Shown here: positions 1-64,000 of the stretch, in pieces
How positions within the stretch are numbered: the stretch's first letter is position 1
Layout of the letters: every line of letters begins with the position of its first letter
Assembly: GCA_021792135.1 (NCBI GenBank)
Contig: JAJYVF010000022.1
Span: 1-64,000 of the forward strand
From: Acidobacteriota bacterium
Lineage (GTDB): Bacteria > Acidobacteriota > Terriglobia > Terriglobales > Acidobacteriaceae
Length of the DNA: 64,000 nt
Direction: 5' to 3'
The notes under the pieces: model-generated
What the model saw: only the letters and a program-made list of their open reading frames with translations
The model's database searches: none
Told to the model about the DNA's origin: nothing
Translations under genes and position numbers: made by a program

Positions 1-69
1 GGTGGTGGAAAAGACGCGGGCTGCGCCCGCTTGGAAAACGCCGTTGGCGTTTCCCACTTTCCCGCCGCC
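1..69. repeat. Three-stem palindromic element (REP-like)
   Basis: An outer imperfect inverted repeat (1-13 with 57-69, one mismatch plus G-T pairs) encloses two perfect hairpins. The first is GCGGGC-TGC-GCCCGC at 16-30. The second is AAACGCC-GTT-GGCGTTT at 36-52, extended by TGG/CCA at 32-34 and 54-56. The fold would be a three-way cruciform. It lies directly after the stop of the truncated gene at 80-481. I saw no second copy in the window, so calling it a dispersed repeat is inference. Confidence 0.6.
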
Positions 70-79
70 CCGACGGCGA

Positions 80-481
80 CTATGAATCTCGTATAGTCAA
101 TTGGACGAAGAACGGGGTCAGATCAGCGCTGGGGCCATTCTGAGGCGCGAGGCAACCTCCGTCCAGGATGGCAGTCTCTCCGGGCTCGCTGCGGAATGTG
201 ATGTACCCTGCCATCGCATCGCCTGAGGACGTGACCGCCAGACGCTGGCAATACGTGCCTCCCCGGACATCGATGACATCTCCGGGTTTGGCGACGTCGG
301 CGGCGTGCTGCAACGTTTGAAAGGGTCTCCCGATCGATCCGGGGCTCGCGTCGCTTCCCGTCATGGAAACATAGAGGCTCTCGTGGGTGCCGCCGCTGGT
401 GGGCTTTGCCGAGGCGCGCAAAGGGATCACCACCAATAAGGAAAGGAGAAGATACCATGGTTGCTTTCGAGTTCTGGTCAA
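80..481 (-). pseudogene. Truncated secreted right-handed beta-helix protein, N-terminal fragment
   Basis: A 133-residue frame starts at TTG 481 with AAAGGA about 7 nt upstream. Residues 1-26 form a signal peptide (basic start, hydrophobic LLLSLLVVIPL, ASA exit). Residues 36-110 carry the usual opening of DUF1565/pectate-lyase-fold proteins: YVSMTGSDASPGS, PFQTLQHAADVAKPGD, RGGTY, ITF and GETAILDGG. Such proteins normally run to several hundred residues of beta-helix coils. Here the frame ends about 20 residues after the first coil and runs into the palindrome at 1-69, so the 3' part is missing. Expression and function are doubtful. Confidence 0.55.
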
Positions 482-1251
482 CGAACATTCCTTTCATTGG
501 CGGGGTGGTGGATCGTTCAACGTACCCTCGATCGGACACTGCGGCGGCCAGGATGGAGGGTATCGCGGAATATTGGGGCCCTGGAACGATTGGTGCCCTG
601 GAGATCCGAACTCGGGCCTTGCCGGCAGTTTCAGGAATTGATCGATGGCCTGACCGTCGAAGGTGAAAAACGACCATGGAATGGGGCCCATCGAAGAGAC
701 AATCGTATTGGTTCGAATGAAGTCACCGTGATTTCCCCTTATTACGACAGCTTCTTTTAGGCTCAATAGAATGTGGCTGTCAAGCCGCGGCCCCCGCCAA
801 CGGTGCGGATGCCCTGTCAGGGTACCGCCATCAGCGCCATCCCTCGCCAACCCGGAGATTCGCTTCATCAGGCTGCGAACCTGAACCGCAGTCGCGGGAA
901 GACGCTGGTCGCGCTTGCGGAAGACAATCTTCCGGATGTCGCTGGCAGTGATCTTCCGGAACAGGTCCTTTCCCCGTCGGAGCGTGGCTGGGAAATCTGG
1001 TTTCGGCCGCCACACCTTGAGCTTGTTCTCCGGCCCTGAAATCGAAACAACGCGTAATCGCCTTGTAGGGGTCTGTCGGCGAGGAAACATTACGATGCCT
1101 GCTGCCGCGTACCGGCTGATTGTGATGCCGGCCGAATGAGCCTCAGAGCCGAGCAGGCGGGGACGCTGCTCTCCACCTCTGCATCCCGATGGCGGAGCCA
1201 AAACCCGGCCACGGGGGCGCTGCATCGCTACAGCCTTTGTCGCGGGAAATG
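482..1251. other. Stretch without a recognised gene, probably decayed
   Basis: No recognisable protein is encoded here. A long minus-strand frame (stop at 494-496) crosses the region, but it also runs into the 5' part of the receptor gene and shows no family motif. Base composition is less GC-rich and less codon-biased than the genes downstream. This fits relic DNA beside the truncated beta-helix gene. Confidence 0.45.
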
Positions 1252-1291
1252 ATTGGGAGCGCTTGACATCCGTTCGCGTTTGGTCTACACA
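1252..1291 (+). promoter_or_regulatory. Promoter of the TonB receptor gene with a LacI-type operator half
   Basis: TTGACA at 1263-1268 is followed after exactly 17 bp by TACACA at 1286-1291, a good -35 with a weak -10. Overlapping the -35 is the palindrome core AGCGCT (1258-1263), preceded by TTGGG. This is the left half of a TTGGGAGC-type operator used by LacI-family sugar regulators. The right half (TTGACA) does not mirror it. Binding is inference, and no LacI-family gene lies in the window. Confidence 0.4.
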
Positions 1292-1342
1292 GTGAAATGC
1301 GAAATTAATCGATGCTTCTTTTGCTTTCCAGTGAGGCCCCCT

Positions 1343-4300
1343 ATGTTCCCCAAACACATGACCGGAATCCTGCGTGCCCTGGCGCTGGCATCGGTACCGC
1401 TGGCGCTCGGGGGCCAGTCGATTAACCAAACACAGATTCGGGGTACCATCAGCGATTCTTCGGCCGCGGTGATCCCGGGGGCGAAGGTGACCATCACCGA
1501 CGTTGGCACGAACATCGCCCAGTCGACCGTAACTGACAGCCGAGGTGCCTATGCTTTTACCGCCCTGCGCGCTTCGAACTACAGGATGCTTGTGGCGGCC
1601 AGCGGCTTCGGAGCGGTGGAGAAGCAGGGAATCGTTCTCACGGTGAATCAGCAAACGGTGCTGAATGTGACACTGCAGCCGGCTACCCAGCAGACGAATG
1701 TCCGAGTGGAATCAATTCCTGTGCTGCTGGATTCCGCAAGCGCCACGCTCGGAACCGACATCGACAGCAAATATCTCACGCAGGTCCCACTCGAGAATCG
1801 CGATCCATTTGGGCTTGCCTTTCTGGCCGCCGGAGTAACGGAAACTGCTGGCTCCGGAATTCTGGATTCCTACCCGGCCGGGACCAACTTCGTCTCCAAC
1901 GGGCAGAGAAATGCGACGGCCACGATTCGTTTGGATGGGGTACTGATCACCGCGCCGGAACAGGGAGCGGGGGCCGAATCGAATATCTACTATCAGGCGA
2001 CCGTCGAAGGGCTGCAGGAGGAAAAGGTTCAGAACAACAGCTTCTCCGCCGAATACGGCGGCGGAACGGTCATCGACGAGGTGATGAAATCCGGAACCAA
2101 CCACCTGCATGGCAGTGCCTACTGGTTTAATCAGGATGCCGTTTTCGATGCCCGGGACTTCTACAACAGCGGGCCGAAGCCGGGCCATGTGCAGAACCAG
2201 GCCGGCTTCTCCCTGGGCGGCCCAGTCATCAGAAACAAGACCTTTTTCTTTGGGGACTTCGAGTCTGTCCGCGCCAGCAATCCGGTCAATATCGTGGCCA
2301 CGGTTCCCACCAGCGCTCAGATCAACGGCGACTTCTCCCAGTCGATGACCTACGACCAGAACGGAAACCCGGTCCTGAACCAGATCTTCGACCCCTTCAA
2401 AATCGACGCCGCCAGCTACACGCGCCCGGCCTACCCCAATAACGTGATTCCGCAAAACGAAATTGATCCGGTGGGCCAGGCGGTTCTGAAGCTTTATCCC
2501 AAACCGAACACCACGGGTGACCTGGTCTCCGGAGCCAACAACTATCGCAACGTAATCCTGAGCACATCGAACTCGGAGCAGGTGGACCTGAAGATCGATC
2601 AGCAGTTCTCCCCGAAATCGATGCTCTCGGTGCGCTACAGCAGCATCTTCGGCAGCGGCCTTACGCCGACCGTGTTTGGCGATGGGGAGTTCAACGACGG
2701 AACCGGTTACTCGGAGCAGATCTACAATGACGGCATTAACTACTCCTACGCGCCGACGGCCAATACCATATGGACCAGCACCTTCGGCCTGGACCGCGTG
2801 AGCCAGCCCACGTACAACGCTAGTTATCCAAGCGCCACATCCGTCGGTCTGCCTTCCTACCTCGAACAGAGCAGCCTTACACGGATACCGTCGTTCATTA
2901 TGGATGACTCGCCCTGGACTTCCATTTTCGATCAGTGTTGCGTCGATACGCAGTTCGCGCATACGCTGCTTAACTACACGTCGGCGTTTTCGTGGACGCA
3001 TGGCGCCCATACGCTGAAATTCGGAGGGCAGCAGGATATCTTCTATAACAACTTCTACCAGCCGAATTACGGGACGGGATATTTCAGTTTCGCGCAGTAT
3101 GTCACCTCCCAGATTCCGTACGATACGGATAACGGGATCCAGGGCAATGACTTTGCGGGGCTGCTCGTGGGGTGGCCCACGACAAGTGGCAGCGGCATCA
3201 ACGTGAGCCAGTCAGTGGCCGATCGATCCTCAGAGACGGCGTTCTATGTGCAGGACGACTGGCGGGCGACCGAGAAGCTGACCATCAACCTGGGACTGCG
3301 CTACCAGTGGGATACTCCCTACACCGAGCGGCATAACAATACCCAGTTCAGCGATCTGACCGGAGACAGCGGCATCAGCGTCCCGGGCCTGCCCGGACCG
3401 CTTCTCGGGACAACGATCTTCGCGTCATCGAAGATGAGACGCCTGCCGATCGACTGGGGCGACGTCGACCCGCGCATCGGGTTTGCCTATCTTGTGAACA
3501 GCCGCCTCGTGGTGCGCGGCGGCGCCGGGATCTACACGGGCTACGCGATTGCGACCAACTACCAGTATCCGGGTGCGGCCTTTACCGCCAGCCCCGAGGC
3601 TTTCTTTTCGCTGAATGGGTATCTGACCCGCAATACCCCGCTGTCCAATCCGTTTCCGGGCGGGGTTCCTCCGGCGCAGGACAGAACCTACGGGAAGCTG
3701 GCGATGTGGGGACTTCCGGATGTGAACAACATCGGGACACAAAAGGCCAAGAATGCGGATATCTATCAGTGGAACCTGGGAATCCAGCAGGCCTTGCCCG
3801 ACAACATCGTCGTCGGCATCAACTACTCGGCCAATCGCAGCACGTTTCTGCCATGGGCAGGCACGCGCAACCGCAACTTCATCGCTTCTGCGGTTCGGGT
3901 CCACTACACCAGTGAGCAGCTGAACGCGCTGGTCAACAACCCGTTCCAGGGCCTGTTCTCCGGGCCCGGCGCCATCTTCAATGTGCCTTCCTCGCGCTAT
4001 GGCGATTCCCAGCTCCCGCTGCTGAATCTGCTCCGGCCCTATCCGCAGTTCGACGGCCCGTTCAACGCCTACAAGATCATCGGCGCGTCCTCGTGGTATA
4101 ACGCGCTGCAGGTGGTATTTCAGAAGCGCGAGGGACACTATCTGAACTTCGAAGGTAATTACACGTGGTCGAAGAACATGGATGATTCCTCGGCGGGTTC
4201 GAATGCCTTTGTTGGAACGCTGTCCAGCGGATATCCGCAGGAACTGGACCATCTGAAGCAGGAATGGTCGGTCAGCGCGAACGATGCCCCGCAGCGGCTC

Positions 4301-4855
4301 GCCTTCTCCGTCACTTATCAGTTGCCGATCGGACGGGGCGATCGCATCGGGTCCAATATGAACCGCGTCCTGGATGGCTTCGTCGGTGGATGGCAGCTGA
4401 CCACGCTGACGACGTTTCAGAGCGGGCAGCCTCTCGACATCTACGTGGGCAACAACAGAATTGCCGACGGTACGCAGAGACCGAATGTCATCTGTGGAAG
4501 AGGCCAGCAGACGACCGGGATCAGCATCCACGGGGCCGGCAAGGATGGTTTGCCTTATCTGAATTCCAACTGCTTTGCCGATCCGGGCGATCAGCAGCCT
4601 GGCAATGCGCCGCGCTATTTCTCAAACCTCCGATCGGACGGTATTCACCAGGCTGATGTAACGCTCGAGAAGATCTACAAAATTGGTGAAAGCCGGCAGC
4701 TTGAATTGCATGGCGACTGTTTCAACTGCACCAACACCGAGCGGTTCGGATTGCCGGATACCGGATATGAGGATTCCACTTTCGGCATCATTTCCTCGAC
4801 GGCGACTGGCGCCTTGCCGCGTAATATGCAACTCGGCGTGAGATATCAGTTCTGA
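1343..4855 (+). CDS. TonB-dependent outer-membrane receptor, Oar/SusC-like
   Basis: This 1170-residue outer-membrane receptor probably imports glycan fragments. It opens with a signal peptide ending LALGGQS. A carboxypeptidase-regulatory-like beta-sandwich follows (about residues 25-110; RGTISDSSAAVIPGAKVTI, DSRGAYAF), then a plug domain (about 130-270) and a long barrel ending in the aromatic VRYQF. This architecture is typical of the very large receptors of acidobacteria. No clear TonB box is visible. The start at 1343 was chosen over an in-frame GTG-type start further up because GTGAGG lies about 7 nt upstream and the signal peptide begins there. It heads a same-strand cluster with secreted glycan-active enzymes, so a carbohydrate substrate is likely but unproven. 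Confidence 0.88.
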   Translation: MFPKHMTGILRALALASVPLALGGQSINQTQIRGTISDSSAAVIPGAKVTITDVGTNIAQSTVTDSRGAYAFTALRASNYRMLVAASGFGAVEKQGIVLTVNQQTVLNVTLQPATQQTNVRVESIPVLLDSASATLGTDIDSKYLTQVPLENRDPFGLAFLAAGVTETAGSGILDSYPAGTNFVSNGQRNATATIRLDGVLITAPEQGAGAESNIYYQATVEGLQEEKVQNNSFSAEYGGGTVIDEVMKSGTNHLHGSAYWFNQDAVFDARDFYNSGPKPGHVQNQAGFSLGGPVIRNKTFFFGDFESVRASNPVNIVATVPTSAQINGDFSQSMTYDQNGNPVLNQIFDPFKIDAASYTRPAYPNNVIPQNEIDPVGQAVLKLYPKPNTTGDLVSGANNYRNVILSTSNSEQVDLKIDQQFSPKSMLSVRYSSIFGSGLTPTVFGDGEFNDGTGYSEQIYNDGINYSYAPTANTIWTSTFGLDRVSQPTYNASYPSATSVGLPSYLEQSSLTRIPSFIMDDSPWTSIFDQCCVDTQFAHTLLNYTSAFSWTHGAHTLKFGGQQDIFYNNFYQPNYGTGYFSFAQYVTSQIPYDTDNGIQGNDFAGLLVGWPTTSGSGINVSQSVADRSSETAFYVQDDWRATEKLTINLGLRYQWDTPYTERHNNTQFSDLTGDSGISVPGLPGPLLGTTIFASSKMRRLPIDWGDVDPRIGFAYLVNSRLVVRGGAGIYTGYAIATNYQYPGAAFTASPEAFFSLNGYLTRNTPLSNPFPGGVPPAQDRTYGKLAMWGLPDVNNIGTQKAKNADIYQWNLGIQQALPDNIVVGINYSANRSTFLPWAGTRNRNFIASAVRVHYTSEQLNALVNNPFQGLFSGPGAIFNVPSSRYGDSQLPLLNLLRPYPQFDGPFNAYKIIGASSWYNALQVVFQKREGHYLNFEGNYTWSKNMDDSSAGSNAFVGTLSSGYPQELDHLKQEWSVSANDAPQRLAFSVTYQLPIGRGDRIGSNMNRVLDGFVGGWQLTTLTTFQSGQPLDIYVGNNRIADGTQRPNVICGRGQQTTGISIHGAGKDGLPYLNSNCFADPGDQQPGNAPRYFSNLRSDGIHQADVTLEKIYKIGESRQLELHGDCFNCTNTERFGLPDTGYEDSTFGIISSTATGALPRNMQLGVRYQF

Positions 4856-4920
4856 GGCCGGCGCCCCAGAGCGGTCCCGGGGTATTGCGTTCCATTCTTC
4901 GGCTCCGGAGGACGAGCCCT

Positions 4921-6858
4921 ATGCGACGACCGGCACGGTGCGCCGTGACAGCGATGCTCCTGCTTTGCCTGGCCAGGCTTGCCGCGATACCACTGGCGCA
5001 GGCGCAGCAGGCGGGCGACTCCGCGCGCGCATGGTTGAGCCGAGCCCGCATCGGTGCTTACGGTCTTGGCCCGTCCAATGCGGAAGAGATTGTCCGCCAG
5101 GCCTCCGACACGGATGTGGCAGGAATCGAAGTCGACAACGACATTACCGGGCGATACGAGAGCTTCCTGGATCCCACTGCGAAGCTGCGCTCGATTCACG
5201 CGGTAGCCGAGGCGGCGCACCGCCGCGGCAACCACGCCTTCGTTTACATCTCGGGCTTCGAGTGCATTACGGCCAACGCCGACACCGCTGCGCGCAGCAT
5301 GGCCAGGGATCATCCCGAATGGCTGCAGCGAAAGATCTCCGGGGAGCCGGCGATTTTCCACGCCGGTTCCGCTTTCTGGATTAAGAAGGGCGACGAGGAT
5401 GCGTGGGTTACTCCCTACGCGCCAGAGTGGCGCAGGATCTACATGGAGCGGGTGCGGCAGATTGCCGCTACCGGGATCGATGGAATCTATGTGGACATTC
5501 CTTACTGGAAGACGGATTTCCCGGGATGGGAGAACAGCTGGGCGAGCTTCGACAACTATACGGTAGCTGCGTTTCGGCGCAAGACGGGCCTCGATGCCAG
5601 AAAGGATATCCGGCTGGGAGATTTCAGCGACCCCGGGTTCCGTAAGTGGGTGCTGTTCAGGATCGCGTCGATCACCGATTTTCTGGCGGAGATCCGCCGC
5701 AATGCGGTTTCCGTGAATCCGAATATTGCGGTGATCCCGGAGATTTATCCCGGCATCGAGCCGGACGCGGTTCGGGTGGGTGCCGATGTGTACGAGCTCT
5801 ATCCGGTGGTGGACGCCGTCTCACATGAATACGAGTTCGGAGACAGCGACGATCACACGGCTGCCAGCCGCGGCGAACTGGACTGGTTTCTGTACCAGGT
5901 CGGGATCCAGACCTTTCGAGCCTTTGCGCAGGGCAAGCCGACGTGGATTCTGAATTATTCCTGGGACGGCAATCCCCGCGTCCGTCCGAGCGATGCAATG
6001 CAGAACCTCGCTATGTCCGAGGTGATGGCGGGCGCGAACTTCTGGGATGCACCGGGTCACGTGATGGCCGGCTCGAACGATCCTGCTATGCGGAGGCGCA
6101 TCTTTCAGTGGATCGAGGCGAACCAGGACCATCTGTTTGCGCCTCGCACTCCGCTCGGCCAGGTCGGTGTCTACTTCTCCGAGGCGACACGCAATTTCTA
6201 TCCGGAAGAGTTTGTTACATCCTGGCGAGGGGTCCTGCTGCTCCTGCTGCAAAGGCATATCCAGTTCCAGATCGTTACGCCGCGAACCCTGAGCGCATTC
6301 CACGGCAAGGTTCTGGTGTTGCCCGATCTGCGCATGGTCGACGAGGTCGAGATGCGAGAGCTGCGTCGCTTCTGCGCGGAGGGCGGCAAGGTGGTGACGA
6401 CCGGAGCCGCAAACCGGCGTCTCGACGGACTGCCCGGGGTCACGGCGTTCCCCGATGATCCAGGAAGCCGATATCTGGCCGATGCAAGGAAGAACCCCGT
6501 GCCGGCAAGGGCGAAGGTACCGGAGGCATTCCTCAGGGCGATCAGCCTGAAGACCCAGTATGACCTCACGGCCTCGCCCCATCTTGTGGTCTACATCGAC
6601 CAGGTCGGCGGGCGGACACTCTGGTTTCTGGCCAACTTCAGGGGGTTGCTGGCGGGTGATGCGGAAGCACCGATCGCTGCGCGCAATGTGATTCTTCACG
6701 CTCCTCTTTCTGCCGGAACAACCCTGCACCTGGTGCCGTTCCTGGGCACGCCCGTGCTCGTGCGCGGGACCGTTTCCCGCCGGGAAGTGCGCTTCGATAT
6801 TCCGCGGGTGGATCGAGGCGCCGTTGCATGGACTGAAGCGCAAACATCGGCTCGATAG
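4921..6858 (+). CDS. Secreted TIM-barrel glycoside-hydrolase-like protein
   Basis: A 645-residue secreted protein. The start at 4921 is supported by GGAGGA 8 nt upstream. Residues 1-29 are a signal peptide ending AQAQQ. Residues about 35-390 resemble the putative glycosyl hydrolase (GHL) TIM-barrels: IEVDNDITGRYES, FVYISGFE, GIDGIYVDIPYWKTDFPG and VIPEIYPGIE provide strand-end acidic residues. Residues about 410-520 look like the class I glutaminase-like domain that follows the barrel in beta-galactosidase-type enzymes (KVLVLPDLRMVDE, FCAEGGKVVTTGA). It lies 65 nt after the receptor gene, probably in the same operon. Substrate and catalytic residues cannot be fixed from sequence alone. Confidence 0.6.
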   Translation: MRRPARCAVTAMLLLCLARLAAIPLAQAQQAGDSARAWLSRARIGAYGLGPSNAEEIVRQASDTDVAGIEVDNDITGRYESFLDPTAKLRSIHAVAEAAHRRGNHAFVYISGFECITANADTAARSMARDHPEWLQRKISGEPAIFHAGSAFWIKKGDEDAWVTPYAPEWRRIYMERVRQIAATGIDGIYVDIPYWKTDFPGWENSWASFDNYTVAAFRRKTGLDARKDIRLGDFSDPGFRKWVLFRIASITDFLAEIRRNAVSVNPNIAVIPEIYPGIEPDAVRVGADVYELYPVVDAVSHEYEFGDSDDHTAASRGELDWFLYQVGIQTFRAFAQGKPTWILNYSWDGNPRVRPSDAMQNLAMSEVMAGANFWDAPGHVMAGSNDPAMRRRIFQWIEANQDHLFAPRTPLGQVGVYFSEATRNFYPEEFVTSWRGVLLLLLQRHIQFQIVTPRTLSAFHGKVLVLPDLRMVDEVEMRELRRFCAEGGKVVTTGAANRRLDGLPGVTAFPDDPGSRYLADARKNPVPARAKVPEAFLRAISLKTQYDLTASPHLVVYIDQVGGRTLWFLANFRGLLAGDAEAPIAARNVILHAPLSAGTTLHLVPFLGTPVLVRGTVSRREVRFDIPRVDRGAVAWTEAQTSAR

Positions 6859-6907
6859 AGCTTCCGCGGCCCAGCGTCGGGAATCGACGGAAATCTGCCC
6901 GGCCGGT

Positions 6908-7114
6908 GTCTGCAACAGCGTTCTCGCGTTCGGAACCGCCCTCACCCTCGGAGCATGCCTGCTGATTTCACTCGCCCCGGCTCTCCGCATTCGGGATCTT
7001 ACCCTCTCGCGCGTCCTCGGGGGCCGGCCGTCCGTTGCGGGGCCCCGGCTTTCCGGCGTCGCTGCGAGCCTGATCATTGGACAGCCCGGACTCGCACTTT
7101 GCATCGTGAATAGT
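6908..7114 (+). pseudogene. Relic of a MacB/ADOP-type ABC permease
   Basis: About 68 codons retain a stretch typical of acidobacterial permeases of the MacB/FtsX class: a membrane segment (LAFGTALTLGACLLISLAPA), the loop ALRIRDLTLSRVLGG, then a second helix (ASLIIGQPGLALCIV) matching the usual LLVVGQVALSLVLL. Before and after it the reading frame carries nothing recognisable, and there is no start with a ribosome site. A complete member is about 800 residues, so this is a small internal fragment stranded between two intact genes. Confidence 0.5.
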
Positions 7115-7242
7115 ACTGAGGAGGTCCCGAGGTTTCGCATCCCAACTCGTTACCAGGAGTCTCAGGACCCGCATATTTGTTAAAGTCAGTTCGATCACTC
7201 AGATTGAGTCTGCTGAGTGTGAGTTCACCGCAGAGGCAGTCG

Positions 7243-8817
7243 ATGAAGGAACCCCTGACCAGAAGACAAGCTGCAGTCCTGATTTCGCAGGCCGCACTGG
7301 CAGCACCCGGTTTTGCGCTCAGCGGAGCAGCGCGACTGCTACCGGAAACCCCGGGATCGGAGGCAGCGCCGGACAGCCGCGCAACCCAGCAGGGTTCTCC
7401 TGTCTATATCGTTCTCTGGTTCGATACCGAGGATTACGTGCTGCCTGCCAGCGACGATTCCGCAAAGCGCATTGCGGAGTTCCTCACGGGCCAGGGCGTT
7501 CGGGCTACCTTCAAAGTGGTGGGCGAGAAAGCCCGCGTTCTGGAACAACGCCGGCGATCGGATGTGATTGCCGCTCTGAGCCGGCATGAGATCGGCTACC
7601 ACTCCAACACACACAGTCAGCAGCCCACGGTCGCCGAATATGAATCCGTGCTGAACTGGCAGCAGGGAGTTGAGGAGTTTGGCCGGCGCGAGCGCTCCGG
7701 GTTTGAAGAGATCAATCGGATCTTTGGATACAACCCAACCTGCTATGGACAACCCGGCGTAAGCTGGGCGCCGCAGGTATTTGCCACCCTCAAAGACTGG
7801 GGTGTTCGCGTATATCTTGATGACGGGTTACAGGTCGGCCTGGATGGAAAGCCATTCTGGTATGGCGGCCTGCTGAATGTCTTCGGTATCCGCGCGGGGC
7901 AAGGACTGGAACCGAATGATGACTTTTCCAATCTTGAAGCCGCCAAAGCCAATTTCCGGAGCCTCCATGCGCAGCTCAGTGCCCAGCCAGGGGGCGGTCT
8001 GGTGAGCTTCATGTTCCATCCCACGCAGCTTATATCTCAGGAGTTCTGGGATGCGGTGAACTTTGCGAAAGGGGCGAATCCCCCGCGCGCTGCATGGAAG
8101 CTTCAGCCGCAGAGAAGTGCCGCCAATCGCGAGCAGGCCTTTCACTATCTCGAGGATCTTATCCGATATATACGGTCGTTCCCCGATGTGCACTTCCTGA
8201 CTGCTTCTCAGGCTTATTCCGTTTACCGGGACCACGCCCGCTCCCGGAGCTTTGCACCCGCAGAGCTGGCACAGATTGCGAGAGAGGTTTCCCCACAGGT
8301 GAACTTTCAGGTGCGGGGTGATTATGCGCTGACAGCCAGCGAGATATTCCTGTTGCTCAATACGCTGGTCTGCCAATCGATCAGCGGTGCGAAGAGTCCG
8401 GCAATTCGGCTTGCCGAAACACCCTATGGCCCTGTGTCTCCCACCTATGGAGTGAGCGCCGGCGACAGCGGGCCGGTATCCTGGAGCCAGTTCTCGCGGA
8501 CAGCCGTGGATGTTCAGAGCTTTCTGGACCGGAACCGCGCCGTTCCCAATGTGATCTGGTTTGGCAGCAGGGCCGTTTCTCCGGAGTCCTACCTGGTGGC
8601 TCTGGCCTCGGTTGCGGAAAAGGTCGCGCAGAATAACGCGCCTTCGGAATCGGTCGGAATCGCCCCGGCGCAGCTCGCCGCAGGCCGCTGGGTCGCCGAA
8701 GACACTCCGTCCATCTGGGACTGGCCGATCTTCCCTTCCGGTTTTCACTCCGGTCATCTGATGGAGCTGGCCCGGCTCCAGGCATGGACTCTGAAGCCGG
8801 CTCTGTTGCCCACCTGA
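7243..8817 (+). CDS. Exported polysaccharide deacetylase with C-terminal pseudomurein-binding-like repeat
   Basis: A 524-residue exported protein. The N-terminus (LTRRQAAVLISQAALAAPG) resembles a Tat-type signal although only RR is present. Residues about 50-330 are a NodB-type deacetylase fold: the metal/base motif WFDTEDY, the metal-binding HSNTH loop (H-S/T-x-x-H), and a late FMFHPTQL histidine. Residues about 425-462 (FLDRNRAVPNVIWFGSRAVSP, then ESYLVALASV) resemble a pseudomurein-binding repeat. Start at 7243 was chosen for AGAGG just upstream and for the signal peptide. Removal of N-acetyl groups from a GlcNAc polymer would feed the exo-glucosaminidase encoded next. Confidence 0.75.
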   Translation: MKEPLTRRQAAVLISQAALAAPGFALSGAARLLPETPGSEAAPDSRATQQGSPVYIVLWFDTEDYVLPASDDSAKRIAEFLTGQGVRATFKVVGEKARVLEQRRRSDVIAALSRHEIGYHSNTHSQQPTVAEYESVLNWQQGVEEFGRRERSGFEEINRIFGYNPTCYGQPGVSWAPQVFATLKDWGVRVYLDDGLQVGLDGKPFWYGGLLNVFGIRAGQGLEPNDDFSNLEAAKANFRSLHAQLSAQPGGGLVSFMFHPTQLISQEFWDAVNFAKGANPPRAAWKLQPQRSAANREQAFHYLEDLIRYIRSFPDVHFLTASQAYSVYRDHARSRSFAPAELAQIAREVSPQVNFQVRGDYALTASEIFLLLNTLVCQSISGAKSPAIRLAETPYGPVSPTYGVSAGDSGPVSWSQFSRTAVDVQSFLDRNRAVPNVIWFGSRAVSPESYLVALASVAEKVAQNNAPSESVGIAPAQLAAGRWVAEDTPSIWDWPIFPSGFHSGHLMELARLQAWTLKPALLPT

Positions 8818-8883
8818 ACGTAATCCGAAGACCACACCGGGCGATTGGCTGGCTCTTTCACGAACGAAAAGAAGGGTTCAGGA

Positions 8884-11800
8884 ATGAGGCGATTCGAACG
8901 AAACGGGTGGCACCTTTTGCTGGCCCTGGCGCTTGCAGGCACGTCCGCGGGCCTCCATGCACAATCGACCGGCGTTCTGGAGTTGCTGCACAACTGGAAG
9001 CTTGCTTCCGCCGACCAGGTGAAGGATTCCGGCAGCGAGATTTCGCAGTCCAACTATCCAGTCGCGAACTGGCACACCATCCGGCGTATGCCCTCGACGG
9101 TGCTTGCCGCGCTCCAGGATGACGGCACCTACCCCAACCTCTACTACGGAATGAATCTCGTGAAAGAGGTGCCGCAGGACCTGTGGAAGCACAAGTGGTG
9201 GTACCGCACCACCTTCCGGGTTCCCGCTGGCGCGCATACCTTCTGGATCGACTTTCCCGGGATCAATTACCGCGCCGATATCTGGCTGAACGGCAGCCTG
9301 GTAGCCAATGACCGCCAGGTGGCCGGCATGTACAACGACCATCAGTTTAATGTCACGCGCCTGATCCGGCCTGGCTCTGTGAACACACTCGCAGTGGAGG
9401 TAACTCCGGAACAGAAGATCCGGGATGTTGACGGGGTCGAGCTGGCCGACAGCTGGCACGACTGGATCAACTGGAACTATCTCGGCTATAAAGGGCCACT
9501 CAATAGTCGGGATTTACCCACAAGCAGGCTCAGCGCGAATTACACGGCTGCGACGGGGTCGCGACCGGCGTCGCCTGTCAGGACCACGCTGAGGCTCATC
9601 GCTGCTTCGACCTCCGGCCTGACATTACAGGCTGAAGTTCAGGCAGGCGGAGTCCCGGTACAATCCGGAACCGTGACTTTCCTGCACGACGGCCATCCCC
9701 TGGGAGCTGCCACTGTCCACTCCAATGGAATTGCCACACTGAGAGTCAACGAATCGGCTGAGACGCTCCTGGTCTCGGGAGGGGTATCCTTCGTACCGGA
9801 CCGCAACGCGGGGATCTGGAAACCGGTCTGCCTGTACATAACCGGCCCGGTAAAACTGTCCGATGCTCTGGTCGATACAGAGCTGCCCCTGCCTGCCGTC
9901 ACTCCTGCGAGGCTTACCGTCTATGCCACGCTGGCCAACGGTACAGCCCATTCCGTGAGTGGACAAATCGAAGGAGAGATCAGGCGGCCCGGCAAGCCTG
10001 TCATTCGCCTGACGCAGGCGATTTCTCTCGGCGCCGGAGAGACGCGCGAAGTGAGTTTTACCCCGGCCCAGTTTCCTCAGCTTGTCGTTCATGAGCCAGA
10101 CCTGTGGTGGCCGTACACGATGGGAAAGCCTGCCCTCTATAACCTGCGCCTCAGATTTGTCGTCAGCGGCGAGATCTCCGACACGCAGGCCATCCGATTC
10201 GGCATTCGGCAGGTCACCCAGCACCGCGATCACGACGAGCATCTTGCGGAGCTCGGCAAGGGAGGCAATTTCTATCTCCAGATCAATGGCAGGGACTTCC
10301 TGATTCGCGGTGGCGCTTACACTCCCGACCTGCTCTACCAGTACGATCCGAAGCGGGAGGAAACGGCGATTCTCTATGCGAAGGATCTGGGGATCAATAT
10401 GCTTCGGTCGGAGGGCAAGATTGCCAGCGAACATCTGCTGGAACTGGCCGATGAAGCAGGGGTGCCGCTGATGTACGGGTGGATGTGCTGCAATCAGTGG
10501 GAACGATGGAAGCAATGGAGCAGCGAAGATTTCCGCGTCGCCGATGAGAGCCTCCGATCGCAGATCCTGATGCTGCGTTCGCATGCAGCCGTCTTCCTGT
10601 GGGCCAATGGCAGCGATGGCCGTCCTCCGGATCAGGTTCGCGCGAGCTATCATCGCGTTCTCTCCAGCCTGCACTGGCAGAATGCCCTGGTCGATACGGT
10701 TTCCAACGATGCGCGAGGCTCTGACGGAGAGATTCTTTGGGACGGGATTCATATGCTGGGTCCCTACAGCTGGCGTCCACCGTCTTATTGGTTTGCGGAA
10801 CGCTATGCCGGGGCGCAGGGCTCGCTTGCCGAGGAGGGAGATAACGAGAATATCCCGCCCTTCGAAAGCCTGGCCAGGTTTATTCCTCCCGATAAGCTCT
10901 GGCCTGTCAATCAGGACTGGTATTTCCATGCCGGCGCGACGCGCGGCAACAATGAGCTGCAAACCACCCGGCTGGTGGTGAACCGCAGATACGGGGCGCC
11001 TTCGAACGCGAAGGATTTTGCGAAGAAGGCGCAGCTGGCCGCCTACGAGAATACGCGCGCCCAGTTTGAGGACTTTGCGGCCAACGGCTGGGCGACGCAC
11101 AAGATGACGATCTACTGGATGTTCAATGAGCCCTGGCCCTCGTTCTTTGGCCACCTGTTCGATTATTACGAGAAGCCCGGTGGCGCATATTTTGGCGCCA
11201 GGAAAGGGCTGCGCCCGCTTTCCGTGGTCTTCGACTACTATGCGACCGGCGATCACACGCATGCCGAGATCCGGGTTGTCAATCAAACCCTGACCGATCG
11301 CCGCGATCTGAAGGCGCGTGTGCGCGTATATGACCTGATGGGCCGGACGCGATACGACCGGGAGGCAGAGCACATTCATGTGCCCGCGCTCGGCGTGCAG
11401 CCGGTACTTAGCCTGCCTCCGATCCGGGGACTAAGTTCAACCTATTTCGTTCGCTGCGAGCTCCTTGACAAGTCGGGAGCGACACTGGTCGACAACGTCT
11501 ACTGGCAATCGACCTCCCGCGACGATATGGGCGATCCGTCAAACGACAATGCCTTCGCTTTGCACCAGGTGAGCTGGGCTGATTTCACCGCGCTCAATAC
11601 CATGCCGCAGGTACAGTTGGAGGCAAGCGCCGCGGGTCACCTCGATCCAGATGGCGAATGGGTCACCGTGACCCTGCGGAACCACTCCAGTCACATCGCC
11701 TTTTTCGAGCGTCTGTCGGTTACCTCCGCAAAGGGCGGCAACGAAATCCTGCCCATCACATACAGCGATAACTACATCACGGTGTTTCCCGGAGAAACGT

Positions 11801-11973
11801 CCGTTGTCTCAGCGCGGTTTGATTCCCATCTGCCTGGAGGCGAACACCCCTGGCTCAGGATCGAAGGCTACAATACCGGCGAGGAAGTAGTGCCGATCGA
11901 TCAGGGACCAGTGCCATCCGGCGCCGAAACCCCAGTTCAGGCGCGCCCCGAAACGGGGAACGCGGCGAGATGA
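8884..11973 (+). CDS. GH2 exo-beta-D-glucosaminidase (exochitosanase type)
   Basis: A 1029-residue secreted GH2 enzyme that should release glucosamine from chitosan ends. A signal peptide (residues 1-30, ending LHAQS) precedes the sugar-binding jelly roll (WWYRTTFRVP, WLNG), immunoglobulin-like domains and the TIM barrel. The barrel matches the CsxA subfamily in LWANGSDGRPPDQ, where D578 of GSD replaces the usual GH2 glutamate acid, and in SLAEEGDN, where E651 is the likely nucleophile. Further subfamily text is KKAQLAAYENTRAQFE and YWMFNEPWPS. The substrate call rests on remembered similarity to CsxA and on the deacetylase next door. The start follows GTTCAGGA. Confidence 0.82.
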   Translation: MRRFERNGWHLLLALALAGTSAGLHAQSTGVLELLHNWKLASADQVKDSGSEISQSNYPVANWHTIRRMPSTVLAALQDDGTYPNLYYGMNLVKEVPQDLWKHKWWYRTTFRVPAGAHTFWIDFPGINYRADIWLNGSLVANDRQVAGMYNDHQFNVTRLIRPGSVNTLAVEVTPEQKIRDVDGVELADSWHDWINWNYLGYKGPLNSRDLPTSRLSANYTAATGSRPASPVRTTLRLIAASTSGLTLQAEVQAGGVPVQSGTVTFLHDGHPLGAATVHSNGIATLRVNESAETLLVSGGVSFVPDRNAGIWKPVCLYITGPVKLSDALVDTELPLPAVTPARLTVYATLANGTAHSVSGQIEGEIRRPGKPVIRLTQAISLGAGETREVSFTPAQFPQLVVHEPDLWWPYTMGKPALYNLRLRFVVSGEISDTQAIRFGIRQVTQHRDHDEHLAELGKGGNFYLQINGRDFLIRGGAYTPDLLYQYDPKREETAILYAKDLGINMLRSEGKIASEHLLELADEAGVPLMYGWMCCNQWERWKQWSSEDFRVADESLRSQILMLRSHAAVFLWANGSDGRPPDQVRASYHRVLSSLHWQNALVDTVSNDARGSDGEILWDGIHMLGPYSWRPPSYWFAERYAGAQGSLAEEGDNENIPPFESLARFIPPDKLWPVNQDWYFHAGATRGNNELQTTRLVVNRRYGAPSNAKDFAKKAQLAAYENTRAQFEDFAANGWATHKMTIYWMFNEPWPSFFGHLFDYYEKPGGAYFGARKGLRPLSVVFDYYATGDHTHAEIRVVNQTLTDRRDLKARVRVYDLMGRTRYDREAEHIHVPALGVQPVLSLPPIRGLSSTYFVRCELLDKSGATLVDNVYWQSTSRDDMGDPSNDNAFALHQVSWADFTALNTMPQVQLEASAAGHLDPDGEWVTVTLRNHSSHIAFFERLSVTSAKGGNEILPITYSDNYITVFPGETSVVSARFDSHLPGGEHPWLRIEGYNTGEEVVPIDQGPVPSGAETPVQARPETGNAAR

Positions 11974-12015
11974 TGTTCCGGGGCGGCTGACCTCGCTGCT
12001 GCGGCAGATGAAGTC

Positions 12016-12082
12016 AACAGGTCAGGGGTGGAGCCGACCTGCCCCCTCCCCTTTTCACTTTTTTTCGCTCCGCTGACCTGTT
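12016..12082. repeat. Inverted repeats after the GH2 gene
   Basis: AACAGGTCAG (12016-12025) is mirrored perfectly by CTGACCTGTT (12073-12082). The latter also pairs, with one mismatch over 13 bp, with CTGGAAACAGGTC at 12130-12142. The loop contains a T-rich run (CTTTTTTTCG). This could terminate the carbohydrate operon or be a mobile palindrome; the sequence does not decide between them. Confidence 0.4.
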
Positions 12083-12131
12083 TTCAGCAACTTAGCCTAT
12101 CGTTACCGAGTCGACAATGGCTGAAGCTTCT

Positions 12132-12323
12132 GGAAACAGGTCACTTATTCCCAGGCCAGGCTGGCATCCAACCCGGCCAGGTTTGATGCATACCTGGCCG
12201 AACCGGGGCCAGGTGATTCGAACGCGGTCACTTATAACTCGGCCGCGTTTGATGTTATCTCGGCCGCCCTGGACCGCCATGCAGCCGCGTTTGCCGCAAA
12301 CCCGGCTGAGTCTGCTATCGACC
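12132..12323. repeat. Degenerate 21-bp tandem repeat array
   Basis: Units of 21 bp follow each other at 12153, 12174, 12195, then after a 24-bp linker at 12240, 12261, 12282 and 12303. Many begin (C/A)(G/A)GCC and share GTTTG in the middle; for example the units at 12240 and 12282 agree at 14 of 21 positions. Both halves of the array open with GGTCACTTAT (12139 and 12226). Read as seven codons on the + strand the units give RPGWHPT, RPGLMHT, RPRLMLS, QPRLPQT and RLSLLST. Both strands are open here, so coding status is unclear. Confidence 0.5.
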
Positions 12324-12344
12324 GGGCGTGTTGATGACGGTCCG

Positions 12345-12794
12345 TCATCTTCTTCCCGGCGCACGGAGGGAGAGGAGGGCATCGAGGAGCCTGGGGTCGA
12401 AGGCGGCGAGCCCGGTGGGAGGGGCGGGCGGCGCGGCTTTGGGAGGCGGAGCGGGAAAGGGCTCCTCGTCGGGGAGCGCGAAGGGGACGCAGCCAAGACG
12501 ACGGAGGAGACCGCGGATGAGGCGTCCAGCCCCACGGTCGGAGATGCCGCGGGGGCCCTCTTCGAGGAGGCTGAGGAGGATGCAATAGATTTCGCCGGGG
12601 ATTTCGGTGGGGTCGAGCCAGGGGAGGCCGCGGCTGAGCCGGCTCCAGCGGGCGATGCGGGAGTAGCGCTCGCGGCGGGGGACAGGCGGACGACCGGAGG
12701 GGGGAGTGTGGTGGCGGCAGAAGGGCTGGTTGCGGTTGGCGGCGCAGCGGCATTTACGGCCGGTGGGCAGGATGAAGCGGCATTCGGGAGCCAT
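12345..12794 (-). CDS. Small Cys/His (zinc-finger-like) protein of unknown function
   Basis: A 149-residue protein. The start at 12794 has GAGAGGA 8 nt upstream. The first 30 residues carry C5, C15, C17, C26 and H28-H29 in the pattern ECRFILPTGRKCRC, then FCRHH, a likely zinc-binding knuckle. The centre (DPTEIPGEIYCILLSLLEEG, then ISDRGAGRLIRGLLRRLG) is helical. The tail is Pro/Ala-rich. I associate this kind of protein with acidobacteria but know no function. It stands alone between the 21-bp array and a strong hairpin. Confidence 0.65.
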   Translation of the reverse strand: MAPECRFILPTGRKCRCAANRNQPFCRHHTPPSGRPPVPRRERYSRIARWSRLSRGLPWLDPTEIPGEIYCILLSLLEEGPRGISDRGAGRLIRGLLRRLGCVPFALPDEEPFPAPPPKAAPPAPPTGLAAFDPRLLDALLSLRAPGRR

Positions 12795-12812
12795 GGAAAT
12801 CCTCTCCGGAAA

Positions 12813-12843
12813 GAGAAAGGCCGGCGCAAGGCCGGCCTTTCTC
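12813..12843. terminator. Perfect 13-bp stem hairpin in the 5' region of the Cys/His gene
   Basis: GAGAAAGGCCGGC (12813-12825) pairs perfectly with 12831-12843 around the loop GCAAG. It lies about 10 nt upstream of the Shine-Dalgarno of the minus-strand gene starting at 12794. With CTTTCTC on one arm it resembles an intrinsic terminator readable on both strands. It may insulate that gene, attenuate it, or end transcripts coming from either side. Confidence 0.55.
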
Positions 12844-13241
12844 GTGAAGTTTCCCCTATAAGTTCAGAATATCAGATGGAGGGAATTAGTCCGCCAAATA
12901 TCCTGGCGGGCAAGCAACTTAGAATGAGTTAGAACACTTTGGTAACCGGGGCGAAAAGCTTGACAGGAAAGGGGGGCGCGGTATCAGGCGGTCCCGAAGG
13001 CGGTTCGTCAGCTCACTGTGACGCTTCCGGATCCGCCTGCGTGCCGCAGCGATCCGGGCTACGCTGTCAATTTCCGATTCCAATCCGACATCCCTGAATT
13101 CGATTTTGGAGGAGATGCGCGTCCGTCGTTCCCTCTGCGTCGGAAGGCCAATATCGAGTCGTGAAGGTTCGGAAACGGATCCACCTGGCGCGCGGTGGAC
13201 CAGGAGCAAGGCGGTCAGAGAGAATGGGTGCGGAGGGTGGG
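12844..13241. other. Intergenic stretch without a recognised gene
   Basis: No known gene is visible. A 96-codon minus-strand frame (12919-13209) has a basic middle part (ARRRIRKRHSELTNRLRDRL), but no convincing ribosome site and no family match that I recognise. Confidence 0.4.
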
Positions 13242-13685
13242 ATGAACGTTCTCTACACGGCGGATGTGACGGCGGAGGGCGCGCGGCACGGGCATGTGCG
13301 CAGCTCGGATGGGCTGATCGATCTGGACCTGGCGCTGCCGCCGGGGATGGGCGGCCGGGGCGACAAGACGAATCCGGAGCAGCTGTTTGCGGCGGCGTAT
13401 GCGGCGTGCTTCGGTGGCGCGGTGGAGTTCATGGCGCAACAGGCGAAGAAGCCGACGGGCGTGGTGAAGGTGCGGGCGCAGGTGGGCGTGGGGCCGTTCG
13501 ATCCGGGCAAGGGCGAGGGCTTTACGCTGCGCGTGGTGCTGGAGGTGACGATTCCGGAGCAGGACCAGAAGAGCGCCGAGGAGCTGGTGGCGGCGGCGCA
13601 TCGGGTGTGTCCTTATTCAAATGCGACGCGGGGGAATGTTGAGGTGGCGCTCACCGCCGTGGGGGGAGCAGCCGGCAGCCGGTAG
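13242..13685 (+). CDS. ohr: Ohr/OsmC-family organic hydroperoxide reductase
   Basis: A 147-residue cytoplasmic thiol peroxidase that reduces organic hydroperoxides. The family redox pair is present: C56 in AAYAACFGGAV and C123 in HRVCPYSNAT, with the helper arginine near residue 20. Length equals the usual Ohr. The start at 13242 was preferred to frames reaching up to 13161 because GGAGG lies 5-6 nt upstream and the family begins at this point (MNVLYTA). It is convergent with relA/spoT, with only 7 nt between the stops. Confidence 0.9.
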   Translation: MNVLYTADVTAEGARHGHVRSSDGLIDLDLALPPGMGGRGDKTNPEQLFAAAYAACFGGAVEFMAQQAKKPTGVVKVRAQVGVGPFDPGKGEGFTLRVVLEVTIPEQDQKSAEELVAAAHRVCPYSNATRGNVEVALTAVGGAAGSR

Positions 13686-13692
13686 AGGGTTG

Positions 13693-15945
13693 CTAGAGCT
13701 TCTGGGAGCGGTGGACGTCGCGGATGCCAGGGAGGCGGCGGAGGCCCTGAACGAGCTGGTTCAGGTGGCGGACGTCTTCGGCATCGATGACGAATTCGAT
13801 TTCGGCATCGCCGTTTTCGCCAGGATGGGTTTCGACGGTGCGGATGTTGGTGTTCTGGTCGCTGATGACGGCGGTGATCTCCTTGAGCATGCCGGCACGG
13901 TCGTCGCAGTGGACGGTGAGGCGGACGGGATAGGTGAGGGTGCGGCCGGCATTCTGCTCGGGCAGGCGCGCCCACTCGACGGAGACGCGGCGGTCGGACT
14001 CGTAGAGCAGGTTCTGCACGTTGGGGCAGCTGCGGGCATGGACCGCGACGCCTTTGCCGCGGGTGACGTAGCCGATGATCTCTTCGCCGCGGATGGGATT
14101 ACAACAGCGGGCACGGTAGACGAGCAGCTCGTTCTGGCCTTCGACAATGAGCGAATCGGTGCCGCTGACGGCGGCGGCGCGGCGAACGGCTTCCGAGCCA
14201 GGGGTCGCGGGCGCCGTGCCGGGGGCAGCTTCGCCCTCCTGCTGCTGGTGGATCATGCCGGGGGCGAGGCGGTTGAGGACCTGGCGGGCGGAGTACTTGC
14301 CGAATCCGATGGCGGCCATCAGGTCGTTGGGCGTGGCCAGGCTGTAGTCGGCGGCAATGCGGGCGTAGTCGGATTCCTGGAACTGGGAGAGCGGGATCTT
14401 GTACTTGCGGCCTTCGCGCTCGATGAGCTTGCGGCCGATTTCGATGGCCCGCTCGCGCTGATGCTCGTTAAGCCAGTGGCGGATCTTGTTGCGGGCGCGG
14501 GAACTTTTGACGAAGGTGAGCCAGTCGCGGCTGGGGGTGTGGCCGTTCTGGGTGATGACCTCGACGATGTCGCCGTTGCGGAGCTTGGTGCGCAGCGGCA
14601 CCATGCGGCCGTTGACGCGGGCACCGACGCAGGTGTGGCCGACTTCGGTGTGGATGGTGTAGGCGAAGTCGAGCGGGGTGCCGTCGCGCGGGACGACGAC
14701 GACTTTGCCTTTCGGCGTAAAGGTGTAGACCTCTTCAGGGAAAAGGTCGATCTTGAGCGTCGACAGGAACTCGTTGGGGTCGGTCATGTCGCGCTGCCAC
14801 TCGACCAGCTGACGGACCCAGGCGAGGCGCTGCTCGTCGCGGGCGCTGATGGGGGAGCCGCCGGCCTTGTACTTCCAGTGGGCGGCGATGCCTTCTTCGG
14901 CGATGCGGTGCATCTCCTCGGTGCGGATCTGGACTTCGAACTGGTGGCCGCCCTCGCCCATCACGGTGGTGTGCAGCGACTGATACAGATTGGGCCGCGG
15001 CATGGCGATGAAGTCCTTGATGCGGCCCGGGACGGGGCGCCAGATGCTGTGGATGAGGCCGAAAACGGCGTAACAGTCCTGCACGCTGGCGGTGATGACG
15101 CGCAGGGCGAGCAGGTCGTAGACCTGGTCGATGGAGGTCTGGGACTTCACCAGCTTCTGGTGGATCGAGTAGAGGCGCTTGATGCGCCATTCGACGCGGG
15201 CCCTGATGCCGGCTTCGTGGAGCTTCTCGGTCAGGAGGGCTTCGACGCCAGTCAGGAACTGCTCACCCTCGGAGCGGCGGGCTTCGACGGCGTCGTGGAG
15301 CTGCTCCCAGGTGATGGGGTCGACCCAGCGGAAGGCGAGGTCTTCGAGCTCGCCGCGGAGTTTGCCCATCCCGAGGCGGTGCGCGAGGGGCGCGTAGATG
15401 TCGAGGGTCTCGCGGGCGATGGCGCGCTGGCGCTCGGCTGGCAGGTGCTCGAGGGTGCGCATGTTGTGCAGCCGGTCGGCGAGCTTGATCAGGACCACAC
15501 GCACGTCGCTGACCATGGCGAGGAGCATCTTGCGGACGTTCTCGGCCTGGCGGTCTTCGCGGTTGGCGAACTGGATCTTGTCGATCTTGGTGACGCCCTC
15601 GACGATGTGGGCGACCTGCTCGCCGAATTTGGCGGTAATGTCCTCGGTGGTGACGGGGGTGTCTTCCACGGCGTCATGGAGGAGACCGGCAGCGATGGCC
15701 GTCGAGTCGAGCTTCATTTCCGCGAGGACAAGGGCGACTTCGAGAGGATGCAGGACGTAAGGCTCTCCGGAGGCGCGGAGCTGCCCTTTGTGGTGCTCGA
15801 GGCAGAACTGCCAGGCCTGCCGGATGATCGCAGTGTCGTCGTTGGGGCGGTTGGCACGAACGGTCTCCAGCAACTTCCGGAACTTCTCCGGAAAGGGGTC
15901 AGCAACCCGCTCAACGGGGAGCGGCTGGGACTCGACACTTGCCAT
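13693..15945 (-). CDS. relA: Bifunctional (p)ppGpp synthetase/hydrolase, RelA/SpoT family
   Basis: A 750-residue stringent-response enzyme. The N-terminal HD hydrolase has its metal residues H66, H90-D91 and D157 (YVLHPLEVA, LLHDAVEDT, LADRLHNMRT), so hydrolysis should be intact. The synthetase follows (DLLALRVI, GRIKDFIAMPRPNLYQSLHT), then a TGS domain (VYTFTPKGKVV), a cysteine-bearing segment (RARCCNPIRGEEIIGYVT) and a C-terminal ACT domain (YPVRLTVHCDDRAGMLKEIT). Domain order and length match bifunctional Rel enzymes. It appears monocistronic. Confidence 0.93.
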   Translation of the reverse strand: MASVESQPLPVERVADPFPEKFRKLLETVRANRPNDDTAIIRQAWQFCLEHHKGQLRASGEPYVLHPLEVALVLAEMKLDSTAIAAGLLHDAVEDTPVTTEDITAKFGEQVAHIVEGVTKIDKIQFANREDRQAENVRKMLLAMVSDVRVVLIKLADRLHNMRTLEHLPAERQRAIARETLDIYAPLAHRLGMGKLRGELEDLAFRWVDPITWEQLHDAVEARRSEGEQFLTGVEALLTEKLHEAGIRARVEWRIKRLYSIHQKLVKSQTSIDQVYDLLALRVITASVQDCYAVFGLIHSIWRPVPGRIKDFIAMPRPNLYQSLHTTVMGEGGHQFEVQIRTEEMHRIAEEGIAAHWKYKAGGSPISARDEQRLAWVRQLVEWQRDMTDPNEFLSTLKIDLFPEEVYTFTPKGKVVVVPRDGTPLDFAYTIHTEVGHTCVGARVNGRMVPLRTKLRNGDIVEVITQNGHTPSRDWLTFVKSSRARNKIRHWLNEHQRERAIEIGRKLIEREGRKYKIPLSQFQESDYARIAADYSLATPNDLMAAIGFGKYSARQVLNRLAPGMIHQQQEGEAAPGTAPATPGSEAVRRAAAVSGTDSLIVEGQNELLVYRARCCNPIRGEEIIGYVTRGKGVAVHARSCPNVQNLLYESDRRVSVEWARLPEQNAGRTLTYPVRLTVHCDDRAGMLKEITAVISDQNTNIRTVETHPGENGDAEIEFVIDAEDVRHLNQLVQGLRRLPGIRDVHRSQKL

Positions 15946-16041
15946 ACTTCATTATAGGCGCGGGGTGCGAGAGGGTCATGAATGGCCGCAGTGACGGCCC
16001 TTCCCAAAGTTACGCAAGGGGCGCACCGGCGGCAGCGCAGC

Positions 16042-16590
16042 TTAGTTGGGAATGTGGACGTAACCCTGCAGTTCCAGATCGACCAGGGTGGTGAGGGCCC
16101 AGAGGTCGAGCTGGATCTCCGGCTGGATCGTTCCGGGATCGATTTTGTTATTCATCACCCCCTGTCCGCAGACGTGAAACTGAACGCCGGCCTTGGCGAG
16201 ACTCCGGATGAGGGCGATGTTGGGGTTGTCGATGCCGCCATGCCTGGCCTTGAAGGCCTCGTTGTTCTCGACGATGTCGACGGCTTTCTGATGGAAGATG
16301 ACGGCGATCTTCCGGTGGCTGACCGGCACTCCGTAGCGGGCCAGCGTATTGATGTACTTCGCGATGCCGATGAGTCCGGGATTGACGTCTCCGGGCTTCG
16401 AGGCGGCCTGGCCGATGTCAAAGACGACCTTGTAAACCGTGTTGGGATCCGGGAGGTCATGCGCTCCGGGCACGTCGCGGGCGACCGGATAGCCGGGGAT
16501 GGCGAGGGTCTGCGCCGGGGATGTGCTGCAAAACAGGGGGAGCACGGCAAGAACGAGGCCGCAGGCAAAGGTTTTGGTGAGAGTCATCAT
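16042..16590 (-). CDS. Exported DsrE-family protein
   Basis: A 182-residue protein with a signal peptide (TKTFACGLVLAVLPLFCSTSPAQT) and a DsrE/DsrF-like fold: VYKVVFDIGQAASKPGD, YINTLARYGVP, HRKIAVIFHQKAV, ALIRSLAKAGVQFHVCGQ. The single cysteine in VCGQG sits where many DsrE proteins hold their sulfur-carrying cysteine, although export makes sulfur relay less certain. Two adjacent ATGs (16590 and 16587) are possible starts with a weak ribosome site. No pathway can be assigned from the neighbours. Confidence 0.75.
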   Translation of the reverse strand: MMTLTKTFACGLVLAVLPLFCSTSPAQTLAIPGYPVARDVPGAHDLPDPNTVYKVVFDIGQAASKPGDVNPGLIGIAKYINTLARYGVPVSHRKIAVIFHQKAVDIVENNEAFKARHGGIDNPNIALIRSLAKAGVQFHVCGQGVMNNKIDPGTIQPEIQLDLWALTTLVDLELQGYVHIPN

Positions 16591-16664
16591 GAGTTCGGAA
16601 GGCGCTCCTGGGGCCGCAATCCAGATTACGGCATTGCGGGGGAGCAGGGCGAAGGTCGGGTGGT

Positions 16665-17888
16665 CTACTCGGGCCTGCCGGTGTTCTTCGGCCTGGGTGG
16701 GGTTTTGACGGAGGCGGGCGGGCTGCCGGGGAGCAGGCCGGGGGTGGGGCGCCTGTTCTCGTGCACCCAGTTGACCAGTTCATCGAAGGCCTGCCCGGTC
16801 TGAGCGGCAGTGATGTTGCAGTGGCCGTCGCGGTCCACGTACTGCTCGACAAATTCAGAGCCGTTGCCCAGGCGGCGGGTGAGCTCGTCGTACCAGGCGG
16901 TGGTGAAGGCCGGAACCAGCGGGTCGTAAATGGTGTGGACCTCGAGCAGCTTGCGGCGGAGATAGCCGTTGGGCGAGTACCAGTTCGCGAGAAAGCGGTA
17001 GGCGTCGGGATCGGCCGCGTAGCGATGCACGCGCTGGTTAAGGAGAGGGTCGTTCGCGGTTCCGGTGTAGATGAGGTTGCGGTTGTCGAAGGGATTGCCG
17101 CCGGATTTGATGCGCAGGTCTTCAATGACAAAGGTGTTGAAGACCAGCACATCCGCAAACCCGCGATTGGTGTGGATGTTGGCCAGTTCGCGAACCAGGG
17201 ATGCAGACTGGGGGTTGGCGTCGAGGGCCTTCTGGACCTTGGTGATGGTGGGAATGTCGTTCATCCGGAAGGTCGTGGGGATGTGCTCCACGTCGGGCAA
17301 CACGCCGGGGAAGAAGGCGTCGAAGGCGACGCGATCGGCGAAGGCCCGCTGCATGACGAGATCGGCAGGGGAGAGGACGCCGCAGAAGGCGAGGCCTCCG
17401 GCATAAGCTTTGGGGGCGGTTTCGAGGGCCATGACGGTGAGCAGACCGCCCATGGAGTGGCCCATGACGAAGCTTTCGTGGGGCGAGCCGTATTTTCTCC
17501 GGAAATGGCGGCGGAGGGCGTCGGTCTCAGCGAAGGCCTGGGGAATGGCCCATCCACCGACGGAGTAGCCGGAGCGGGCGACGGCATACCCACGGTTCAG
17601 GATCTCCTGAAGGACCCGGCTCGGCGGGTACTTCGGGTCGAAGATCTGCGGGTGGGCCATGTAGCCGTGGAAATATACGACCAGGCTGTGATTCCAGTTG
17701 TGGGGAATGTCGATGCGGTAAGAGGCGTGGTCCAGGGTGCCGATCTCGGTCTGGACGGAAACAGCGGCCGGAGCCGCTGCCGGCGCGGGCGCGGCGCTTG
17801 CTTCCGCTGAGGCTCCCTGCGCGTTTGCGGCGGTTGCAGCGACGACGAATACAAGGCAGGCGAGCAGGCGGCGGATGGGTGCGCGCAA
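16665..17888 (-). CDS. Secreted alpha/beta hydrolase
   Basis: A 407-residue exported hydrolase. The signal peptide (about residues 1-24) is followed by an Ala/Pro-rich linker and an alpha/beta-hydrolase core: LVVYFHGYM oxyanion strand, nucleophile elbow GHSMGG, and a late VDRDGHCNIT segment supplying the histidine. An acyl ester or peptide-like bond is the likely target, but no subfamily is evident. The frame begins with TTG (17888), with AGGA 6 nt upstream; no better ATG exists before the signal peptide. It is divergent from the methyltransferase gene at 17931. Confidence 0.75.
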   Translation of the reverse strand: MRAPIRRLLACLVFVVAATAANAQGASAEASAAPAPAAAPAAVSVQTEIGTLDHASYRIDIPHNWNHSLVVYFHGYMAHPQIFDPKYPPSRVLQEILNRGYAVARSGYSVGGWAIPQAFAETDALRRHFRRKYGSPHESFVMGHSMGGLLTVMALETAPKAYAGGLAFCGVLSPADLVMQRAFADRVAFDAFFPGVLPDVEHIPTTFRMNDIPTITKVQKALDANPQSASLVRELANIHTNRGFADVLVFNTFVIEDLRIKSGGNPFDNRNLIYTGTANDPLLNQRVHRYAADPDAYRFLANWYSPNGYLRRKLLEVHTIYDPLVPAFTTAWYDELTRRLGNGSEFVEQYVDRDGHCNITAAQTGQAFDELVNWVHENRRPTPGLLPGSPPASVKTPPRPKNTGRPE

Positions 17889-17930
17889 ATCGGATCCTTT
17901 CTCGCTGTGCGAAGATGCTCTAGGATTCTG

Positions 17931-19262
17931 ATGCCAGCCAACCGCCAGCGCGATGATTTAAGGAAAGCACGACCGGGCCGGAGAGAACAGCGGCCGCCTT
18001 GGGGGACTCCTGGGCCGACGCCGGACCCGGACGGGGAGCCGGGGATCGCGGGCGCGGTGCGGGTCTCGCGGCGCGCGGCTGACCGGCTGCGCGGTGGTCA
18101 CGTTTGGGTTTACCGGACCGATGTGGAGGAGTGGCCCGCTGAGCCGGATGCGCTGAGCGCGGGACTGATGCCGGTGACGGACCGGCGCGGGGATCTGCTG
18201 GGGACGGGGCTCTACAGTCCGGCTTCGGAGATTGCGCTGCGGCTGATCTCCGGAGAGCTGGTGGAGACTGAGGCCGCATGGCTGGATCTGCTGCGGTCCC
18301 GGCTGCGGCGCTCGGTCGAGCGGCGGCTACCGCTGCTCGATGACGAGAATGATGCCTGCCGGCTGGTCTTCAGCGAGGCGGATGAGCTGCCGGGGATCAC
18401 GGCGGACAAATATGCGGGGCTGGTGATCGTGCAGCTGCGGCACAAGGCGCTGGACAACGAAGCCGTTCGTGGCGTGGCGACCGCAGCTCTGCGGGAGATG
18501 CTGGAACCGGAGACGATCCTCGAACGCGAGGATCCGCGGATCCGGGAGCTGGAGCAGCTGAGCGTGCCGGCTTCGGCAACGCTGTATGCGCGGATTGCGG
18601 AGCAACCGGTGACGCGCACGATTTTCCGGCTGAACGGGCTGCGGTTCCACTTCGATGCGGCGAGCGGCCAGAAGACAGGAGCGTTTCTCGACCAGCGGGA
18701 GAACTATGCGGCGGCGGCGCGCTATGCGAAGGGCGAGGCGCTGGACGTCTGTACGTATCAGGGCGGCTTTGCGCTGCACCTTGCGCGCGTGTGTCCGCGG
18801 GTGACGGGCGTGGATATTTCGCGGGCGGCGCTGGAGGTGGCGGAGCAGAATCTGGCCGAGAACCGCGAGGCGCTCAGCGGCTCGGAAGTGGACTGGGTGG
18901 AGGCCAACGCCTTCGATCTGCTGCGGGACTGGAGCGATGCGGGCGCGGCGTACAACACGATCGTGCTGGATCCGCCGGCCTTTGCGAAGACGCGGCGCGC
19001 GGTGGAGGGGGCGCTGCGGGGCTACCGCGAACTCAATTTGCGGGCGATGAAGATGCTGCGGCCGGGAGGACGGCTGCTGACGTGCTCCTGCTCCCACCAC
19101 GTCTCCCTCGGGGATTTCATGGAGACGCTGCGGGCCGCGGCGGGCGACGCCCGGCGGCGGGTGCGGGTGCTCGAGGTGCGCGGGGCCGCGGCGGACCATC
19201 CGGTGGTGCTGAATATTCCGGAGACGGAATACCTGAAGTGCGTGATTCTCGAAGCGGAATGA
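17931..19262 (+). CDS. RlmI-type 23S rRNA cytosine-C5 methyltransferase
   Basis: A 443-residue SAM-dependent methyltransferase. An N-terminal extension precedes a PUA RNA-binding domain (about 45-125; VSRRAADRLRGGHVWVYRTDV). An EEHEE-like linker and a Rossmann MTase follow: TGAFLDQRENY, DVCTYQGGFALHLA (SAM loop), VTGVDISRAAL, LDPPAFAKTR (catalytic DPPxF) and LLTCSCSHHVS with the nucleophilic cysteine. Length and order fit RlmI/RlmK-C proteins; which rRNA base is modified is inferred. The start at 17931 has AGGA 7 nt upstream. Confidence 0.82.
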   Translation: MPANRQRDDLRKARPGRREQRPPWGTPGPTPDPDGEPGIAGAVRVSRRAADRLRGGHVWVYRTDVEEWPAEPDALSAGLMPVTDRRGDLLGTGLYSPASEIALRLISGELVETEAAWLDLLRSRLRRSVERRLPLLDDENDACRLVFSEADELPGITADKYAGLVIVQLRHKALDNEAVRGVATAALREMLEPETILEREDPRIRELEQLSVPASATLYARIAEQPVTRTIFRLNGLRFHFDAASGQKTGAFLDQRENYAAAARYAKGEALDVCTYQGGFALHLARVCPRVTGVDISRAALEVAEQNLAENREALSGSEVDWVEANAFDLLRDWSDAGAAYNTIVLDPPAFAKTRRAVEGALRGYRELNLRAMKMLRPGGRLLTCSCSHHVSLGDFMETLRAAAGDARRRVRVLEVRGAAADHPVVLNIPETEYLKCVILEAE

Positions 19263-19360
19263 GGATCAAAACCACATCTGCCAACTCCGTGCAGATGCTC
19301 AGCACCCGGCACCCGGCACCCGGCTGCTGAGCAGTTGCTTGTTGGGAGAAAGAAGGACAT

Positions 19361-19431
19361 CCTTCAGCGGCTGGAAGCCGTGCTCAACCTGCAGGAGAGA
19401 TGGCACGGCTGAAGCCCTGCCCCTTCAAGAC
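19361..19431. repeat. Bipartite palindromic repeat, degraded copy
   Basis: Two hairpins: CGGCT-GGA-AGCCG at 19368-19380, and GGCACGGCT-GA-AGCCCTGCC at 19402-19421 with one mismatch. The same plan, a GGCT..AGCC hairpin followed after a spacer by GGCACG-CT..AAG-TGCC, recurs inside purF at 31662-31726. Three tandem CACCCGG copies stand just upstream (19303-19323). Confidence 0.55.
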
Positions 19432-19449
19432 AGGATTTTCCCGAAGTGC

Positions 19450-20640
19450 TTACGTGATGTCGGCGTATTCGGGGGAGAGCTCGCGGAGCTTGTGGACGAC
19501 GTCGACGAGGCGGTCGGCGACGTAGTCGATTTCCTCCTCGGTGTTGAAGCGGCCCAGCCCAAAGCGAATGGAGCTGTGGGCGGCTTCGTCCGTTAATCCG
19601 ATCGCGCGCAGGACGTGGGAGGGCTCGATGGCCGCCGAGGTGCAGGCCGAGCCGCTGGAGACGGCGACGTCTTTGAGGCCCATCATCAGCGATTCGCCGT
19701 CGACGTGGTCGAAGGTCATGTTGAGATTGCCGGGGAGGCGGTGCTCCCGGGAGCCGTTGACGTGAGCCCGGTCGAGGGCCGATTCAAGACGGGATTCGAG
19801 CCGATTGCGGAGGGCGGCAAGACGGGCGGATTCCTGCGACATTTCGGCGGCGGCGATTTCGCAGGCAGCGCCCAGGCCGACGATGCCGGGGACGTTCAGC
19901 GTGCCGGAGCGCATGCCGCGCTCGTGGCCTCCGCCGTGCATCTGCTCGGCGAGGGCCACGCGGGGATTGCGGCGGCGCACGTAGAGAGCACCGACGCCCT
20001 TGGGGCCGTAAATCTTGTGTCCGGAGATGGAGAGCAGGTCGATGTGGCTGCGGTTCACATCGAGGGGGATTTTGCCCGCGGCCTGGGCGGCGTCGGTGTG
20101 GAAGAGGATGCCGCGATCATGACAGAGCCGGCCGATGTCATCGAAGGGCTGCAGCGTGCCAATTTCATTGTTGGCGGCCATGATGCTGACGAGGAGCGGC
20201 TTTTCGTCATCAATGGCGGTCAGCAGGTCTTCGAGGCGGATGCGGCCGTCGCGCGCCACAGGGAGGATGGTGATGCGGCAGCCCTGCTTTTCCAGCCAGT
20301 GAAACACGTCGAGGACCGCTTTGTGCTCCGTGGCCTGGGTAAGGATGTGCGGGCGGAGTTCGGGGTGGTCGGCACGGGCCGCTTCGACGGCGCCTTTGAT
20401 GGCGAGGTTGTTGCTCTCGGTGGCGCCGGAGGTGAAGACAATATCTTTGGAGGTGGCGGAAAGGAGTCTGGCCACCTGAGCGCGGGCGTTTTCGACGGCA
20501 TGATCGGCCGTCCAGCCGAAGGAGTGGCTGCGGCTGGCGGCGTTGCCGTAGGCTTCGGTGAGACAGGGCATCATTGCCTGGAGGACGCGGGGATCGATGC
20601 GGGTGGTGGCGTGATTGTCGAAATAGATGGGAAGATTCAT
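19450..20640 (-). CDS. iscS: Cysteine desulfurase, IscS/NifS type
   Basis: A 396-residue PLP enzyme that takes sulfur from cysteine for Fe-S clusters and thio-modifications. It opens with [18 protein letters not shown] site: ATEHKAVLD histidine, [16 protein letters not shown] aspartate and Schiff-base lysine in [13 protein letters not shown]. The mobile loop [17 protein letters not shown] carries the persulfide cysteine. Length matches group I IscS. The Rrf2 regulator gene lies 21 nt upstream on the same strand, giving an isc-like pair. No iscU or iscA follows. Confidence 0.93.
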
Positions 20641-20661
20641 CGGAGCTGATTCACGCTTGTC

Positions 20662-21123
20662 CTAAAGCTGAATGGTGACGAGGTCGGCATTGCGCCTGGT
20701 GCGGACAGCGGCATCGGCCGCGGGTTCGGCCAGGTCGGCGATGCTGATCGAGCGCAGCAGGCCGGAGATGGAGTCGTTGACGCGGGCCAGCGGTTCCTTG
20801 ATGGTGCAGCTGGCGGTGAGATCGCAGGCCGAGGCGCTGGGTCCGCAGGAGGTGATGAACAGGGGCCCGTCGATGGCGTGGATCACCTCGAAGGCCGAGA
20901 TCTCGCGCGGGTTTTTCAGCAGGGAATAGCCGCCGCTCATGCCGGCATGGGATTGCAGGATGCCAACCTTCGCCAGCCGCTGCAGGATCTTGGCCAGCAG
21001 CTGCGGCGGAATATGGTAGGCCTCGGCGATGTCTCTGGCGCTGAGCGAAGTGGCGTCGGGATGCTCGGCAAGAAACTTCAGGGCCATGAGGCCGTAATCG
21101 GCTTTTTTGGTCAGCCTGAGCAT
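20662..21123 (-). CDS. Rrf2-family Fe-S-sensing regulator, IscR-like
   Basis: A 153-residue winged-helix repressor. LTKKADYGLMALKFLAEHP, SARDIAEAYHIPPQLLAKILQRL and GMSGGYSLLKNPREI are the Rrf2 DNA-binding domain. The cysteines expected to bind a [2Fe-2S] cluster are C93, C100 and C106. The first interval (six residues) is one longer than in E. coli IscR, so cluster binding is likely but not certain. It is transcribed ahead of iscS, as expected of a Fe-S homeostasis regulator acting on its own operon. Confidence 0.85.
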   Translation of the reverse strand: MLRLTKKADYGLMALKFLAEHPDATSLSARDIAEAYHIPPQLLAKILQRLAKVGILQSHAGMSGGYSLLKNPREISAFEVIHAIDGPLFITSCGPSASACDLTASCTIKEPLARVNDSISGLLRSISIADLAEPAADAAVRTRRNADLVTIQL

Positions 21124-21356
21124 AAGGGCCCGTATACAGCAAGTTTACGGCGGAAAGCGGCTGAGCGGAAGGCGTTTGCACCTCATTGAACTGCCGCGGC
21201 GGCGCAGGCTGCGTGAGCGATGGCGCCGTCGCGGATGCGAAGGGGCATCCGGTGGCAGGCCGAATCTTCGGGGTTACGCCGGCAGGGGCAAATTTCCGCC
21301 GGAAAGAGAATATGGTGGTAGGGGTTGGTTGATTCCGTTCTGGGAGAGATGGGCAC

Positions 21357-22703
21357 GTGGACCGGAGGAGCTTTTTGAAGGCGGCGGGTACGGCGACGGT
21401 GGGTTCGATGCTGGATGGGAAAGTGCATGCGCTGGCCGTGGCGCAGGAAGAGACGAAGCCGGTGGCGGCGAACGATCACATCCAGATCGCGCTGATCGGA
21501 GCGGGCGGGCAGGGGCAGTACGACACGAAGACGGCGGTCCAGGTGCCCGGCGTCAAGCTGGTAGCGGTCGCCGATTGCTACAACGGGCGGCTCGAGCACA
21601 GCAAGGAGCTTTGGGGCCCCGACACCTTTACAACACGGGATTACAACGAGATCCTGGCGCGGAAGGACATCGACGCGATGATCATCGGGACGCCGGACCA
21701 CTGGCACAAGCAGGCTTCCGTGGATGCCATGAAGGCGGGCAAGGACGTTTATTGCGAGAAGCCGATGATCCATCTCTACTCCGACGGGCCGGAGATGATC
21801 GAGACGGCGCGATCGACGGGACGGATTATTCAGATCGGCAGCCAGCGTGTGAGCTCGATGCTGTATGCCAAGGCCAAGGAGCTGCTGCAGTCGGGGGCCA
21901 TCGGCGAGCTGAACATGGTAACGGCGCACTGGGATCGCAACTCCGCGATCGGCGCGTGGGATTACACGATCCCGCCGGATGCTTCGACGGAGACGTGCGA
22001 CTGGCCGCGGTTCCTGGGGACGGCGCCAAAGATTCCCTTCAGCGCGGAGCAGTTCTTCCAGTGGCGGAAGTGGAAGGCCTACGGGAGCGGCGTGGCGGGC
22101 GACCTGTTCGTGCACCTCTTCAGTGGAACGCACTTCATCACCGGGTCGCACGGGCCGACGCGGGCGATGGCCACCGGAGGACTGCGCTTCTGGAAGGATG
22201 GCCGCAACGTGCCGGATGTGATGCTGGGGCTCTTCGATTATCCGCAGGGATTCAACCTGGCCCTGCGGGTGAACTTTGTCGACGGCGGCCAGGAGAACGA
22301 AGGCCTGCTGTTTACGGGGTCGGAAGGCCAGATCGAGATCGGCTGGAATGGGGTGACGCTGAGCCGCGTGCCGCGGGAGAAGGCGCCGGGGCTGACGATT
22401 GACACATTCCCGGATGCCATGCAGAAGCAGATTCTCGCGGCCTATGAGGAGAAGTATCCGGTGGTGCACCCGGTGGGACCGCCGCCGGTGCGGATCGAGC
22501 AGTATCAGGCGCCGCATGGTTACAGCGACAGCTACGACCACCTGAAGAACTTCTTCCATGCGGTGCGGACGCGGACGCCCGTGGTCGAAGATGCGGTGTT
22601 TGGGTTCCGGGCGGCGGGCGCGGCGCTGCTGAGCAACCTGAGTTACGACAGGCAAGCCGAGGTACGCTGGGATCCGGAGGCGATGAAGATCGTCAGCGCC
22701 TAG
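21357..22703 (+). CDS. Tat-exported Gfo/Idh/MocA-family oxidoreductase
   Basis: A 448-residue NAD(P)-dependent sugar oxidoreductase-like protein. The N-terminus DRRSFLKAAGTATVGSML is a twin-arginine signal, placing it in the periplasm. The Rossmann loop is IALIGAGGQGQYD, and the family motif CEKPMIH follows DVYCEKP. The C-terminal Gfo/Idh/MocA fold contains FVHLFSGTHF and YDHLKNFFHAVRTRTP. The GTG start at 21357 gives the Tat signal exactly and has GGGAGAG upstream. Exported members of this family are common in Planctomycetes and acidobacteria; the substrate is unknown. Confidence 0.83.
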   Translation: MDRRSFLKAAGTATVGSMLDGKVHALAVAQEETKPVAANDHIQIALIGAGGQGQYDTKTAVQVPGVKLVAVADCYNGRLEHSKELWGPDTFTTRDYNEILARKDIDAMIIGTPDHWHKQASVDAMKAGKDVYCEKPMIHLYSDGPEMIETARSTGRIIQIGSQRVSSMLYAKAKELLQSGAIGELNMVTAHWDRNSAIGAWDYTIPPDASTETCDWPRFLGTAPKIPFSAEQFFQWRKWKAYGSGVAGDLFVHLFSGTHFITGSHGPTRAMATGGLRFWKDGRNVPDVMLGLFDYPQGFNLALRVNFVDGGQENEGLLFTGSEGQIEIGWNGVTLSRVPREKAPGLTIDTFPDAMQKQILAAYEEKYPVVHPVGPPPVRIEQYQAPHGYSDSYDHLKNFFHAVRTRTPVVEDAVFGFRAAGAALLSNLSYDRQAEVRWDPEAMKIVSA

Positions 22704-22715
22704 CATTTCGGCGTC

Positions 22716-22751
22716 TGCCCACATCTGCCGGCTGCGGGCAGATGTGGGGCA
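22716..22751 (+). terminator. Strong hairpin after the oxidoreductase gene
   Basis: TGCCCACATCTGCC (22716-22729) pairs with 22737-22751 with a single bulge, around a GC-rich loop. It starts 12 nt after the stop codon. There is no T-tract, so termination may be weak or factor-assisted. Confidence 0.5.
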
Positions 22752-22844
22752 CCCATGTTCGGCGTACAGGGAAAGACGGCGCCTGAGCCGGCTCAGGCGC
22801 CACATGGACTGTCCTCGACGCCGCGGTCTGGTTTAATCGAAGAC

Positions 22845-25685
22845 ATGCCGCCACTGTGGAAACCGGAAAGCTGGGAGAAGCGCCTTGCGGAGCTGGAGGC
22901 GCGGACGGGGGATCTGAAGGACGCTCCGCTGCGCCGCGATGTGCGCTCGCTGGGGGTGCTGCTGGGGCGCGTGCTGCGGGAGCAGGCGGGCGAGCCGCTG
23001 TACGAGAAGGTCGAGGAGCTGCGGCATTCGGCGATCCGGCGCCGCGAGGCGCAGGCGCAGGGCGAGATCCGCGAAGCCGAGAACCTGATGCAGATGGCGG
23101 TGCTGGGCGTAAATGCGCTGCCCGTGGATCAGGCGTACCGGCTGAGCCGGGCGTTTGCCTTTTACTTTGAGCTGATCAACCTGGCGGAGACGAATCACCG
23201 CAAACGGCGGCGGCTCTCGCTGCGAATCAGCGGCGGAGCGGACAAGCGCGAGGCGCAGCGCGGCGAACTGCGCGGCACGCTGCGCGCGATGCGCGAAGCG
23301 GGCATCACGGCGGAGCAGGCCCTGGAGTGGCTGCAGCGGATCCTGGTGGTGCCGGTGTTCACGGCGCATCCGACGGAGATCGCACGGCGCACGGTGCTGA
23401 TGAAGCGGCGGCGGATGGGCGATGTTCTGGAGGAGCTGGACCGGATTCCGGTTCCCGATGAGGAACTGACGGCGCTCGAAGAGGCGCTGACGGCGGAGAT
23501 CACGGCGCTGTGGCAGACCGATGAGGTGCGGAGCCGCAGGCCGGCAGTGGCCGATGAAGTGCGGATGGGGCTCGACTACTACGACGTCTCGATCTTCGAG
23601 ACGCTGCCGGGGCTGTACGCGGAAATAGCGGCGGCGATCAGGAGCGAGTACGGGCTGGAGATCGAGCTGGCCGACCTGCCGGTGCTGCTGGCGTTTGGAT
23701 CGTGGATTGGCGGGGACCGGGACGGCAATCCGTTTGTGACGCCGGAGGTGACGCGGCAGGCGATCCTGATGGCGCGGACGCGGCTGCTCGACTATTACCA
23801 GGCGCGGCTGCAGCAGGCCATCAACCTGCTGACGACCTCGGCGCAGCAGCTGCCGGTGAGTGAAGAGCTGCAGGCGCGGCTGAAGGCGTTCGAGGCGGAG
23901 CTGCGGATCAGCGCGGAGGCGGCGTTTGGGGCGCGCTTCGAGTTTGAGACCTACCGGCGGTACCTCGTCTATGTGCGGGCGCGGATCGAGAAGACGGCAG
24001 GGAAGGCAAGTTCGGATCCGGATCTGACGGAGCCGATGCTGGCGGGATTGTCGCCGTACTGCTCGGCGGCGGATTTTCTGGAGGATCTGGAGGTGGTGCG
24101 GCGGAGCCTCGAGGCCAATGAGGGGATCCGGCTGGCACGCACCCTGATCGATCCGCTGCTGCTGATGGTGCGGACCTTCGGGCTGCATCTGCACACGCTG
24201 GATATCCGGCAGCATGCGCGGATTCACCGCAAGGCGCTGGAGGAGGCTTCAGCGTGGTCGGCGCAGAGCGGCGCCGCGGCGCCCGCGGCGCTGAGCCCGG
24301 AGACGCGGGACGTGATCGAGACCTTCCGCGTCGTGGGGGAGATCAAGGCAGGGTGCAGTCCGGAGGCGATCCGGCAGTACGTCATCAGCGGGGCCGCTTC
24401 GGTCGAGGATGTGATGGCGGTGGTGTGGCTGGCGCGGCTGGGCGGGGTCGAGGTCGCGGGCAGCAAGGCCGATGCGGGCGGGCATTGCGGCGATCCCGGA
24501 TTAATGCCGGTGCCGCTGTTCGAGTCGATTGAAGATCTGCGGAATGCGCCCCGTATCTGCCGTGAGCTGTGGAGCACGCCGGGGTACAGGAAGCTGCTGG
24601 AGTCGTGGGAGAACACCCAGGAGGTGATGCTGGGGTATTCCGATTCGAATAAAGACGGCGGGATGCTGACCAGCACCTGGGAGATCTACCGCGCGCACCG
24701 GGCGCTGCATGAGGTGGCGCGGGACTGCGGGGTGCGGCTGCGGCTGTTTCACGGGCGCGGCGGCACGGTGGGCCGCGGCGGAGGACCAACGCACCGGGCG
24801 ATCTATGCGCAGCCGGTGGGGGCGTTCGAAGGGCAGATCCGGATTACGGAACAGGGCGAGGTGCTGAACTGGAAGTACTCCGATGTGGTGCTGGCCGAGC
24901 GCAGCCTGGAGCTGATGATTGCGGCGTCGCTGGATGCGCTGGCGAGGCCGAATGCGCTGCTGCCGGACGGGCACCAGTCGGGGGTGATGAAGCCGGAGTG
25001 GGAGAGCGCGTTCGAGGAGCTGTCGGAGATTTCCTTCCGGCTCTACCGGCAGAAGATCATCGATGACCCCGAAGTGCTGCGGTATTTCGAAGTGGCGACG
25101 CCGGTGGGCGAGCTGGAACACGCGCGCATCGGATCGCGGCCGGCGCGGCGCGCGGGGCAGCTGGATTTCGGGAATCTGCGGGCGATTCCGTGGGTGTTCG
25201 GGTGGACGCAGAGCCGGCTGCTGGTCCCGGCGTGGTTCGGCGTGGGCACCGCGGTGGTGGAGTACGCGAAGAGGCCGGGCGGCGCGCAGCGGCTGGTGGA
25301 GATGATGGCGGAGTTTCCTCTGTTCATCGACGTGATCCGCAATGTGGAGATGGCGCTGGCGAAGGCGGATCCGGGGATCGCTTCGCTGTACGCGTCGCTG
25401 GTGCCGGATGACGGGCTGCGGGAGCGGGTCTTCGGAACTTTGAGGGCGGAGTTCGAGCGCACGCGGGACGCGGTGCTGGCGGTGACCGGACAGCAGGAGC
25501 TGCTGGAATCGAATCCGGTGCTGGCGCGGTCGATCTGGCTGAGGAATCCGTATGTGGACCCGATGAGCCTGATCCAGGTGGATCTGCTGCGGCGCAAGCG
25601 CGCGGGCGAGGATACGGATGAAGTGAATCGGGCCATTGCGGGAACGATCAGCGGGATCGCGGCGGGGCTGCGCAATACCGGGTGA
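22845..25685 (+). CDS. ppc: Phosphoenolpyruvate carboxylase
   Basis: A 946-residue cytoplasmic enzyme that carboxylates PEP to oxaloacetate. Signature 1 is VFTAHPTEIARR with catalytic H175. Signature 2 is FHGRGGTVGRGGGP (HGRGG at 636-640). Also present are SWIGGDRDGNP, MLGYSDSNKDGG and the terminal NTG that ends nearly all PEPC. The start at 22845 aligns with the family (LWKPESWEKRLAEL) and was preferred to a frame reaching 22755. It is flanked by a hairpin upstream and an unrelated gene downstream, so it is probably monocistronic. It should replenish the TCA cycle alongside the malate synthase at 59.6 kb. Confidence 0.95.
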   Translation: MPPLWKPESWEKRLAELEARTGDLKDAPLRRDVRSLGVLLGRVLREQAGEPLYEKVEELRHSAIRRREAQAQGEIREAENLMQMAVLGVNALPVDQAYRLSRAFAFYFELINLAETNHRKRRRLSLRISGGADKREAQRGELRGTLRAMREAGITAEQALEWLQRILVVPVFTAHPTEIARRTVLMKRRRMGDVLEELDRIPVPDEELTALEEALTAEITALWQTDEVRSRRPAVADEVRMGLDYYDVSIFETLPGLYAEIAAAIRSEYGLEIELADLPVLLAFGSWIGGDRDGNPFVTPEVTRQAILMARTRLLDYYQARLQQAINLLTTSAQQLPVSEELQARLKAFEAELRISAEAAFGARFEFETYRRYLVYVRARIEKTAGKASSDPDLTEPMLAGLSPYCSAADFLEDLEVVRRSLEANEGIRLARTLIDPLLLMVRTFGLHLHTLDIRQHARIHRKALEEASAWSAQSGAAAPAALSPETRDVIETFRVVGEIKAGCSPEAIRQYVISGAASVEDVMAVVWLARLGGVEVAGSKADAGGHCGDPGLMPVPLFESIEDLRNAPRICRELWSTPGYRKLLESWENTQEVMLGYSDSNKDGGMLTSTWEIYRAHRALHEVARDCGVRLRLFHGRGGTVGRGGGPTHRAIYAQPVGAFEGQIRITEQGEVLNWKYSDVVLAERSLELMIAASLDALARPNALLPDGHQSGVMKPEWESAFEELSEISFRLYRQKIIDDPEVLRYFEVATPVGELEHARIGSRPARRAGQLDFGNLRAIPWVFGWTQSRLLVPAWFGVGTAVVEYAKRPGGAQRLVEMMAEFPLFIDVIRNVEMALAKADPGIASLYASLVPDDGLRERVFGTLRAEFERTRDAVLAVTGQQELLESNPVLARSIWLRNPYVDPMSLIQVDLLRRKRAGEDTDEVNRAIAGTISGIAAGLRNTG

Positions 25686-25830
25686 AATGCGCCGGCTCAG
25701 TCCGCGGATTTCCGTTTCGGGAAAGGCATCGTCGTGCGTTCCGATGGCGGAATGCGTCTGAGAGAAAACTCATCTCTGCGGCTCCGGGGCGGGCCTTCGC
25801 GATTAGGCTCAGCGCATGGAGGAACGTGCC

Positions 25831-26709
25831 ATGCAGCCAGGAACCGAGACGGATGGATTGCAGTCGAGCGACGATATCCACGCCATTCTGGAGCGGTTCA
25901 GTTCCTGGACGGGGAAGCAGTCCCGCCGGAATACAGCGACGCGCGGCAGCGGGAATGAGGTGCGGGAGATTGCCTACGACGAAGCGGTCCGGAAGTATCG
26001 GGCGGGCGGAGGCGTGGCGGCTCCGGCGGCTGGTCCCCCTGCAGCGCGAGGAACGGCCAGGACTCAGGCGGGCTCGCCTCCGATCCATCCGCAGCAGAGC
26101 GCGGAGGCTGCTCCCGTCGCGGACACTGCCGCGACCAGGGGCCGGCGGTCCAGGTTAGAAGAAACTGCGGTCCCGCGGGCGGGCGAGGCGGCGGCGGTGA
26201 ATCGTCCCGCTGGGCGGAAGCGCGTTCGCCGGGTTGCTGCGACACCGGCCGCCGTCGTCGCGGCGGCCGCAGGGCCCGAGACGAAAACGGCGAAGCGCAG
26301 GAGCACGGAGCGCCCCCCGGGCGCGACGAGCACGCGATCAGCAGCCGCGGCCGATGCGGCGAAGGCCCGCACATCGGCGAGGACCGAGTTTCGGCAGGTG
26401 CTGGCGCTGAGGGTCAACGGGACTGCGGCCGAGCGGTGCTCGCGCATCACGATTCGCTTCTCGCCCCAGGAGGAACAGCGGCTGCGATATGCGGCGAAGA
26501 GGCGGGGAGTGACGGTTTCGGCTTATCTGCGGGAGCGGGCACTGGCCGGGACGGAAACCGAGTGTGCGGACCATGAGGCTACGGTCCGGATCAGCGCGAT
26601 GCACGGAGCCACCACGTCCGGCGAATCCGAGCAGGCACCCGGTCGTCACGGCATCGGGAAGTGGCTGGCGGGATTCCGGCAGCGGTGGGTGCCATTCCCC
26701 TCGCGGTGA
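25831..26709 (+). CDS. Ala/Arg-rich protein with C-terminal ribbon-helix-helix-like domain
   Basis: A 292-residue protein of unknown role. The start at 25831 is supported by GGAGGA 7 nt upstream, better than the in-frame ATG at 25816. Residues about 10-55 are a folded-looking head (DDIHAILERFSSWTGKQSRR). A long low-complexity Ala/Arg/Pro/Thr linker follows (about 60-180). Residues about 200-240 fit a ribbon-helix-helix module: ITIRFSPQEEQRLRYAAKRR, then GVTVSAYLRERAL, as in MobC-like relaxosome proteins. The basic linker would bind DNA non-specifically. No mobilisation genes are nearby. Confidence 0.6.
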   Translation: MQPGTETDGLQSSDDIHAILERFSSWTGKQSRRNTATRGSGNEVREIAYDEAVRKYRAGGGVAAPAAGPPAARGTARTQAGSPPIHPQQSAEAAPVADTAATRGRRSRLEETAVPRAGEAAAVNRPAGRKRVRRVAATPAAVVAAAAGPETKTAKRRSTERPPGATSTRSAAAADAAKARTSARTEFRQVLALRVNGTAAERCSRITIRFSPQEEQRLRYAAKRRGVTVSAYLRERALAGTETECADHEATVRISAMHGATTSGESEQAPGRHGIGKWLAGFRQRWVPFPSR

Positions 26710-26715
26710 GATGAA

Positions 26716-27468
26716 TCAGGCTGATTTGCCTGCGGCGGGCGCGGGAGGCTGCTGCTGGATCTGCGTGGCTTTGTCGTTTTCGAAGGTGACGGACCAGCGT
26801 TTGCCGCCGGCGTTGTAGTAGACGGTGCGGTTGCCGTAATTGGACGAGTCGGACTGCTGCATCACCCCGAGGGCCATGGCCGTCTGCAGTTCGTTCATGC
26901 CCGGTTTGGGCTGGTGCTGATCGATGGCCTGCCAGATGTCAGCGGGCCAGAACTTGTACATCTGCTGCGGGTCGTCGTAATAGAGGACGTTGTCGCAGTA
27001 GAACGTCCAGCCGTCGGCCTGCAGTGTGCCGATGGCGGTGGCATATTCCTTCGGGTCACCCGCCATGGTGAAGACGGCGAAGGCCTGCTCCTTGCCCGCG
27101 GGAACGCGGGTTTGCACCTTGGCGGGGACTTTCTCGGTGACGATATCGCGGATCTCGAGTTTCTGAACGCTGGGCAGGACCCCGGCCTTATGCGAGAACT
27201 CCACGCGGCGATCCCGGTACTGGAAATAGTCCATCTCATACCCGGCCTGAACCCAGACGGGTTTGCCCACAAGCTCGCGGGCGGACTTGAGGTCGTCGAT
27301 GTAGAGCTTGCGCGGCTGCACCATCTCGTCCTGGGTAAGCGGCTGTTCCTTCTGGGCGTGAGGCACGACGCCGGGCTGATTGCGCGCAACCTGAATACGC
27401 CAGATGCCAATGCCCAGAATGAGGAGGGCGGGAACGACAATGAGGGCGAGCTTCTGCCAGGTTTTCAT
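26716..27468 (-). CDS. Membrane-anchored hypothetical protein
   Basis: A 250-residue protein with one N-terminal membrane segment (KTWQKLALIVVPALLILGIGIW) and a periplasmic remainder. Visible features are ELVGKPVWVQAGYEMDYFQY, VPAGKEQAFAVFTM, WTFYCDNVLYYDDPQQMYKFW and NYGNRTVYYNAGGKRWSVTF. I recognise no family. The start at 27468 was chosen at the membrane segment; the open frame extends further up only over the downstream end of hemH. It ends 7 nt from the stop of the convergent Ala/Arg-rich gene. Confidence 0.65.
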   Translation of the reverse strand: MKTWQKLALIVVPALLILGIGIWRIQVARNQPGVVPHAQKEQPLTQDEMVQPRKLYIDDLKSARELVGKPVWVQAGYEMDYFQYRDRRVEFSHKAGVLPSVQKLEIRDIVTEKVPAKVQTRVPAGKEQAFAVFTMAGDPKEYATAIGTLQADGWTFYCDNVLYYDDPQQMYKFWPADIWQAIDQHQPKPGMNELQTAMALGVMQQSDSSNYGNRTVYYNAGGKRWSVTFENDKATQIQQQPPAPAAGKSA

Positions 27469-27581
27469 GGGCTTTCTCAGCTTAGTCAGATGCGGGAGGA
27501 ATGCCGGCGTGAGCGGAGGTTCCGGGATTTGTGCGGAAAGGGAAAGGGGTCGCGCACCCTCGCCGGGATCCTTCGCCTCCT

Positions 27582-28502
27582 TCAGGAGCGGGCGAGATCG
27601 GCGAGGGCCAGGGTCAGGAGGCGGGAATTGTTGAGGGACGCGGGGCGGCGGATGGTCATGCCCAGTCTGGCGGCGTAGTCGCGGAAGCCGATGTCGATGT
27701 CGTAGAGGATTTCGACGTGATCGCAGAGGAAGCCGATGGGCTGGACGACGAGATGCCGTACGCCCTGCTGATGAAGAGCGGTGAGGGTGTCTTCGACAGT
27801 GGGGCCGAGCCATGGCCCGCCGGACATTCCCTGGCTCTGAAAGGCGAAGTACCGGTGTGGCTCCGGGACGCCCGCGCGGCCGGCCACGAGGGACGCGGTG
27901 AGTTTGGCTTCGACAGGATAGGGATCCGGAGGCTGCGGCGATCCGTTTGGATCGTTGGCCGGCGGCGCAAGGACCGTCCGGCAGGGGACGCTGTGAGCGG
28001 TGAAGAGAACGGGCGGGGCCTGGCCCAGTTCGGCTGTCCAGGGCTCGCGCGTGCCGCGGAGGCGTTCGGCGAAAGCCTCGATGAGCTGGGGGTGGTCGGC
28101 CCAGTCTTCAACGAAGTGCAGAGCGAAGTGGCCTTCGGCGGCCGCGAAGACCGCGCGCCGATAGAGACCAACGCTGGTGCGGGAATTCTGCGGAGCGAGG
28201 CAGATGACGACGGCGCGCGTGATACCGTCGGCGCGCATCTGCGCGACGACGTCGGCGATGTACGGCTTCCAGTTGCGCATGCCGACGTAGACGGGCACGC
28301 CGATCTCCTGCTGCAGCAGACGGCCCTGCTCCATGGTGAGCGGCGTGAGCGGGCTGCCCCCGATGAGTGTGAAGCGATGGCGGACCTCCTCGATGACAGA
28401 GTCGGGGAGCGGACGGCCGCCGGTGACGCGCTTCAGGTATTCGGGAATTTCGTCGGCGGAATCGGGCGTGCCGTGCGCGAGGAGCAGAACCGCGTCAGGC
28501 AT
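27582..28502 (-). CDS. hemH: Ferrochelatase
   Basis: A 306-residue ferrochelatase-fold protein inserting iron in the last steps of haem synthesis. LLLAHGTPDSADEIPEYLKRV is the family opening. VGMRNWKPYIADVV and the metal-site segments FTAHSVPC and VQPIGFLCDHVEILYDID follow. The histidine and glutamate in HVEILYD correspond to the conserved DHxE/DI region. It starts at 28502 inside the end of hemE (8 nt overlap), so the two are translationally coupled. Whether it uses protoporphyrin or coproporphyrin cannot be told from sequence alone. Confidence 0.92.
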   Translation of the reverse strand: MPDAVLLLAHGTPDSADEIPEYLKRVTGGRPLPDSVIEEVRHRFTLIGGSPLTPLTMEQGRLLQQEIGVPVYVGMRNWKPYIADVVAQMRADGITRAVVICLAPQNSRTSVGLYRRAVFAAAEGHFALHFVEDWADHPQLIEAFAERLRGTREPWTAELGQAPPVLFTAHSVPCRTVLAPPANDPNGSPQPPDPYPVEAKLTASLVAGRAGVPEPHRYFAFQSQGMSGGPWLGPTVEDTLTALHQQGVRHLVVQPIGFLCDHVEILYDIDIGFRDYAARLGMTIRRPASLNNSRLLTLALADLARS

Positions 28503-29577
28503 GGCGCGGATCCTGATGGGAAGCCGACGGCGCGTATTCGCGCACGAAGCGCACAACGGCCTGCACGTTTTCGACCGGGGTGTTGGGAACGATGCCGTGT
28601 CCGAGATTAAAGATGTGACCGGGACGCCCCGCGGCCTGCGCCAGAATCTGATGAACCCGGGTGCGGAGAAGCTCCTGATCGGCGAAGAGGGTGATGGGAT
28701 CCAGATTCCCCTGGACAGCGCAGGCGTAGTCGAGAGTCCGCCAGGCGCGATCGAGAGGGGTGCGCCAGTCGAGGCCAAGAACGTCGGCACCAGTTTCGCG
28801 CATGGCGGGGAGCAGACTCGCGGTGTCAACGCCGAAGTAGATGACGGGCACGCCCAGCGCCTGCACTTCGCGGACGAGGTTGCGGGTGGCAGACAGAACG
28901 AAGTCGCGATAGTCGGGAACGGCGAGCGCCCCGGCCCAGCTGTCGAAGATCTGGATAACCTCGGCTCCGGCGGCGACCTGCTGCGCGGCAAAGTCCCGCA
29001 GCACGAGCACAAGCTTGTCGAGGAGCTTCCGCCAGGCATCCGGCTGGCGGTACATGAGCTTCTTGGTTTCGATGTAGTGGCGGGAGCCACCGCCTTCGAT
29101 CATGTAGCTGGCCAGGGTGAAGGGCGCGCCGCAGAATCCAATGAGGCCGATGCGCTCACCGAAATGCGCGGCGACGCGCTGAATGGCTTCGGCGACATAG
29201 CTGAGCTCGCCGGCGCGCGTGGTTTGCAGCGACTCGATATCGGCGAGAGTGCGGAGGGGCTTGTGAATGACGGGACCTTCGCCGGCCTGGAATTCGAAGT
29301 CGAGGCCCATGCACTCCAGCGGCAGCAGCAGATCGGCGAAGATAATCGCCGCGTCGACGTCGAGTTTTTCCGCGGCAGTGATGGTGACCTCGGCCGCGAG
29401 CTCCGGGCGTTTGCAGATGTCGAGCAGCGAGTGATGGCGGCGGACCGCCATATATTCCGGCATGTAGCGTCCCGCCTGGCGCAGGAACCAGACAGGAGTG
29501 CGATCGACCGGTTGCCGCAAACAGGCGCGAACCAGACGCGTGCCGCGCAGGGAAATTTCAGGATTCGTCAGAGACAT
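28495..29577 (-). CDS. hemE: Uroporphyrinogen decarboxylase
   Basis: A 360-residue enzyme that converts uroporphyrinogen III to coproporphyrinogen III. Signature 1 is PVWFLRQAGRYMPEY. Further conserved text: IIFADLLLPLECMGL, GFCGAPFTLASYMIEGG, IQIFDSWAGAL, and FNLGHGIVPNTPVENV with the active-site histidine. Start at 29577 (SLTNPEISLRGTRLV) fits the family better than the longer frame. It overlaps hemH by 8 nt in a hemE-hemH unit; no other haem genes are adjacent. Confidence 0.94.
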   Translation of the reverse strand: MSLTNPEISLRGTRLVRACLRQPVDRTPVWFLRQAGRYMPEYMAVRRHHSLLDICKRPELAAEVTITAAEKLDVDAAIIFADLLLPLECMGLDFEFQAGEGPVIHKPLRTLADIESLQTTRAGELSYVAEAIQRVAAHFGERIGLIGFCGAPFTLASYMIEGGGSRHYIETKKLMYRQPDAWRKLLDKLVLVLRDFAAQQVAAGAEVIQIFDSWAGALAVPDYRDFVLSATRNLVREVQALGVPVIYFGVDTASLLPAMRETGADVLGLDWRTPLDRAWRTLDYACAVQGNLDPITLFADQELLRTRVHQILAQAAGRPGHIFNLGHGIVPNTPVENVQAVVRFVREYAPSASHQDPRHA

Positions 29578-29677
29578 GAGCCGTGCGAGAAAAGGGTAGC
29601 AGGTAGTGACGTTCGGCGGAAATAGCGGCAATGCGCCCGGACCCTCGCGGCTTCAGGTCCGGGCCTGGATCGCCGGC

Positions 29678-30145
29678 TCAGCGGCTGCGCGATGAGGACT
29701 TCTTGCGCGAGCTGCGGCTGGAACTGCCCGAGGAGCTTTTTTTGCCGGAGCTTTTGGTGGAGCGGCCCTTCGACGAGCTGCGCGATGTGCTGCGATGCGA
29801 GCGCGAGGAGCTGTTGCTGCGGGATTTGCCTGACCCGCTGCGCGAGCGCGAGGAGCTGCTGCGCGATGTGCTGCGGTGGGAGCCCGAACCGGAGCTGCTC
29901 TTCTTCGCGCTGTTTTTTGCAGAGGAGCGTCTGCGCGGAGACGGCGGTACTTTTGCGCCCTCGCGGCGCGCTTCGGAAAGGCCGATAGCGATCGCCTGTT
30001 TGGGGTTGGAGACCTTCTTTCCGCTGCGGCCGCTTTTGAGCTTGCCCTGCTTCATTTCGCGCATTTCTTCGTGCACCTTCTGCTGCGCTTTAGGACCGTA
30101 GCGCCTGCCTCCCGAGGACTTACCGGAACTTTTTTTGGTTGCCAT
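29678..30145 (-). CDS. Ser/Lys/Arg-rich basic protein with DUF6496-like domain
   Basis: A 155-residue highly basic protein. Residues about 14-68 hold the conserved part: RRYGPKAQQKVHEEMREMKQ, GKLKSGRSGKKVSNPKQAIA and IGLSEARREGAKVP, as in DUF6496 proteins. From about residue 70 to the end it is low-complexity SSR/KSS repeats resembling histone-tail-like or SR-rich segments. DNA or RNA binding is a reasonable inference; function is unknown. The repeated tail is encoded by near-repetitive AGC/CGC codons prone to slippage. Confidence 0.75.
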   Translation of the reverse strand: MATKKSSGKSSGGRRYGPKAQQKVHEEMREMKQGKLKSGRSGKKVSNPKQAIAIGLSEARREGAKVPPSPRRRSSAKNSAKKSSSGSGSHRSTSRSSSSRSRSGSGKSRSNSSSRSHRSTSRSSSKGRSTKSSGKKSSSGSSSRSSRKKSSSRSR

Positions 30146-30244
30146 AAGACATTCTCCCTTCTTGTGATTGGGAAGCGGCGCAGGATGCTCAGGTTGCGCG
30201 AGGAGACGCGGCTCGCCGGAAAATCCGTATCCCGACAGGCAACC

Positions 30245-31768
30245 TCAGAGCGCCGCGGCGGCGGGAAGAATGTCTTCGACGTCGATCCACTGCGTCGGGT
30301 AATCGCCGGTGTAGCAGGCGACGCAGAACCTGTTCCCTTCGCCCCCGTCGCACGCCTTTTGTAACCCTTCCAGTGACAAATAGGCGAGCGAATCGGCTTC
30401 CACGAAGCGGCGGATCTCCTCGATCGTCTTGTTGGCGGCGATCAGCTCCGACTGGCGCGGCGTGTCCACTCCGTAGAAGCAGGGCGAAATGGTGGGCGGG
30501 CAGCTGATGCGCATGTGCACTTCGGTCGCTCCGGCCTGGCGCACCATGCGCACGATCTTGCGGCTGGTGGTGCCGCGGATGATGGAATCGTCGATGAGGA
30601 TGATGCGGCGGCCTTCCAGCAGATTGCGCACCGGGTTGAGCTTGAGCTTCACGCCGAAGTCGCGCACGCGCTGCTCCGGCTCGATGAAGGTGCGGCCGAC
30701 GTAGTGGTTGCGGATCAGGCCGAAGCGGAACGGAATGCCGCTTTCCGCGGCGTAGCCGATCGCCGCGGTCACGCCGGAATCAGGGACGGGGACGACAAGA
30801 TCGGCGTCCACATGGGATTCGCGGGCGAGCTGGCGGCCCATCTGTTCCCGGCTTTCCTGCACCCAGCGGCCGTAGATTTTGCTGTCGGGGCGCGCGAAGT
30901 AGACATGCTCGAAGATGCAGCTGGTCTGATTCGGCGGCGCGTACTGGCGCGAGGTCACGCCGTCTTCAGTGACCATCACCAGTTCGCCGGGGAGAACGTC
31001 GCGTTCGTATTTGGCGCGCAGCAGATCGAAGGCGCAGGTCTCCGAAGCGAAGACAATCGTGTCGGGGCCATCGGGATTGTGGATGCGGCCCATGGAGAGC
31101 GGGCGGAAGCCATGGGGATCGCGCGCGGCAAAGATGCGGTCGCGCGTCATCATGACGATCGAGAAGGCGCCTTCTACCTGACGGAGAGAATCGGCGATGG
31201 CGTCGACGAGAGTCGTGGCATGGGAATGCGCGATGAGCTGAACGATGATCTCGGAGTCGCTGGTGGTCTGAAAGAACGCGCCTTTGCGCTCGAGGTGCAC
31301 ACGCAGATTGCCGAGGTTCACCAGATTGCCGTTGTGGGCGATGGCGATGAGACCCTTGGTGGACTCCACCCGGATCGGCTGCGCATTGAGCAGCGCGGAG
31401 TCGCCGGTGGTGGAGTAGCGCGTGTGGCCGATGGCCATGTTGCCCTTGAGGCGCGCGAGCACATCGTCGGTAAAGATTTCCGAGACGAGGCCCATGCCCT
31501 TGATGTTGGAGAGGTGGGTGCCGTCGGCGGTGGCGATGCCGGCGGATTCCTGTCCGCGATGCTGCAGGGCGTAGAGGGCGAGGTAGGCCTGGCGGGAGGC
31601 GTCGGGGTGGCCGTGGATGGCGACCACTCCGCAGTGTTCGCGGAGCTTGGGATCTTCTGCCTCAGGGGCTGAAGCCCCCTGATCTGACGTCGAAACGGCA
31701 CGACTCAAGTCGTGCCCTGATACAAAGCCTGGCTCGTGGCCGGGAAGACCTTCGATGAGGAGGTGCAT
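30245..31768 (-). CDS. purF: Amidophosphoribosyltransferase with repeat-derived propeptide
   Basis: A 507-residue enzyme making phosphoribosylamine, the first committed step of purine synthesis. The glutaminase nucleophile is C46 (REHCGVVAIHGHPD), exposed after removal of a 45-residue propeptide; typical propeptides are about 10 residues. The glutaminase (LQHRGQESAGIAT) is followed by the PRPP loop ILIDDSIIRGTT and by Fe-S-type cysteines (SCPPTISPCFYGVD, FCVACYTGDYP). ATG 31768 overlaps the purL stop (TGATG), so they are coupled. About half of the propeptide is encoded by a palindromic repeat (31662-31726), so the extension looks like a later insertion that was kept in frame. Confidence 0.93.
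   Translation of the reverse strand: MHLLIEGLPGHEPGFVSGHDLSRAVSTSDQGASAPEAEDPKLREHCGVVAIHGHPDASRQAYLALYALQHRGQESAGIATADGTHLSNIKGMGLVSEIFTDDVLARLKGNMAIGHTRYSTTGDSALLNAQPIRVESTKGLIAIAHNGNLVNLGNLRVHLERKGAFFQTTSDSEIIVQLIAHSHATTLVDAIADSLRQVEGAFSIVMMTRDRIFAARDPHGFRPLSMGRIHNPDGPDTIVFASETCAFDLLRAKYERDVLPGELVMVTEDGVTSRQYAPPNQTSCIFEHVYFARPDSKIYGRWVQESREQMGRQLARESHVDADLVVPVPDSGVTAAIGYAAESGIPFRFGLIRNHYVGRTFIEPEQRVRDFGVKLKLNPVRNLLEGRRIILIDDSIIRGTTSRKIVRMVRQAGATEVHMRISCPPTISPCFYGVDTPRQSELIAANKTIEEIRRFVEADSLAYLSLEGLQKACDGGEGNRFCVACYTGDYPTQWIDVEDILPAAAAL
31662..31726. repeat. Bipartite palindromic repeat inside purF
   Basis: Two perfect hairpins: GGGGCT-GA-AGCCCC at 31665-31678 and GGCACGACT-CA-AGTCGTGCC at 31697-31716, with an 18-bp spacer. 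On the minus strand it is translated as GHDLSRAVSTSDQGASAPEA, most of the PurF propeptide upstream of the catalytic cysteine. It shares its plan with 19361-19431. Confidence 0.7.
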
Positions 31769-34146
31769 CACGCGAACACCTCGCCGGCGAGCTGGGATTC
31801 GATGTATTCCGCCCACGGCTTGCGCAGTTCTGAGGTTTGCGTGTCGATCAGCGTCTTCACCCCGCTCTTGCTGAGAGCGCTTTGGCCGGTCTCGGAGTCT
31901 TCGTTGATCGCGACGTGGAAACGGCCCTTCGTGACGGCTCCCAGTTGCCAGACGCGGATTTTGTCCCCCGAGAGGATCTGGCGAATGCGCGAAACTTCTT
32001 CAGGCAGACACGAAACGACCACCTGAGAAGCGTCTTCAGCGAAAAGGCTCAGGAGGCTGGAGCGTCCCGGCTGGTACGGGAGGGTGACGTCGACACCGGT
32101 TCCGGCGGCGAAGCAGCTTTTGGCCAGGGCCGTTGCGATTCCCCCGCCAGCAGCGTCGAGCGCCGCGTGGATCAGTCCGGCCTCGGCGAGGGCGGCCAGG
32201 CGGCGGTGCAGTTCGGCTTCGGCTTCGAGGTCGAGGGTTGGTGGAGTTCCCCAAAACTCGCCGAAGATCGTCATGGCAAATTCCGACGAGCCAAATTCCC
32301 GGTGCGCGGAGTCAGCCGCGTCGTTGCCGCTGTCGAGCAGAAGCAAAGCATCACCCACGCGAGCGAGTTCCGCCGGGACGGTCTTCGTCACATCGTCCAG
32401 GATTCCCACGACTCCGAAGACGGGCGTGGGGTAAATGCCTTCGCCCTTCGTCTCGTTATAGAGCGAGACGTTGCCGCCGGTGATGGGCGTGCCCAGCGCG
32501 TTGCAGGCTTCGGCGATGCCATCGACGGCCGCTGAAAACTGCGCCATGATCTCGGGCTTCTCGGGATTGCCGAAGTTGAGGCAGTTGGTGGCGGCGACGG
32601 GGGTAGCGCCGGTGCAGGCGACTTTGCGGGCGGCTTCGGCAACCGCGTGCATAGCTCCCAGTTTGGGATCCAGATAACACCAGCGTCCATTCCCCGCAAG
32701 CGCCATTGCCAGGCCGCGCTCATGGCCCGGGGTGCCCGTGCCTTTGATGCGCATGACGCCGGCTTCTCCGCCCGGTCCCTGGACGGTGTTGGTCTGGACC
32801 ATGCTGTCGTACTGCTCGTAGACCCAGCGCTTCGAGCAGATGTTGGGTGAGGCGAGGAGCTTTTTGAGGTCGGCGGTGTAGTCGCGCGGCTTCCGCAGTT
32901 CTTCGAGGACATGCGCAGGCGGATCGAGCGGTACTTTGATCTGCCCGGGGCGCGACCAGCTTCCAACCGGCCGATGGTAGACCGGGGCTTCGTCGGTGAG
33001 CGACTGGTTGGGGATGTCGGCCACGAGCTCGCCGTGATGGGTGATGCGGAGGCGCGGCTCGCGGATGACCTCGCCGACGATGACCCCTTCGAGGCCCCAC
33101 TTGTCGAAGACACTCAGGATCTCCTGCTCGCGTCCCTTTTCGGCAACCAGCAGCATGCGCTCCTGCGATTCGCTGAGCATCATCTCGTAGGCGGTCATGC
33201 CGGTTTCGCGCTGGGGGATACGGTCGAGATTCATCTCGATGCCGACTCCGCCGCGCGCGCCCATCTCACAGCTGGAACTGGTGAGGCCGGCGGCCCCCAT
33301 GTCCTGAATGCCGACGACGGCGCCGGTCTGCATGGCTTCGAGGCAGGCCTCGAGGAGCAGCTTCTCCATGAAAGGGTCGCCGACCTGGACATTGGGGCGC
33401 TTCTGCTCGGATCCTTCCTTAAATTCCTCGCTGGCCATCGTCGCGCCGTGGATGCCGTCGCGGCCGGTGCGGGCGCCGACGTAGATGACGGGGTTTCCGA
33501 TGCCGGTCGCCCTGGCGTAAAAGATCTCGTCGCGACGGACTAATCCAAGCGCGAAGGCATTGACCAGGGGATTGCCCGAGTAGCAGGGCTCGAATTTCGT
33601 TTCGCCCCCGAGGTTGGGCACGCCGAAGCAGTTGCCGTAGCCGGCGATGCCGTGGACCACGCCTTCGACCACGGAGTGGTTCTTGCGGATGAGCTCTTCG
33701 GGAGTCTTGCCGTCCTGCTCGAGGGGCCCAAAGCGGAGCGAGTCCATCACGGCCAGCGGCCGCGCCCCCATGGTGAAGATGTCGCGCAGGATGCCGCCCA
33801 CGCCGGTGGCGGCTCCCTGGTAGGGCTCGATGTAGCTGGGGTGGTTGTGAGACTCGATTTTGAAGGCGCAGGCCCAGCCGTCGCCCACGTCGATGATGCC
33901 GGCGTTCTCGCCGGGGCCCTGGACCACCAGCTTGCTGCGCGTGGGCAGGCGGCGGAGATGCACTTTGCTGGACTTGTAGGAGCAGTGCTCGCTCCACATG
34001 ACGCTGTAAATGCCCAGCTCGGTAAGCGAGGGGGTGCGGCCGAGGGCGTCCTCGATGCGGCGGTACTCGTCCGGAGTAATGCCGTGTTGCGCGAGCAGCT
34101 CCGGGGTGATGGTGGCCGGTGGGGGCGCGGCGACGGAAGATTTCAT
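31768..34146 (-). CDS. purL: Phosphoribosylformylglycinamidine synthase, PurL subunit
   Basis: A 792-residue enzyme of the short PurL class that works with separate PurQ and PurS (not seen in this window). Motifs: [79 protein letters not shown] and [14 protein letters not shown]. Length agrees with the Bacillus-type PurL. Start at 34146 was chosen where the family begins; the open frame upstream to 34521 is antisense to the methyltransferase gene. It precedes purF with a TGATG overlap. Confidence 0.94.
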
Positions 34147-34324
34147 GGCCGTTTCAAGACTATTGTCGCATGCGGCCAAAAAGTGGAATGCGGAGCCGGG
34201 ACCTGGCGGACGGGTGGCCGAGGCCCAGCCTGCGCCGGGAGCGAGCGAACTCCGGCGCCACTGGGACGTATAGGATGGAAGCTGGCCATCCGCAGGGTGC
34301 GGCAACACACTCCGGGAGGATCCC

Positions 34325-34888
34325 ATGGCGAGATGTGTCTGCCCGTGGTGGATGGGGCCGTTGCTCCTCAACCCTCTGCGTCGATGGAGGCTCAGGCCGG
34401 AGCGGTTGCTGGGCCCCTGGGTCCACGAAGGCATGACCGTCCTTGAGCCGGGGCCGGGCATGGGCTTTTGTACCGTTACGCTGGCCCACATCGTGGGTCT
34501 GTCGGGTCGCGTGATTGCCATCGATATCCAGCCCCGTATGCTCGATGGGCTGAGAAAGCGCCTGGCCCGGAAGGGCGTGCTCGATCGCGTCGAGACCCGG
34601 CTGGCGATGCGCGAATCTTTAGGGATCGCGGACCTGGCAGGCAGCGTGGATTTCGTGCTGGCCTTCGCGATGGTTCACGAGACTCCCTCGGCAGAGAAGT
34701 TCTTTCGGGAGACTGCGGTGGTCATGAAACCGGGTGCCTCTCTCTTGCTGGTCGAGCCCATGGGCCACATCAGCGCGGAGTTCTTTACCACCGAAGTGGA
34801 AGCCGCGCGAGCCGCGGGGCTGGTTGAGGCAGAGGGTCCGGACATTCCGGGGAACCGAACGGCGATTCTGCGGAAACCGCTGGGGTAA
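34325..34888 (+). CDS. Class I SAM-dependent methyltransferase
   Basis: A 187-residue methyltransferase. GGAGGA 7 nt upstream of ATG 34325 fixes the start. [20 protein letters not shown] is motif [20 protein letters not shown] motif [22 protein letters not shown] motif IV, and [15 protein letters not shown] motif VI. The N-terminus [17 protein letters not shown] is unusual and cysteine-containing. The fold is clear but the acceptor (small molecule or lipid) is not. It is divergent from purL. Confidence 0.78.
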
Positions 34889-34904
34889 GTACAGTTCCGC
34901 CCCC

Positions 34905-35735
34905 TCAGGAGGCCGGGACGGGAACAGCGGCGGCCTGGTGGATGGCCAGCAGCGTTTCGAGGAGCGGTCTGAGATTCCTGAGGTCGAGGGCGTTGGCGCC
35001 GTCGGATTTGGCCTGGGCGGGGTTGTCGTGGACCTCGAGGAAGAGGCCGTCGATGCCGGCGGCGACGGCGGCGCGGGCCAGCAGAGGGATGAATTCGGGC
35101 TGGCCGCCGGAGACGCCGTTGGCTCCGGAGGGGATCTGCACGGAGTGGGTGGCGTCGAAGACGACAGGCGCGAAGGCACGCATGATGGCCAGCGAGCGCA
35201 TATCCACGACGAGGTTGTTGTAGCCGAAGGTGGCGCCGCGTTCGGTGAGGAAGACGCGGGGATTGCCGGTTGTGGCGACCTTCTCGACGGCGTGGCGCAT
35301 GTCCCAGGGGGCGACGAACTGGCCCTTCTTGACGTTGACGGCGCGGCCGGTGCGGCCGGCGGCGAGGAGGAGGTCGGTCTGGCGGCAGAGGAAGGCGGGG
35401 ATCTGGAGGACGTCGGCGCCTTCGGCGGCGATCTCGCAGTGGCCGGGCTCGTGCACATCGGTGAGGACCGGCAGCCCCGTGGCTTCGGCAAGGCGGCGGA
35501 GGATGGCCGTGCCTTCGATCAGCCCGGGGCCGCGGAAGCTGGTGATCGACGTGCGGTTGGCCTTGTCCCACGACGCCTTGAAAATGTATGGGACATCGAG
35601 ATCGGCGGTGATGCGCTGGATGGCATCGGCCATGGTGCGGACGTGGGTTTCGCTCTCGATGACGCAGGGTCCGGCGATGAGGAAGAGGCGGCCGCCGCCG
35701 ATGCGGACCGGTCCGATCTCGAATTCGGGGTTCAC
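34905..35735 (-). CDS. kdsA: 3-deoxy-8-phosphooctulonate synthase (class II, metal type)
   Basis: A 276-residue enzyme that joins arabinose-5-phosphate and PEP to make KDO-8-phosphate for lipopolysaccharide. FLIAGPCVIESE contains C24, the metal-ligand cysteine of class II enzymes (class I has Asn). Other motifs: FKASWDKANRTS, GLPVLTDVHEP, LQIPAFLCRQTDLL, VNVKKGQF and FLEVHDNPAQAKSDGAN. A KDO-making enzyme indicates a Gram-negative envelope. It is convergent with the methyltransferase gene (16 nt between stops). Confidence 0.94.
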   Translation of the reverse strand: MNPEFEIGPVRIGGGRLFLIAGPCVIESETHVRTMADAIQRITADLDVPYIFKASWDKANRTSITSFRGPGLIEGTAILRRLAEATGLPVLTDVHEPGHCEIAAEGADVLQIPAFLCRQTDLLLAAGRTGRAVNVKKGQFVAPWDMRHAVEKVATTGNPRVFLTERGATFGYNNLVVDMRSLAIMRAFAPVVFDATHSVQIPSGANGVSGGQPEFIPLLARAAVAAGIDGLFLEVHDNPAQAKSDGANALDLRNLRPLLETLLAIHQAAAVPVPAS

Positions 35736-35823
35736 AGGACCAGCGTATCGCTGACGAGGGCAGTTTGCTCGTTTTTGAGCCGCCGCTGCTGAGGGAGAAT
35801 GTTTTTTTTAAGGGGGTATCCGC

Positions 35824-35873
35824 AGATCCCTGATTCGGGGGATCTTCCGGGGTAATACCCTGGGGGTATTACC
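35824..35873. promoter_or_regulatory. Two adjacent perfect dyads upstream of kdsA
   Basis: AGATCCC (35824-35830) mirrors GGGATCT (35839-35845). Then GGTAATACCC-TGG-GGGTATTACC (35851-35873) is a perfect 10-bp dyad with a 3-bp centre. They lie 90-140 bp upstream of the kdsA start and could be operators or a short mobile palindrome. A run of eight T's stands at about 35803-35810. Confidence 0.4.
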
Positions 35874-35944
35874 CTCCCGACCCCCTGTTCCCACAAGCGA
35901 AAAGGCAGCCATTTCCGGAGCGTTTTCGTTGTTGCCCTCTATTT

Positions 35945-36019
35945 TCAGAATACCAAATCCGAAGCTCCGGAGCGCCAATTTTCCTGGCGCCGGAGCTGGT
36001 GTAAGTCTTGTGTTTTCAT
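35945..36019 (-). CDS. Candidate 24-residue small protein or leader peptide
   Basis: ATG at 36019 is preceded by a perfect GGAGGT 8 nt upstream (36028-36033), a stronger ribosome site than most genes here. The frame reads MKTQDLHQLRRQENW and then RSGASDLVF before TGA. The coding sequence itself contains a GC-rich inverted repeat (35963-35976 with 35985-35996, two-base bulge). It could be a leader peptide with an attenuator-like stem, or a microprotein. No homologue is known to me. Confidence 0.35.
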   Translation of the reverse strand: MKTQDLHQLRRQENWRSGASDLVF

Positions 36020-36240
36020 GGGCTATTACCTCCGTGCGATGGGGTGGGGCTTGACATCCCGGGCCATTCGGCGGCCACACTGCCCCGGATCCGCGTGCTG
36101 GCCGGAGTTTTCCAGGCGCGCGATGTGCTGGCTTTCAGGGCAGCCGGTCGTACGCCCGCGGCATGCGAGGACAGGATTGCGGGGCGGTGAGCGGGGATGC
36201 GCCGGCCGGCAGTGCGAGAAGGCGACGCTGGAACTTGTTA

Positions 36241-36642
36241 CTACTGGGCGGCCGGGGCCGCCTTCTTATGTTCCACGAAGATGTGTGCCTGATGACAACT
36301 CACACACGTCCTGCCTTTCATGAATGGATCAGACTTCAGTTGTGCCACCTGATCGCTGTGACAGGTGTCGCATGTGCTTAACCCCGGCCTGCCGGCGAAG
36401 TCGCTGGCTGTTGTCTCGCCGTGGCAGACGGTGCATTCGACGCCGTTGGCGGCATGCGGGCTGGCTTTCCATTGGTCATACACCACCTTATGGCAGCTGG
36501 CACAGGTATCCCCGGCTGGAATCAGCCGATGGAACACATGCGTAGCCTGGTCCTGCTGAGCAATGGCAGGATGGACGGAAGCAGCCAGGAAGAGAAAAGC
36601 GAGCAGGGCGGAACCGAACACACACGTGCGGAAACGATTCAC
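36241..36642 (-). CDS. Periplasmic four-haem cytochrome c
   Basis: A 133-residue exported multihaem cytochrome. The GTG start at 36642 was chosen because GGAGG lies 8 nt upstream and the signal peptide (VNRFRTCVFGSALLAFLFLA to AIAQQ) begins there. Four CxxCH haem sites are at C47-H51, C70-H74, C91-H95 and C113-H117, giving about one haem per 30 residues. Spare histidines (H36, H39, H63, H120, H125) can be the second ligands. It resembles NapC/NrfH-partner or small tetrahaem electron carriers. No oxidoreductase partner is adjacent. Confidence 0.85.
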   Translation of the reverse strand: MNRFRTCVFGSALLAFLFLAASVHPAIAQQDQATHVFHRLIPAGDTCASCHKVVYDQWKASPHAANGVECTVCHGETTASDFAGRPGLSTCDTCHSDQVAQLKSDPFMKGRTCVSCHQAHIFVEHKKAAPAAQ

Positions 36643-36856
36643 GGACAGGGCCTCCAGAGTACTGCGCCCCAGTATCAAACCGGCGATGTCCGCCGAGCAG
36701 TGATACCTGTCACGTTTCACCGGAATGCGATCTTCCACGGGCCGGGAGGCCTGGCCGGGGAACGGTCAGAAGCCTCGCGGGGTACCGCTGTCTGTACGGA
36801 GGCGCAGAGGCAGGCGCCAGGGGGCCGCGATCCGGACTCCGGCGGCGGCGCAGGGG

Positions 36857-39224
<2,368 letters not shown>

Positions 39225-40391
39225 ATGCCGGCTGGAGTGGAACAGGAGAAAGCCGTTCAGGGCGCGGTCATGGAGATCACCGTCAGCCGCCAGGATCTGC
39301 TGCGGGAGCTGACGGCGACGCAGAGCGTGGTGGAGCGGAAGACGACCATCCCCATCCTTTCGAACTTTCTGGTCGAAACCGAGGACGATCGCATCGTGAT
39401 CACGGCGACGGACCTGGATCAGAGCATCCGCACCGGGTGCGCGGCGAAGGTAAAGAAGCCGGGGTCGTGCACCATTCCGGCGCGCAAGCTGTACGACTAC
39501 ATCCGGCTGCTGGGCGACGGCGAGATTTCCATCAAGCTGCTCGACAACCACTGGGTGCAGATTCGCGCCGGGCGCTCCAATACCCGCATGGTGGGCATGG
39601 CGCGCGCGAACTTTCCGCAGGTGCCTGACTTCCCGGAAGGCAACGTGACGCGGATCCCGGTGCCGTCGCTGCGGACCCTGATTGCGCGCACGATCTTCGC
39701 CATCTCCAACGAGGAGTCGCGCTACACGCTGAACGGCGCGCTGCTGATCCTGAAGGCGGAATCGATCGCCATGGTCGCCACGGATGGCCATCGGCTGGCC
39801 CACATCGAGAAGACGGCGGAGAACTTCCCGGGCATCACCGCGGAGAAGAAGACGCTGATCCCGCGCAAGGCCCTGCAGGAGCTGCAGTCGCTGCTGGCGA
39901 ACACCGAGGCTGAGACACTGGAGTTTGCCGATGACGACAGCACGCTCTTCTTCCGCATCGGCCACCGGGTGCTGACCAGCCGCAAGCTGACGGGGCAGTT
40001 CCCGAATTACGAGGCGGTGATGCCGCGCGACAACAACAAGTTCGCCATCGTGCGCAGCCAGGATCTGTCGGGGTCCATTCAGAGAGTGGCGCAGTTCGCG
40101 GACGAGCGCTCGGGCGCGATCAGGATGCGGCTGGAGCAGAACGAGATGAAAATCTCCTCCTCCTCGACGGAAGCGGGTGAGTCGGAGGATACGATCGAGA
40201 CTCCTTACAGCTTCGATCCGCTGGTGGTGGGCTTCAATTCGGCGTACCTGATCGACTTTCTCAAGGCGATCGGCAACGAGGGCGAAGTGCGGCTGGAGTT
40301 CAAGGACGCGCAGTCGGCGGGCCAGATGCGCCCGGAAGACGGCTCGGACGAATACCGCTACCGTTACATCATCATGCCGATGCGGATCTGA
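39225..40391 (+). CDS. dnaN: DNA polymerase III beta subunit (sliding clamp)
   Basis: A 388-residue ring-clamp subunit that tethers Pol III to DNA. Three clamp repeats are evident: EITVSRQDLLRELTATQSVV with KTTIPILSNFLVE; then IFAISNEESRYTLNGALLIL with VATDGHRLAHIE; then a C-terminal repeat ending YRYRYIIMPMRI, the protein-binding groove end. Start at 39225 follows GGGGGAG; the classical family start would be the internal ATG at 39270 (MEITVSRQ), so up to 15 extra residues are uncertain. dnaA is not adjacent. Confidence 0.94.
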   Translation: MPAGVEQEKAVQGAVMEITVSRQDLLRELTATQSVVERKTTIPILSNFLVETEDDRIVITATDLDQSIRTGCAAKVKKPGSCTIPARKLYDYIRLLGDGEISIKLLDNHWVQIRAGRSNTRMVGMARANFPQVPDFPEGNVTRIPVPSLRTLIARTIFAISNEESRYTLNGALLILKAESIAMVATDGHRLAHIEKTAENFPGITAEKKTLIPRKALQELQSLLANTEAETLEFADDDSTLFFRIGHRVLTSRKLTGQFPNYEAVMPRDNNKFAIVRSQDLSGSIQRVAQFADERSGAIRMRLEQNEMKISSSSTEAGESEDTIETPYSFDPLVVGFNSAYLIDFLKAIGNEGEVRLEFKDAQSAGQMRPEDGSDEYRYRYIIMPMRI

Positions 40392-40673
40392 AGGCGGCAG
40401 GGGCTGCTGCTGCACCGAAGCGCCCGGTTATCGGGCCTCCACGGGTTTGACCGGTCTGCGGAACCTCCTTCTCATCGACGCACCCAGTGGCACTGGTGCA
40501 AGACAACGCATAAGACGGCCAAACGGGCATGAACTGCGTCATAGGGAAAGTTGCAGGCGGGTGGGGGTCAGCGCTGCGCCTGTCCGACGGCGGCAGACGC
40601 GTTCAGGCTCGAATGTTCCGGTATGCCGGTGACAGGTCCGGAATGCCGCGTTCATGCCCGAAATTGCAGCTGC
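40392..40673. other. Intergenic stretch after dnaN
   Basis: No gene is recognised. Two small hairpins are present: GCCCG-GTTAT-CGGGC at 40422-40436, about 30 nt after the dnaN stop, and a bulged GCACC..GGTGC stem at 40480-40499. Neither has a T-tract. Confidence 0.4.
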
Positions 40674-40719
40674 CTCCGGGGAGAATGCTCCTGTAGCATA
40701 CGGAATACTCCCCGGAGGA
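40674..40719 (+). promoter_or_regulatory. 5' leader hairpin sequestering the Shine-Dalgarno of the MFS gene
   Basis: CTCCGGGGAG (40674-40683) pairs perfectly with CTCCCCGGAG (40708-40717). A nested stem ATGCT-CCTGT-AGCAT (40685-40699) sits in the loop. The Shine-Dalgarno GGAGGA (40714-40719) for ATG 40724 lies in the right arm, so folding would hide it. This geometry fits a translational switch such as an RNA thermometer or ligand-gated leader; there is no direct evidence for either. Confidence 0.5.
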
Positions 40720-40723
40720 TCGG

Positions 40724-41971
40724 ATGCGCTCGACCCGTCCATTACCGCCGCTGTGGCTGATGGGATTGTGCAATGCCACTCTGGGATTCAGCAGTGGAGT
40801 GGCATTTTTTCTGCTGCCCCAGCTGATGGCAGCCGCGCATGTGCCGGTGCCGAGAATCGCGGTGATGACCGCAATCGGGACGACGCCCAACTTCTGGTTT
40901 GTACTGTTCGGGCCGATTCTCGATGTCCGCTTCAGCCGCCGCTGGTATGCAACGCTGTTTGCGGGACTTTGCGGCAGTGCTGCCACGGTTGCCATTCTCG
41001 GGGTGCATCAGCTGGTGGTGCTGCCCATCGCTCTGGTGGTCTGCAACGCATCCGCCATGCTGTCCAGTTCGGCCCTGGGGGGCTGGCTTTCCAACATCAC
41101 ACCCGCCGAGGGAAAGAACCCTCTGAGCAAGTGGATGAATATCGCGGCGATCAGCGGAAACGGGCTGATCGTGGCGATTGGCGCCGAGCTCGTACGGCAC
41201 CTGCCCCGGATTCCGGCGGCATTGCTGGTGGGAGGGGTGATTTTCCTGCCGACCGCAGTCTTTCTGTTTTTGCCCACTCCCGGGCCGGACCGCAGGCTGG
41301 CCGGGGAGAGTTTCGCTCAGTTCAGCCGTGAAGTGCTGGCTCTCCTGCGGCGGCGCGAAGTGGTTCTCGTGCTGTTCCTGTTTCTGTCGCCGTGCAGTAC
41401 GGTCGTCCTGCCCAATCTGCTGGGAGGTCTGGGGGCGGAGTTCCATGCCTCAGCACGCGCGGTCAGCCTGGCGGGCGGCGCCGGGGCCTTCCTTCCGGGG
41501 CTGCTCGGCTGTTCGCTGTTTCCCATCCTCGCGCGACGGCTGCGGTTGCGCTTTTTCTATCTGGGCAATGGAATTCTGGGCTGCCTGTTCACGCTGAGCC
41601 TGATTATTTTGCGTCACACGACGACAACATTCGTGCTGGCGGCTTTCGGTGAATACCTGTTTCAGGCGGTCGCCTTCTCGGTGCAGATCGGGATGGTCTT
41701 CGAGGCGATTGGGCCGGATAATCCGCTGGCGGCGACCACATTTTCATTTCTTACGGCGGCCACCAACGTTCCGGTCGCGTGCGTGACGCTGGCCGATGGG
41801 CATGCGTATTCCATCAGGGGAATTACGGGGATGCTCTTCACCGATGCGATGATCGGCATCGCGACGTGCCTGCTGGCCGGCTTGCTGCTGGGCCGCTTCG
41901 ACTCGCCAGCGGTGCGTGCCGCGAAGACTTCCGCCTTGCCGATGGAGGCACCACTGGAAGAGAACCCGTGA
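40724..41971 (+). CDS. MFS transporter
   Basis: A 415-residue inner-membrane protein with about 12 hydrophobic segments. WLMGLCNATLGFSSGVAFFL begins helix 1. FGPILDVRFSRRWYA is the helix 2-3 loop, matching the GxLaDrxgRR pattern of the major facilitator superfamily loosely. A central hydrophilic loop (TPGPDRRLAGESFAQFSREV) divides the two halves. The pattern is nearest the AmpG/PAT-like branch, but no substrate can be named. Translation may be controlled by the leader hairpin that covers its ribosome site. Confidence 0.75.
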   Translation: MRSTRPLPPLWLMGLCNATLGFSSGVAFFLLPQLMAAAHVPVPRIAVMTAIGTTPNFWFVLFGPILDVRFSRRWYATLFAGLCGSAATVAILGVHQLVVLPIALVVCNASAMLSSSALGGWLSNITPAEGKNPLSKWMNIAAISGNGLIVAIGAELVRHLPRIPAALLVGGVIFLPTAVFLFLPTPGPDRRLAGESFAQFSREVLALLRRREVVLVLFLFLSPCSTVVLPNLLGGLGAEFHASARAVSLAGGAGAFLPGLLGCSLFPILARRLRLRFFYLGNGILGCLFTLSLIILRHTTTTFVLAAFGEYLFQAVAFSVQIGMVFEAIGPDNPLAATTFSFLTAATNVPVACVTLADGHAYSIRGITGMLFTDAMIGIATCLLAGLLLGRFDSPAVRAAKTSALPMEAPLEENP

Positions 41972-42051
41972 TGCCTTCTGACGATACTGCGGGAACTTGC
42001 GGCACGGCTGAAGGGAGGCCTCCCTGCTTTGCGGCCGGTTGGGATTCGGGC

Positions 42052-42771
42052 TCAGCCGCAACTCTCCTCGAGTTCGACAGCGCGCGGAAAGAGGATGTTG
42101 TTCTCGAGGTGGACATGCCGGTGCAGGTCGCGCTCGAATTCCGACAAAGCCTGGAAGAAGCCGCACCAGGTGGGGCAGGCGCCCGCGGGCGGCGCGTAGT
42201 CGTGGCTGAGGCCGCGAATCTCCGCGAGCATCTCGCCGGCCGCATCGTGCTCGGCCATCATGACGCGGATGGGATGTTTCATGGTGCCGACGCAGCCGAG
42301 GGAGGGCGGGCCGCAGGTGGCCATGTTGCGCTCGAGGTTGGTGATCCGGGGAAAGAGGATCATCTCCTCCTTTGCGAGGTGCTGGATGAGATCTTCTCCG
42401 ACCGCTTTGACGAGAATCTGGATACGGGGCAGTTCGGGGTGGTGGTCTCCGTGGCGGGCTACGACCTTCTGCGCGAAGCGCCAGAGGCGCGGAATTTCGC
42501 GGCGGATGTATTCGTGATGGGTGGTCACGATGTGGGTGCAGAGCGATCCCAGCGGGGCTGTGGTCCAGTCGGTTGTGTCGTCAGCGGCGGGCGGGCCGGC
42601 GGCTTCAATGGCCGCCAGCACTTCCGCGGGCTCCAGTGCGCGCTCGGCGCAGGCATGGGCGAGCGGCTTGCGGCCTCCGCAGCAGTAGTCGATACCGAAA
42701 TTTTCGAAGACGCGGATGGAGGCCGGATTTTCCACGGCGATTTCGCGGACGGTGGTCTGTGCGGTGGGCAT
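42052..42771 (-). CDS. ric: Di-iron Fe-S cluster repair protein (RIC/ScdA/YtfE)
   Basis: A 239-residue cytoplasmic protein that restores Fe-S clusters damaged by nitric oxide or peroxide. The N-terminal ScdA domain carries FENFGIDYCCGGRKPLAHAC. The hemerythrin-like part supplies the di-iron ligands: HIVTTHHEYIRREIPRL, HGDHHPEL, DLIQHLAKEEMILFPRI, MMAEHDAAGEMLAEI and HRHVHLENNILFPRAVELEE. Start at 42771 has AGGAGA 8 nt upstream. It is divergent from the CRP-type regulator gene and shares the dyad at 42819-42834. Its promoter is placed so that this dyad is centred at -41.5. Confidence 0.92.
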   Translation of the reverse strand: MPTAQTTVREIAVENPASIRVFENFGIDYCCGGRKPLAHACAERALEPAEVLAAIEAAGPPAADDTTDWTTAPLGSLCTHIVTTHHEYIRREIPRLWRFAQKVVARHGDHHPELPRIQILVKAVGEDLIQHLAKEEMILFPRITNLERNMATCGPPSLGCVGTMKHPIRVMMAEHDAAGEMLAEIRGLSHDYAPPAGACPTWCGFFQALSEFERDLHRHVHLENNILFPRAVELEESCG

Positions 42772-42791
42772 AAGAGGTTCTCCTGAGTGTG

Positions 42792-42834
42792 AAAGTAAGG
42801 GAGGGGCGGCAGAGGCGCTGCGACTTAAGTCACA
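42792..42834. promoter_or_regulatory. CRP-type dyad and ric promoter between ric and the regulator gene
   Basis: TGCGACTTAAGTCACA (42819-42834) matches the CRP/FNR-type form GTGA-N6-TCAC with one mismatch. On the minus strand TACTTT (42797-42792) is a -10-like hexamer, whose expected start (42785) lies exactly 41.5 bp from the dyad centre, the class II activator position. On the + strand TAGAAT (42850-42855) could serve the regulator gene, which would then be nearly leaderless; there the dyad overlaps the -35 zone, which suggests autorepression. Confidence 0.6.
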
Positions 42835-42862
42835 CCGAGGGGATTTGGTTAGAATTCTCACG

Positions 42863-43561
42863 ATGGCGGAGCAGACGAGTATCGTGACCTCTCTCGCGGC
42901 CGTTCCTCTGTTTTCCGGGCTGTCGCCGGAAGAGCTGCGGCTGCTGGCGGCGCGCTTTGTGCGGAAGCGGTATTCGCAGGGAGAGCTGCTGTTTTCGGAA
43001 GGGGATGCGTGCCGAGGACTGCACATCATCGACAGCGGGCGGCTGCGCATCTTCAAGAGCTCGCCGAGCGGGCGGGAACAGGTGCTGGCGGTGGAAGGAC
43101 CGGGCGGGTCGGTGGCCGAGCTGCCGGTCTTCGATGGCGGGCCCTATCCGGCATCAGTCAGCGCGGTGGAGGACGCACAGGTTCTTTTCATTTCGCGCCC
43201 GGATCTCAGGAACTTTTGTCTGGAGCATCCCGAAGTGGCTCTGAAGATGCTGGCGGTGGTCGGAGCGCGGCTGCGGCGCCTGGTGGGCATTATCGAGGAG
43301 CTTTCGTTTACGACCGTGCGGCAGCGGCTGGTCTCGGCGCTGGTCCGCCTGGCGCAGACAGGGCGGCGCTCGGAGCGGGGAATCGAGTTCGAACTGCCGG
43401 GCACGCACCAGGAGATGGCGCATCAGCTGGGCACGGTGCGCGAGCTGGTGTCGCGCAACCTGATGCGGCTGCAGGCCGAGGGGCTGATTCATGTGGAAGC
43501 GCGCAGCATCGTGGTGCTCGACCTGCATGGACTGACGGCGCTTCTGGAAAGCGGCTCCTGA
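42863..43561 (+). CDS. CRP/FNR-family transcription regulator
   Basis: A 232-residue regulator. The cyclic-nucleotide-like beta-roll spans about 15-130 (LFSGLSPEELRLLAARFVRK, GELLFSEGDACRGLHII, GSVAELPVFDGGPYPASV). A dimer helix follows, then the winged HTH (about 180-220) with the recognition helix TVRELVSRNLMRLQ. R, E and the later R of RE..SR are placed as in CRP R180/E181/R185, which contact GTGA half-sites; the three dyads nearby carry such half-sites. FNR-type N-terminal cysteines are absent. Context (ric, nnrS, norB) suggests an NO-responsive Dnr/NnrR-like role. Confidence 0.85.
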   Translation: MAEQTSIVTSLAAVPLFSGLSPEELRLLAARFVRKRYSQGELLFSEGDACRGLHIIDSGRLRIFKSSPSGREQVLAVEGPGGSVAELPVFDGGPYPASVSAVEDAQVLFISRPDLRNFCLEHPEVALKMLAVVGARLRRLVGIIEELSFTTVRQRLVSALVRLAQTGRRSERGIEFELPGTHQEMAHQLGTVRELVSRNLMRLQAEGLIHVEARSIVVLDLHGLTALLESGS

Positions 43562-43580
43562 GACTTTGTGATGCGTGCGC

Positions 43581-43594
43581 GTGACGAATGTCAC
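43581..43594. promoter_or_regulatory. CRP-type dyad upstream of nnrS
   Basis: GTGACGAATGTCAC is a perfect GTGA-N6-TCAC dyad 46 bp before the nnrS start and 20 bp after the regulator stop. No -10-like hexamer lies at the matching class II distance, so its role is less certain than at the other two sites. Confidence 0.45.
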
Positions 43595-43639
43595 TGCTCC
43601 GGAGGCCGGGTGCGGGGAAGCTGAGAGCAGGAGTCAGTC

Positions 43640-44983
43640 ATGTCCGCCATTGCCGCCGAAGCCGCAGTCTTCCACAGGCCAGAAATCGAGAATCGCGCCG
43701 CTCTGCTGGCGGCGGAGCGCAGAAAGAGCCTTCTGCTGCGGATGTGGATCGGCACGGGCCTCTTCTTTATGGTGCTGCCGGGAACGATCCTGGGGTTCAC
43801 GAATCTGCTGGCGATCAGCGCGCACCATGGGCTGGAGGCCATCTCCCCGGCGTGGATTCAGGCGCACGGCTACTCGCAGGTCTTTGGCTGGATCGGCAGC
43901 TTTGTGCTGGGCATCGGCTTTTATTCGCAGCCGCACACGCGCGCGAACCGCGGCCGGCTTCCGTGGGTCTGCTGGTCGCTGTGGACGGCGGGGCTGGTGC
44001 TGCACTGGCTGGCGGCTGCCTACCTGTGGGAATGGCGGCTGACGCTGCCCGGCTCCGGCTTGCTGCAGTTCGCGGCGATTCTGCTGTTTCTGCATGCGGC
44101 GCGGCAGCACAAGCTGCCCGCAGCCGGCCTGCCGGGGTCGACTCCCAGGCTGCGGCCGCGCATGGAGCCGTGGATGCAGACGGTGCTGGTGAGCAATGGG
44201 GCGCTGCTGCTGGCGCTGGGCATCAGCCTGGTGGAGAGCTTCCGGCTGGCGATGCTGGGCCATGGACCGGCGATTCCACACAATTTCGATCAGAGCTTTC
44301 TGGTGCTGCTGGGCTGGGGATTCATGGCGCCGCTGGTGTGGGGTTTTGGCGCGCGCTGGCTGCCCATTTTCCTCGGGGTCGCGCCGGTGCGGGGAGGGTT
44401 GCTGCAGATCGCCGTTCTGCTGGACCTGCTGGGGGTGGCGCTGGGCATGGCGCACCAGACAAAGCTGGCGGCGCCGTTGCTGGCAGCGGCAGCGATTCTT
44501 GCGGCTGCGGCGATACGGGTCTTCAGCGGGGCTGAGCGTCCGGCGAAAACCATCGGGCTGCATCGCAGCTTTCCGGTATTTCTGCGCATCGCGTTTGGCT
44601 GGTCGATCGCCGCGTCGCTGCTGGGCGTGTGGGCGGCCTGGTCGGATGTGCATGGAGGCATCTGGGGCGGGTCGCGGCATGCGCTGACGGTGGGCTTTGC
44701 GGCGATGATGGTGATGACGGTGGGTCCGCGCATCCTGCCGCATTTTGCCGGCGTGCGGGGCATCCGGAGCCGGAAGCTGATGTTCGCCACGCTGCTGCTT
44801 CTGCTCTTCGGCTGCACGCTGCGTGTGAGCATGGAGCCGCTGGCCTACGAAGGCCTCGCGCCGTTCGCGTGGAAGCTGCTGCCGCTTTCGGGGTGTCTCG
44901 AACTGGGCGCGGTGCTGCTGTTCGCAGTGCAGATGGTGCTTACGTTTGCGCTGGAGCCGAGCATCTTCGCCGACGCTGGCTGA
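43640..44983 (+). CDS. nnrS: NnrS-family haem-copper membrane protein
   Basis: A 447-residue inner-membrane protein with about 12 hydrophobic segments, of the NnrS family linked to NO stress relief. LLLRMWIGTGLFFMVLPGTI begins the membrane part. Conserved family text includes AHGYSQVFGWIGSFVLGIGF, GWGFMAPLVWGFGARWLP, HALTVGFAAMMVMTVGPRIL and PHFAGVRGIRSRKLMF, whose histidines are candidate metal ligands. GCAGGAG stands upstream of ATG 43640. It lies between the regulator and NO reductase genes. Confidence 0.88.
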   Translation: MSAIAAEAAVFHRPEIENRAALLAAERRKSLLLRMWIGTGLFFMVLPGTILGFTNLLAISAHHGLEAISPAWIQAHGYSQVFGWIGSFVLGIGFYSQPHTRANRGRLPWVCWSLWTAGLVLHWLAAAYLWEWRLTLPGSGLLQFAAILLFLHAARQHKLPAAGLPGSTPRLRPRMEPWMQTVLVSNGALLLALGISLVESFRLAMLGHGPAIPHNFDQSFLVLLGWGFMAPLVWGFGARWLPIFLGVAPVRGGLLQIAVLLDLLGVALGMAHQTKLAAPLLAAAAILAAAAIRVFSGAERPAKTIGLHRSFPVFLRIAFGWSIAASLLGVWAAWSDVHGGIWGGSRHALTVGFAAMMVMTVGPRILPHFAGVRGIRSRKLMFATLLLLLFGCTLRVSMEPLAYEGLAPFAWKLLPLSGCLELGAVLLFAVQMVLTFALEPSIFADAG

Positions 44984-45103
44984 GCGGGCCGGAGCCGCAT
45001 CCTGAGGGGATTGCCCTTTCGGCATTCCTGCTGTGCGATCCTGGTCATCTTCGCCGCGCCGTGTGCGACCCGATGATGACACGAAGCAACGGGCTCCGCA
45101 GCC

Positions 45104-45153
45104 TGTGACTTAAGTCCCTGCACCATCGATTTGCAATCGCTACTGTGACTACA
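45104..45153 (+). promoter_or_regulatory. Class II CRP-type promoter of norB
   Basis: TGTGACTTAAGTCCCT (45104-45119) shares the ten-base palindrome GACTTAAGTC with the site before ric. TACTGT (45141-45146) is -10-like; the start expected 7 nt further (45153) is exactly 41.5 bp from the dyad centre. norB ATG is at 45189. Confidence 0.6.
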
Positions 45154-45188
45154 TAGCACAGAACCGCGCAATTTTCGAAGAGGAAATC

Positions 45189-47474
45189 ATGACTTATAAG
45201 CGCTACTGGATGGCTCTGGCCATCGTGATTGCGGGATCGTTCGCCGTTCTCGGCAGTGTGGGGCGGAAGATGATCAGCGAGGCTCCGCCGCTCCCCGACG
45301 TTTACAGCACAGACGGCCATTTGCTCTTCACCGGCCCGACCATCACGGATGGACAGGGGGTGTGGCAGTCCATCGGAGGGCAGGAGATTGGCACGGTGTG
45401 GGGCCATGGCGCTTACCTGGCTCCTGACTGGACGGCGGACTGGCTGCACCGCGAAAGCCTGTTTCTGCTGGAGCGGTGGGCGCAGCGCGACGGCGCGGCG
45501 AGCTTTGCGGCGCTGGGGCCGGATCAGCAGGCTGTGCTGAAGGCACGGCTGATCCGTACGATGCGGAGAAACACTTACGATCCGGTCACCCGCCGCATTG
45601 TCGTGAGCGACGACACGGCGGCGGCATTCCAGCATCTGGCGGCCTATTACGCCGATGTTTTCAGCAAGGGCCGCAGCGAGTATGCCATCCCCGCCGGGGC
45701 ACTGAGAGATCCTGCGAAGCTCCAGCAGATGGCCGCGTTTTTCTGGTGGACCTCCTGGGCGGCGCACACCGACCGGTCGGGCAGCAGCATCACCTACACG
45801 AACAACTGGCCGCATGAGCCGCTGGTGGCCAATGCTCCGCCGCCCTCGGCGATTCTGTGGAGCATCCTGAGCTTCGTCTTTCTGCTGGCGGGGATCGGCG
45901 GACTGGTGTGGTGGTACGGGTCGCAGGAGAAGCCGGATTTTCACCCGGCATTTCCCGCCCGAGATCCTTTTCTGAGCCTGAAGGCGACGCCCAGCCAGCG
46001 AGCCACGATGAAGTACTTCTTCGTGGTGGTGGCGCTGTGGGGCGTGCAGATTGCCATGGGCGCGCTGACGGCGCACTACGGTGTGGAGGGCGGAGGCTTC
46101 TACGGCATCCCGCTGGACAAGATTCTTCCCTACGCGGTTACGCGCACCTGGCACCTGCAGCTGGCGATTTTCTGGATCGCGACCTCATGGCTGGCGACCG
46201 GACTCTATGTAGCTCCGGCGGTGAGCGGCCATGAGCCGAAAGGCCAGCGGCTGGGCGTGAATGCGCTCTTCGGGGCGCTGGTGCTGGTGGTAGGCGGATC
46301 GCTGGTGGGGGAATGGGCGGGTATTGAGCAGAAGCTGGGGAACCTGTGGTTCTGGTTCGGCAGCCAGGGTTACGAGTACGTGGACCTCGGGCGTTTCTGG
46401 CAGATTCTGCTGTTCGTGGGACTGCTGCTGTGGCTGTTTCTGATGGTCCGCGCGCTGAAACCCGCCCTGGTGCGCAGCAGCGAGAGCCGTCCGCTAATGG
46501 TGCTGTTCCTCATCTCGAGCATTGCCATCCCGCTCTTCTATGCGGCGGGGCTGATGTACGGGCAGCGGAGCCAGCTGGTGACCGCCGAGTACTGGCGCTG
46601 GTGGGTGGTTCACCTGTGGGTGGAGGGTTTCTTCGAGGTATTTGCCACCGTGGTGATTGCATTTCTCTTCACGCGGCTGAACCTGCTGGAGATTCGCTCG
46701 GCGACGCGCGCGGTGCTGTTCTCGACGACGATCTTTCTCTCGGGAGGCATCATCGGCACCTTCCATCATCTCTACTTCGCAGGATCGACCCCGGCGGTGA
46801 TTGCGCTGGGAGCGGTCTTCAGCGCGCTGGAGGTGGTGCCGCTGACGCTGGTTGGTTACGAAGCCTGGGAGAATATCCGGCTGGCTCGGGGCAGCAGCGA
46901 AGCGCCGTGGGTGGCCAACTACAAATGGCCCATCTACTTTTTTGTCGCGGTGGCCTTCTGGAACATGGTGGGCGCGGGGCTGTTCGGATTCCTGATCAAT
47001 CCGCCCGTCGCGCTCTACTACATGCAGGGGCTGAACCTGACTCCGGTCCACGGACACACGGCGCTCTTCGGCGTGTACGGGATGCTCGGGCTGGGGCTGA
47101 CGCTCTTCTGCCTGCGGGCGATCCGGCCCGGGATGCAGTGGAAGGATCGTCCGCTGAAGGTGGCCTTCTGGCTGCTCAACGTGGGGCTGACCCTGATGGT
47201 AGTGATCAGCATGCTGCCGATCGGGATTCTGCAGGCGATGGCCTCCATCGAGCAGGGTACCTGGTATGCGCGCTCGGCGGTGTTCATGCAGACGCCGCTG
47301 ATGCAGTTCCTGCGCTGGATGCGGGTTCCCGGGGACGTGCTGTTCGCAGTGGGGGCGGCGGTTCTGGGGTTGTTCGTGATGGGGCTGCTGACGGGGCACT
47401 CGTATGATCGCTCGGCCGATATCGGGTCTGCGGATGCCAGCGAGAAAGAGCAGATGCTGGTGGCGGGGGACTGA
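45189..47474 (+). CDS. norB: Quinol-dependent nitric oxide reductase (qNor)
   Basis: A 761-residue inner-membrane enzyme reducing 2 NO to N2O with electrons from quinol. A long N-terminal extension (about 1-215) with a fused NorC-like domain but no CxxCH identifies the single-subunit quinol type. The haem-copper-oxidase-like core has the histidine ligands in TRTWHLQLAIFWIATSW, VVHLWVEGFFEVFATVVIAF (with the glutamate near the non-haem iron), GTFHHLYFAG and TPVHGHTALFGVYGMLGLGL. AGAGGAA precedes the start. A CRP-type dyad centred at -41.5 suggests activation. Confidence 0.94.
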   Translation: MTYKRYWMALAIVIAGSFAVLGSVGRKMISEAPPLPDVYSTDGHLLFTGPTITDGQGVWQSIGGQEIGTVWGHGAYLAPDWTADWLHRESLFLLERWAQRDGAASFAALGPDQQAVLKARLIRTMRRNTYDPVTRRIVVSDDTAAAFQHLAAYYADVFSKGRSEYAIPAGALRDPAKLQQMAAFFWWTSWAAHTDRSGSSITYTNNWPHEPLVANAPPPSAILWSILSFVFLLAGIGGLVWWYGSQEKPDFHPAFPARDPFLSLKATPSQRATMKYFFVVVALWGVQIAMGALTAHYGVEGGGFYGIPLDKILPYAVTRTWHLQLAIFWIATSWLATGLYVAPAVSGHEPKGQRLGVNALFGALVLVVGGSLVGEWAGIEQKLGNLWFWFGSQGYEYVDLGRFWQILLFVGLLLWLFLMVRALKPALVRSSESRPLMVLFLISSIAIPLFYAAGLMYGQRSQLVTAEYWRWWVVHLWVEGFFEVFATVVIAFLFTRLNLLEIRSATRAVLFSTTIFLSGGIIGTFHHLYFAGSTPAVIALGAVFSALEVVPLTLVGYEAWENIRLARGSSEAPWVANYKWPIYFFVAVAFWNMVGAGLFGFLINPPVALYYMQGLNLTPVHGHTALFGVYGMLGLGLTLFCLRAIRPGMQWKDRPLKVAFWLLNVGLTLMVVISMLPIGILQAMASIEQGTWYARSAVFMQTPLMQFLRWMRVPGDVLFAVGAAVLGLFVMGLLTGHSYDRSADIGSADASEKEQMLVAGD

Positions 47475-47495
47475 AGGACAACACAACCGGATGAG

Positions 47496-47534
47496 AAGGC
47501 GGCGGATGCTTGCGGGCTCCGCCGCTTTACTTTT
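47496..47534. terminator. Bidirectional terminator between norB and the IlvD/Edd gene
   Basis: AAGGCGGCGGA (47496-47506) pairs with TCCGCCGCTTT (47518-47528) with one mismatch, followed by ACTTTT. It lies 22 nt after norB and 30 nt from the stop of the convergent dehydratase gene. Confidence 0.7.
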
Positions 47535-47564
47535 GCAGCTGCGGAGAGCAGGTCTGTGCTGGCG

Positions 47565-49286
47565 TCAGAAATCTTTGCGAGTGCCACCGTCGCCGCGGAG
47601 GAAATCGAAATCGCAGCCCTGGTTCGCCTGCAGGACAGAGTTCTCGAAGAGGCGGGCATATCCGCGCCGGGGCGGTTTGCGATGCGGCGGCGCCTGCTTC
47701 CAGGCGGCGAGACGGCGGGCGAGTTCCGCGTCATCGATGAGCAGATCGAGGCGGCGCGCCTCCACGTCGAGCGCAATGCGGTCTCCGGTTTGGACGACGG
47801 CGAGTGGGCCGCCGATGGCGGCCTCGGGGGCAATGTGCAGCACGATGGTGCCGAAGGCGGTGCCGCTCATGCGGGCGTCGGAGATGCGGACCATGTCCCT
47901 GACACCCTGGCGGGCCAGCTTGCGAGGAATGGGCAGGTAGCCTGCTTCCGGCATGCCGGGCGCGCCTTTGGGGCCGGCGTTGCGCAGGAGGAGAATGTCT
48001 TCGGGCTGGACGTCCAGGTCGGGCAGGTCGATGCGGGTGGTCATGTCTTCGACGGAATCGAAGACCACGGCACGGCCGGTGTGGCGCATGAGGTGCGGGG
48101 ATGCCGCAGATTGCTTGATGACGGCGCTGTCCGGGGCGAGGTTGCCGTGAAGCACAGCCATGGCTCCGTGCGGGCTGAGGGGCGCGGTGAGAGGCCGAAT
48201 GACATCCTGGCCGGGAATTTCTTCCGCCTGGGAGAGGACATCCGCCAGCCTGGCTCCGGCAATGGTGGGCGCGGAAAGGTCGAGGAGCGGAGCCAGTTGG
48301 CGCAGCAGCGCGGGCATGCCTCCGGCATGGTGGAAGTGCTCCATATAGTGCGCGCCGGAGGGCTTGAGATTGACGAGGACGGGAACCTCGCGTCCAAGCC
48401 GGTCGAAGAGGGCGAGGTCGACGGGAATCCCGGCGCGTCCGGCGATGGCGGTGAGGTGGATGAGGCCGTTGGTGGATCCGCCGATGGCCTGCAGGACGAT
48501 CATGGCATTGCGCACCGAGGCCTGGTTGATCAGGTCGCAGGGTTTCGGCTGGCCGGATAGGGCAAGTTCGGCGGCGCACCTGCCGGTAGATTCGGCAATG
48601 CGGCGGCGATCCGCGTGGGTTGCGGGAGCGGTGGCGCTCATGGGCAGCGACAGGCCCATAGCCTCCAGCAGGCAGGCCATGGTGCTGGCGGTTCCCATCA
48701 CCATGCAGGTGCCGACGGAGGGGACGAGGCGGCCGCTGATCTCTTCGATTTCGGAATTGCCGATGGCGCCGGCGCGATGTTCGGCCCAGAAACGCCGGCA
48801 GTCGGTGCAGGCGCCGAGCAGCTGGCCGCGGTAATGGCCCACCACCATGGAGCCGGTGGGCAGGACGATGCCGGGGAGGTTCGCACTGGCGAGCGCCATC
48901 ACCTGGGCGGGCAGCGTCTTGTCGCAGCCTCCGATGAGGACGACCGAATCCATGGGCTGAGCGCGGATCATCTCCTCGGTGTCCATCGACATGAGGTTGC
49001 GCAGGAACATCGAGGTAGGATGTGCGAAGGACTCGCCGATGGAGATGGTGGGAAAGACCATGGGCAGGCCACCGGCCAGCATCACGCCGCGCTTGACGGC
49101 CTCGATGAGATCGGGCATGTTGCCGTGGCAGGGATTGAAGTCGCTGGCGGTGTTGGTGATGCCCACGATGGGGCGATCCAGGGCGCTTTCGGAATAGCCC
49201 ATTGCCTTAATGAAGGCTTTTCGCAGGAACAGGGAGAACCCGGCGTCGCCGTAGCTGGTGAGTCCTTTGCGCAGGCCTCCGGTCAT
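47565..49286 (-). CDS. IlvD/Edd-family dehydratase
   Basis: A 573-residue Fe-S dehydratase. Cluster-type cysteines are in SDFNPCHGNMPDL, LIGGCDKTLPA and SVGTCMVMGTASTMACLLEA. MSGTAFGTIVLHIAPEAAIG is the second IlvD/Edd signature. The opening (LTSYGDAGFSLFLRKAFIKA, GYSESALDRPIVGITNTASD) is closer to sugar-acid dehydratases such as arabinonate or xylonate dehydratase than to biosynthetic IlvD. A sugar-acid substrate would fit the SMP-30 lactonase at 54.4 kb, though they are not adjacent. No branched-chain amino acid genes are nearby. Confidence 0.82.
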   Translation of the reverse strand: MTGGLRKGLTSYGDAGFSLFLRKAFIKAMGYSESALDRPIVGITNTASDFNPCHGNMPDLIEAVKRGVMLAGGLPMVFPTISIGESFAHPTSMFLRNLMSMDTEEMIRAQPMDSVVLIGGCDKTLPAQVMALASANLPGIVLPTGSMVVGHYRGQLLGACTDCRRFWAEHRAGAIGNSEIEEISGRLVPSVGTCMVMGTASTMACLLEAMGLSLPMSATAPATHADRRRIAESTGRCAAELALSGQPKPCDLINQASVRNAMIVLQAIGGSTNGLIHLTAIAGRAGIPVDLALFDRLGREVPVLVNLKPSGAHYMEHFHHAGGMPALLRQLAPLLDLSAPTIAGARLADVLSQAEEIPGQDVIRPLTAPLSPHGAMAVLHGNLAPDSAVIKQSAASPHLMRHTGRAVVFDSVEDMTTRIDLPDLDVQPEDILLLRNAGPKGAPGMPEAGYLPIPRKLARQGVRDMVRISDARMSGTAFGTIVLHIAPEAAIGGPLAVVQTGDRIALDVEARRLDLLIDDAELARRLAAWKQAPPHRKPPRRGYARLFENSVLQANQGCDFDFLRGDGGTRKDF

Positions 49287-49424
49287 GAGAGACGCTCTTT
49301 TCGAAGAGGGATGAGGTGTAGCATACCAGGCGCGCGCGGATGGGCCATGAAAGGCGAGTATATGATTCCGCTTCCGCAGGCGACAAGGAAAGCAGATGCC
49401 CGGGCGTCAATCGGGGTGGGGGAT

Positions 49425-52400
49425 TCAGTGCGGCAGCACGGGCTGCAGCGCCGGTTCGAGATCCTTAAAGACCTGGACGGCGAGGGAGCTGGTGAACTCG
49501 TAATTGATGGCCTTTGTGCCGGGCACGAAGGCCATGGCGGTCCCGAAGAAGCGGTCTCCGATGATGAAGGCGAAGACCGCGGTGCGGCTGGCGACGCGGG
49601 AGCCGATAAGATAGCCGCCGCCGCCGTACATCCTGACGCGGTTATCGCCGGTTCCGGTTTTTCCTCCGAGCGGGAGCAGGGTGCCGTCGCTGAGGCGGAT
49701 GCCTCCGGCGGCTCGACGGGCGGTCCCACGCTCGACTACTGAAATGAGTTCGTCGTGGACCACGGAGGCGATGGTTTGGGATAGAACCCGCTCGCCGGCG
49801 GCCGGTGGCCGGGAAAGGCTGGTGGTAAAGGGGGTATTTTCGGCGAACCGCAGTTCGCGGACCGCGGTGGTGGGATAGCGCACGCCTCCACCGGCAACGA
49901 TTCCCATCAAGTCGGCCAGCGCATCCGGGGTATCGCCGGAGACTCCGATGGCCGTCGCGTAAGAGGGGACCAGCTGTTCGAAGGGGTAGCCGAGGCGCTT
50001 CCAGGCGGCGGATATCGACTGGAAGGCATCCTGTTCCTGGAGCGTGTGGATCCGCGTGTCCTGGCCTTCCCGGTAGCGGCTCTGGAACAGCCATTGATAG
50101 CACTGCTGACGTTCGTCGGCAGAGGCGGCGACGAGTTCGCGGAAGCCAGCCTGCGGATGCCGGCCCAGATACCAGAGCAGCCACAGCTCCAGAGGATGCA
50201 TGCGGGCGAGGTAGCCGCGATCCTGCAGGTTGAACTTGCCGGGGGCGAACTTGTCGTAGAGGCCGGCGATCCCGGCATCGCTCATCAGTCCCCGCAGCAT
50301 ATGGCGGTGCACGTAGGCGGTGAATTCGGCAGCAGAAGCCTCGGGGCGGACCGAGCGATAGAGGATCGCCAGCCGCCGGGGAAAGTCAGGATTGGCGCGG
50401 CCAAGCGAGTCGAGCACCTGGTCGAGGGGCTGGCCCTGATATTGGCGATAAAAACGGGAGAGAAAGACCGTGCCTTCCTGGTCGGCGAAGCGGGCCAGAT
50501 ACCGGCTGCGCTGCTGGGCGGAAATCCCGGAGCTCACCGGCGGTACGGGCATGCGCGCGAGGTAATAGCGTTCGATGTCGCGCATCAGGCGGATGAAAAC
50601 AAGGTTGACGGAGCGCTCGAAGGCCTCGCGCACCGTGAGAATCCGGTGATTGTCGGACGGCTCGAAGTTGCTGAACTCGTGCAGGCCGCCGGCGGTAAAG
50701 AATCCCTCGGCGGGCGATGCGGAATAGCGGCGGTCGAGCGCGGCTTGGAGCATGGGGCGGAGGCTTTTGTCGGCCGTTGTCGCGCAGTAATTCACCGCCC
50801 ACACCGTGAGAGGATCCGATTTGCTCCGGTCGAGGGCCGGGGAGGAACAGAGTGCGTGCAGCTGTTCCACGATCTGCAGGTAGTTGATCAGGGTGCGGAG
50901 CTTGGCGGTCGAGCCGAGTTCGAGTTTGGTGCCCTGGTTGATGTCGAGAGGTTGATTGAAGGTATCTGTCTGGACACGCAGGAGGTTCAGACCCGAGCCG
51001 CGCTCGAACAGGGTGAAGCTGTAAATCACCGCGTCAGCACTGCTCGACGCCAGCATCCGGGGCTGGCGAAGCTGGGCGACTGCCGCAGGGTCCGAACCGG
51101 TGAGGCCGCGCAGGATGGAGGTGGCTTTCCGCTGGGCGGTGCTGTCGATGCTGGTCAGCACGGTGAGGTCCAGGCGGTCGAGGGTGTAGAAGGAGCCGAC
51201 ATGCAGCAGGGCATCGAGATTCGCCCGAATGAGATTGCCGGCTTTTCTCTCGACGTAATCGGGTTCGGGTGAGGGCCGCGGAGGATGGATGGACGGAGAC
51301 TGCCGCAGGGCGAAGTCGCGCATCCCTGGAGGGATGAGGCCATCGCGGGCAAGAGCGCGGAGATAGCGCGCGGTCTGCTGGGTGAGGTCGTCGGGCGAGG
51401 CGGACAGATAATGAGAGGGCGAGCGGGTGGCGATGAGCAGGGAGAGCACCTGGCGGAAGGCCAGCGCCTGCTGTTGTTGCACTGTGGCGGTAAGGCGATC
51501 CGCGGGTGTTTTGAGAAGGCGATTGACCTGATCAAAATCGGCTCCGTACCAGGCGCGGAGACCGTCCCCCAGACCGATGACCTCGCCGTATCCTGGACTG
51601 GCGCCCAGTGGAAGGGAGTTGAGGTAATCGCGGACAATTCGCTGCTGCTCGGCCAGAGTGAGCGGTCCGTTCTGATACGCGCGCAGCGAGGCAGAGAGCA
51701 TCTGGTTGAGCTTCTGTCCGGGTGAGCGCGTGCGCCCCTGGGGGGAATGACGCACCTTTTCGAGCTGGGTGGCGAGCGTGCTGGCTCCGATGGTGCGGTA
51801 GCGCCGGTTCAGGCGGTGCAGACCGTAATCGAGAAGTGCGTGGGAGAAGCGCGGCCATTCGATGGCCGGATTGCGGTGGGGATGGTTCGGATCGAGGATG
51901 GTTCGGTTCTCAATAAAGAGCAGCGTTTCGGCCACCAGCGGAGGGATATCCGCATATTGCGGATAGACTTGCTGCGGAAACCGGAAGCTGGTGATGGGGC
52001 TCTGGTTGCGGTCCAGGAGGCGCAGGCCCGCCTGGGATTTCTCATGGTAGATGGGGTACAGGCCGAGATGACTCAGGGTCTGCGCGGGCAGAGAAATGCG
52101 GGACTGCTGGTCCACGCGATAGCCATGGAGCTGCGCTTCCCGGAGGAAATCGGGCAGGCGCGAATATCCCAGGCGCTCATCCCAGGGTCCGGGAGCTGGA
52201 TAGGCGATGGCGGGGCCTGGTCCCGGGCCGACGCTCCAGGTCACGCGGGTGGCAATGGCAGAGAAGATACGGGACTGCAGCCAGGAGGAGTGCGCCTCGG
52301 CAATCAGCAGGGCGAGCAGGGTGATGGCCGCGAGATTCAGAGCGAGCCCCCGGCGCAGTCGCGGCGTCCAGAACCCGGAAAGGGCCGGTCCGGAAGGGAG

Positions 52401-52436
52401 CATCCTGCGCGCCCGGATGATGACGGGCAGACCCAT
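49425..52436 (-). CDS. Bifunctional penicillin-binding protein-like transglycosylase/transpeptidase
   Basis: A 1003-residue cell-wall protein. One membrane anchor (about 25-45) leads to a GT51 glycosyltransferase: E176 in FIENRTILDP stands at the catalytic glutamate, and GASTLATQLEK plus RDYLNSLPLGA fit later motifs. Motif 1 is ENRTILDP rather than the usual EDRxFxxHxG. The transpeptidase has S509-TAK (LGSTAKLRTL), SVNLVF and K926-TG (GGKTGTGDN), all three penicillin-binding motifs. About 350 residues separate SVN from KTG, longer than usual. Start at 52436 follows GGGGAGG; 52457 is also possible. Confidence 0.8.
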   Translation of the reverse strand: MGLPVIIRARRMLPSGPALSGFWTPRLRRGLALNLAAITLLALLIAEAHSSWLQSRIFSAIATRVTWSVGPGPGPAIAYPAPGPWDERLGYSRLPDFLREAQLHGYRVDQQSRISLPAQTLSHLGLYPIYHEKSQAGLRLLDRNQSPITSFRFPQQVYPQYADIPPLVAETLLFIENRTILDPNHPHRNPAIEWPRFSHALLDYGLHRLNRRYRTIGASTLATQLEKVRHSPQGRTRSPGQKLNQMLSASLRAYQNGPLTLAEQQRIVRDYLNSLPLGASPGYGEVIGLGDGLRAWYGADFDQVNRLLKTPADRLTATVQQQQALAFRQVLSLLIATRSPSHYLSASPDDLTQQTARYLRALARDGLIPPGMRDFALRQSPSIHPPRPSPEPDYVERKAGNLIRANLDALLHVGSFYTLDRLDLTVLTSIDSTAQRKATSILRGLTGSDPAAVAQLRQPRMLASSSADAVIYSFTLFERGSGLNLLRVQTDTFNQPLDINQGTKLELGSTAKLRTLINYLQIVEQLHALCSSPALDRSKSDPLTVWAVNYCATTADKSLRPMLQAALDRRYSASPAEGFFTAGGLHEFSNFEPSDNHRILTVREAFERSVNLVFIRLMRDIERYYLARMPVPPVSSGISAQQRSRYLARFADQEGTVFLSRFYRQYQGQPLDQVLDSLGRANPDFPRRLAILYRSVRPEASAAEFTAYVHRHMLRGLMSDAGIAGLYDKFAPGKFNLQDRGYLARMHPLELWLLWYLGRHPQAGFRELVAASADERQQCYQWLFQSRYREGQDTRIHTLQEQDAFQSISAAWKRLGYPFEQLVPSYATAIGVSGDTPDALADLMGIVAGGGVRYPTTAVRELRFAENTPFTTSLSRPPAAGERVLSQTIASVVHDELISVVERGTARRAAGGIRLSDGTLLPLGGKTGTGDNRVRMYGGGGYLIGSRVASRTAVFAFIIGDRFFGTAMAFVPGTKAINYEFTSSLAVQVFKDLEPALQPVLPH

Positions 52437-52636
52437 GGCACCTCCCCATCGATCCATGATGATAGGCTGAGCAATCTTGCTGCCGCAGTGATCAACAGCA
52501 CATTTTCCGGAGTCATCGGGCTGAGCGCAGCCACCATTCATCGGCTGAAACAGCCACGCCGAATCCCATGTGGCAGGGGCGAAGGTGGAGTATTGTTCGG
52601 ACGGGATTCTGCGACGCAGACCGGGGAGGCTCTTTC

Positions 52637-53218
52637 ATGGTCAGCGCATCGGAACTGAAGCAGGGGATGGCGATTCGGATCGAGGGGCAAATCTACCGCG
52701 TGGCCGAGGTGGAAGCCCGGGCCGGCGCAGCCAGGATGGGAGCCACGGTGCGCGCCAGGCTGTGCAATGTGAGCACCGGCCGCTTCCGGGATCAGCACTT
52801 CCGCCCGCAGGAGCGGCTCGAAGAGCTGGAATTCGAAGAGCGCAGACTGGAGTTTCTGTACGGCGACGAGCGCACCTGCACATTTCTGCGCCTGGATACC
52901 TTCGAGCAGGTGGAGTTCCCGTCGGAGGGTCTGGGGCTGGCCGCGAGACTTCTGCAGCCGGGAAGCGAAGTTGCCGCGGATTTCTTCGAAGGGGAGCCGG
53001 TCAGCGTCGTCCTGCCCGATGCGATGGAGGCGCGTGTGGTCAGCACCGCGCCTCCGGCCCGCTCGCAGCAGGACTCCGGCAGAAAAGAGGCGAAGCTGGA
53101 TAACGGCCTGACCGTGCAGGTTCCGTTGTTCGTCGCTGCGGGCGAGGTGGTGAGCATCGACCTGAAAACGGGGCGGTACCTGGAGCGGGTGCGGGTGCAG
53201 CACCGGAAAGGCGCATAA
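52637..53218 (+). CDS. Elongation factor P-like protein, divergent
   Basis: A 193-residue three-domain EF-P-like protein. KOW-like domain I is at about 1-65 (SASELKQGMAIRIEGQIYRV), the OB domain at about 66-130 (LEFLYGDERTCTFLRLDTFE), and the C-terminal OB domain at about 130-190 (VQVPLFVAAGEVVSIDLKTG, then RYLERV). The tip loop that carries the modified Lys in PGKG reads GAARMGA, placing R33 at the modified position. Bacteria with Arg-type EF-P rhamnosylate it through EarP, but no earP is seen here. It may be a paralogue of the main EF-P. GGGGAGG 7 nt upstream fixes the start. Confidence 0.75.
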   Translation: MVSASELKQGMAIRIEGQIYRVAEVEARAGAARMGATVRARLCNVSTGRFRDQHFRPQERLEELEFEERRLEFLYGDERTCTFLRLDTFEQVEFPSEGLGLAARLLQPGSEVAADFFEGEPVSVVLPDAMEARVVSTAPPARSQQDSGRKEAKLDNGLTVQVPLFVAAGEVVSIDLKTGRYLERVRVQHRKGA

Positions 53219-53239
53219 TCAGGACCCGGAGGAGGGTCT

Positions 53240-53725
53240 ATGCTCGAGCTGCTGGCAGTCCGCATGGAGATTCCAGCCGAGACCAACATCGTCCTCGGCC
53301 AGGCGCACTTCATCAAGACGGTGGAAGACCTCTACGAAGCGGTCGCGACCACTGCGCCGCAGGCCCGGTTCGGGCTGGCTTTCAACGAAAGCTCAGGGGC
53401 GTGCCTGATCCGGGCAGAGGGCAACGATCCGGGATTACGGGAGTCCGCAATCCGCAATGCGCAGGCTCTGGGGGCCGGTCATGTTTTCGTCCTGATGATG
53501 CAGAATGCTTATCCCATCAGCGTTCTCAGCGTCATCCGCAATGTTCCGGAGGTATGCTCCATCTTCTGCGCGACGGCCAACCCGGTCGAAGTCGTGCTGG
53601 CCTGCAGCGAGCAGGGACGGGGGGTGCTGGGGGTGATCGACGGCAGCTCGCCGAAGGGCATCGAGGGTGAGGCCGATATGAAGTGGCGGCACGATCTGCT
53701 GCGCATGATCGGCTACAAGCGATAA
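53240..53725 (+). CDS. Adenosine-specific kinase
   Basis: A 161-residue single-domain protein matching the adenosine-specific kinase family (PF04008) over its whole length: NIVLGQAHFIKTVEDLYEAV, FGLAFNESSGACLIRAEGND, NAQALGAGHVFVLMMQNAYP, ISVLSVIRNVPEVCSIFCAT and GRGVLGVIDGSSPKGIEGEA. GGAGG stands 7-10 nt upstream. It follows the EF-P-like gene by 21 nt and is probably co-transcribed, though no functional tie is known. Confidence 0.85.
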   Translation: MLELLAVRMEIPAETNIVLGQAHFIKTVEDLYEAVATTAPQARFGLAFNESSGACLIRAEGNDPGLRESAIRNAQALGAGHVFVLMMQNAYPISVLSVIRNVPEVCSIFCATANPVEVVLACSEQGRGVLGVIDGSSPKGIEGEADMKWRHDLLRMIGYKR

Positions 53726-53743
53726 GCCGCTTGCCAGGGCAGA

Positions 53744-54340
53744 TTAAGGGCGGGTGATGTTTTCAGTGTCGATAAGGCTTCCCCCGAGGCCGATCACCTC
53801 CTCGAAGAGCTGCCGCGCTTTGGCTTCATCCAGGGCTTGCACCGCATCGCGCACCAGGGTGACGGTGCAGCCTCGGCGGAGAAGCTGCCGCGCGGCAAGC
53901 GCGACGCAAAGTTCTGTGACCACACCGTACAGCACGACTTCGGGTTGGCCGAGCTGCGCCAGCAGGGCGCTGGTATTGGGATTGGTAAAGACGTCCAGCT
54001 CCTGCTTCTCGATCACCAGCTGCTGATAGCCGGTGTAATCGGTGGGAAGCTGTACCCTGCGATTCGGAATCACGTACTGGCGCGGCAGCGTGGTTTCGGG
54101 GATCTTCTGCTGGCCGCGGGTGCCGACGAGGCAGTGCGGCGGCCAGTCCCGAAACTCCGGGTCATTCGGGTGGTGAGCGTCGGCCGAGGCAATCACGAGC
54201 ACGCTGTGATCGGCAGCCCAGCGTGTCAGGGATGCCAGGTTTTTGACAATCGCTTCCGAACCGGGAACATAGAGCTTTCCGTCCGGCTCGAGAAAATCTC
54301 TTTGCGTGTCGACGTCCCAGAGGATCCGTCGCGTGCCCAT
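53744..54340 (-). CDS. Isochorismatase-family cysteine hydrolase, nicotinamidase-like
   Basis: A 198-residue hydrolase. D11 (DVDTQRDFLEP), K112 (IEKQELDVFTNPN) and C145 (GVVTELCVALAARQL) form the family triad. D54, H56 and H57 (ASADAHHPNDPEFRDWPPHC) resemble the metal site of nicotinamidases. Cleavage of nicotinamide or a related amide is plausible but not certain. It is convergent with the adenosine kinase gene. Confidence 0.8.
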   Translation of the reverse strand: MGTRRILWDVDTQRDFLEPDGKLYVPGSEAIVKNLASLTRWAADHSVLVIASADAHHPNDPEFRDWPPHCLVGTRGQQKIPETTLPRQYVIPNRRVQLPTDYTGYQQLVIEKQELDVFTNPNTSALLAQLGQPEVVLYGVVTELCVALAARQLLRRGCTVTLVRDAVQALDEAKARQLFEEVIGLGGSLIDTENITRP

Positions 54341-54390
54341 GACCCATTATCCCGCGGGCGAGCGGGGTTGGCCCGCGAGGCAGGGAGGGC

Positions 54391-55287
54391 CTACGCGGGC
54401 TGGCGGATGCGGGAGAAATATTCCGGCAGACCTCGGACTGAGGTTCTGAGGCGATAGAGGGAACCGGCGGGCTGGCCGTTCTCGTCTTTTTTATTGCCGC
54501 CGGCGGTGGTGACGTACAGATCTTTGTACTCATCGCCGCCAAAGGTCACGCTGGAGACTTTCTTCGTCGGAAAGGGGATTTTGGCTTCAACGCTGCCATC
54601 GTGACGAAGGCGCACGACGCTGTAGCCGTCCCAGAGTGCGGTCCAGAAACGGCCTTCGCTGTCGAGCGTACCGCCGTCGGGGAGCCCGTCGGATTCGGCG
54701 AAGCGCGCGAAGACGCGCCGGTTGGCGATGGCTCCCGTTTCCACGTCGTAGTCGTACACGCGGATCTCGTGGGCGTAGGAGTCGGTGTGGTAGAAGGTCT
54801 TGTGATCGGTGGTGAAGGCCATGCCATTCGAGCAGCCAACGCCTTCCATGATGCAGTGAATGGAGCCGTCCAGGTCGAGGCGGTAGAGTCTTCCAGCGCA
54901 GTCGCTCGACGACATGGTTCCGCAGAAGACGCGGCCGCGCGGGTCCGCAATGACATCGTTGAAGCGGGATGCGGTCTCGGCAGGGATCTCGGGGATCACT
55001 TCGGTCAGGGAGCCGTTGCGCCAGACGGCCACGGTGCCGCGGTCCATGAAGAGCAGCAGGGAGCCGTCCTGCTGGATGGTGAAACCGCCGACGGTCCTGC
55101 CCTCGTAGCAGGGCTCGTGCGCGCCGGTGGCCGGGTCGTAGCGGAAGAGGCGTCCGGCGGCGATGTCCGTCCAGTAAACGCGGCGCTCGATCGGGTGCCA
55201 GAGAGGGTTTTCGCCGATCTCGCAGGCGTAATCGGCGAGGAGTTCAGGCTCAGAGGACAGAACAGGAGAGGCGGTGAGAGTGGACAC
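54391..55287 (-). CDS. SMP-30/gluconolactonase-family protein
   Basis: A 298-residue six-bladed beta-propeller lactonase. Metal ligands expected from the family are E26 (GENPLWHP), the asparagine in SRFNDVIADPRGRVFCGTM, the asparagine of GCSNGMAFT and the aspartate of YHTDSYAHEIRVYDYD. GLPDGGTLDSEGRFWTALWD is the usual late blade. The GTG start at 55287 has GGAGG 5 nt upstream and gives the standard length; an ATG at 55329 is an alternative. Sugar-lactone hydrolysis is the likely role, possibly upstream of a sugar-acid dehydratase. Confidence 0.85.
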   Translation of the reverse strand: MSTLTASPVLSSEPELLADYACEIGENPLWHPIERRVYWTDIAAGRLFRYDPATGAHEPCYEGRTVGGFTIQQDGSLLLFMDRGTVAVWRNGSLTEVIPEIPAETASRFNDVIADPRGRVFCGTMSSSDCAGRLYRLDLDGSIHCIMEGVGCSNGMAFTTDHKTFYHTDSYAHEIRVYDYDVETGAIANRRVFARFAESDGLPDGGTLDSEGRFWTALWDGYSVVRLRHDGSVEAKIPFPTKKVSSVTFGGDEYKDLYVTTAGGNKKDENGQPAGSLYRLRTSVRGLPEYFSRIRQPA

Positions 55288-55465
55288 GGAAACCTCCGTC
55301 ACGAGGGTAACCGATTGGCGGCCCTGCATGCGGCTTCCGCGCGGTGGACTCCATGATTTCGGCTTTTTGGAGCGCTGCGGCTCCCTGCGGCATGCGTGCC
55401 ATCCCGGAAATCGGGATGGCGCATTATGCAGCGGTCGGTTCCGCTGAGTAAGCTGGTATGTCCAG

Positions 55466-56917
55466 ATGCTGAGTTCGGGCCAAATCGCTGAACTGCGCGC
55501 TGCTGTTGGTGCGGATGGGCTGCTCACCGAGCGCGCCCAGCTGCAGACCTACGAATGCGATGGCCTCACGAATTTCCGGGTGCTGCCGGGGGCGGTGGTG
55601 CTGCCGCGATCCACCGAGGAAGTGCAGGCGGTGGTCCGCATCTGTGCCCGGCACAAGATCCCCTTTGTCAGCCGGGGGGCCGGTACGGGCCTGAGCGGCG
55701 GTGCGCTGCCTGCGGCCGGGGGCGTGGTCATCAGCCTCGCGCGCATGAGCCGGATCCTTCAGGTGGATCTCGCGAACGGCTATGTCGTCGTGGAACCAGG
55801 CGTCATCAACACGCAGGTGACGGAACGCGTTCGCGCCGAGGGATATTTCTATGCGCCGGATCCCTCGTCGCAGTCGGTCTGCACCATCGGCGGCAATGTG
55901 GCGGAGAATTCCGGCGGCGCTCATTGCCTGAAATACGGGTTCACTGTGACCCATGTGCTGGCGCTGGAGGTGGTGCTGCCCAGCGGCGAGCTGGTGCACT
56001 TCGGTTCGCCCACGCTGGACGGGCCGGGTTACGACCTGGCCGGAGTATTTGTCGGGTCGGAGGGAACGCTGGGGATCGCAACCAAGGTTACGCTGCGCAT
56101 CGTGCGGCGGCCGGAGATGGTGCAGACGCTGCTGGCGGCCTTCGATTCGATCACCGCGGCCGGCCAGACGGTCAGCGACATCATCGCGGCCGGGATGCTG
56201 CCCTCGGCGATGGAGATCATGGACCGGCTCGCCATCCAGGCGGCGGAAGCCGCGGTGCACGCGCATTATCCGCAGTGTGGCGGGTTGTTGCTGGTGGAGC
56301 TCGACGGCCCGTGCACCGAGACGGAAGCGCTGATGCGCGAAGTGCAGGCGCTCTGCCGCGGAAATGGCGCGTGGGAGGTTCGGGTCGCCCAGTCGGAACA
56401 GGAGCGGGCGGTGGTTTGGAAGGGCCGCAAGGCCGCCTTTGCCGCGGTGGGCCGCATCTCGCCCAACTACATCGTGCAGGATGGCGTGGTGCCGCGCACC
56501 GCCTTGCCGCATCTGCTGAGCGAGATTGATACGCTGGCGGCGGCGGCCGGACTGCGCGTTGCCAATGTTTTCCATGCGGGAGACGGCAATCTGCATCCTC
56601 TGGTGCTCTACGACCGGACCGTTCCCGGGCAGGAGGAGGCCGCGCTCGATCTCTCCTATCGCATCCTGCACCTGTGCATCGAGAACGGCGGCTCCATTAC
56701 GGGCGAGCACGGCGTTGGCAAAGAGAAGCAGCAGGCGCTGGGGGCGATGTTTGCCGAGCCGGATCTGGCGACGATGCAGCTGGTCCGGTGCGCCTTCGAT
56801 CCTGATGGGATCGCCAACCCGGACAAGGTCTTCCCGCGTCCGCGGCTGTGCGCGGAAAAGACCGGGCCGTATGTGCCGCATCCGCTGGAGACGGCCGGCG
56901 TCGCGGAGTTCTTCTGA
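55466..56917 (+). CDS. glcD: Glycolate oxidase subunit GlcD
   Basis: A 483-residue FAD subunit of glycolate oxidase. The VAO/PCMH FAD-binding domain is seen in FVSRGAGTGLSGGALPAAGG, PSSQSVCTIGGNVAENSGGA and FVGSEGTLGIATKVTLRI. The C-terminal oxidase cap has VANVFHAGDGNLHPLVLYD and GSITGEHGVGKEKQQAL. The stop overlaps the glcE start (TGATG), so glcD-glcE are coupled. With GlcE and GlcF it oxidises glycolate to glyoxylate at the membrane. The ribosome site is weak. Confidence 0.92.
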   Translation: MLSSGQIAELRAAVGADGLLTERAQLQTYECDGLTNFRVLPGAVVLPRSTEEVQAVVRICARHKIPFVSRGAGTGLSGGALPAAGGVVISLARMSRILQVDLANGYVVVEPGVINTQVTERVRAEGYFYAPDPSSQSVCTIGGNVAENSGGAHCLKYGFTVTHVLALEVVLPSGELVHFGSPTLDGPGYDLAGVFVGSEGTLGIATKVTLRIVRRPEMVQTLLAAFDSITAAGQTVSDIIAAGMLPSAMEIMDRLAIQAAEAAVHAHYPQCGGLLLVELDGPCTETEALMREVQALCRGNGAWEVRVAQSEQERAVVWKGRKAAFAAVGRISPNYIVQDGVVPRTALPHLLSEIDTLAAAAGLRVANVFHAGDGNLHPLVLYDRTVPGQEEAALDLSYRILHLCIENGGSITGEHGVGKEKQQALGAMFAEPDLATMQLVRCAFDPDGIANPDKVFPRPRLCAEKTGPYVPHPLETAGVAEFF

Positions 56918-58152
56918 TGGCGATGGCCGCTTCTGAGACTTTGGCCCAGTGCCTGGCCCGCGTGGCCTCGATCGTCGGCGAAGAGCATGCGTCGGCGGCC
57001 GGCGAGGCGATCTGTGTTGCCCCGGCGAACAAAGAGCAGATCGCGGAGGTGCTGCGCCTGGCCGATGTAGGCGGGCTCTGCGTGGCGCCTGTGGGCAGCG
57101 GCAGCAAATGGGGCTGGGGGAATCCTGTCCGGCCTGCGATTCGCCTGGGGCTTGGGCGCATGCAGGCGCTGCGCGAACATGCCTGGGCCGACATGACCTG
57201 CACCGTCGAGGCGGGTTGTTCCTGGGCGGCCATGCAGAACGAGCTGCAGCGCCACGGGCAGATGGTGGCGCTCGATGCCCTGTGGCCGGAGCGGGCGACC
57301 GTCGGCGGCGTGGTGGCCACCAACGACAGCGGGGCTTTGCGGCTGCGTTATGGAGGGCTGCGCGACCTCATCATCGGCATGACGCTGGTGCTGGCCGACG
57401 GCACCATCGCCCGCACCGGCGGCAAGGTGGTGAAGAACGTGGCCGGGTACGATCTGCAAAAGCTGATGACCGGCAGCTTCGGAACGCTGGGAGTGATTGC
57501 CGAGGTGAACTTCCGCCTGCACCCGGTGGAGAAGGACCGGCTCTCCTGCACGGTTGCGGCGCCGGAACCAGCGGCTTTCGCCGCACCGCTGCAGAAGCTC
57601 CTGAGGTGGGACCTGAGCCTGTCCTCGGTACAGGTTCGTACCGGGAAGGAGCAATGCGCACTGGATATCGCCCTCGCCGGCCGGCCGGAATGCCTGGCGG
57701 AACATCAGCAAAGGGTCAAGGACCTGTTGGGCGAAGCGGCGGTTACCGAGGCTGACGAAGCGGTATGGCAGGCCCGCCAGCGGCTGTTCGAGAGCACCCT
57801 GGTTCTGAAGGTTTCTGTCCTTCCCGCGGAGGTGTGCGCGGTCAGCTCCGACCTGCAGCAATGGTCTGCTGCGAACGGCATGGAAGTGGCGTCGGTCGCG
57901 CAGGCTACGGGTCTGATGACGGTGGCGCTCCAGTCCGCTGTCGACCGCGGTGCCGAACTGGTGGAGTTTCTCCGCAGGCGCGTGGCCGCCTGCGGCGGCA
58001 GCGCCGTTGTTTTGCGGCTTCCGGATGCGCTGCGCAGCCCGACGGACATCTGGGGCGCGGACCCCGATTCCCTGCCGCTGATGCGCGAGATCAAGCGGCG
58101 CTTCGATCCGCATCGCATCCTCAACCCCGGACGCTTCGTGGGGGATATCTGA
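56917..58152 (+). CDS. glcE: Glycolate oxidase subunit GlcE
   Basis: A 411-residue second FAD-domain subunit. The PCMH-type FAD fold is recognisable: CVAPVGSGSKWGWGNP, ERATVGGVVATNDSGALRLR, YGGLRDLIIGMTLVLADGTI and GTLGVIAEVNFRLHPV. The C-terminus ends FDPHRILNPGRFVG as in GlcE. ATG 56917 overlaps the glcD stop. It lies directly before glcF (5 nt gap). Confidence 0.9.
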   Translation: MAMAASETLAQCLARVASIVGEEHASAAGEAICVAPANKEQIAEVLRLADVGGLCVAPVGSGSKWGWGNPVRPAIRLGLGRMQALREHAWADMTCTVEAGCSWAAMQNELQRHGQMVALDALWPERATVGGVVATNDSGALRLRYGGLRDLIIGMTLVLADGTIARTGGKVVKNVAGYDLQKLMTGSFGTLGVIAEVNFRLHPVEKDRLSCTVAAPEPAAFAAPLQKLLRWDLSLSSVQVRTGKEQCALDIALAGRPECLAEHQQRVKDLLGEAAVTEADEAVWQARQRLFESTLVLKVSVLPAEVCAVSSDLQQWSAANGMEVASVAQATGLMTVALQSAVDRGAELVEFLRRRVAACGGSAVVLRLPDALRSPTDIWGADPDSLPLMREIKRRFDPHRILNPGRFVGDI

Positions 58153-58157
58153 CCCTT

Positions 58158-59519
58158 ATGGAACACGCCACCGCCCAGGAAGAGAAGCATCCGTCCTCCT
58201 TCGACGCCCACCATCCGCCGGAGAAGAGGCACATGGACGAGTGCGTGCACTGCGGCTTCTGCCTGCCCGCGTGTCCCACGTATGTTCTGTGGCGCGAGGA
58301 GATGGACTCGCCGCGCGGGCGCATTTACATGATCCGCAAAGCAGCCGACGGCGAAGCTGCGGTGGATAGCCGCTTCCGGCTGCACATGGATAACTGCCTC
58401 GGGTGCATGGCCTGCATGACCGCCTGCCCCTCGGGAGTCCAGTACAACAAGATCATTGAACCGGTGCGGGCACAGATCGAGCGCAAGCTGGCGCGCAGCC
58501 GGAGCGAGCGGCTGTTTCGAGGCTTGTTGTTTGCCACGTTTCCCTATCCGCGGCGGCTGCGGCTGCTGGCCTGGCCGCTGTTTCTCTATCAGCGGAGCGG
58601 ACTCCGGACGCTGGTGCGGGCCGCGGGCATCACGAGAATGCTGCCGAAGCGGCTGGCGGCGATGGAAGCCCTGCTCCCGGAAGTGCGCTCGCCGCGATCG
58701 GCCCGGCTTCCCGCGATGGTTCGAGCCAGCGCTGCTCCGCGCCGTCGCGTGGGCATGCTGAGCGGATGCGTGCAGCAGGTCTTTTTTCCCGAGGTGAACG
58801 CCGCCACCGCGCGGGTGCTGGCTGCGGAGGGCTGCGAAGTGATCATTCCGCAGGGCCAGCCCTGCTGCGGGGCGCTGATGCTCCACTCCGGCCTGGAGGA
58901 GCAGGCCGCGGCCATGGCGAAGAAGATGATTGCGGCCTTCGAAGCCGCGGGGGTCGATACCATCGTCATCAACTCGGCCGGCTGCGGATCGACGATGAAA
59001 GAGTACGGCTATCTTCTGCGCGACGATCCTGCGTGGGCCCGGCGGGCCGCGGCTTTTTCAGGCCAGTGCAAAGACATTTCCGAGATATTGTGCGAACTGG
59101 AGCCGCAGGCGCCGCGCTCGCCGCTGAAGCTGCGCATCGCTTACCACGATGCCTGTCATCTGCGGCATGCGCAGGGGGTATTCGAGCAGCCGCGCCGCCT
59201 GCTGGCGGCTATCCCCGGCGTGCAACTGGCCGAAATTCCCGAAGCCGCGCTCTGCTGCGGCTCGGCGGGCGTCTATAATCTGCTGCAGCCCCAAGCCGCC
59301 GGCGAACTGGGGCGCCGCAAAGTCGACAATCTGCTGACCACTGGCGCCGAAGCCTTGGTTTCCGCCAATCCCGGATGCCTGCTGCAGCTGATGCACGGTC
59401 TGCGCGAGCGCGGAGCGAATCCGCTGCCCGCCTTCCATATAATGGAAGTTCTGGATGCGTCGATCCGGGGCGTTCCCGCGGAGGAATTGCTGCGGAGGAA
59501 CACTCCTGGCTCACGGTAA
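58158..59519 (+). CDS. glcF: Glycolate oxidase iron-sulfur subunit GlcF
   Basis: A 453-residue subunit. Two [4Fe-4S] ferredoxin motifs, CVHCGFCLPACPTY and CLGCMACMTACPSG, lie in the first 100 residues. Two CCG domains follow (GQPCCGALMLHSG, AALCCGSAGVYN), with GCVQQVFFPEVN and HDACHLRHAQGV. It passes electrons from GlcD to the quinone pool. Start at 58158 comes 5 nt after the glcE stop; the frame upstream is antisense-free overlap with glcE and was discounted. Confidence 0.92.
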   Translation: MEHATAQEEKHPSSFDAHHPPEKRHMDECVHCGFCLPACPTYVLWREEMDSPRGRIYMIRKAADGEAAVDSRFRLHMDNCLGCMACMTACPSGVQYNKIIEPVRAQIERKLARSRSERLFRGLLFATFPYPRRLRLLAWPLFLYQRSGLRTLVRAAGITRMLPKRLAAMEALLPEVRSPRSARLPAMVRASAAPRRRVGMLSGCVQQVFFPEVNAATARVLAAEGCEVIIPQGQPCCGALMLHSGLEEQAAAMAKKMIAAFEAAGVDTIVINSAGCGSTMKEYGYLLRDDPAWARRAAAFSGQCKDISEILCELEPQAPRSPLKLRIAYHDACHLRHAQGVFEQPRRLLAAIPGVQLAEIPEAALCCGSAGVYNLLQPQAAGELGRRKVDNLLTTGAEALVSANPGCLLQLMHGLRERGANPLPAFHIMEVLDASIRGVPAEELLRRNTPGSR

Positions 59520-59562
59520 TGCTGCCTGATGCCCGCTCAAGTCAGCGTGTCTGGTTACCCGG

Positions 59563-59578
59563 AAGTTATCGATAACTT
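59563..59578. promoter_or_regulatory. Perfect 16-bp operator-like palindrome before aceB
   Basis: AAGTTATCGATAACTT is a perfect dyad. A further half-site GATAACT occurs at 59597-59603. It lies between glcF and aceB, 64 bp before the aceB start, in the only AT-rich part of this stretch. The GTTATC half-site suits GntR-type regulators, but the family is a guess. Confidence 0.5.
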
Positions 59579-59641
59579 ACCATCTCATCGTATCGGGATA
59601 ACTGGCACTTACTAGAACAGAAAAGGGAGGAATCATTCTCT

Positions 59642-61258
<1,617 letters not shown>

Positions 61259-61267
61259 ATGATGGAA

Positions 61268-61291
61268 AGGCGCGGCGCCCGTTCCGCGCCT
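61268..61291. terminator. Terminator hairpin between aceB and parB
   Basis: AGGCGCGG (61268-61275) pairs perfectly with CCGCGCCT (61284-61291) around an 8-nt loop, between convergent aceB and parB. A TTTCC tract follows on the minus strand, so it serves parB better. Confidence 0.55.
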
Positions 61292-61293
61292 GC

Positions 61294-62211
61294 TTAAGCG
61301 CGGCGGTTCAGCAGCTCCAGCAGGCGATCGAACTCCTCCAGCCGGGCATATTCGATGATGACCCGGCCGCGGCCCTTCCTGTCCTCGACGCGGACCTTGA
61401 GCCCGAGGGCGCGCTGCAGCATGGTCTGGACCTCGCGTACATTCGGATCGACCATGTTCTCCTTTTCTTCGCCTCCAGCGGACTTCTTCCTCTCCGGATT
61501 CAGGAGACCCTGGACGTACCCCTCGGCCTGCCGTACCGACATCGAGAGCGCGACCACTTTCTGCGCTGCCTTCAGGATCGTCTCCGGATTTTCAAGGGGA
61601 AGCAGCGCCTTCGCATGGCCGAACGTCAGTTCCCCATTCTCCACCTGAGCCTGCACGCCGCTGGGCAGCCGCAGCAGTCGCAGAAAATTCGAGACGGAAG
61701 CCCGGTCTTTCCCCGTGCGTTTCGCCATCTGCTCCTGGGTGAGCTGAAACTCCCGGCCCAGCCGCTCGAACGCGCGAGCCTGTTCCATCGGGTTCAGGTC
61801 GGTGCGCTGGAGATTCTCGACGATGGTCATCTCCATCGCCTGCTCGTCAGAGACATGCCGGACGATGGCGGGGATCGTCTCCTTGCCGGCGCGCTGGGAA
61901 GCGAGCCAGCGGCGTTCCCCCGCAATCAGCTGGAAGCGGCCCGCAGGCAGGGGACGCACCACGATGGGCTGGACAACGCCGGTGGCGCTGATCGAGTCAG
62001 CCAGTTCGGAGAGCTGCGTCTCGTCAAAGTGCGTGCGGGTCTGATAGGGACTCCGCTCGATTTCCCCGACGGGAATTTCCCGCGGGTTGCCGGTCTCCGG
62101 GGTCTGCGGAGTCGCGGCCACAGGCTCGGCAACGGCCTGCACGCGCGGCAGCAGGGACTCGAGCCCTTTCCCCAGCGCCCTCCGTTTTGGTGCTTCCGTC
62201 ACAGTGGCCAT
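61294..62211 (-). CDS. parB: Chromosome-partitioning protein ParB
   Basis: A 305-residue parS-binding CTPase. The N-terminus (RRALGKGLESLLPR) is the usual ParA-contact segment. The CTP-binding part has IERSPYQTRTHFDETQLSEL, GVVQPIVVRPL, LIAGERRWLASQRAG and ENLQRTDLNPMEQA. The HTH follows (LTQEQMAKRTGKDRASVSNF, then LRLLRLP). The C-terminal dimer domain ends YARLEEFDRLLELLNRRA. It lies downstream of parA and of a perfect parS. Confidence 0.94.
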   Translation of the reverse strand: MATVTEAPKRRALGKGLESLLPRVQAVAEPVAATPQTPETGNPREIPVGEIERSPYQTRTHFDETQLSELADSISATGVVQPIVVRPLPAGRFQLIAGERRWLASQRAGKETIPAIVRHVSDEQAMEMTIVENLQRTDLNPMEQARAFERLGREFQLTQEQMAKRTGKDRASVSNFLRLLRLPSGVQAQVENGELTFGHAKALLPLENPETILKAAQKVVALSMSVRQAEGYVQGLLNPERKKSAGGEEKENMVDPNVREVQTMLQRALGLKVRVEDRKGRGRVIIEYARLEEFDRLLELLNRRA

Positions 62212-62303
62212 CTGTCACCCCACCTTCTGCATGCTGCCTGCTGGCTCCGAACGGGCGCCAGTCCCGTCTCCATCCAGTCTGCTGGTCCTGCGCTCAGGGG
62301 TTC

Positions 62304-62325
62304 GGTTGTTCCACGTGGAACAACC
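62304..62325. other. parS centromere site between parA and parB
   Basis: The core TGTTCCACGTGGAACA (62307-62322) equals the general bacterial parS consensus. Here the dyad extends to a perfect 22 bp. It should nucleate ParB loading and spreading. Confidence 0.88.
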
Positions 62326-62354
62326 CGGCTGCCCGGAATGCGTGTCCCCGGAGA

Positions 62355-63203
62355 TTACCCGCCATACGGCCAGAACCGGACCTTCACTTCCGGCCGGCTC
62401 GCCGCGCTCTTCTTTCTCTCCTTGCTCTTTGGGCTTTCCACGCCATTGCGGGACAGGAGCTCCTCCGCAAGATCGCGGTAGCTCTCCGCGCCACGGGACC
62501 GCGGATCGTACAGGAGCACCGGCTTGCCATAACTGGGAGCCTCCGCCAGGCGAACGTTGCGGGGAATCGCAGTTTTGAGGAGCTTGTCCTTGAAATACTC
62601 GCGGAGATTCTCTGTGACCTGCTGGGCGAGATTGGTGCGGTCGTCGTACATGGTCAGCAGAACGCCTTCGATCTCCAGCCCCTTATTAAAGGAGCCCCGG
62701 ACCCGCTCCAGGGTATGCACCAGCTCGCTGATGCCTTCGAGAGCGAAATATTCGGCCTGCATGGGAACCAGCAGCCGGTCGGCCGCGACCAGCGCGTTGA
62801 GCGTCAGCAGATCGAGCGCCGGCGGGCAATCGAGCACCACGTAGTCGTACTGCGCGCGAACCTTCTCCAGCGCATCCCGCAGCCGGTAAGCGCGCCGCTC
62901 CATCTGGATCAGCTCCACATTGGCGCCGCTCAGGTTCTTATTCGAGGGGACCAGCTGCAGCGTCTCAATCTCCGTCTTCAGCAGGACCTCGTCGATCGCT
63001 GCTTCCCCCATCAGCACTTCGTAGGTGGAGCGCCGCGTCTCGTCGCGGGCGATGCCGTACCCTCCGCTGGTGTTGGCCTGGGGGTCGCAGTCCACCAGCA
63101 GGACTTTGAGGCCGTCGAGGGCCAGAGCTGCCGAAAGGTTGATGGCGGTGGTTGTTTTCCCCACCCCGCCTTTCTGATTCACGACGGCGAGGACTTTGCC
63201 CAT
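62355..63203 (-). CDS. parA: Chromosome-partitioning ATPase ParA (Soj)
   Basis: A 282-residue Walker-type ATPase that moves ParB-parS complexes. The deviant Walker A is [17 protein letters not shown] (residues 11-18 hold KGGVGKTT). Then come [36 protein letters not shown] and [16 protein letters not shown]. The C-terminus [20 protein letters not shown] is typical of chromosomal Soj. It has GGAGG just upstream of ATG 63203 and lies between rsmG and parB, the common order. Confidence 0.94.
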
Positions 63204-63399
63204 GACCTCCTCAGCCTATCGGGAGAGAGGCTGGACCGCAACGCAGAAGGGCTGTGCAGAACCGGGACGCATCTGTGGAAGCCGGTCGGGGGTGACCTCA
63301 GTAACCGAGTTTAACTCGTGACGATGGAAGCGGATACGGCGGGGTGGTAATCGCCGCGGGAATGCCTGTTACGGAAGAGGGTACGTGGAAAACCGGCCC

Positions 63400-63417
63400 A
63401 TGTTCCACGTGGAACAT
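63400..63417. other. Second parS site, just downstream of rsmG
   Basis: TGTTCCACGTGGAACA (63401-63416) repeats the core of the first site, as a perfect 18-bp dyad. It begins 6 nt beyond the rsmG stop. A smaller perfect dyad, CGAGTT-T-AACTCG, is at 63306-63318. Confidence 0.88.
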
Positions 63418-63422
63418 CCGCG

Positions 63423-64000
63423 CTAGACTCTGGTACCGGTCCGGAGAATCTGCTGCGCAGAATCGGGGATGGGCAGTGTGGTGTCCCAGCGAATGCCCTC
63501 GAGCGCATCGAGTCCGGCTTCGGCTCGGCGCGTCGCGAGAACGCCGAGCCAGCCTCCGGGGAGCAGCCGGGTGACTGCGATCCGGCAGGCGTCGGCCATC
63601 CTGTCAACGGCCCGCAGGGTCACCGCATCGAAGACGCGCAGCGGAGGCATTGCTTCCACCCGGTGAGCCCAGACCTCCGCCTGCAAACCCAGCGTCCGCA
63701 CCGTTTCCCGCAGGAACGCCACCTTCTTTCCCTGCGATTCGGCTAGGGTCACGGCGATCTCCGGTCTGCAAAGGGCAATCGGAATACCGGGAAAGCCCGC
63801 CCCGGAGCCGAAATCCAGGAGCGTGCTGACATTTTCGGGAATTTGCCGAGCGGCGAACAGAGATTCGGCAAAGTGCCGCCGGACGATGTCTCCGGGCTTG
63901 CGCACCGCAGTGAGATTCGTCCGCGCATTCCACTTCATCAGCAGCCCGAGATAGGCTTGAAAGCGCTCCGCTGTCTCCCGATTCAGACCGAGTTGAGCCT
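63423..64000 (-). CDS. rsmG: 16S rRNA m7G527 methyltransferase RsmG, 5' end outside the window
   Basis: At least 192 residues are visible; the frame stays open to the window edge (AQLGLNRETAERFQAYLGLL before MKWNARTNLTAV), so the start lies beyond 64000. LLDFGSGAGFPGIPIALCRP is the SAM loop, VTLAESQGKKVAFLRETVR motif II, and DAVTLRAVDRMADAC, LLPGGWLGVLATRR later motifs. It methylates N7 of G527 in 16S rRNA; loss gives low-level streptomycin resistance in other bacteria. rsmG-parA-parB is a common origin-proximal order. Confidence 0.9.
   Translation of the reverse strand, partial: AQLGLNRETAERFQAYLGLLMKWNARTNLTAVRKPGDIVRRHFAESLFAARQIPENVSTLLDFGSGAGFPGIPIALCRPEIAVTLAESQGKKVAFLRETVRTLGLQAEVWAHRVEAMPPLRVFDAVTLRAVDRMADACRIAVTRLLPGGWLGVLATRRAEAGLDALEGIRWDTTLPIPDSAQQILRTGTRV

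Follow-up and report, generated by a model that had tools for sequence, protein, structure and literature searches.

At E. coli class II promoters, the CRP operator is centred at -41.5, and the residues Arg82-Ser83 of E. coli CRP bind cAMP. Several regulators of the CRP/FNR family have been connected with nitric oxide (NO). DNR/NnrR of Proteobacteria also belong to this family and are NO-responsive activators of nor genes, according to the accessible portions of PMC1274295 and PMC5748679. HcpR controls hcp, ferredoxin-like genes and, in a cyanobacterium, norB, and its base recognition has been assigned to R180 with G3 and E181 with A6 (PMC1274295, available part). DnrT of Thermus thermophilus is a CRP-type activator needed for the nar, nrc and NO-reductase promoters, as given in the available parts of PMC5748679 and PMC6282519.

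Acidobacteria are abundant in soils, and the phylum is widespread. Strains of acidobacterial subdivisions 1 and 3 carry NO reductase genes without nitrate or nitrite reductases, which is interpreted as NO detoxification in the accessible text of PMC5900883. Our literature search, covering top titles and abstract openings, returned no regulator of an acidobacterial NO reductase, although this does not prove that none exists. The window analysed here, 64,000 nucleotides from an Acidobacteriaceae genome, encodes a regulator adjoined by ric, an NnrS-like gene and the quinol NO reductase gene norB (Table 1). We regard it as quite probable that this locus represents a local NO-defence regulon of Acidobacteriota under the adjacent CRP/FNR regulator.

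The locus and its operators

Table 1. Genes, operators and predicted promoter elements of the NO-defence locus
Feature	Position	Strand	Evidence
ric, di-iron iron-sulfur-cluster repair protein (YtfE/ScdA type)	42055..42771	-	TIGR03652 233.6 bits (cut-off 204.7); PF01814 and PF04405
Predicted ric -10 box TACTTT; predicted start 42785, dyad centre at -41.5	42792..42797	-	read directly
Operator 1, TGCGACTTAAGTCACA, centre 42826.5; putative class II site for leftward ric and, for the rightward regulator gene, a predicted autorepression site centred at about -35.5	42819..42834	.	
Predicted regulator -10 box TAGAAT, 7 nt before ATG; predicted leaderless mRNA	42850..42855	+	
CRP/FNR-family regulator, 232 aa, recognition helix GTVRELVSR, Cys50, Cys119	42863..43561 with stop (43558 without)	+	
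Operator 2, GTGACGAATGTCAC, centre 43587.5, preceding the NnrS-like gene, with a weak hexamer (GAAGCT) at offset 29	43581..43594	+	
NnrS-like membrane protein	43640..44983	+	45% identity over 426 aligned positions to a same-genome protein matching PF05940
Operator 3, TGTGACTTAAGTCCCT, centre 45111.5; putative class II site for norB	45104..45119	+	
Predicted norB -10 box TACTGT; predicted start 45153	45141..45146	+	read directly
norB, single-subunit quinol-type nitric oxide reductase (qNor)	45189..47474	+	PF22085 4.3e-65; PF00115 4.1e-60

The first-pass annotation proposed three GTGA-N6-TCAC dyads at this locus. Their positions hold, but the exact form is found only in the middle dyad; the other two carry one mismatch each, GCGA (TCGC on the ric strand) in the first and TCCC in the third. 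Direct reading also bears out that GACTTAAGTC is common to two of the three, and that the hexamers of ric and norB each predict a start 41.5 bp from the centre of their own dyad. The NnrS-like protein has no Pfam match of its own, even at E<=10; its same-genome relative matches PF05940 (NnrS) at 1.4e-10.

Within the window alone, the dyad pattern is not beyond chance: two exact GTGA-N6-TCAC matches (the second at 36700) stand against 0.66 expected, and 14 of 100 shuffles reach two. When the half-motif is combined with TANNNT at offset 28-30, the offset being the bases from dyad centre to hexamer, exactly two composite sites are found, at ric and norB; at the nnrS dyad, offset 29 is occupied only by GAAGCT. 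When up to 3 mismatches are allowed, TGTGACTTAAGTCACA occurs at 15 places in the whole genome versus 11 for the reversed control. The site between ric and the regulator matches best, with 1 mismatch; four places have 2 mismatches, among them the norB site and a site in front of a second regulator copy. The motif RTGACNNNNGTCAY yields 27 places versus 12 for its reversed control, and a third motif count 37 versus 24. Since these counts exceed the controls only modestly, the motif alone cannot list the regulon; what makes the sites significant is that relatives conserve them together with the spacing of the hexamer.

Conservation of site and spacing in relatives

Scanning 160 regulator loci (1.99 Mb) for TGAC-N4-GTY-N3-G gave 336 distinct sites, with TANNNT at offset 29 in 124 and at offset 30 in 29. 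The next-highest offset is 14 (n=11), the geometry of the regulator's own promoter, and all others have at most 4. Judged from the predicted -10 boxes, the peak at 29-30 corresponds to class II (-41.5) geometry; these promoter predictions rest on the E. coli sigma-70 rules for -10 and -35 elements. Conservation in related genomes had been named beforehand as a point on which the proposal could fail, and both the site and its spacing recur.

Among the named loci, i.e. the best 80 of 411 found, the regulator is adjoined by ric, nnrS or norB in 72 of 80. In this set the operator lies upstream of ric in 71/78 copies (reversed control 13/78) and, with 7/8 core letters, upstream of norB in 20/25 (reversed control 3/25). 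Counting offsets at sites of at least 7 letters, TANNNT lies at offset 29 in 53 of the 71 ric promoters; for the 20 relatives with a norB site, mostly GTGAC(N)4GTCCCTGC, it lies at offset 29 in 16 and at offset 30 in the other 4. Class-wide, 47 of 64 ric copies were used (core match of at least 7; G003:C38 was removed by hand because it is not of the motif's form), and YANNNT is found at offset 29 in 32 and at 30 in 3, with no other offset between 12 and 39 exceeding 2. Of two cultured relatives, Occallatibacter savannae AB23 (L281) carries the regulator with its operator, and its ric has an operator with TACCGT at offset 29; Acidipila rosea DSM 103428 (L289) carries a divergent ric whose site is weaker (6 of 8). 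Neither of these stretches yielded norB. The genomes are related, and the locus counts are therefore not independent; the anonymous and named sets also share some genomes.

The nnrS site behaves differently from a third general class II target, a role that failed in distant relatives. Of the 46 nnrS copies in the best 80 of 411 loci, 15 reach 7/8 (reversed control 8), and in close relatives, at least 60% identical, TANNNT lies at offset 29 in 7/14 sites. Since the site is weak in relatives, nnrS elsewhere is probably mostly read through from an upstream gene.

In the aligned set the operator is asymmetric, GTGAC-N4-GTYnY-TG(C). The inner base is C in 104/105 sites, A precedes GTGAC in 72/105, the proximal half is GTYnC, and a -35-like YTG is conserved, so that the right edge probably carries a -35 relic. 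The earlier view that the motif is unlike TTGAT-N4-ATCAA is thus retained, while that of a plain CRP dyad has to be given up. A plain TGTGA-N6-TCACA scan of 80 class loci did not separate the regulator promoters (7/80 at >=8 versus 3/80 control); on whole loci it gave 39 versus 7 control sites at >=9/10 letters and 5 versus 0 at 10/10. The core TGAC-N4-GTCA performed better for ric, with 29/30 copies at 7 or 8 letters versus 8/30.

In a composite-site search confined to regulator neighbourhoods, the regulon in relatives extends to hcp, a NapH-like ferredoxin, L-lactate dehydrogenase and nirK, and to a further NO-related target, NnrS with a hybrid-cluster-associated domain. The composite site precedes Hcp (TIGR01703, 727 bits), and 10 of 51 unlabelled targets are Hcp-like by their N-terminus (judged by eye, one checked). 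At E<=1e-20, the genome of the window yielded neither hcp nor nirK.

The regulator's own promoter has a different layout. The dyad lies at about -24 to -38, and 6-7 bases separate the -10 box from the start codon, which makes a leaderless, self-repressed regulator likely. Named loci with divergent ric share this arrangement, with TANNNT at offset 23-25 in 13/17, and in regulator promoters of the GCAGTGAC type TANNNT lies at offset 12-15 in 32/33. No 7/8 dyad was present within 250 bp upstream of 22 of the 80 named regulators (best 80 of 411). Judged by this geometry, the shared dyad probably activates ric and represses the regulator.

The regulator protein

The assignment to the CRP/FNR type, next to NO-defence genes, is confirmed by PF00027 (84.4 bits), PF13545 (61.2 bits) and PF00325 (24.7 bits), all over cut-off, which give the protein a cNMP-binding-type sensor domain and a Crp-type winged helix. 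No NCBIfam model exceeds its own cut-off; the protein scores 51.2 bits with the Fnr model (cut-off 228) and 70.3 bits with the cAMP-CRP equivalog (cut-off 266). Its AlphaFold2 model has a pLDDT of 91.4. The RE..SR recognition helix, proposed earlier to suit GTGA half-sites, is kept in 145/145 relatives of at least 50% identity, which fits the R180/E181 rule.

The best conserved NO-reactive residues are Cys50 (142 of the same 145 relatives), Cys119 (141) and His122 (134), the last forming CxxH with Cys119. The FNR Fe-S cysteine set is absent, only Cys50 and Cys119 being conserved, and no His or Met column exceeds 95% among the 145, His122 being the best of them. It may be, though we think it less likely than not, that the regulator belongs to a separate NO-sensing lineage of Acidobacteriota that operates via thiols rather than a His/Met-ligated haem. 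If so, iron or a Cys-ligated haem would be bound by Cys50 and Cys119 together, or the two would undergo direct nitrosation. As such, a CRP-like motif has a precedent among NO regulators, since HcpR of Desulfovibrio uses TGTGA-N6-TCACA (PMC1274295 and PMC5701242, in the parts available).

Discussion

In the model that we favour, the regulator would bind GTGAC-N4-GTYnY-TG(C), with the operator centred 41.5 bp from the predicted starts of ric, norB and probably the NnrS-like gene. At -41.5 the dimer would overlap the -35 region, and would therefore act as a class II activator. Because the YTG occupies the place of the -35 TTG, 17 bp from the -10 box, part of the -35 contact is probably retained by the sigma factor. 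For its own gene, predicted to have a leaderless transcript, the regulator is most likely a repressor, and NO or a closely related reactive nitrogen species is its most likely signal.

The link between regulator and site is correlative, and it is unlikely, though not negligibly so, that the sites are bound by another protein, a paralogue or an NsrR-type repressor. The genome has two further close relatives of the regulator, 82% and 45% identical, as well as two that are distant (26% and 25%); these may bind the same sites, and the 45% paralogue lies 2.5 kb from a perfect site (C9:5280). In Thermus, the CTTGACCNNGGTCATGG palindrome at nor/nir promoters was assigned to NsrR by gel shifts while DnrT gave none, but on the nrc promoter the palindrome and the DnrT footprint overlap in part (PMC5748679, accessible part). 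Using 59 of 64 ric copies, those with the start of ric covered, we find the dyad in 41/49 near-full-length copies from genomes with a regulator relative of at least 48% identity, in 4/5 where the relative is 40-47% identical, and in 2/5 (G142 and G082) where none was found; in G142 the contig ends 236 bp upstream of ric, and G082 has the dyad with no regulator found. Against another binder stand the fixed -41.5 spacing, typical of CRP/FNR activators, the site in the regulator's own promoter, and the match of RE..SR to the bases.

It is rather improbable that the protein is a global CRP-like regulator, responding to cAMP or redox, with NO genes merely among its targets. The GTGA half-site is that of CRP, and the nearest solved structures by profile are 4cyd, 4byy and 3d0s (E 6e-41 to 1e-40), which we take to be actinobacterial CRP/GlxR proteins, with DNR (3dkw) at 1.1e-29. 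The composite-site targets found in the regulator neighbourhoods nevertheless are largely NO or nitrogen-oxide genes, although they include L-lactate dehydrogenase and some genes without an obvious role in NO metabolism, and Pro96-Ala97 is invariant in 59/59 proteins at the place of the cAMP-binding Arg-Ser of CRP. The excess of genomic matches is modest, and leaves room for other targets. Finally, chance dyads in a GC-rich genome, with the -41.5 fit a selective reading, would accommodate the window counts, but are contradicted by the 124 and 29 of 336 sites at offsets 29 and 30 to the point of having a negligible probability.

For the NO-defence regulon that we propose, one DNA switch and a fixed promoter layout across relatives point to an undescribed regulator of Acidobacteriota. 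Operator plus spacing offers a sharp sequence-based means of cataloguing the regulon across acidobacterial genomes and a new test case for the R180/E181 recognition rule, and the two cysteines make the sensor chemistry testable.

By analogy, the regulon appears to work like those of HcpR and DNR. HcpR (of Desulfovibrio; HcpR1 of other delta-proteobacteria and cyanobacteria) is, like the window's regulator, a CRP/FNR protein without the FNR cysteine motif, and its motifs wTGTGAnnnnnnTCACAw and wyTTGACnnnnGTCAArw bracket our operator (PMC1274295, available part). The operator GTGAC-N4-GTYnY-TG nevertheless lacks the outer T/A and agrees with neither motif; hcp is a shared target, in relatives, but the main targets here are ric, nnrS and norB, HcpR1 being compared by motif and targets rather than sequence. 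P. gingivalis HcpR (9day), whose haem has Met68 as axial ligand, is a distant match (E 6.6e-10).

The closest named relative found is DnrT, 39% identical over 221 aligned positions, for which we took a Thermus plasmid protein recorded only as a Crp/Fnr regulator, since its gene follows a GAF-domain gene next to nar. DnrT differs in its PE..SR helix and in lacking Cys50 and Cys119. As far as the accessible text goes, it activates its own operon, and the Thermus palindrome starts with TTGAC (PMC5748679); the Thermus plasmid loci do contain TGAC-N4-GTCA sites, several as TTGAC. DNR differs by its motif TTGATnnnnATCAA (PMC1274295) and haem sensing (PMC5748679), both from partial sources. Its operator type is not seen here, the inner base being C rather than T, and by sequence DNR matches less well than the best CRP/GlxR-type chains do. 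The class II promoters of E. coli CRP share the GTGA half-site and the -41.5 centre with this locus, whereas here the outer T/A is not conserved, the inner C and G are near-obligatory, the YTG is conserved and the cAMP pocket residues are lost.

Conservation of the operator and its spacing

The three dyads proposed in the first-pass annotation are all present on direct reading, and starts predicted from TACTTT for ric and from TACTGT for norB do lie 41.5 bp from the respective dyad centre. The form GTGA-N6-TCAC, however, is exact only at the dyad before the NnrS-like gene, the other two being inexact. The window by itself has two exact occurrences where 0.66 are expected, a count that proves nothing, and near matches across the source genome (5.1 Mb, 77 contigs, the window being contig C17) show only a slight excess, 15 against 11 in the reversed control.

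Relatives of the regulator are found at E<=1e-30 in 78 of the 151 class genomes and often adjoin ric, nnrS or norB at the loci fetched around them. At the same threshold ric occurs in 54 of these genomes (64 copies), and the operator upstream of it recurs as GTGACTTTAGTCACTGC and variants. With 47 of the 64 copies retained for the promoter count, 32 have YANNNT starting exactly 29 bases after the dyad centre and 3 have it at 30, every other offset from 12 to 39 having at most two. Near the regulator, 72 of the 80 named loci carry ric, nnrS or norB. When 300 bp upstream was scanned for at least 7 of 8 core letters, the dyad preceded 71 of 78 ric copies (13 with the reversed motif), 20 of 25 norB copies (3) and 59 of 80 regulators (5); for nnrS, the dyad was found before 15 of 46 copies, against 8 with the reversed motif.

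Pooling 160 loci (80 class, 80 named) and merging identical sites left 336 distinct sites of the half-motif TGAC-N4-GTY-N3-G, with TANNNT at offset 29 in 124, at 30 in 29 and at any other offset in at most 11. With the hexamer taken to span -12 to -7, offset 29 would correspond to a dyad centre at -41.5. Regulator and dyad co-occur, though imperfectly: among ric copies, the dyad is present at 41 of 49 where the genome has a close regulator, 4 of 5 where it has a distant one and 2 of 5 where none was found. At E<=1e-50 the regulator matches 33 of 297 phylum genomes, 19 of them outside the class; among 20 out-of-class loci read, a few have the operator with a correctly placed hexamer, one preceding ric (L311).

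Operator sequence and recognition helix

Base counts over 105 ric, norB and nnrS sites reveal an asymmetric operator. The distal half GTGAC is kept, base by base, in 103, 94, 104, 105 and 104 sites, and the proximal half GTYnC has G in 105, T in 104, C in 73 or T in 32, a variable base and C in 104, followed by T in 84 and then G in 101. Since the base preceding GTGAC is A in 72 of 105, the operator does not retain the outer T found in CRP sites. The right-edge C-T-G falls at -35 to -33, with 17 bp from the would-be hexamer to the -10 box, and may for these reasons be read, by E. coli rules, as a -35 relic. Operator-like sites paired 22-44 bp apart (L070, L072, L075, L079, L081, L086) perhaps reflect two-site activation.

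The suggestion that the helix suits GTGA half-sites is supported, as RE with GTGA obeys the correlations of Arg180 with G3 and Glu181 with A6 stated in the cited passages of Rodionov et al. 2005 (PMC1274295). All 145 relatives at >=50% identity, a set containing some genomes twice, keep Arg193, Glu194, Ser197 and Arg198. RD..SR replaces RE..SR in a sub-group (L118, L125, L126, L312, L315, also L119, L121, L129), some promoters of which have YGAC-N4-GTC sites whose halves read GTCGT or CGAC, offering a ready-made check on the Glu181 rule. Homologues interrupted by an in-frame stop codon (L320, L321, L047) are possibly decaying copies or assembly errors.

The regulator's own promoter and signal

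A GCAGTGAC-type operator precedes the regulator in 33 named loci; 32 of these have TANNNT at offset 12-15, implying a dyad near -24 to -28. In the divergent, window-like arrangement (17 named loci), offset 23-25 in 13 predicts a dyad near -35 to -38. Most such promoters have an in-frame start codon 6 or 7 bases past the -10 box, for which reason the mRNA is predicted to be leaderless. For 22 of 80 named regulators, no dyad of at least 7/8 was found within 250 bp upstream. Both dyad positions would suit repression, and on this ground the single dyad in the ric-regulator interval probably serves to activate ric and to repress the regulator; defence genes would be activated, with negative feedback on the activator itself.

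cAMP is an unlikely signal, because Pro96-Ala97, invariant in 59 of 59 relatives, replaces the Arg-Ser of CRP. Two cysteines stand out, Cys50 being present in 142 and Cys119 in 141 of the 145 relatives at >=50% identity; at 36-45% identity, 6 of 25 keep Cys50 and 19 of 25 keep Cys119, suggesting that Cys119, at least, may be structural. Haem is held by Met68 in P. gingivalis HcpR, according to the cited passages of PMC12750200. Haem on an invariant His or Met is not supported here, the best such column, His122, being kept in 134 of 145 relatives.

Genes of the proposed regulon

Features of the window, its genome and related loci
Feature	Position (strand)	Remark
ric	42055-42771 (-)	divergent from regulator; TIGR03652, over cut-off
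Dyad 1	42819-42834	ric/regulator
TAGAAT	42850-42855	seven bases, then regulator ATG at 42863
CRP/FNR-family regulator	42863-43561 (+)	Pfam cNMP_binding, HTH_Crp_2
Dyad 2	43581-43594	NnrS-like gene
NnrS-like gene	43640-44983 (+)	downstream of regulator; 45% identical to same-genome protein matching PF05940
Dyad 3	45104-45119	norB
norB, quinol-type	45189-47474 (+)	downstream of NnrS-like gene; PF22085, PF00115
Second ric-regulator pair	L050:8674-10187 (contig C27)	own operator
NnrS paralogue, same genome	C9	adjoins perfect operator at C9:5280
Composite-site targets, with a Thermus gene for comparison:
Hybrid cluster protein		TIGR01703, over cut-off
NapH-like ferredoxin		below cut-off
L-lactate dehydrogenase	L267:6544-7491	TIGR01771, over cut-off
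Radical SAM protein		TIGR04053, over cut-off
NnrS with hybrid-cluster-associated domain		that domain just below cut-off
Copper nitrite reductase		TIGR02376, over cut-off
YwiC-like; two cupins; ferredoxin		one cupin with DUF2249
PAS-LuxR-like ORF (by eye)	L050:6192-6845 (-)	site 69 bp upstream
Thermus radical SAM gene, TIGR04053-like	L356:15281-16408	adjoins nitrite reductase

Composite sites (half-motif plus TANNNT at offset 29-30; 160 loci, unmerged, regulator neighbourhoods only) number 156, whereas the four pairs of control offsets yielded 0, 1, 0 and 3. They precede ric (74), norB (21), nnrS (2), other ORFs (51) or none (8); ten of the 51 other targets were checked, the remainder being named by eye or unnamed. 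L-lactate dehydrogenase follows such a site near the regulator in L267, L254, L283 and L290 (one of four checked). Induction of LDH by NO has precedents elsewhere, and LDH as a target may point to fermentation when NO blocks respiration. The radical SAM gene is a target in L081, L086, L115 and L120 (one of four checked); this, together with its nitrite reductase neighbour in Thermus, suggests a role in nitrogen-oxide metabolism. The PAS-LuxR-like ORF, also behind a composite site in L217, is a possible second-tier regulator.

In the window's own genome neither hcp nor nirK was found at E<=1e-20, and for this reason its system looks like detoxification. The NnrS-like protein itself has no Pfam match even at E<=10. 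The second regulator, on C27, is 82% identical and has the same operator; its ric promoter is without the hexamer at offset 29, and hemerythrin-like, cupin and AhpD-like ORFs, named by eye, adjoin the pair. The closest named records, from which the best 80 of 411 loci were kept, belong to Acidobacteria and Acidobacteriaceae (top 93% identity, JAJYZK010000058.1); Occallatibacter savannae and Acidipila rosea are among the cultured members.

Comparison with known systems

A Thermus protein, which we take for DnrT from its position beside nar, is 39% identical to the window regulator, but lacks Cys50 and Cys119 and has Pro-Glu where the acidobacterial regulators have Arg-Glu. The Thermus palindrome CTTGACCNNGGTCATGG carries the T expected with this Pro-Glu; in the cited passages of PMC5748679 it is assigned to NsrR by gel shift, DnrT giving no shift, and overlaps the DnrT footprint in part. 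No description of the present regulon in Acidobacteria was found in titles, abstract starts and cited passages of the open-licence literature. The nearest solved structures by sequence are chains of the CRP/GlxR type, followed by DNR. The published HcpR motifs lack an exact match in the acidobacterial operator; hcp, one defining target of HcpR, stands behind a composite site in acidobacterial relatives. In its workings the regulon resembles those of HcpR and DNR.
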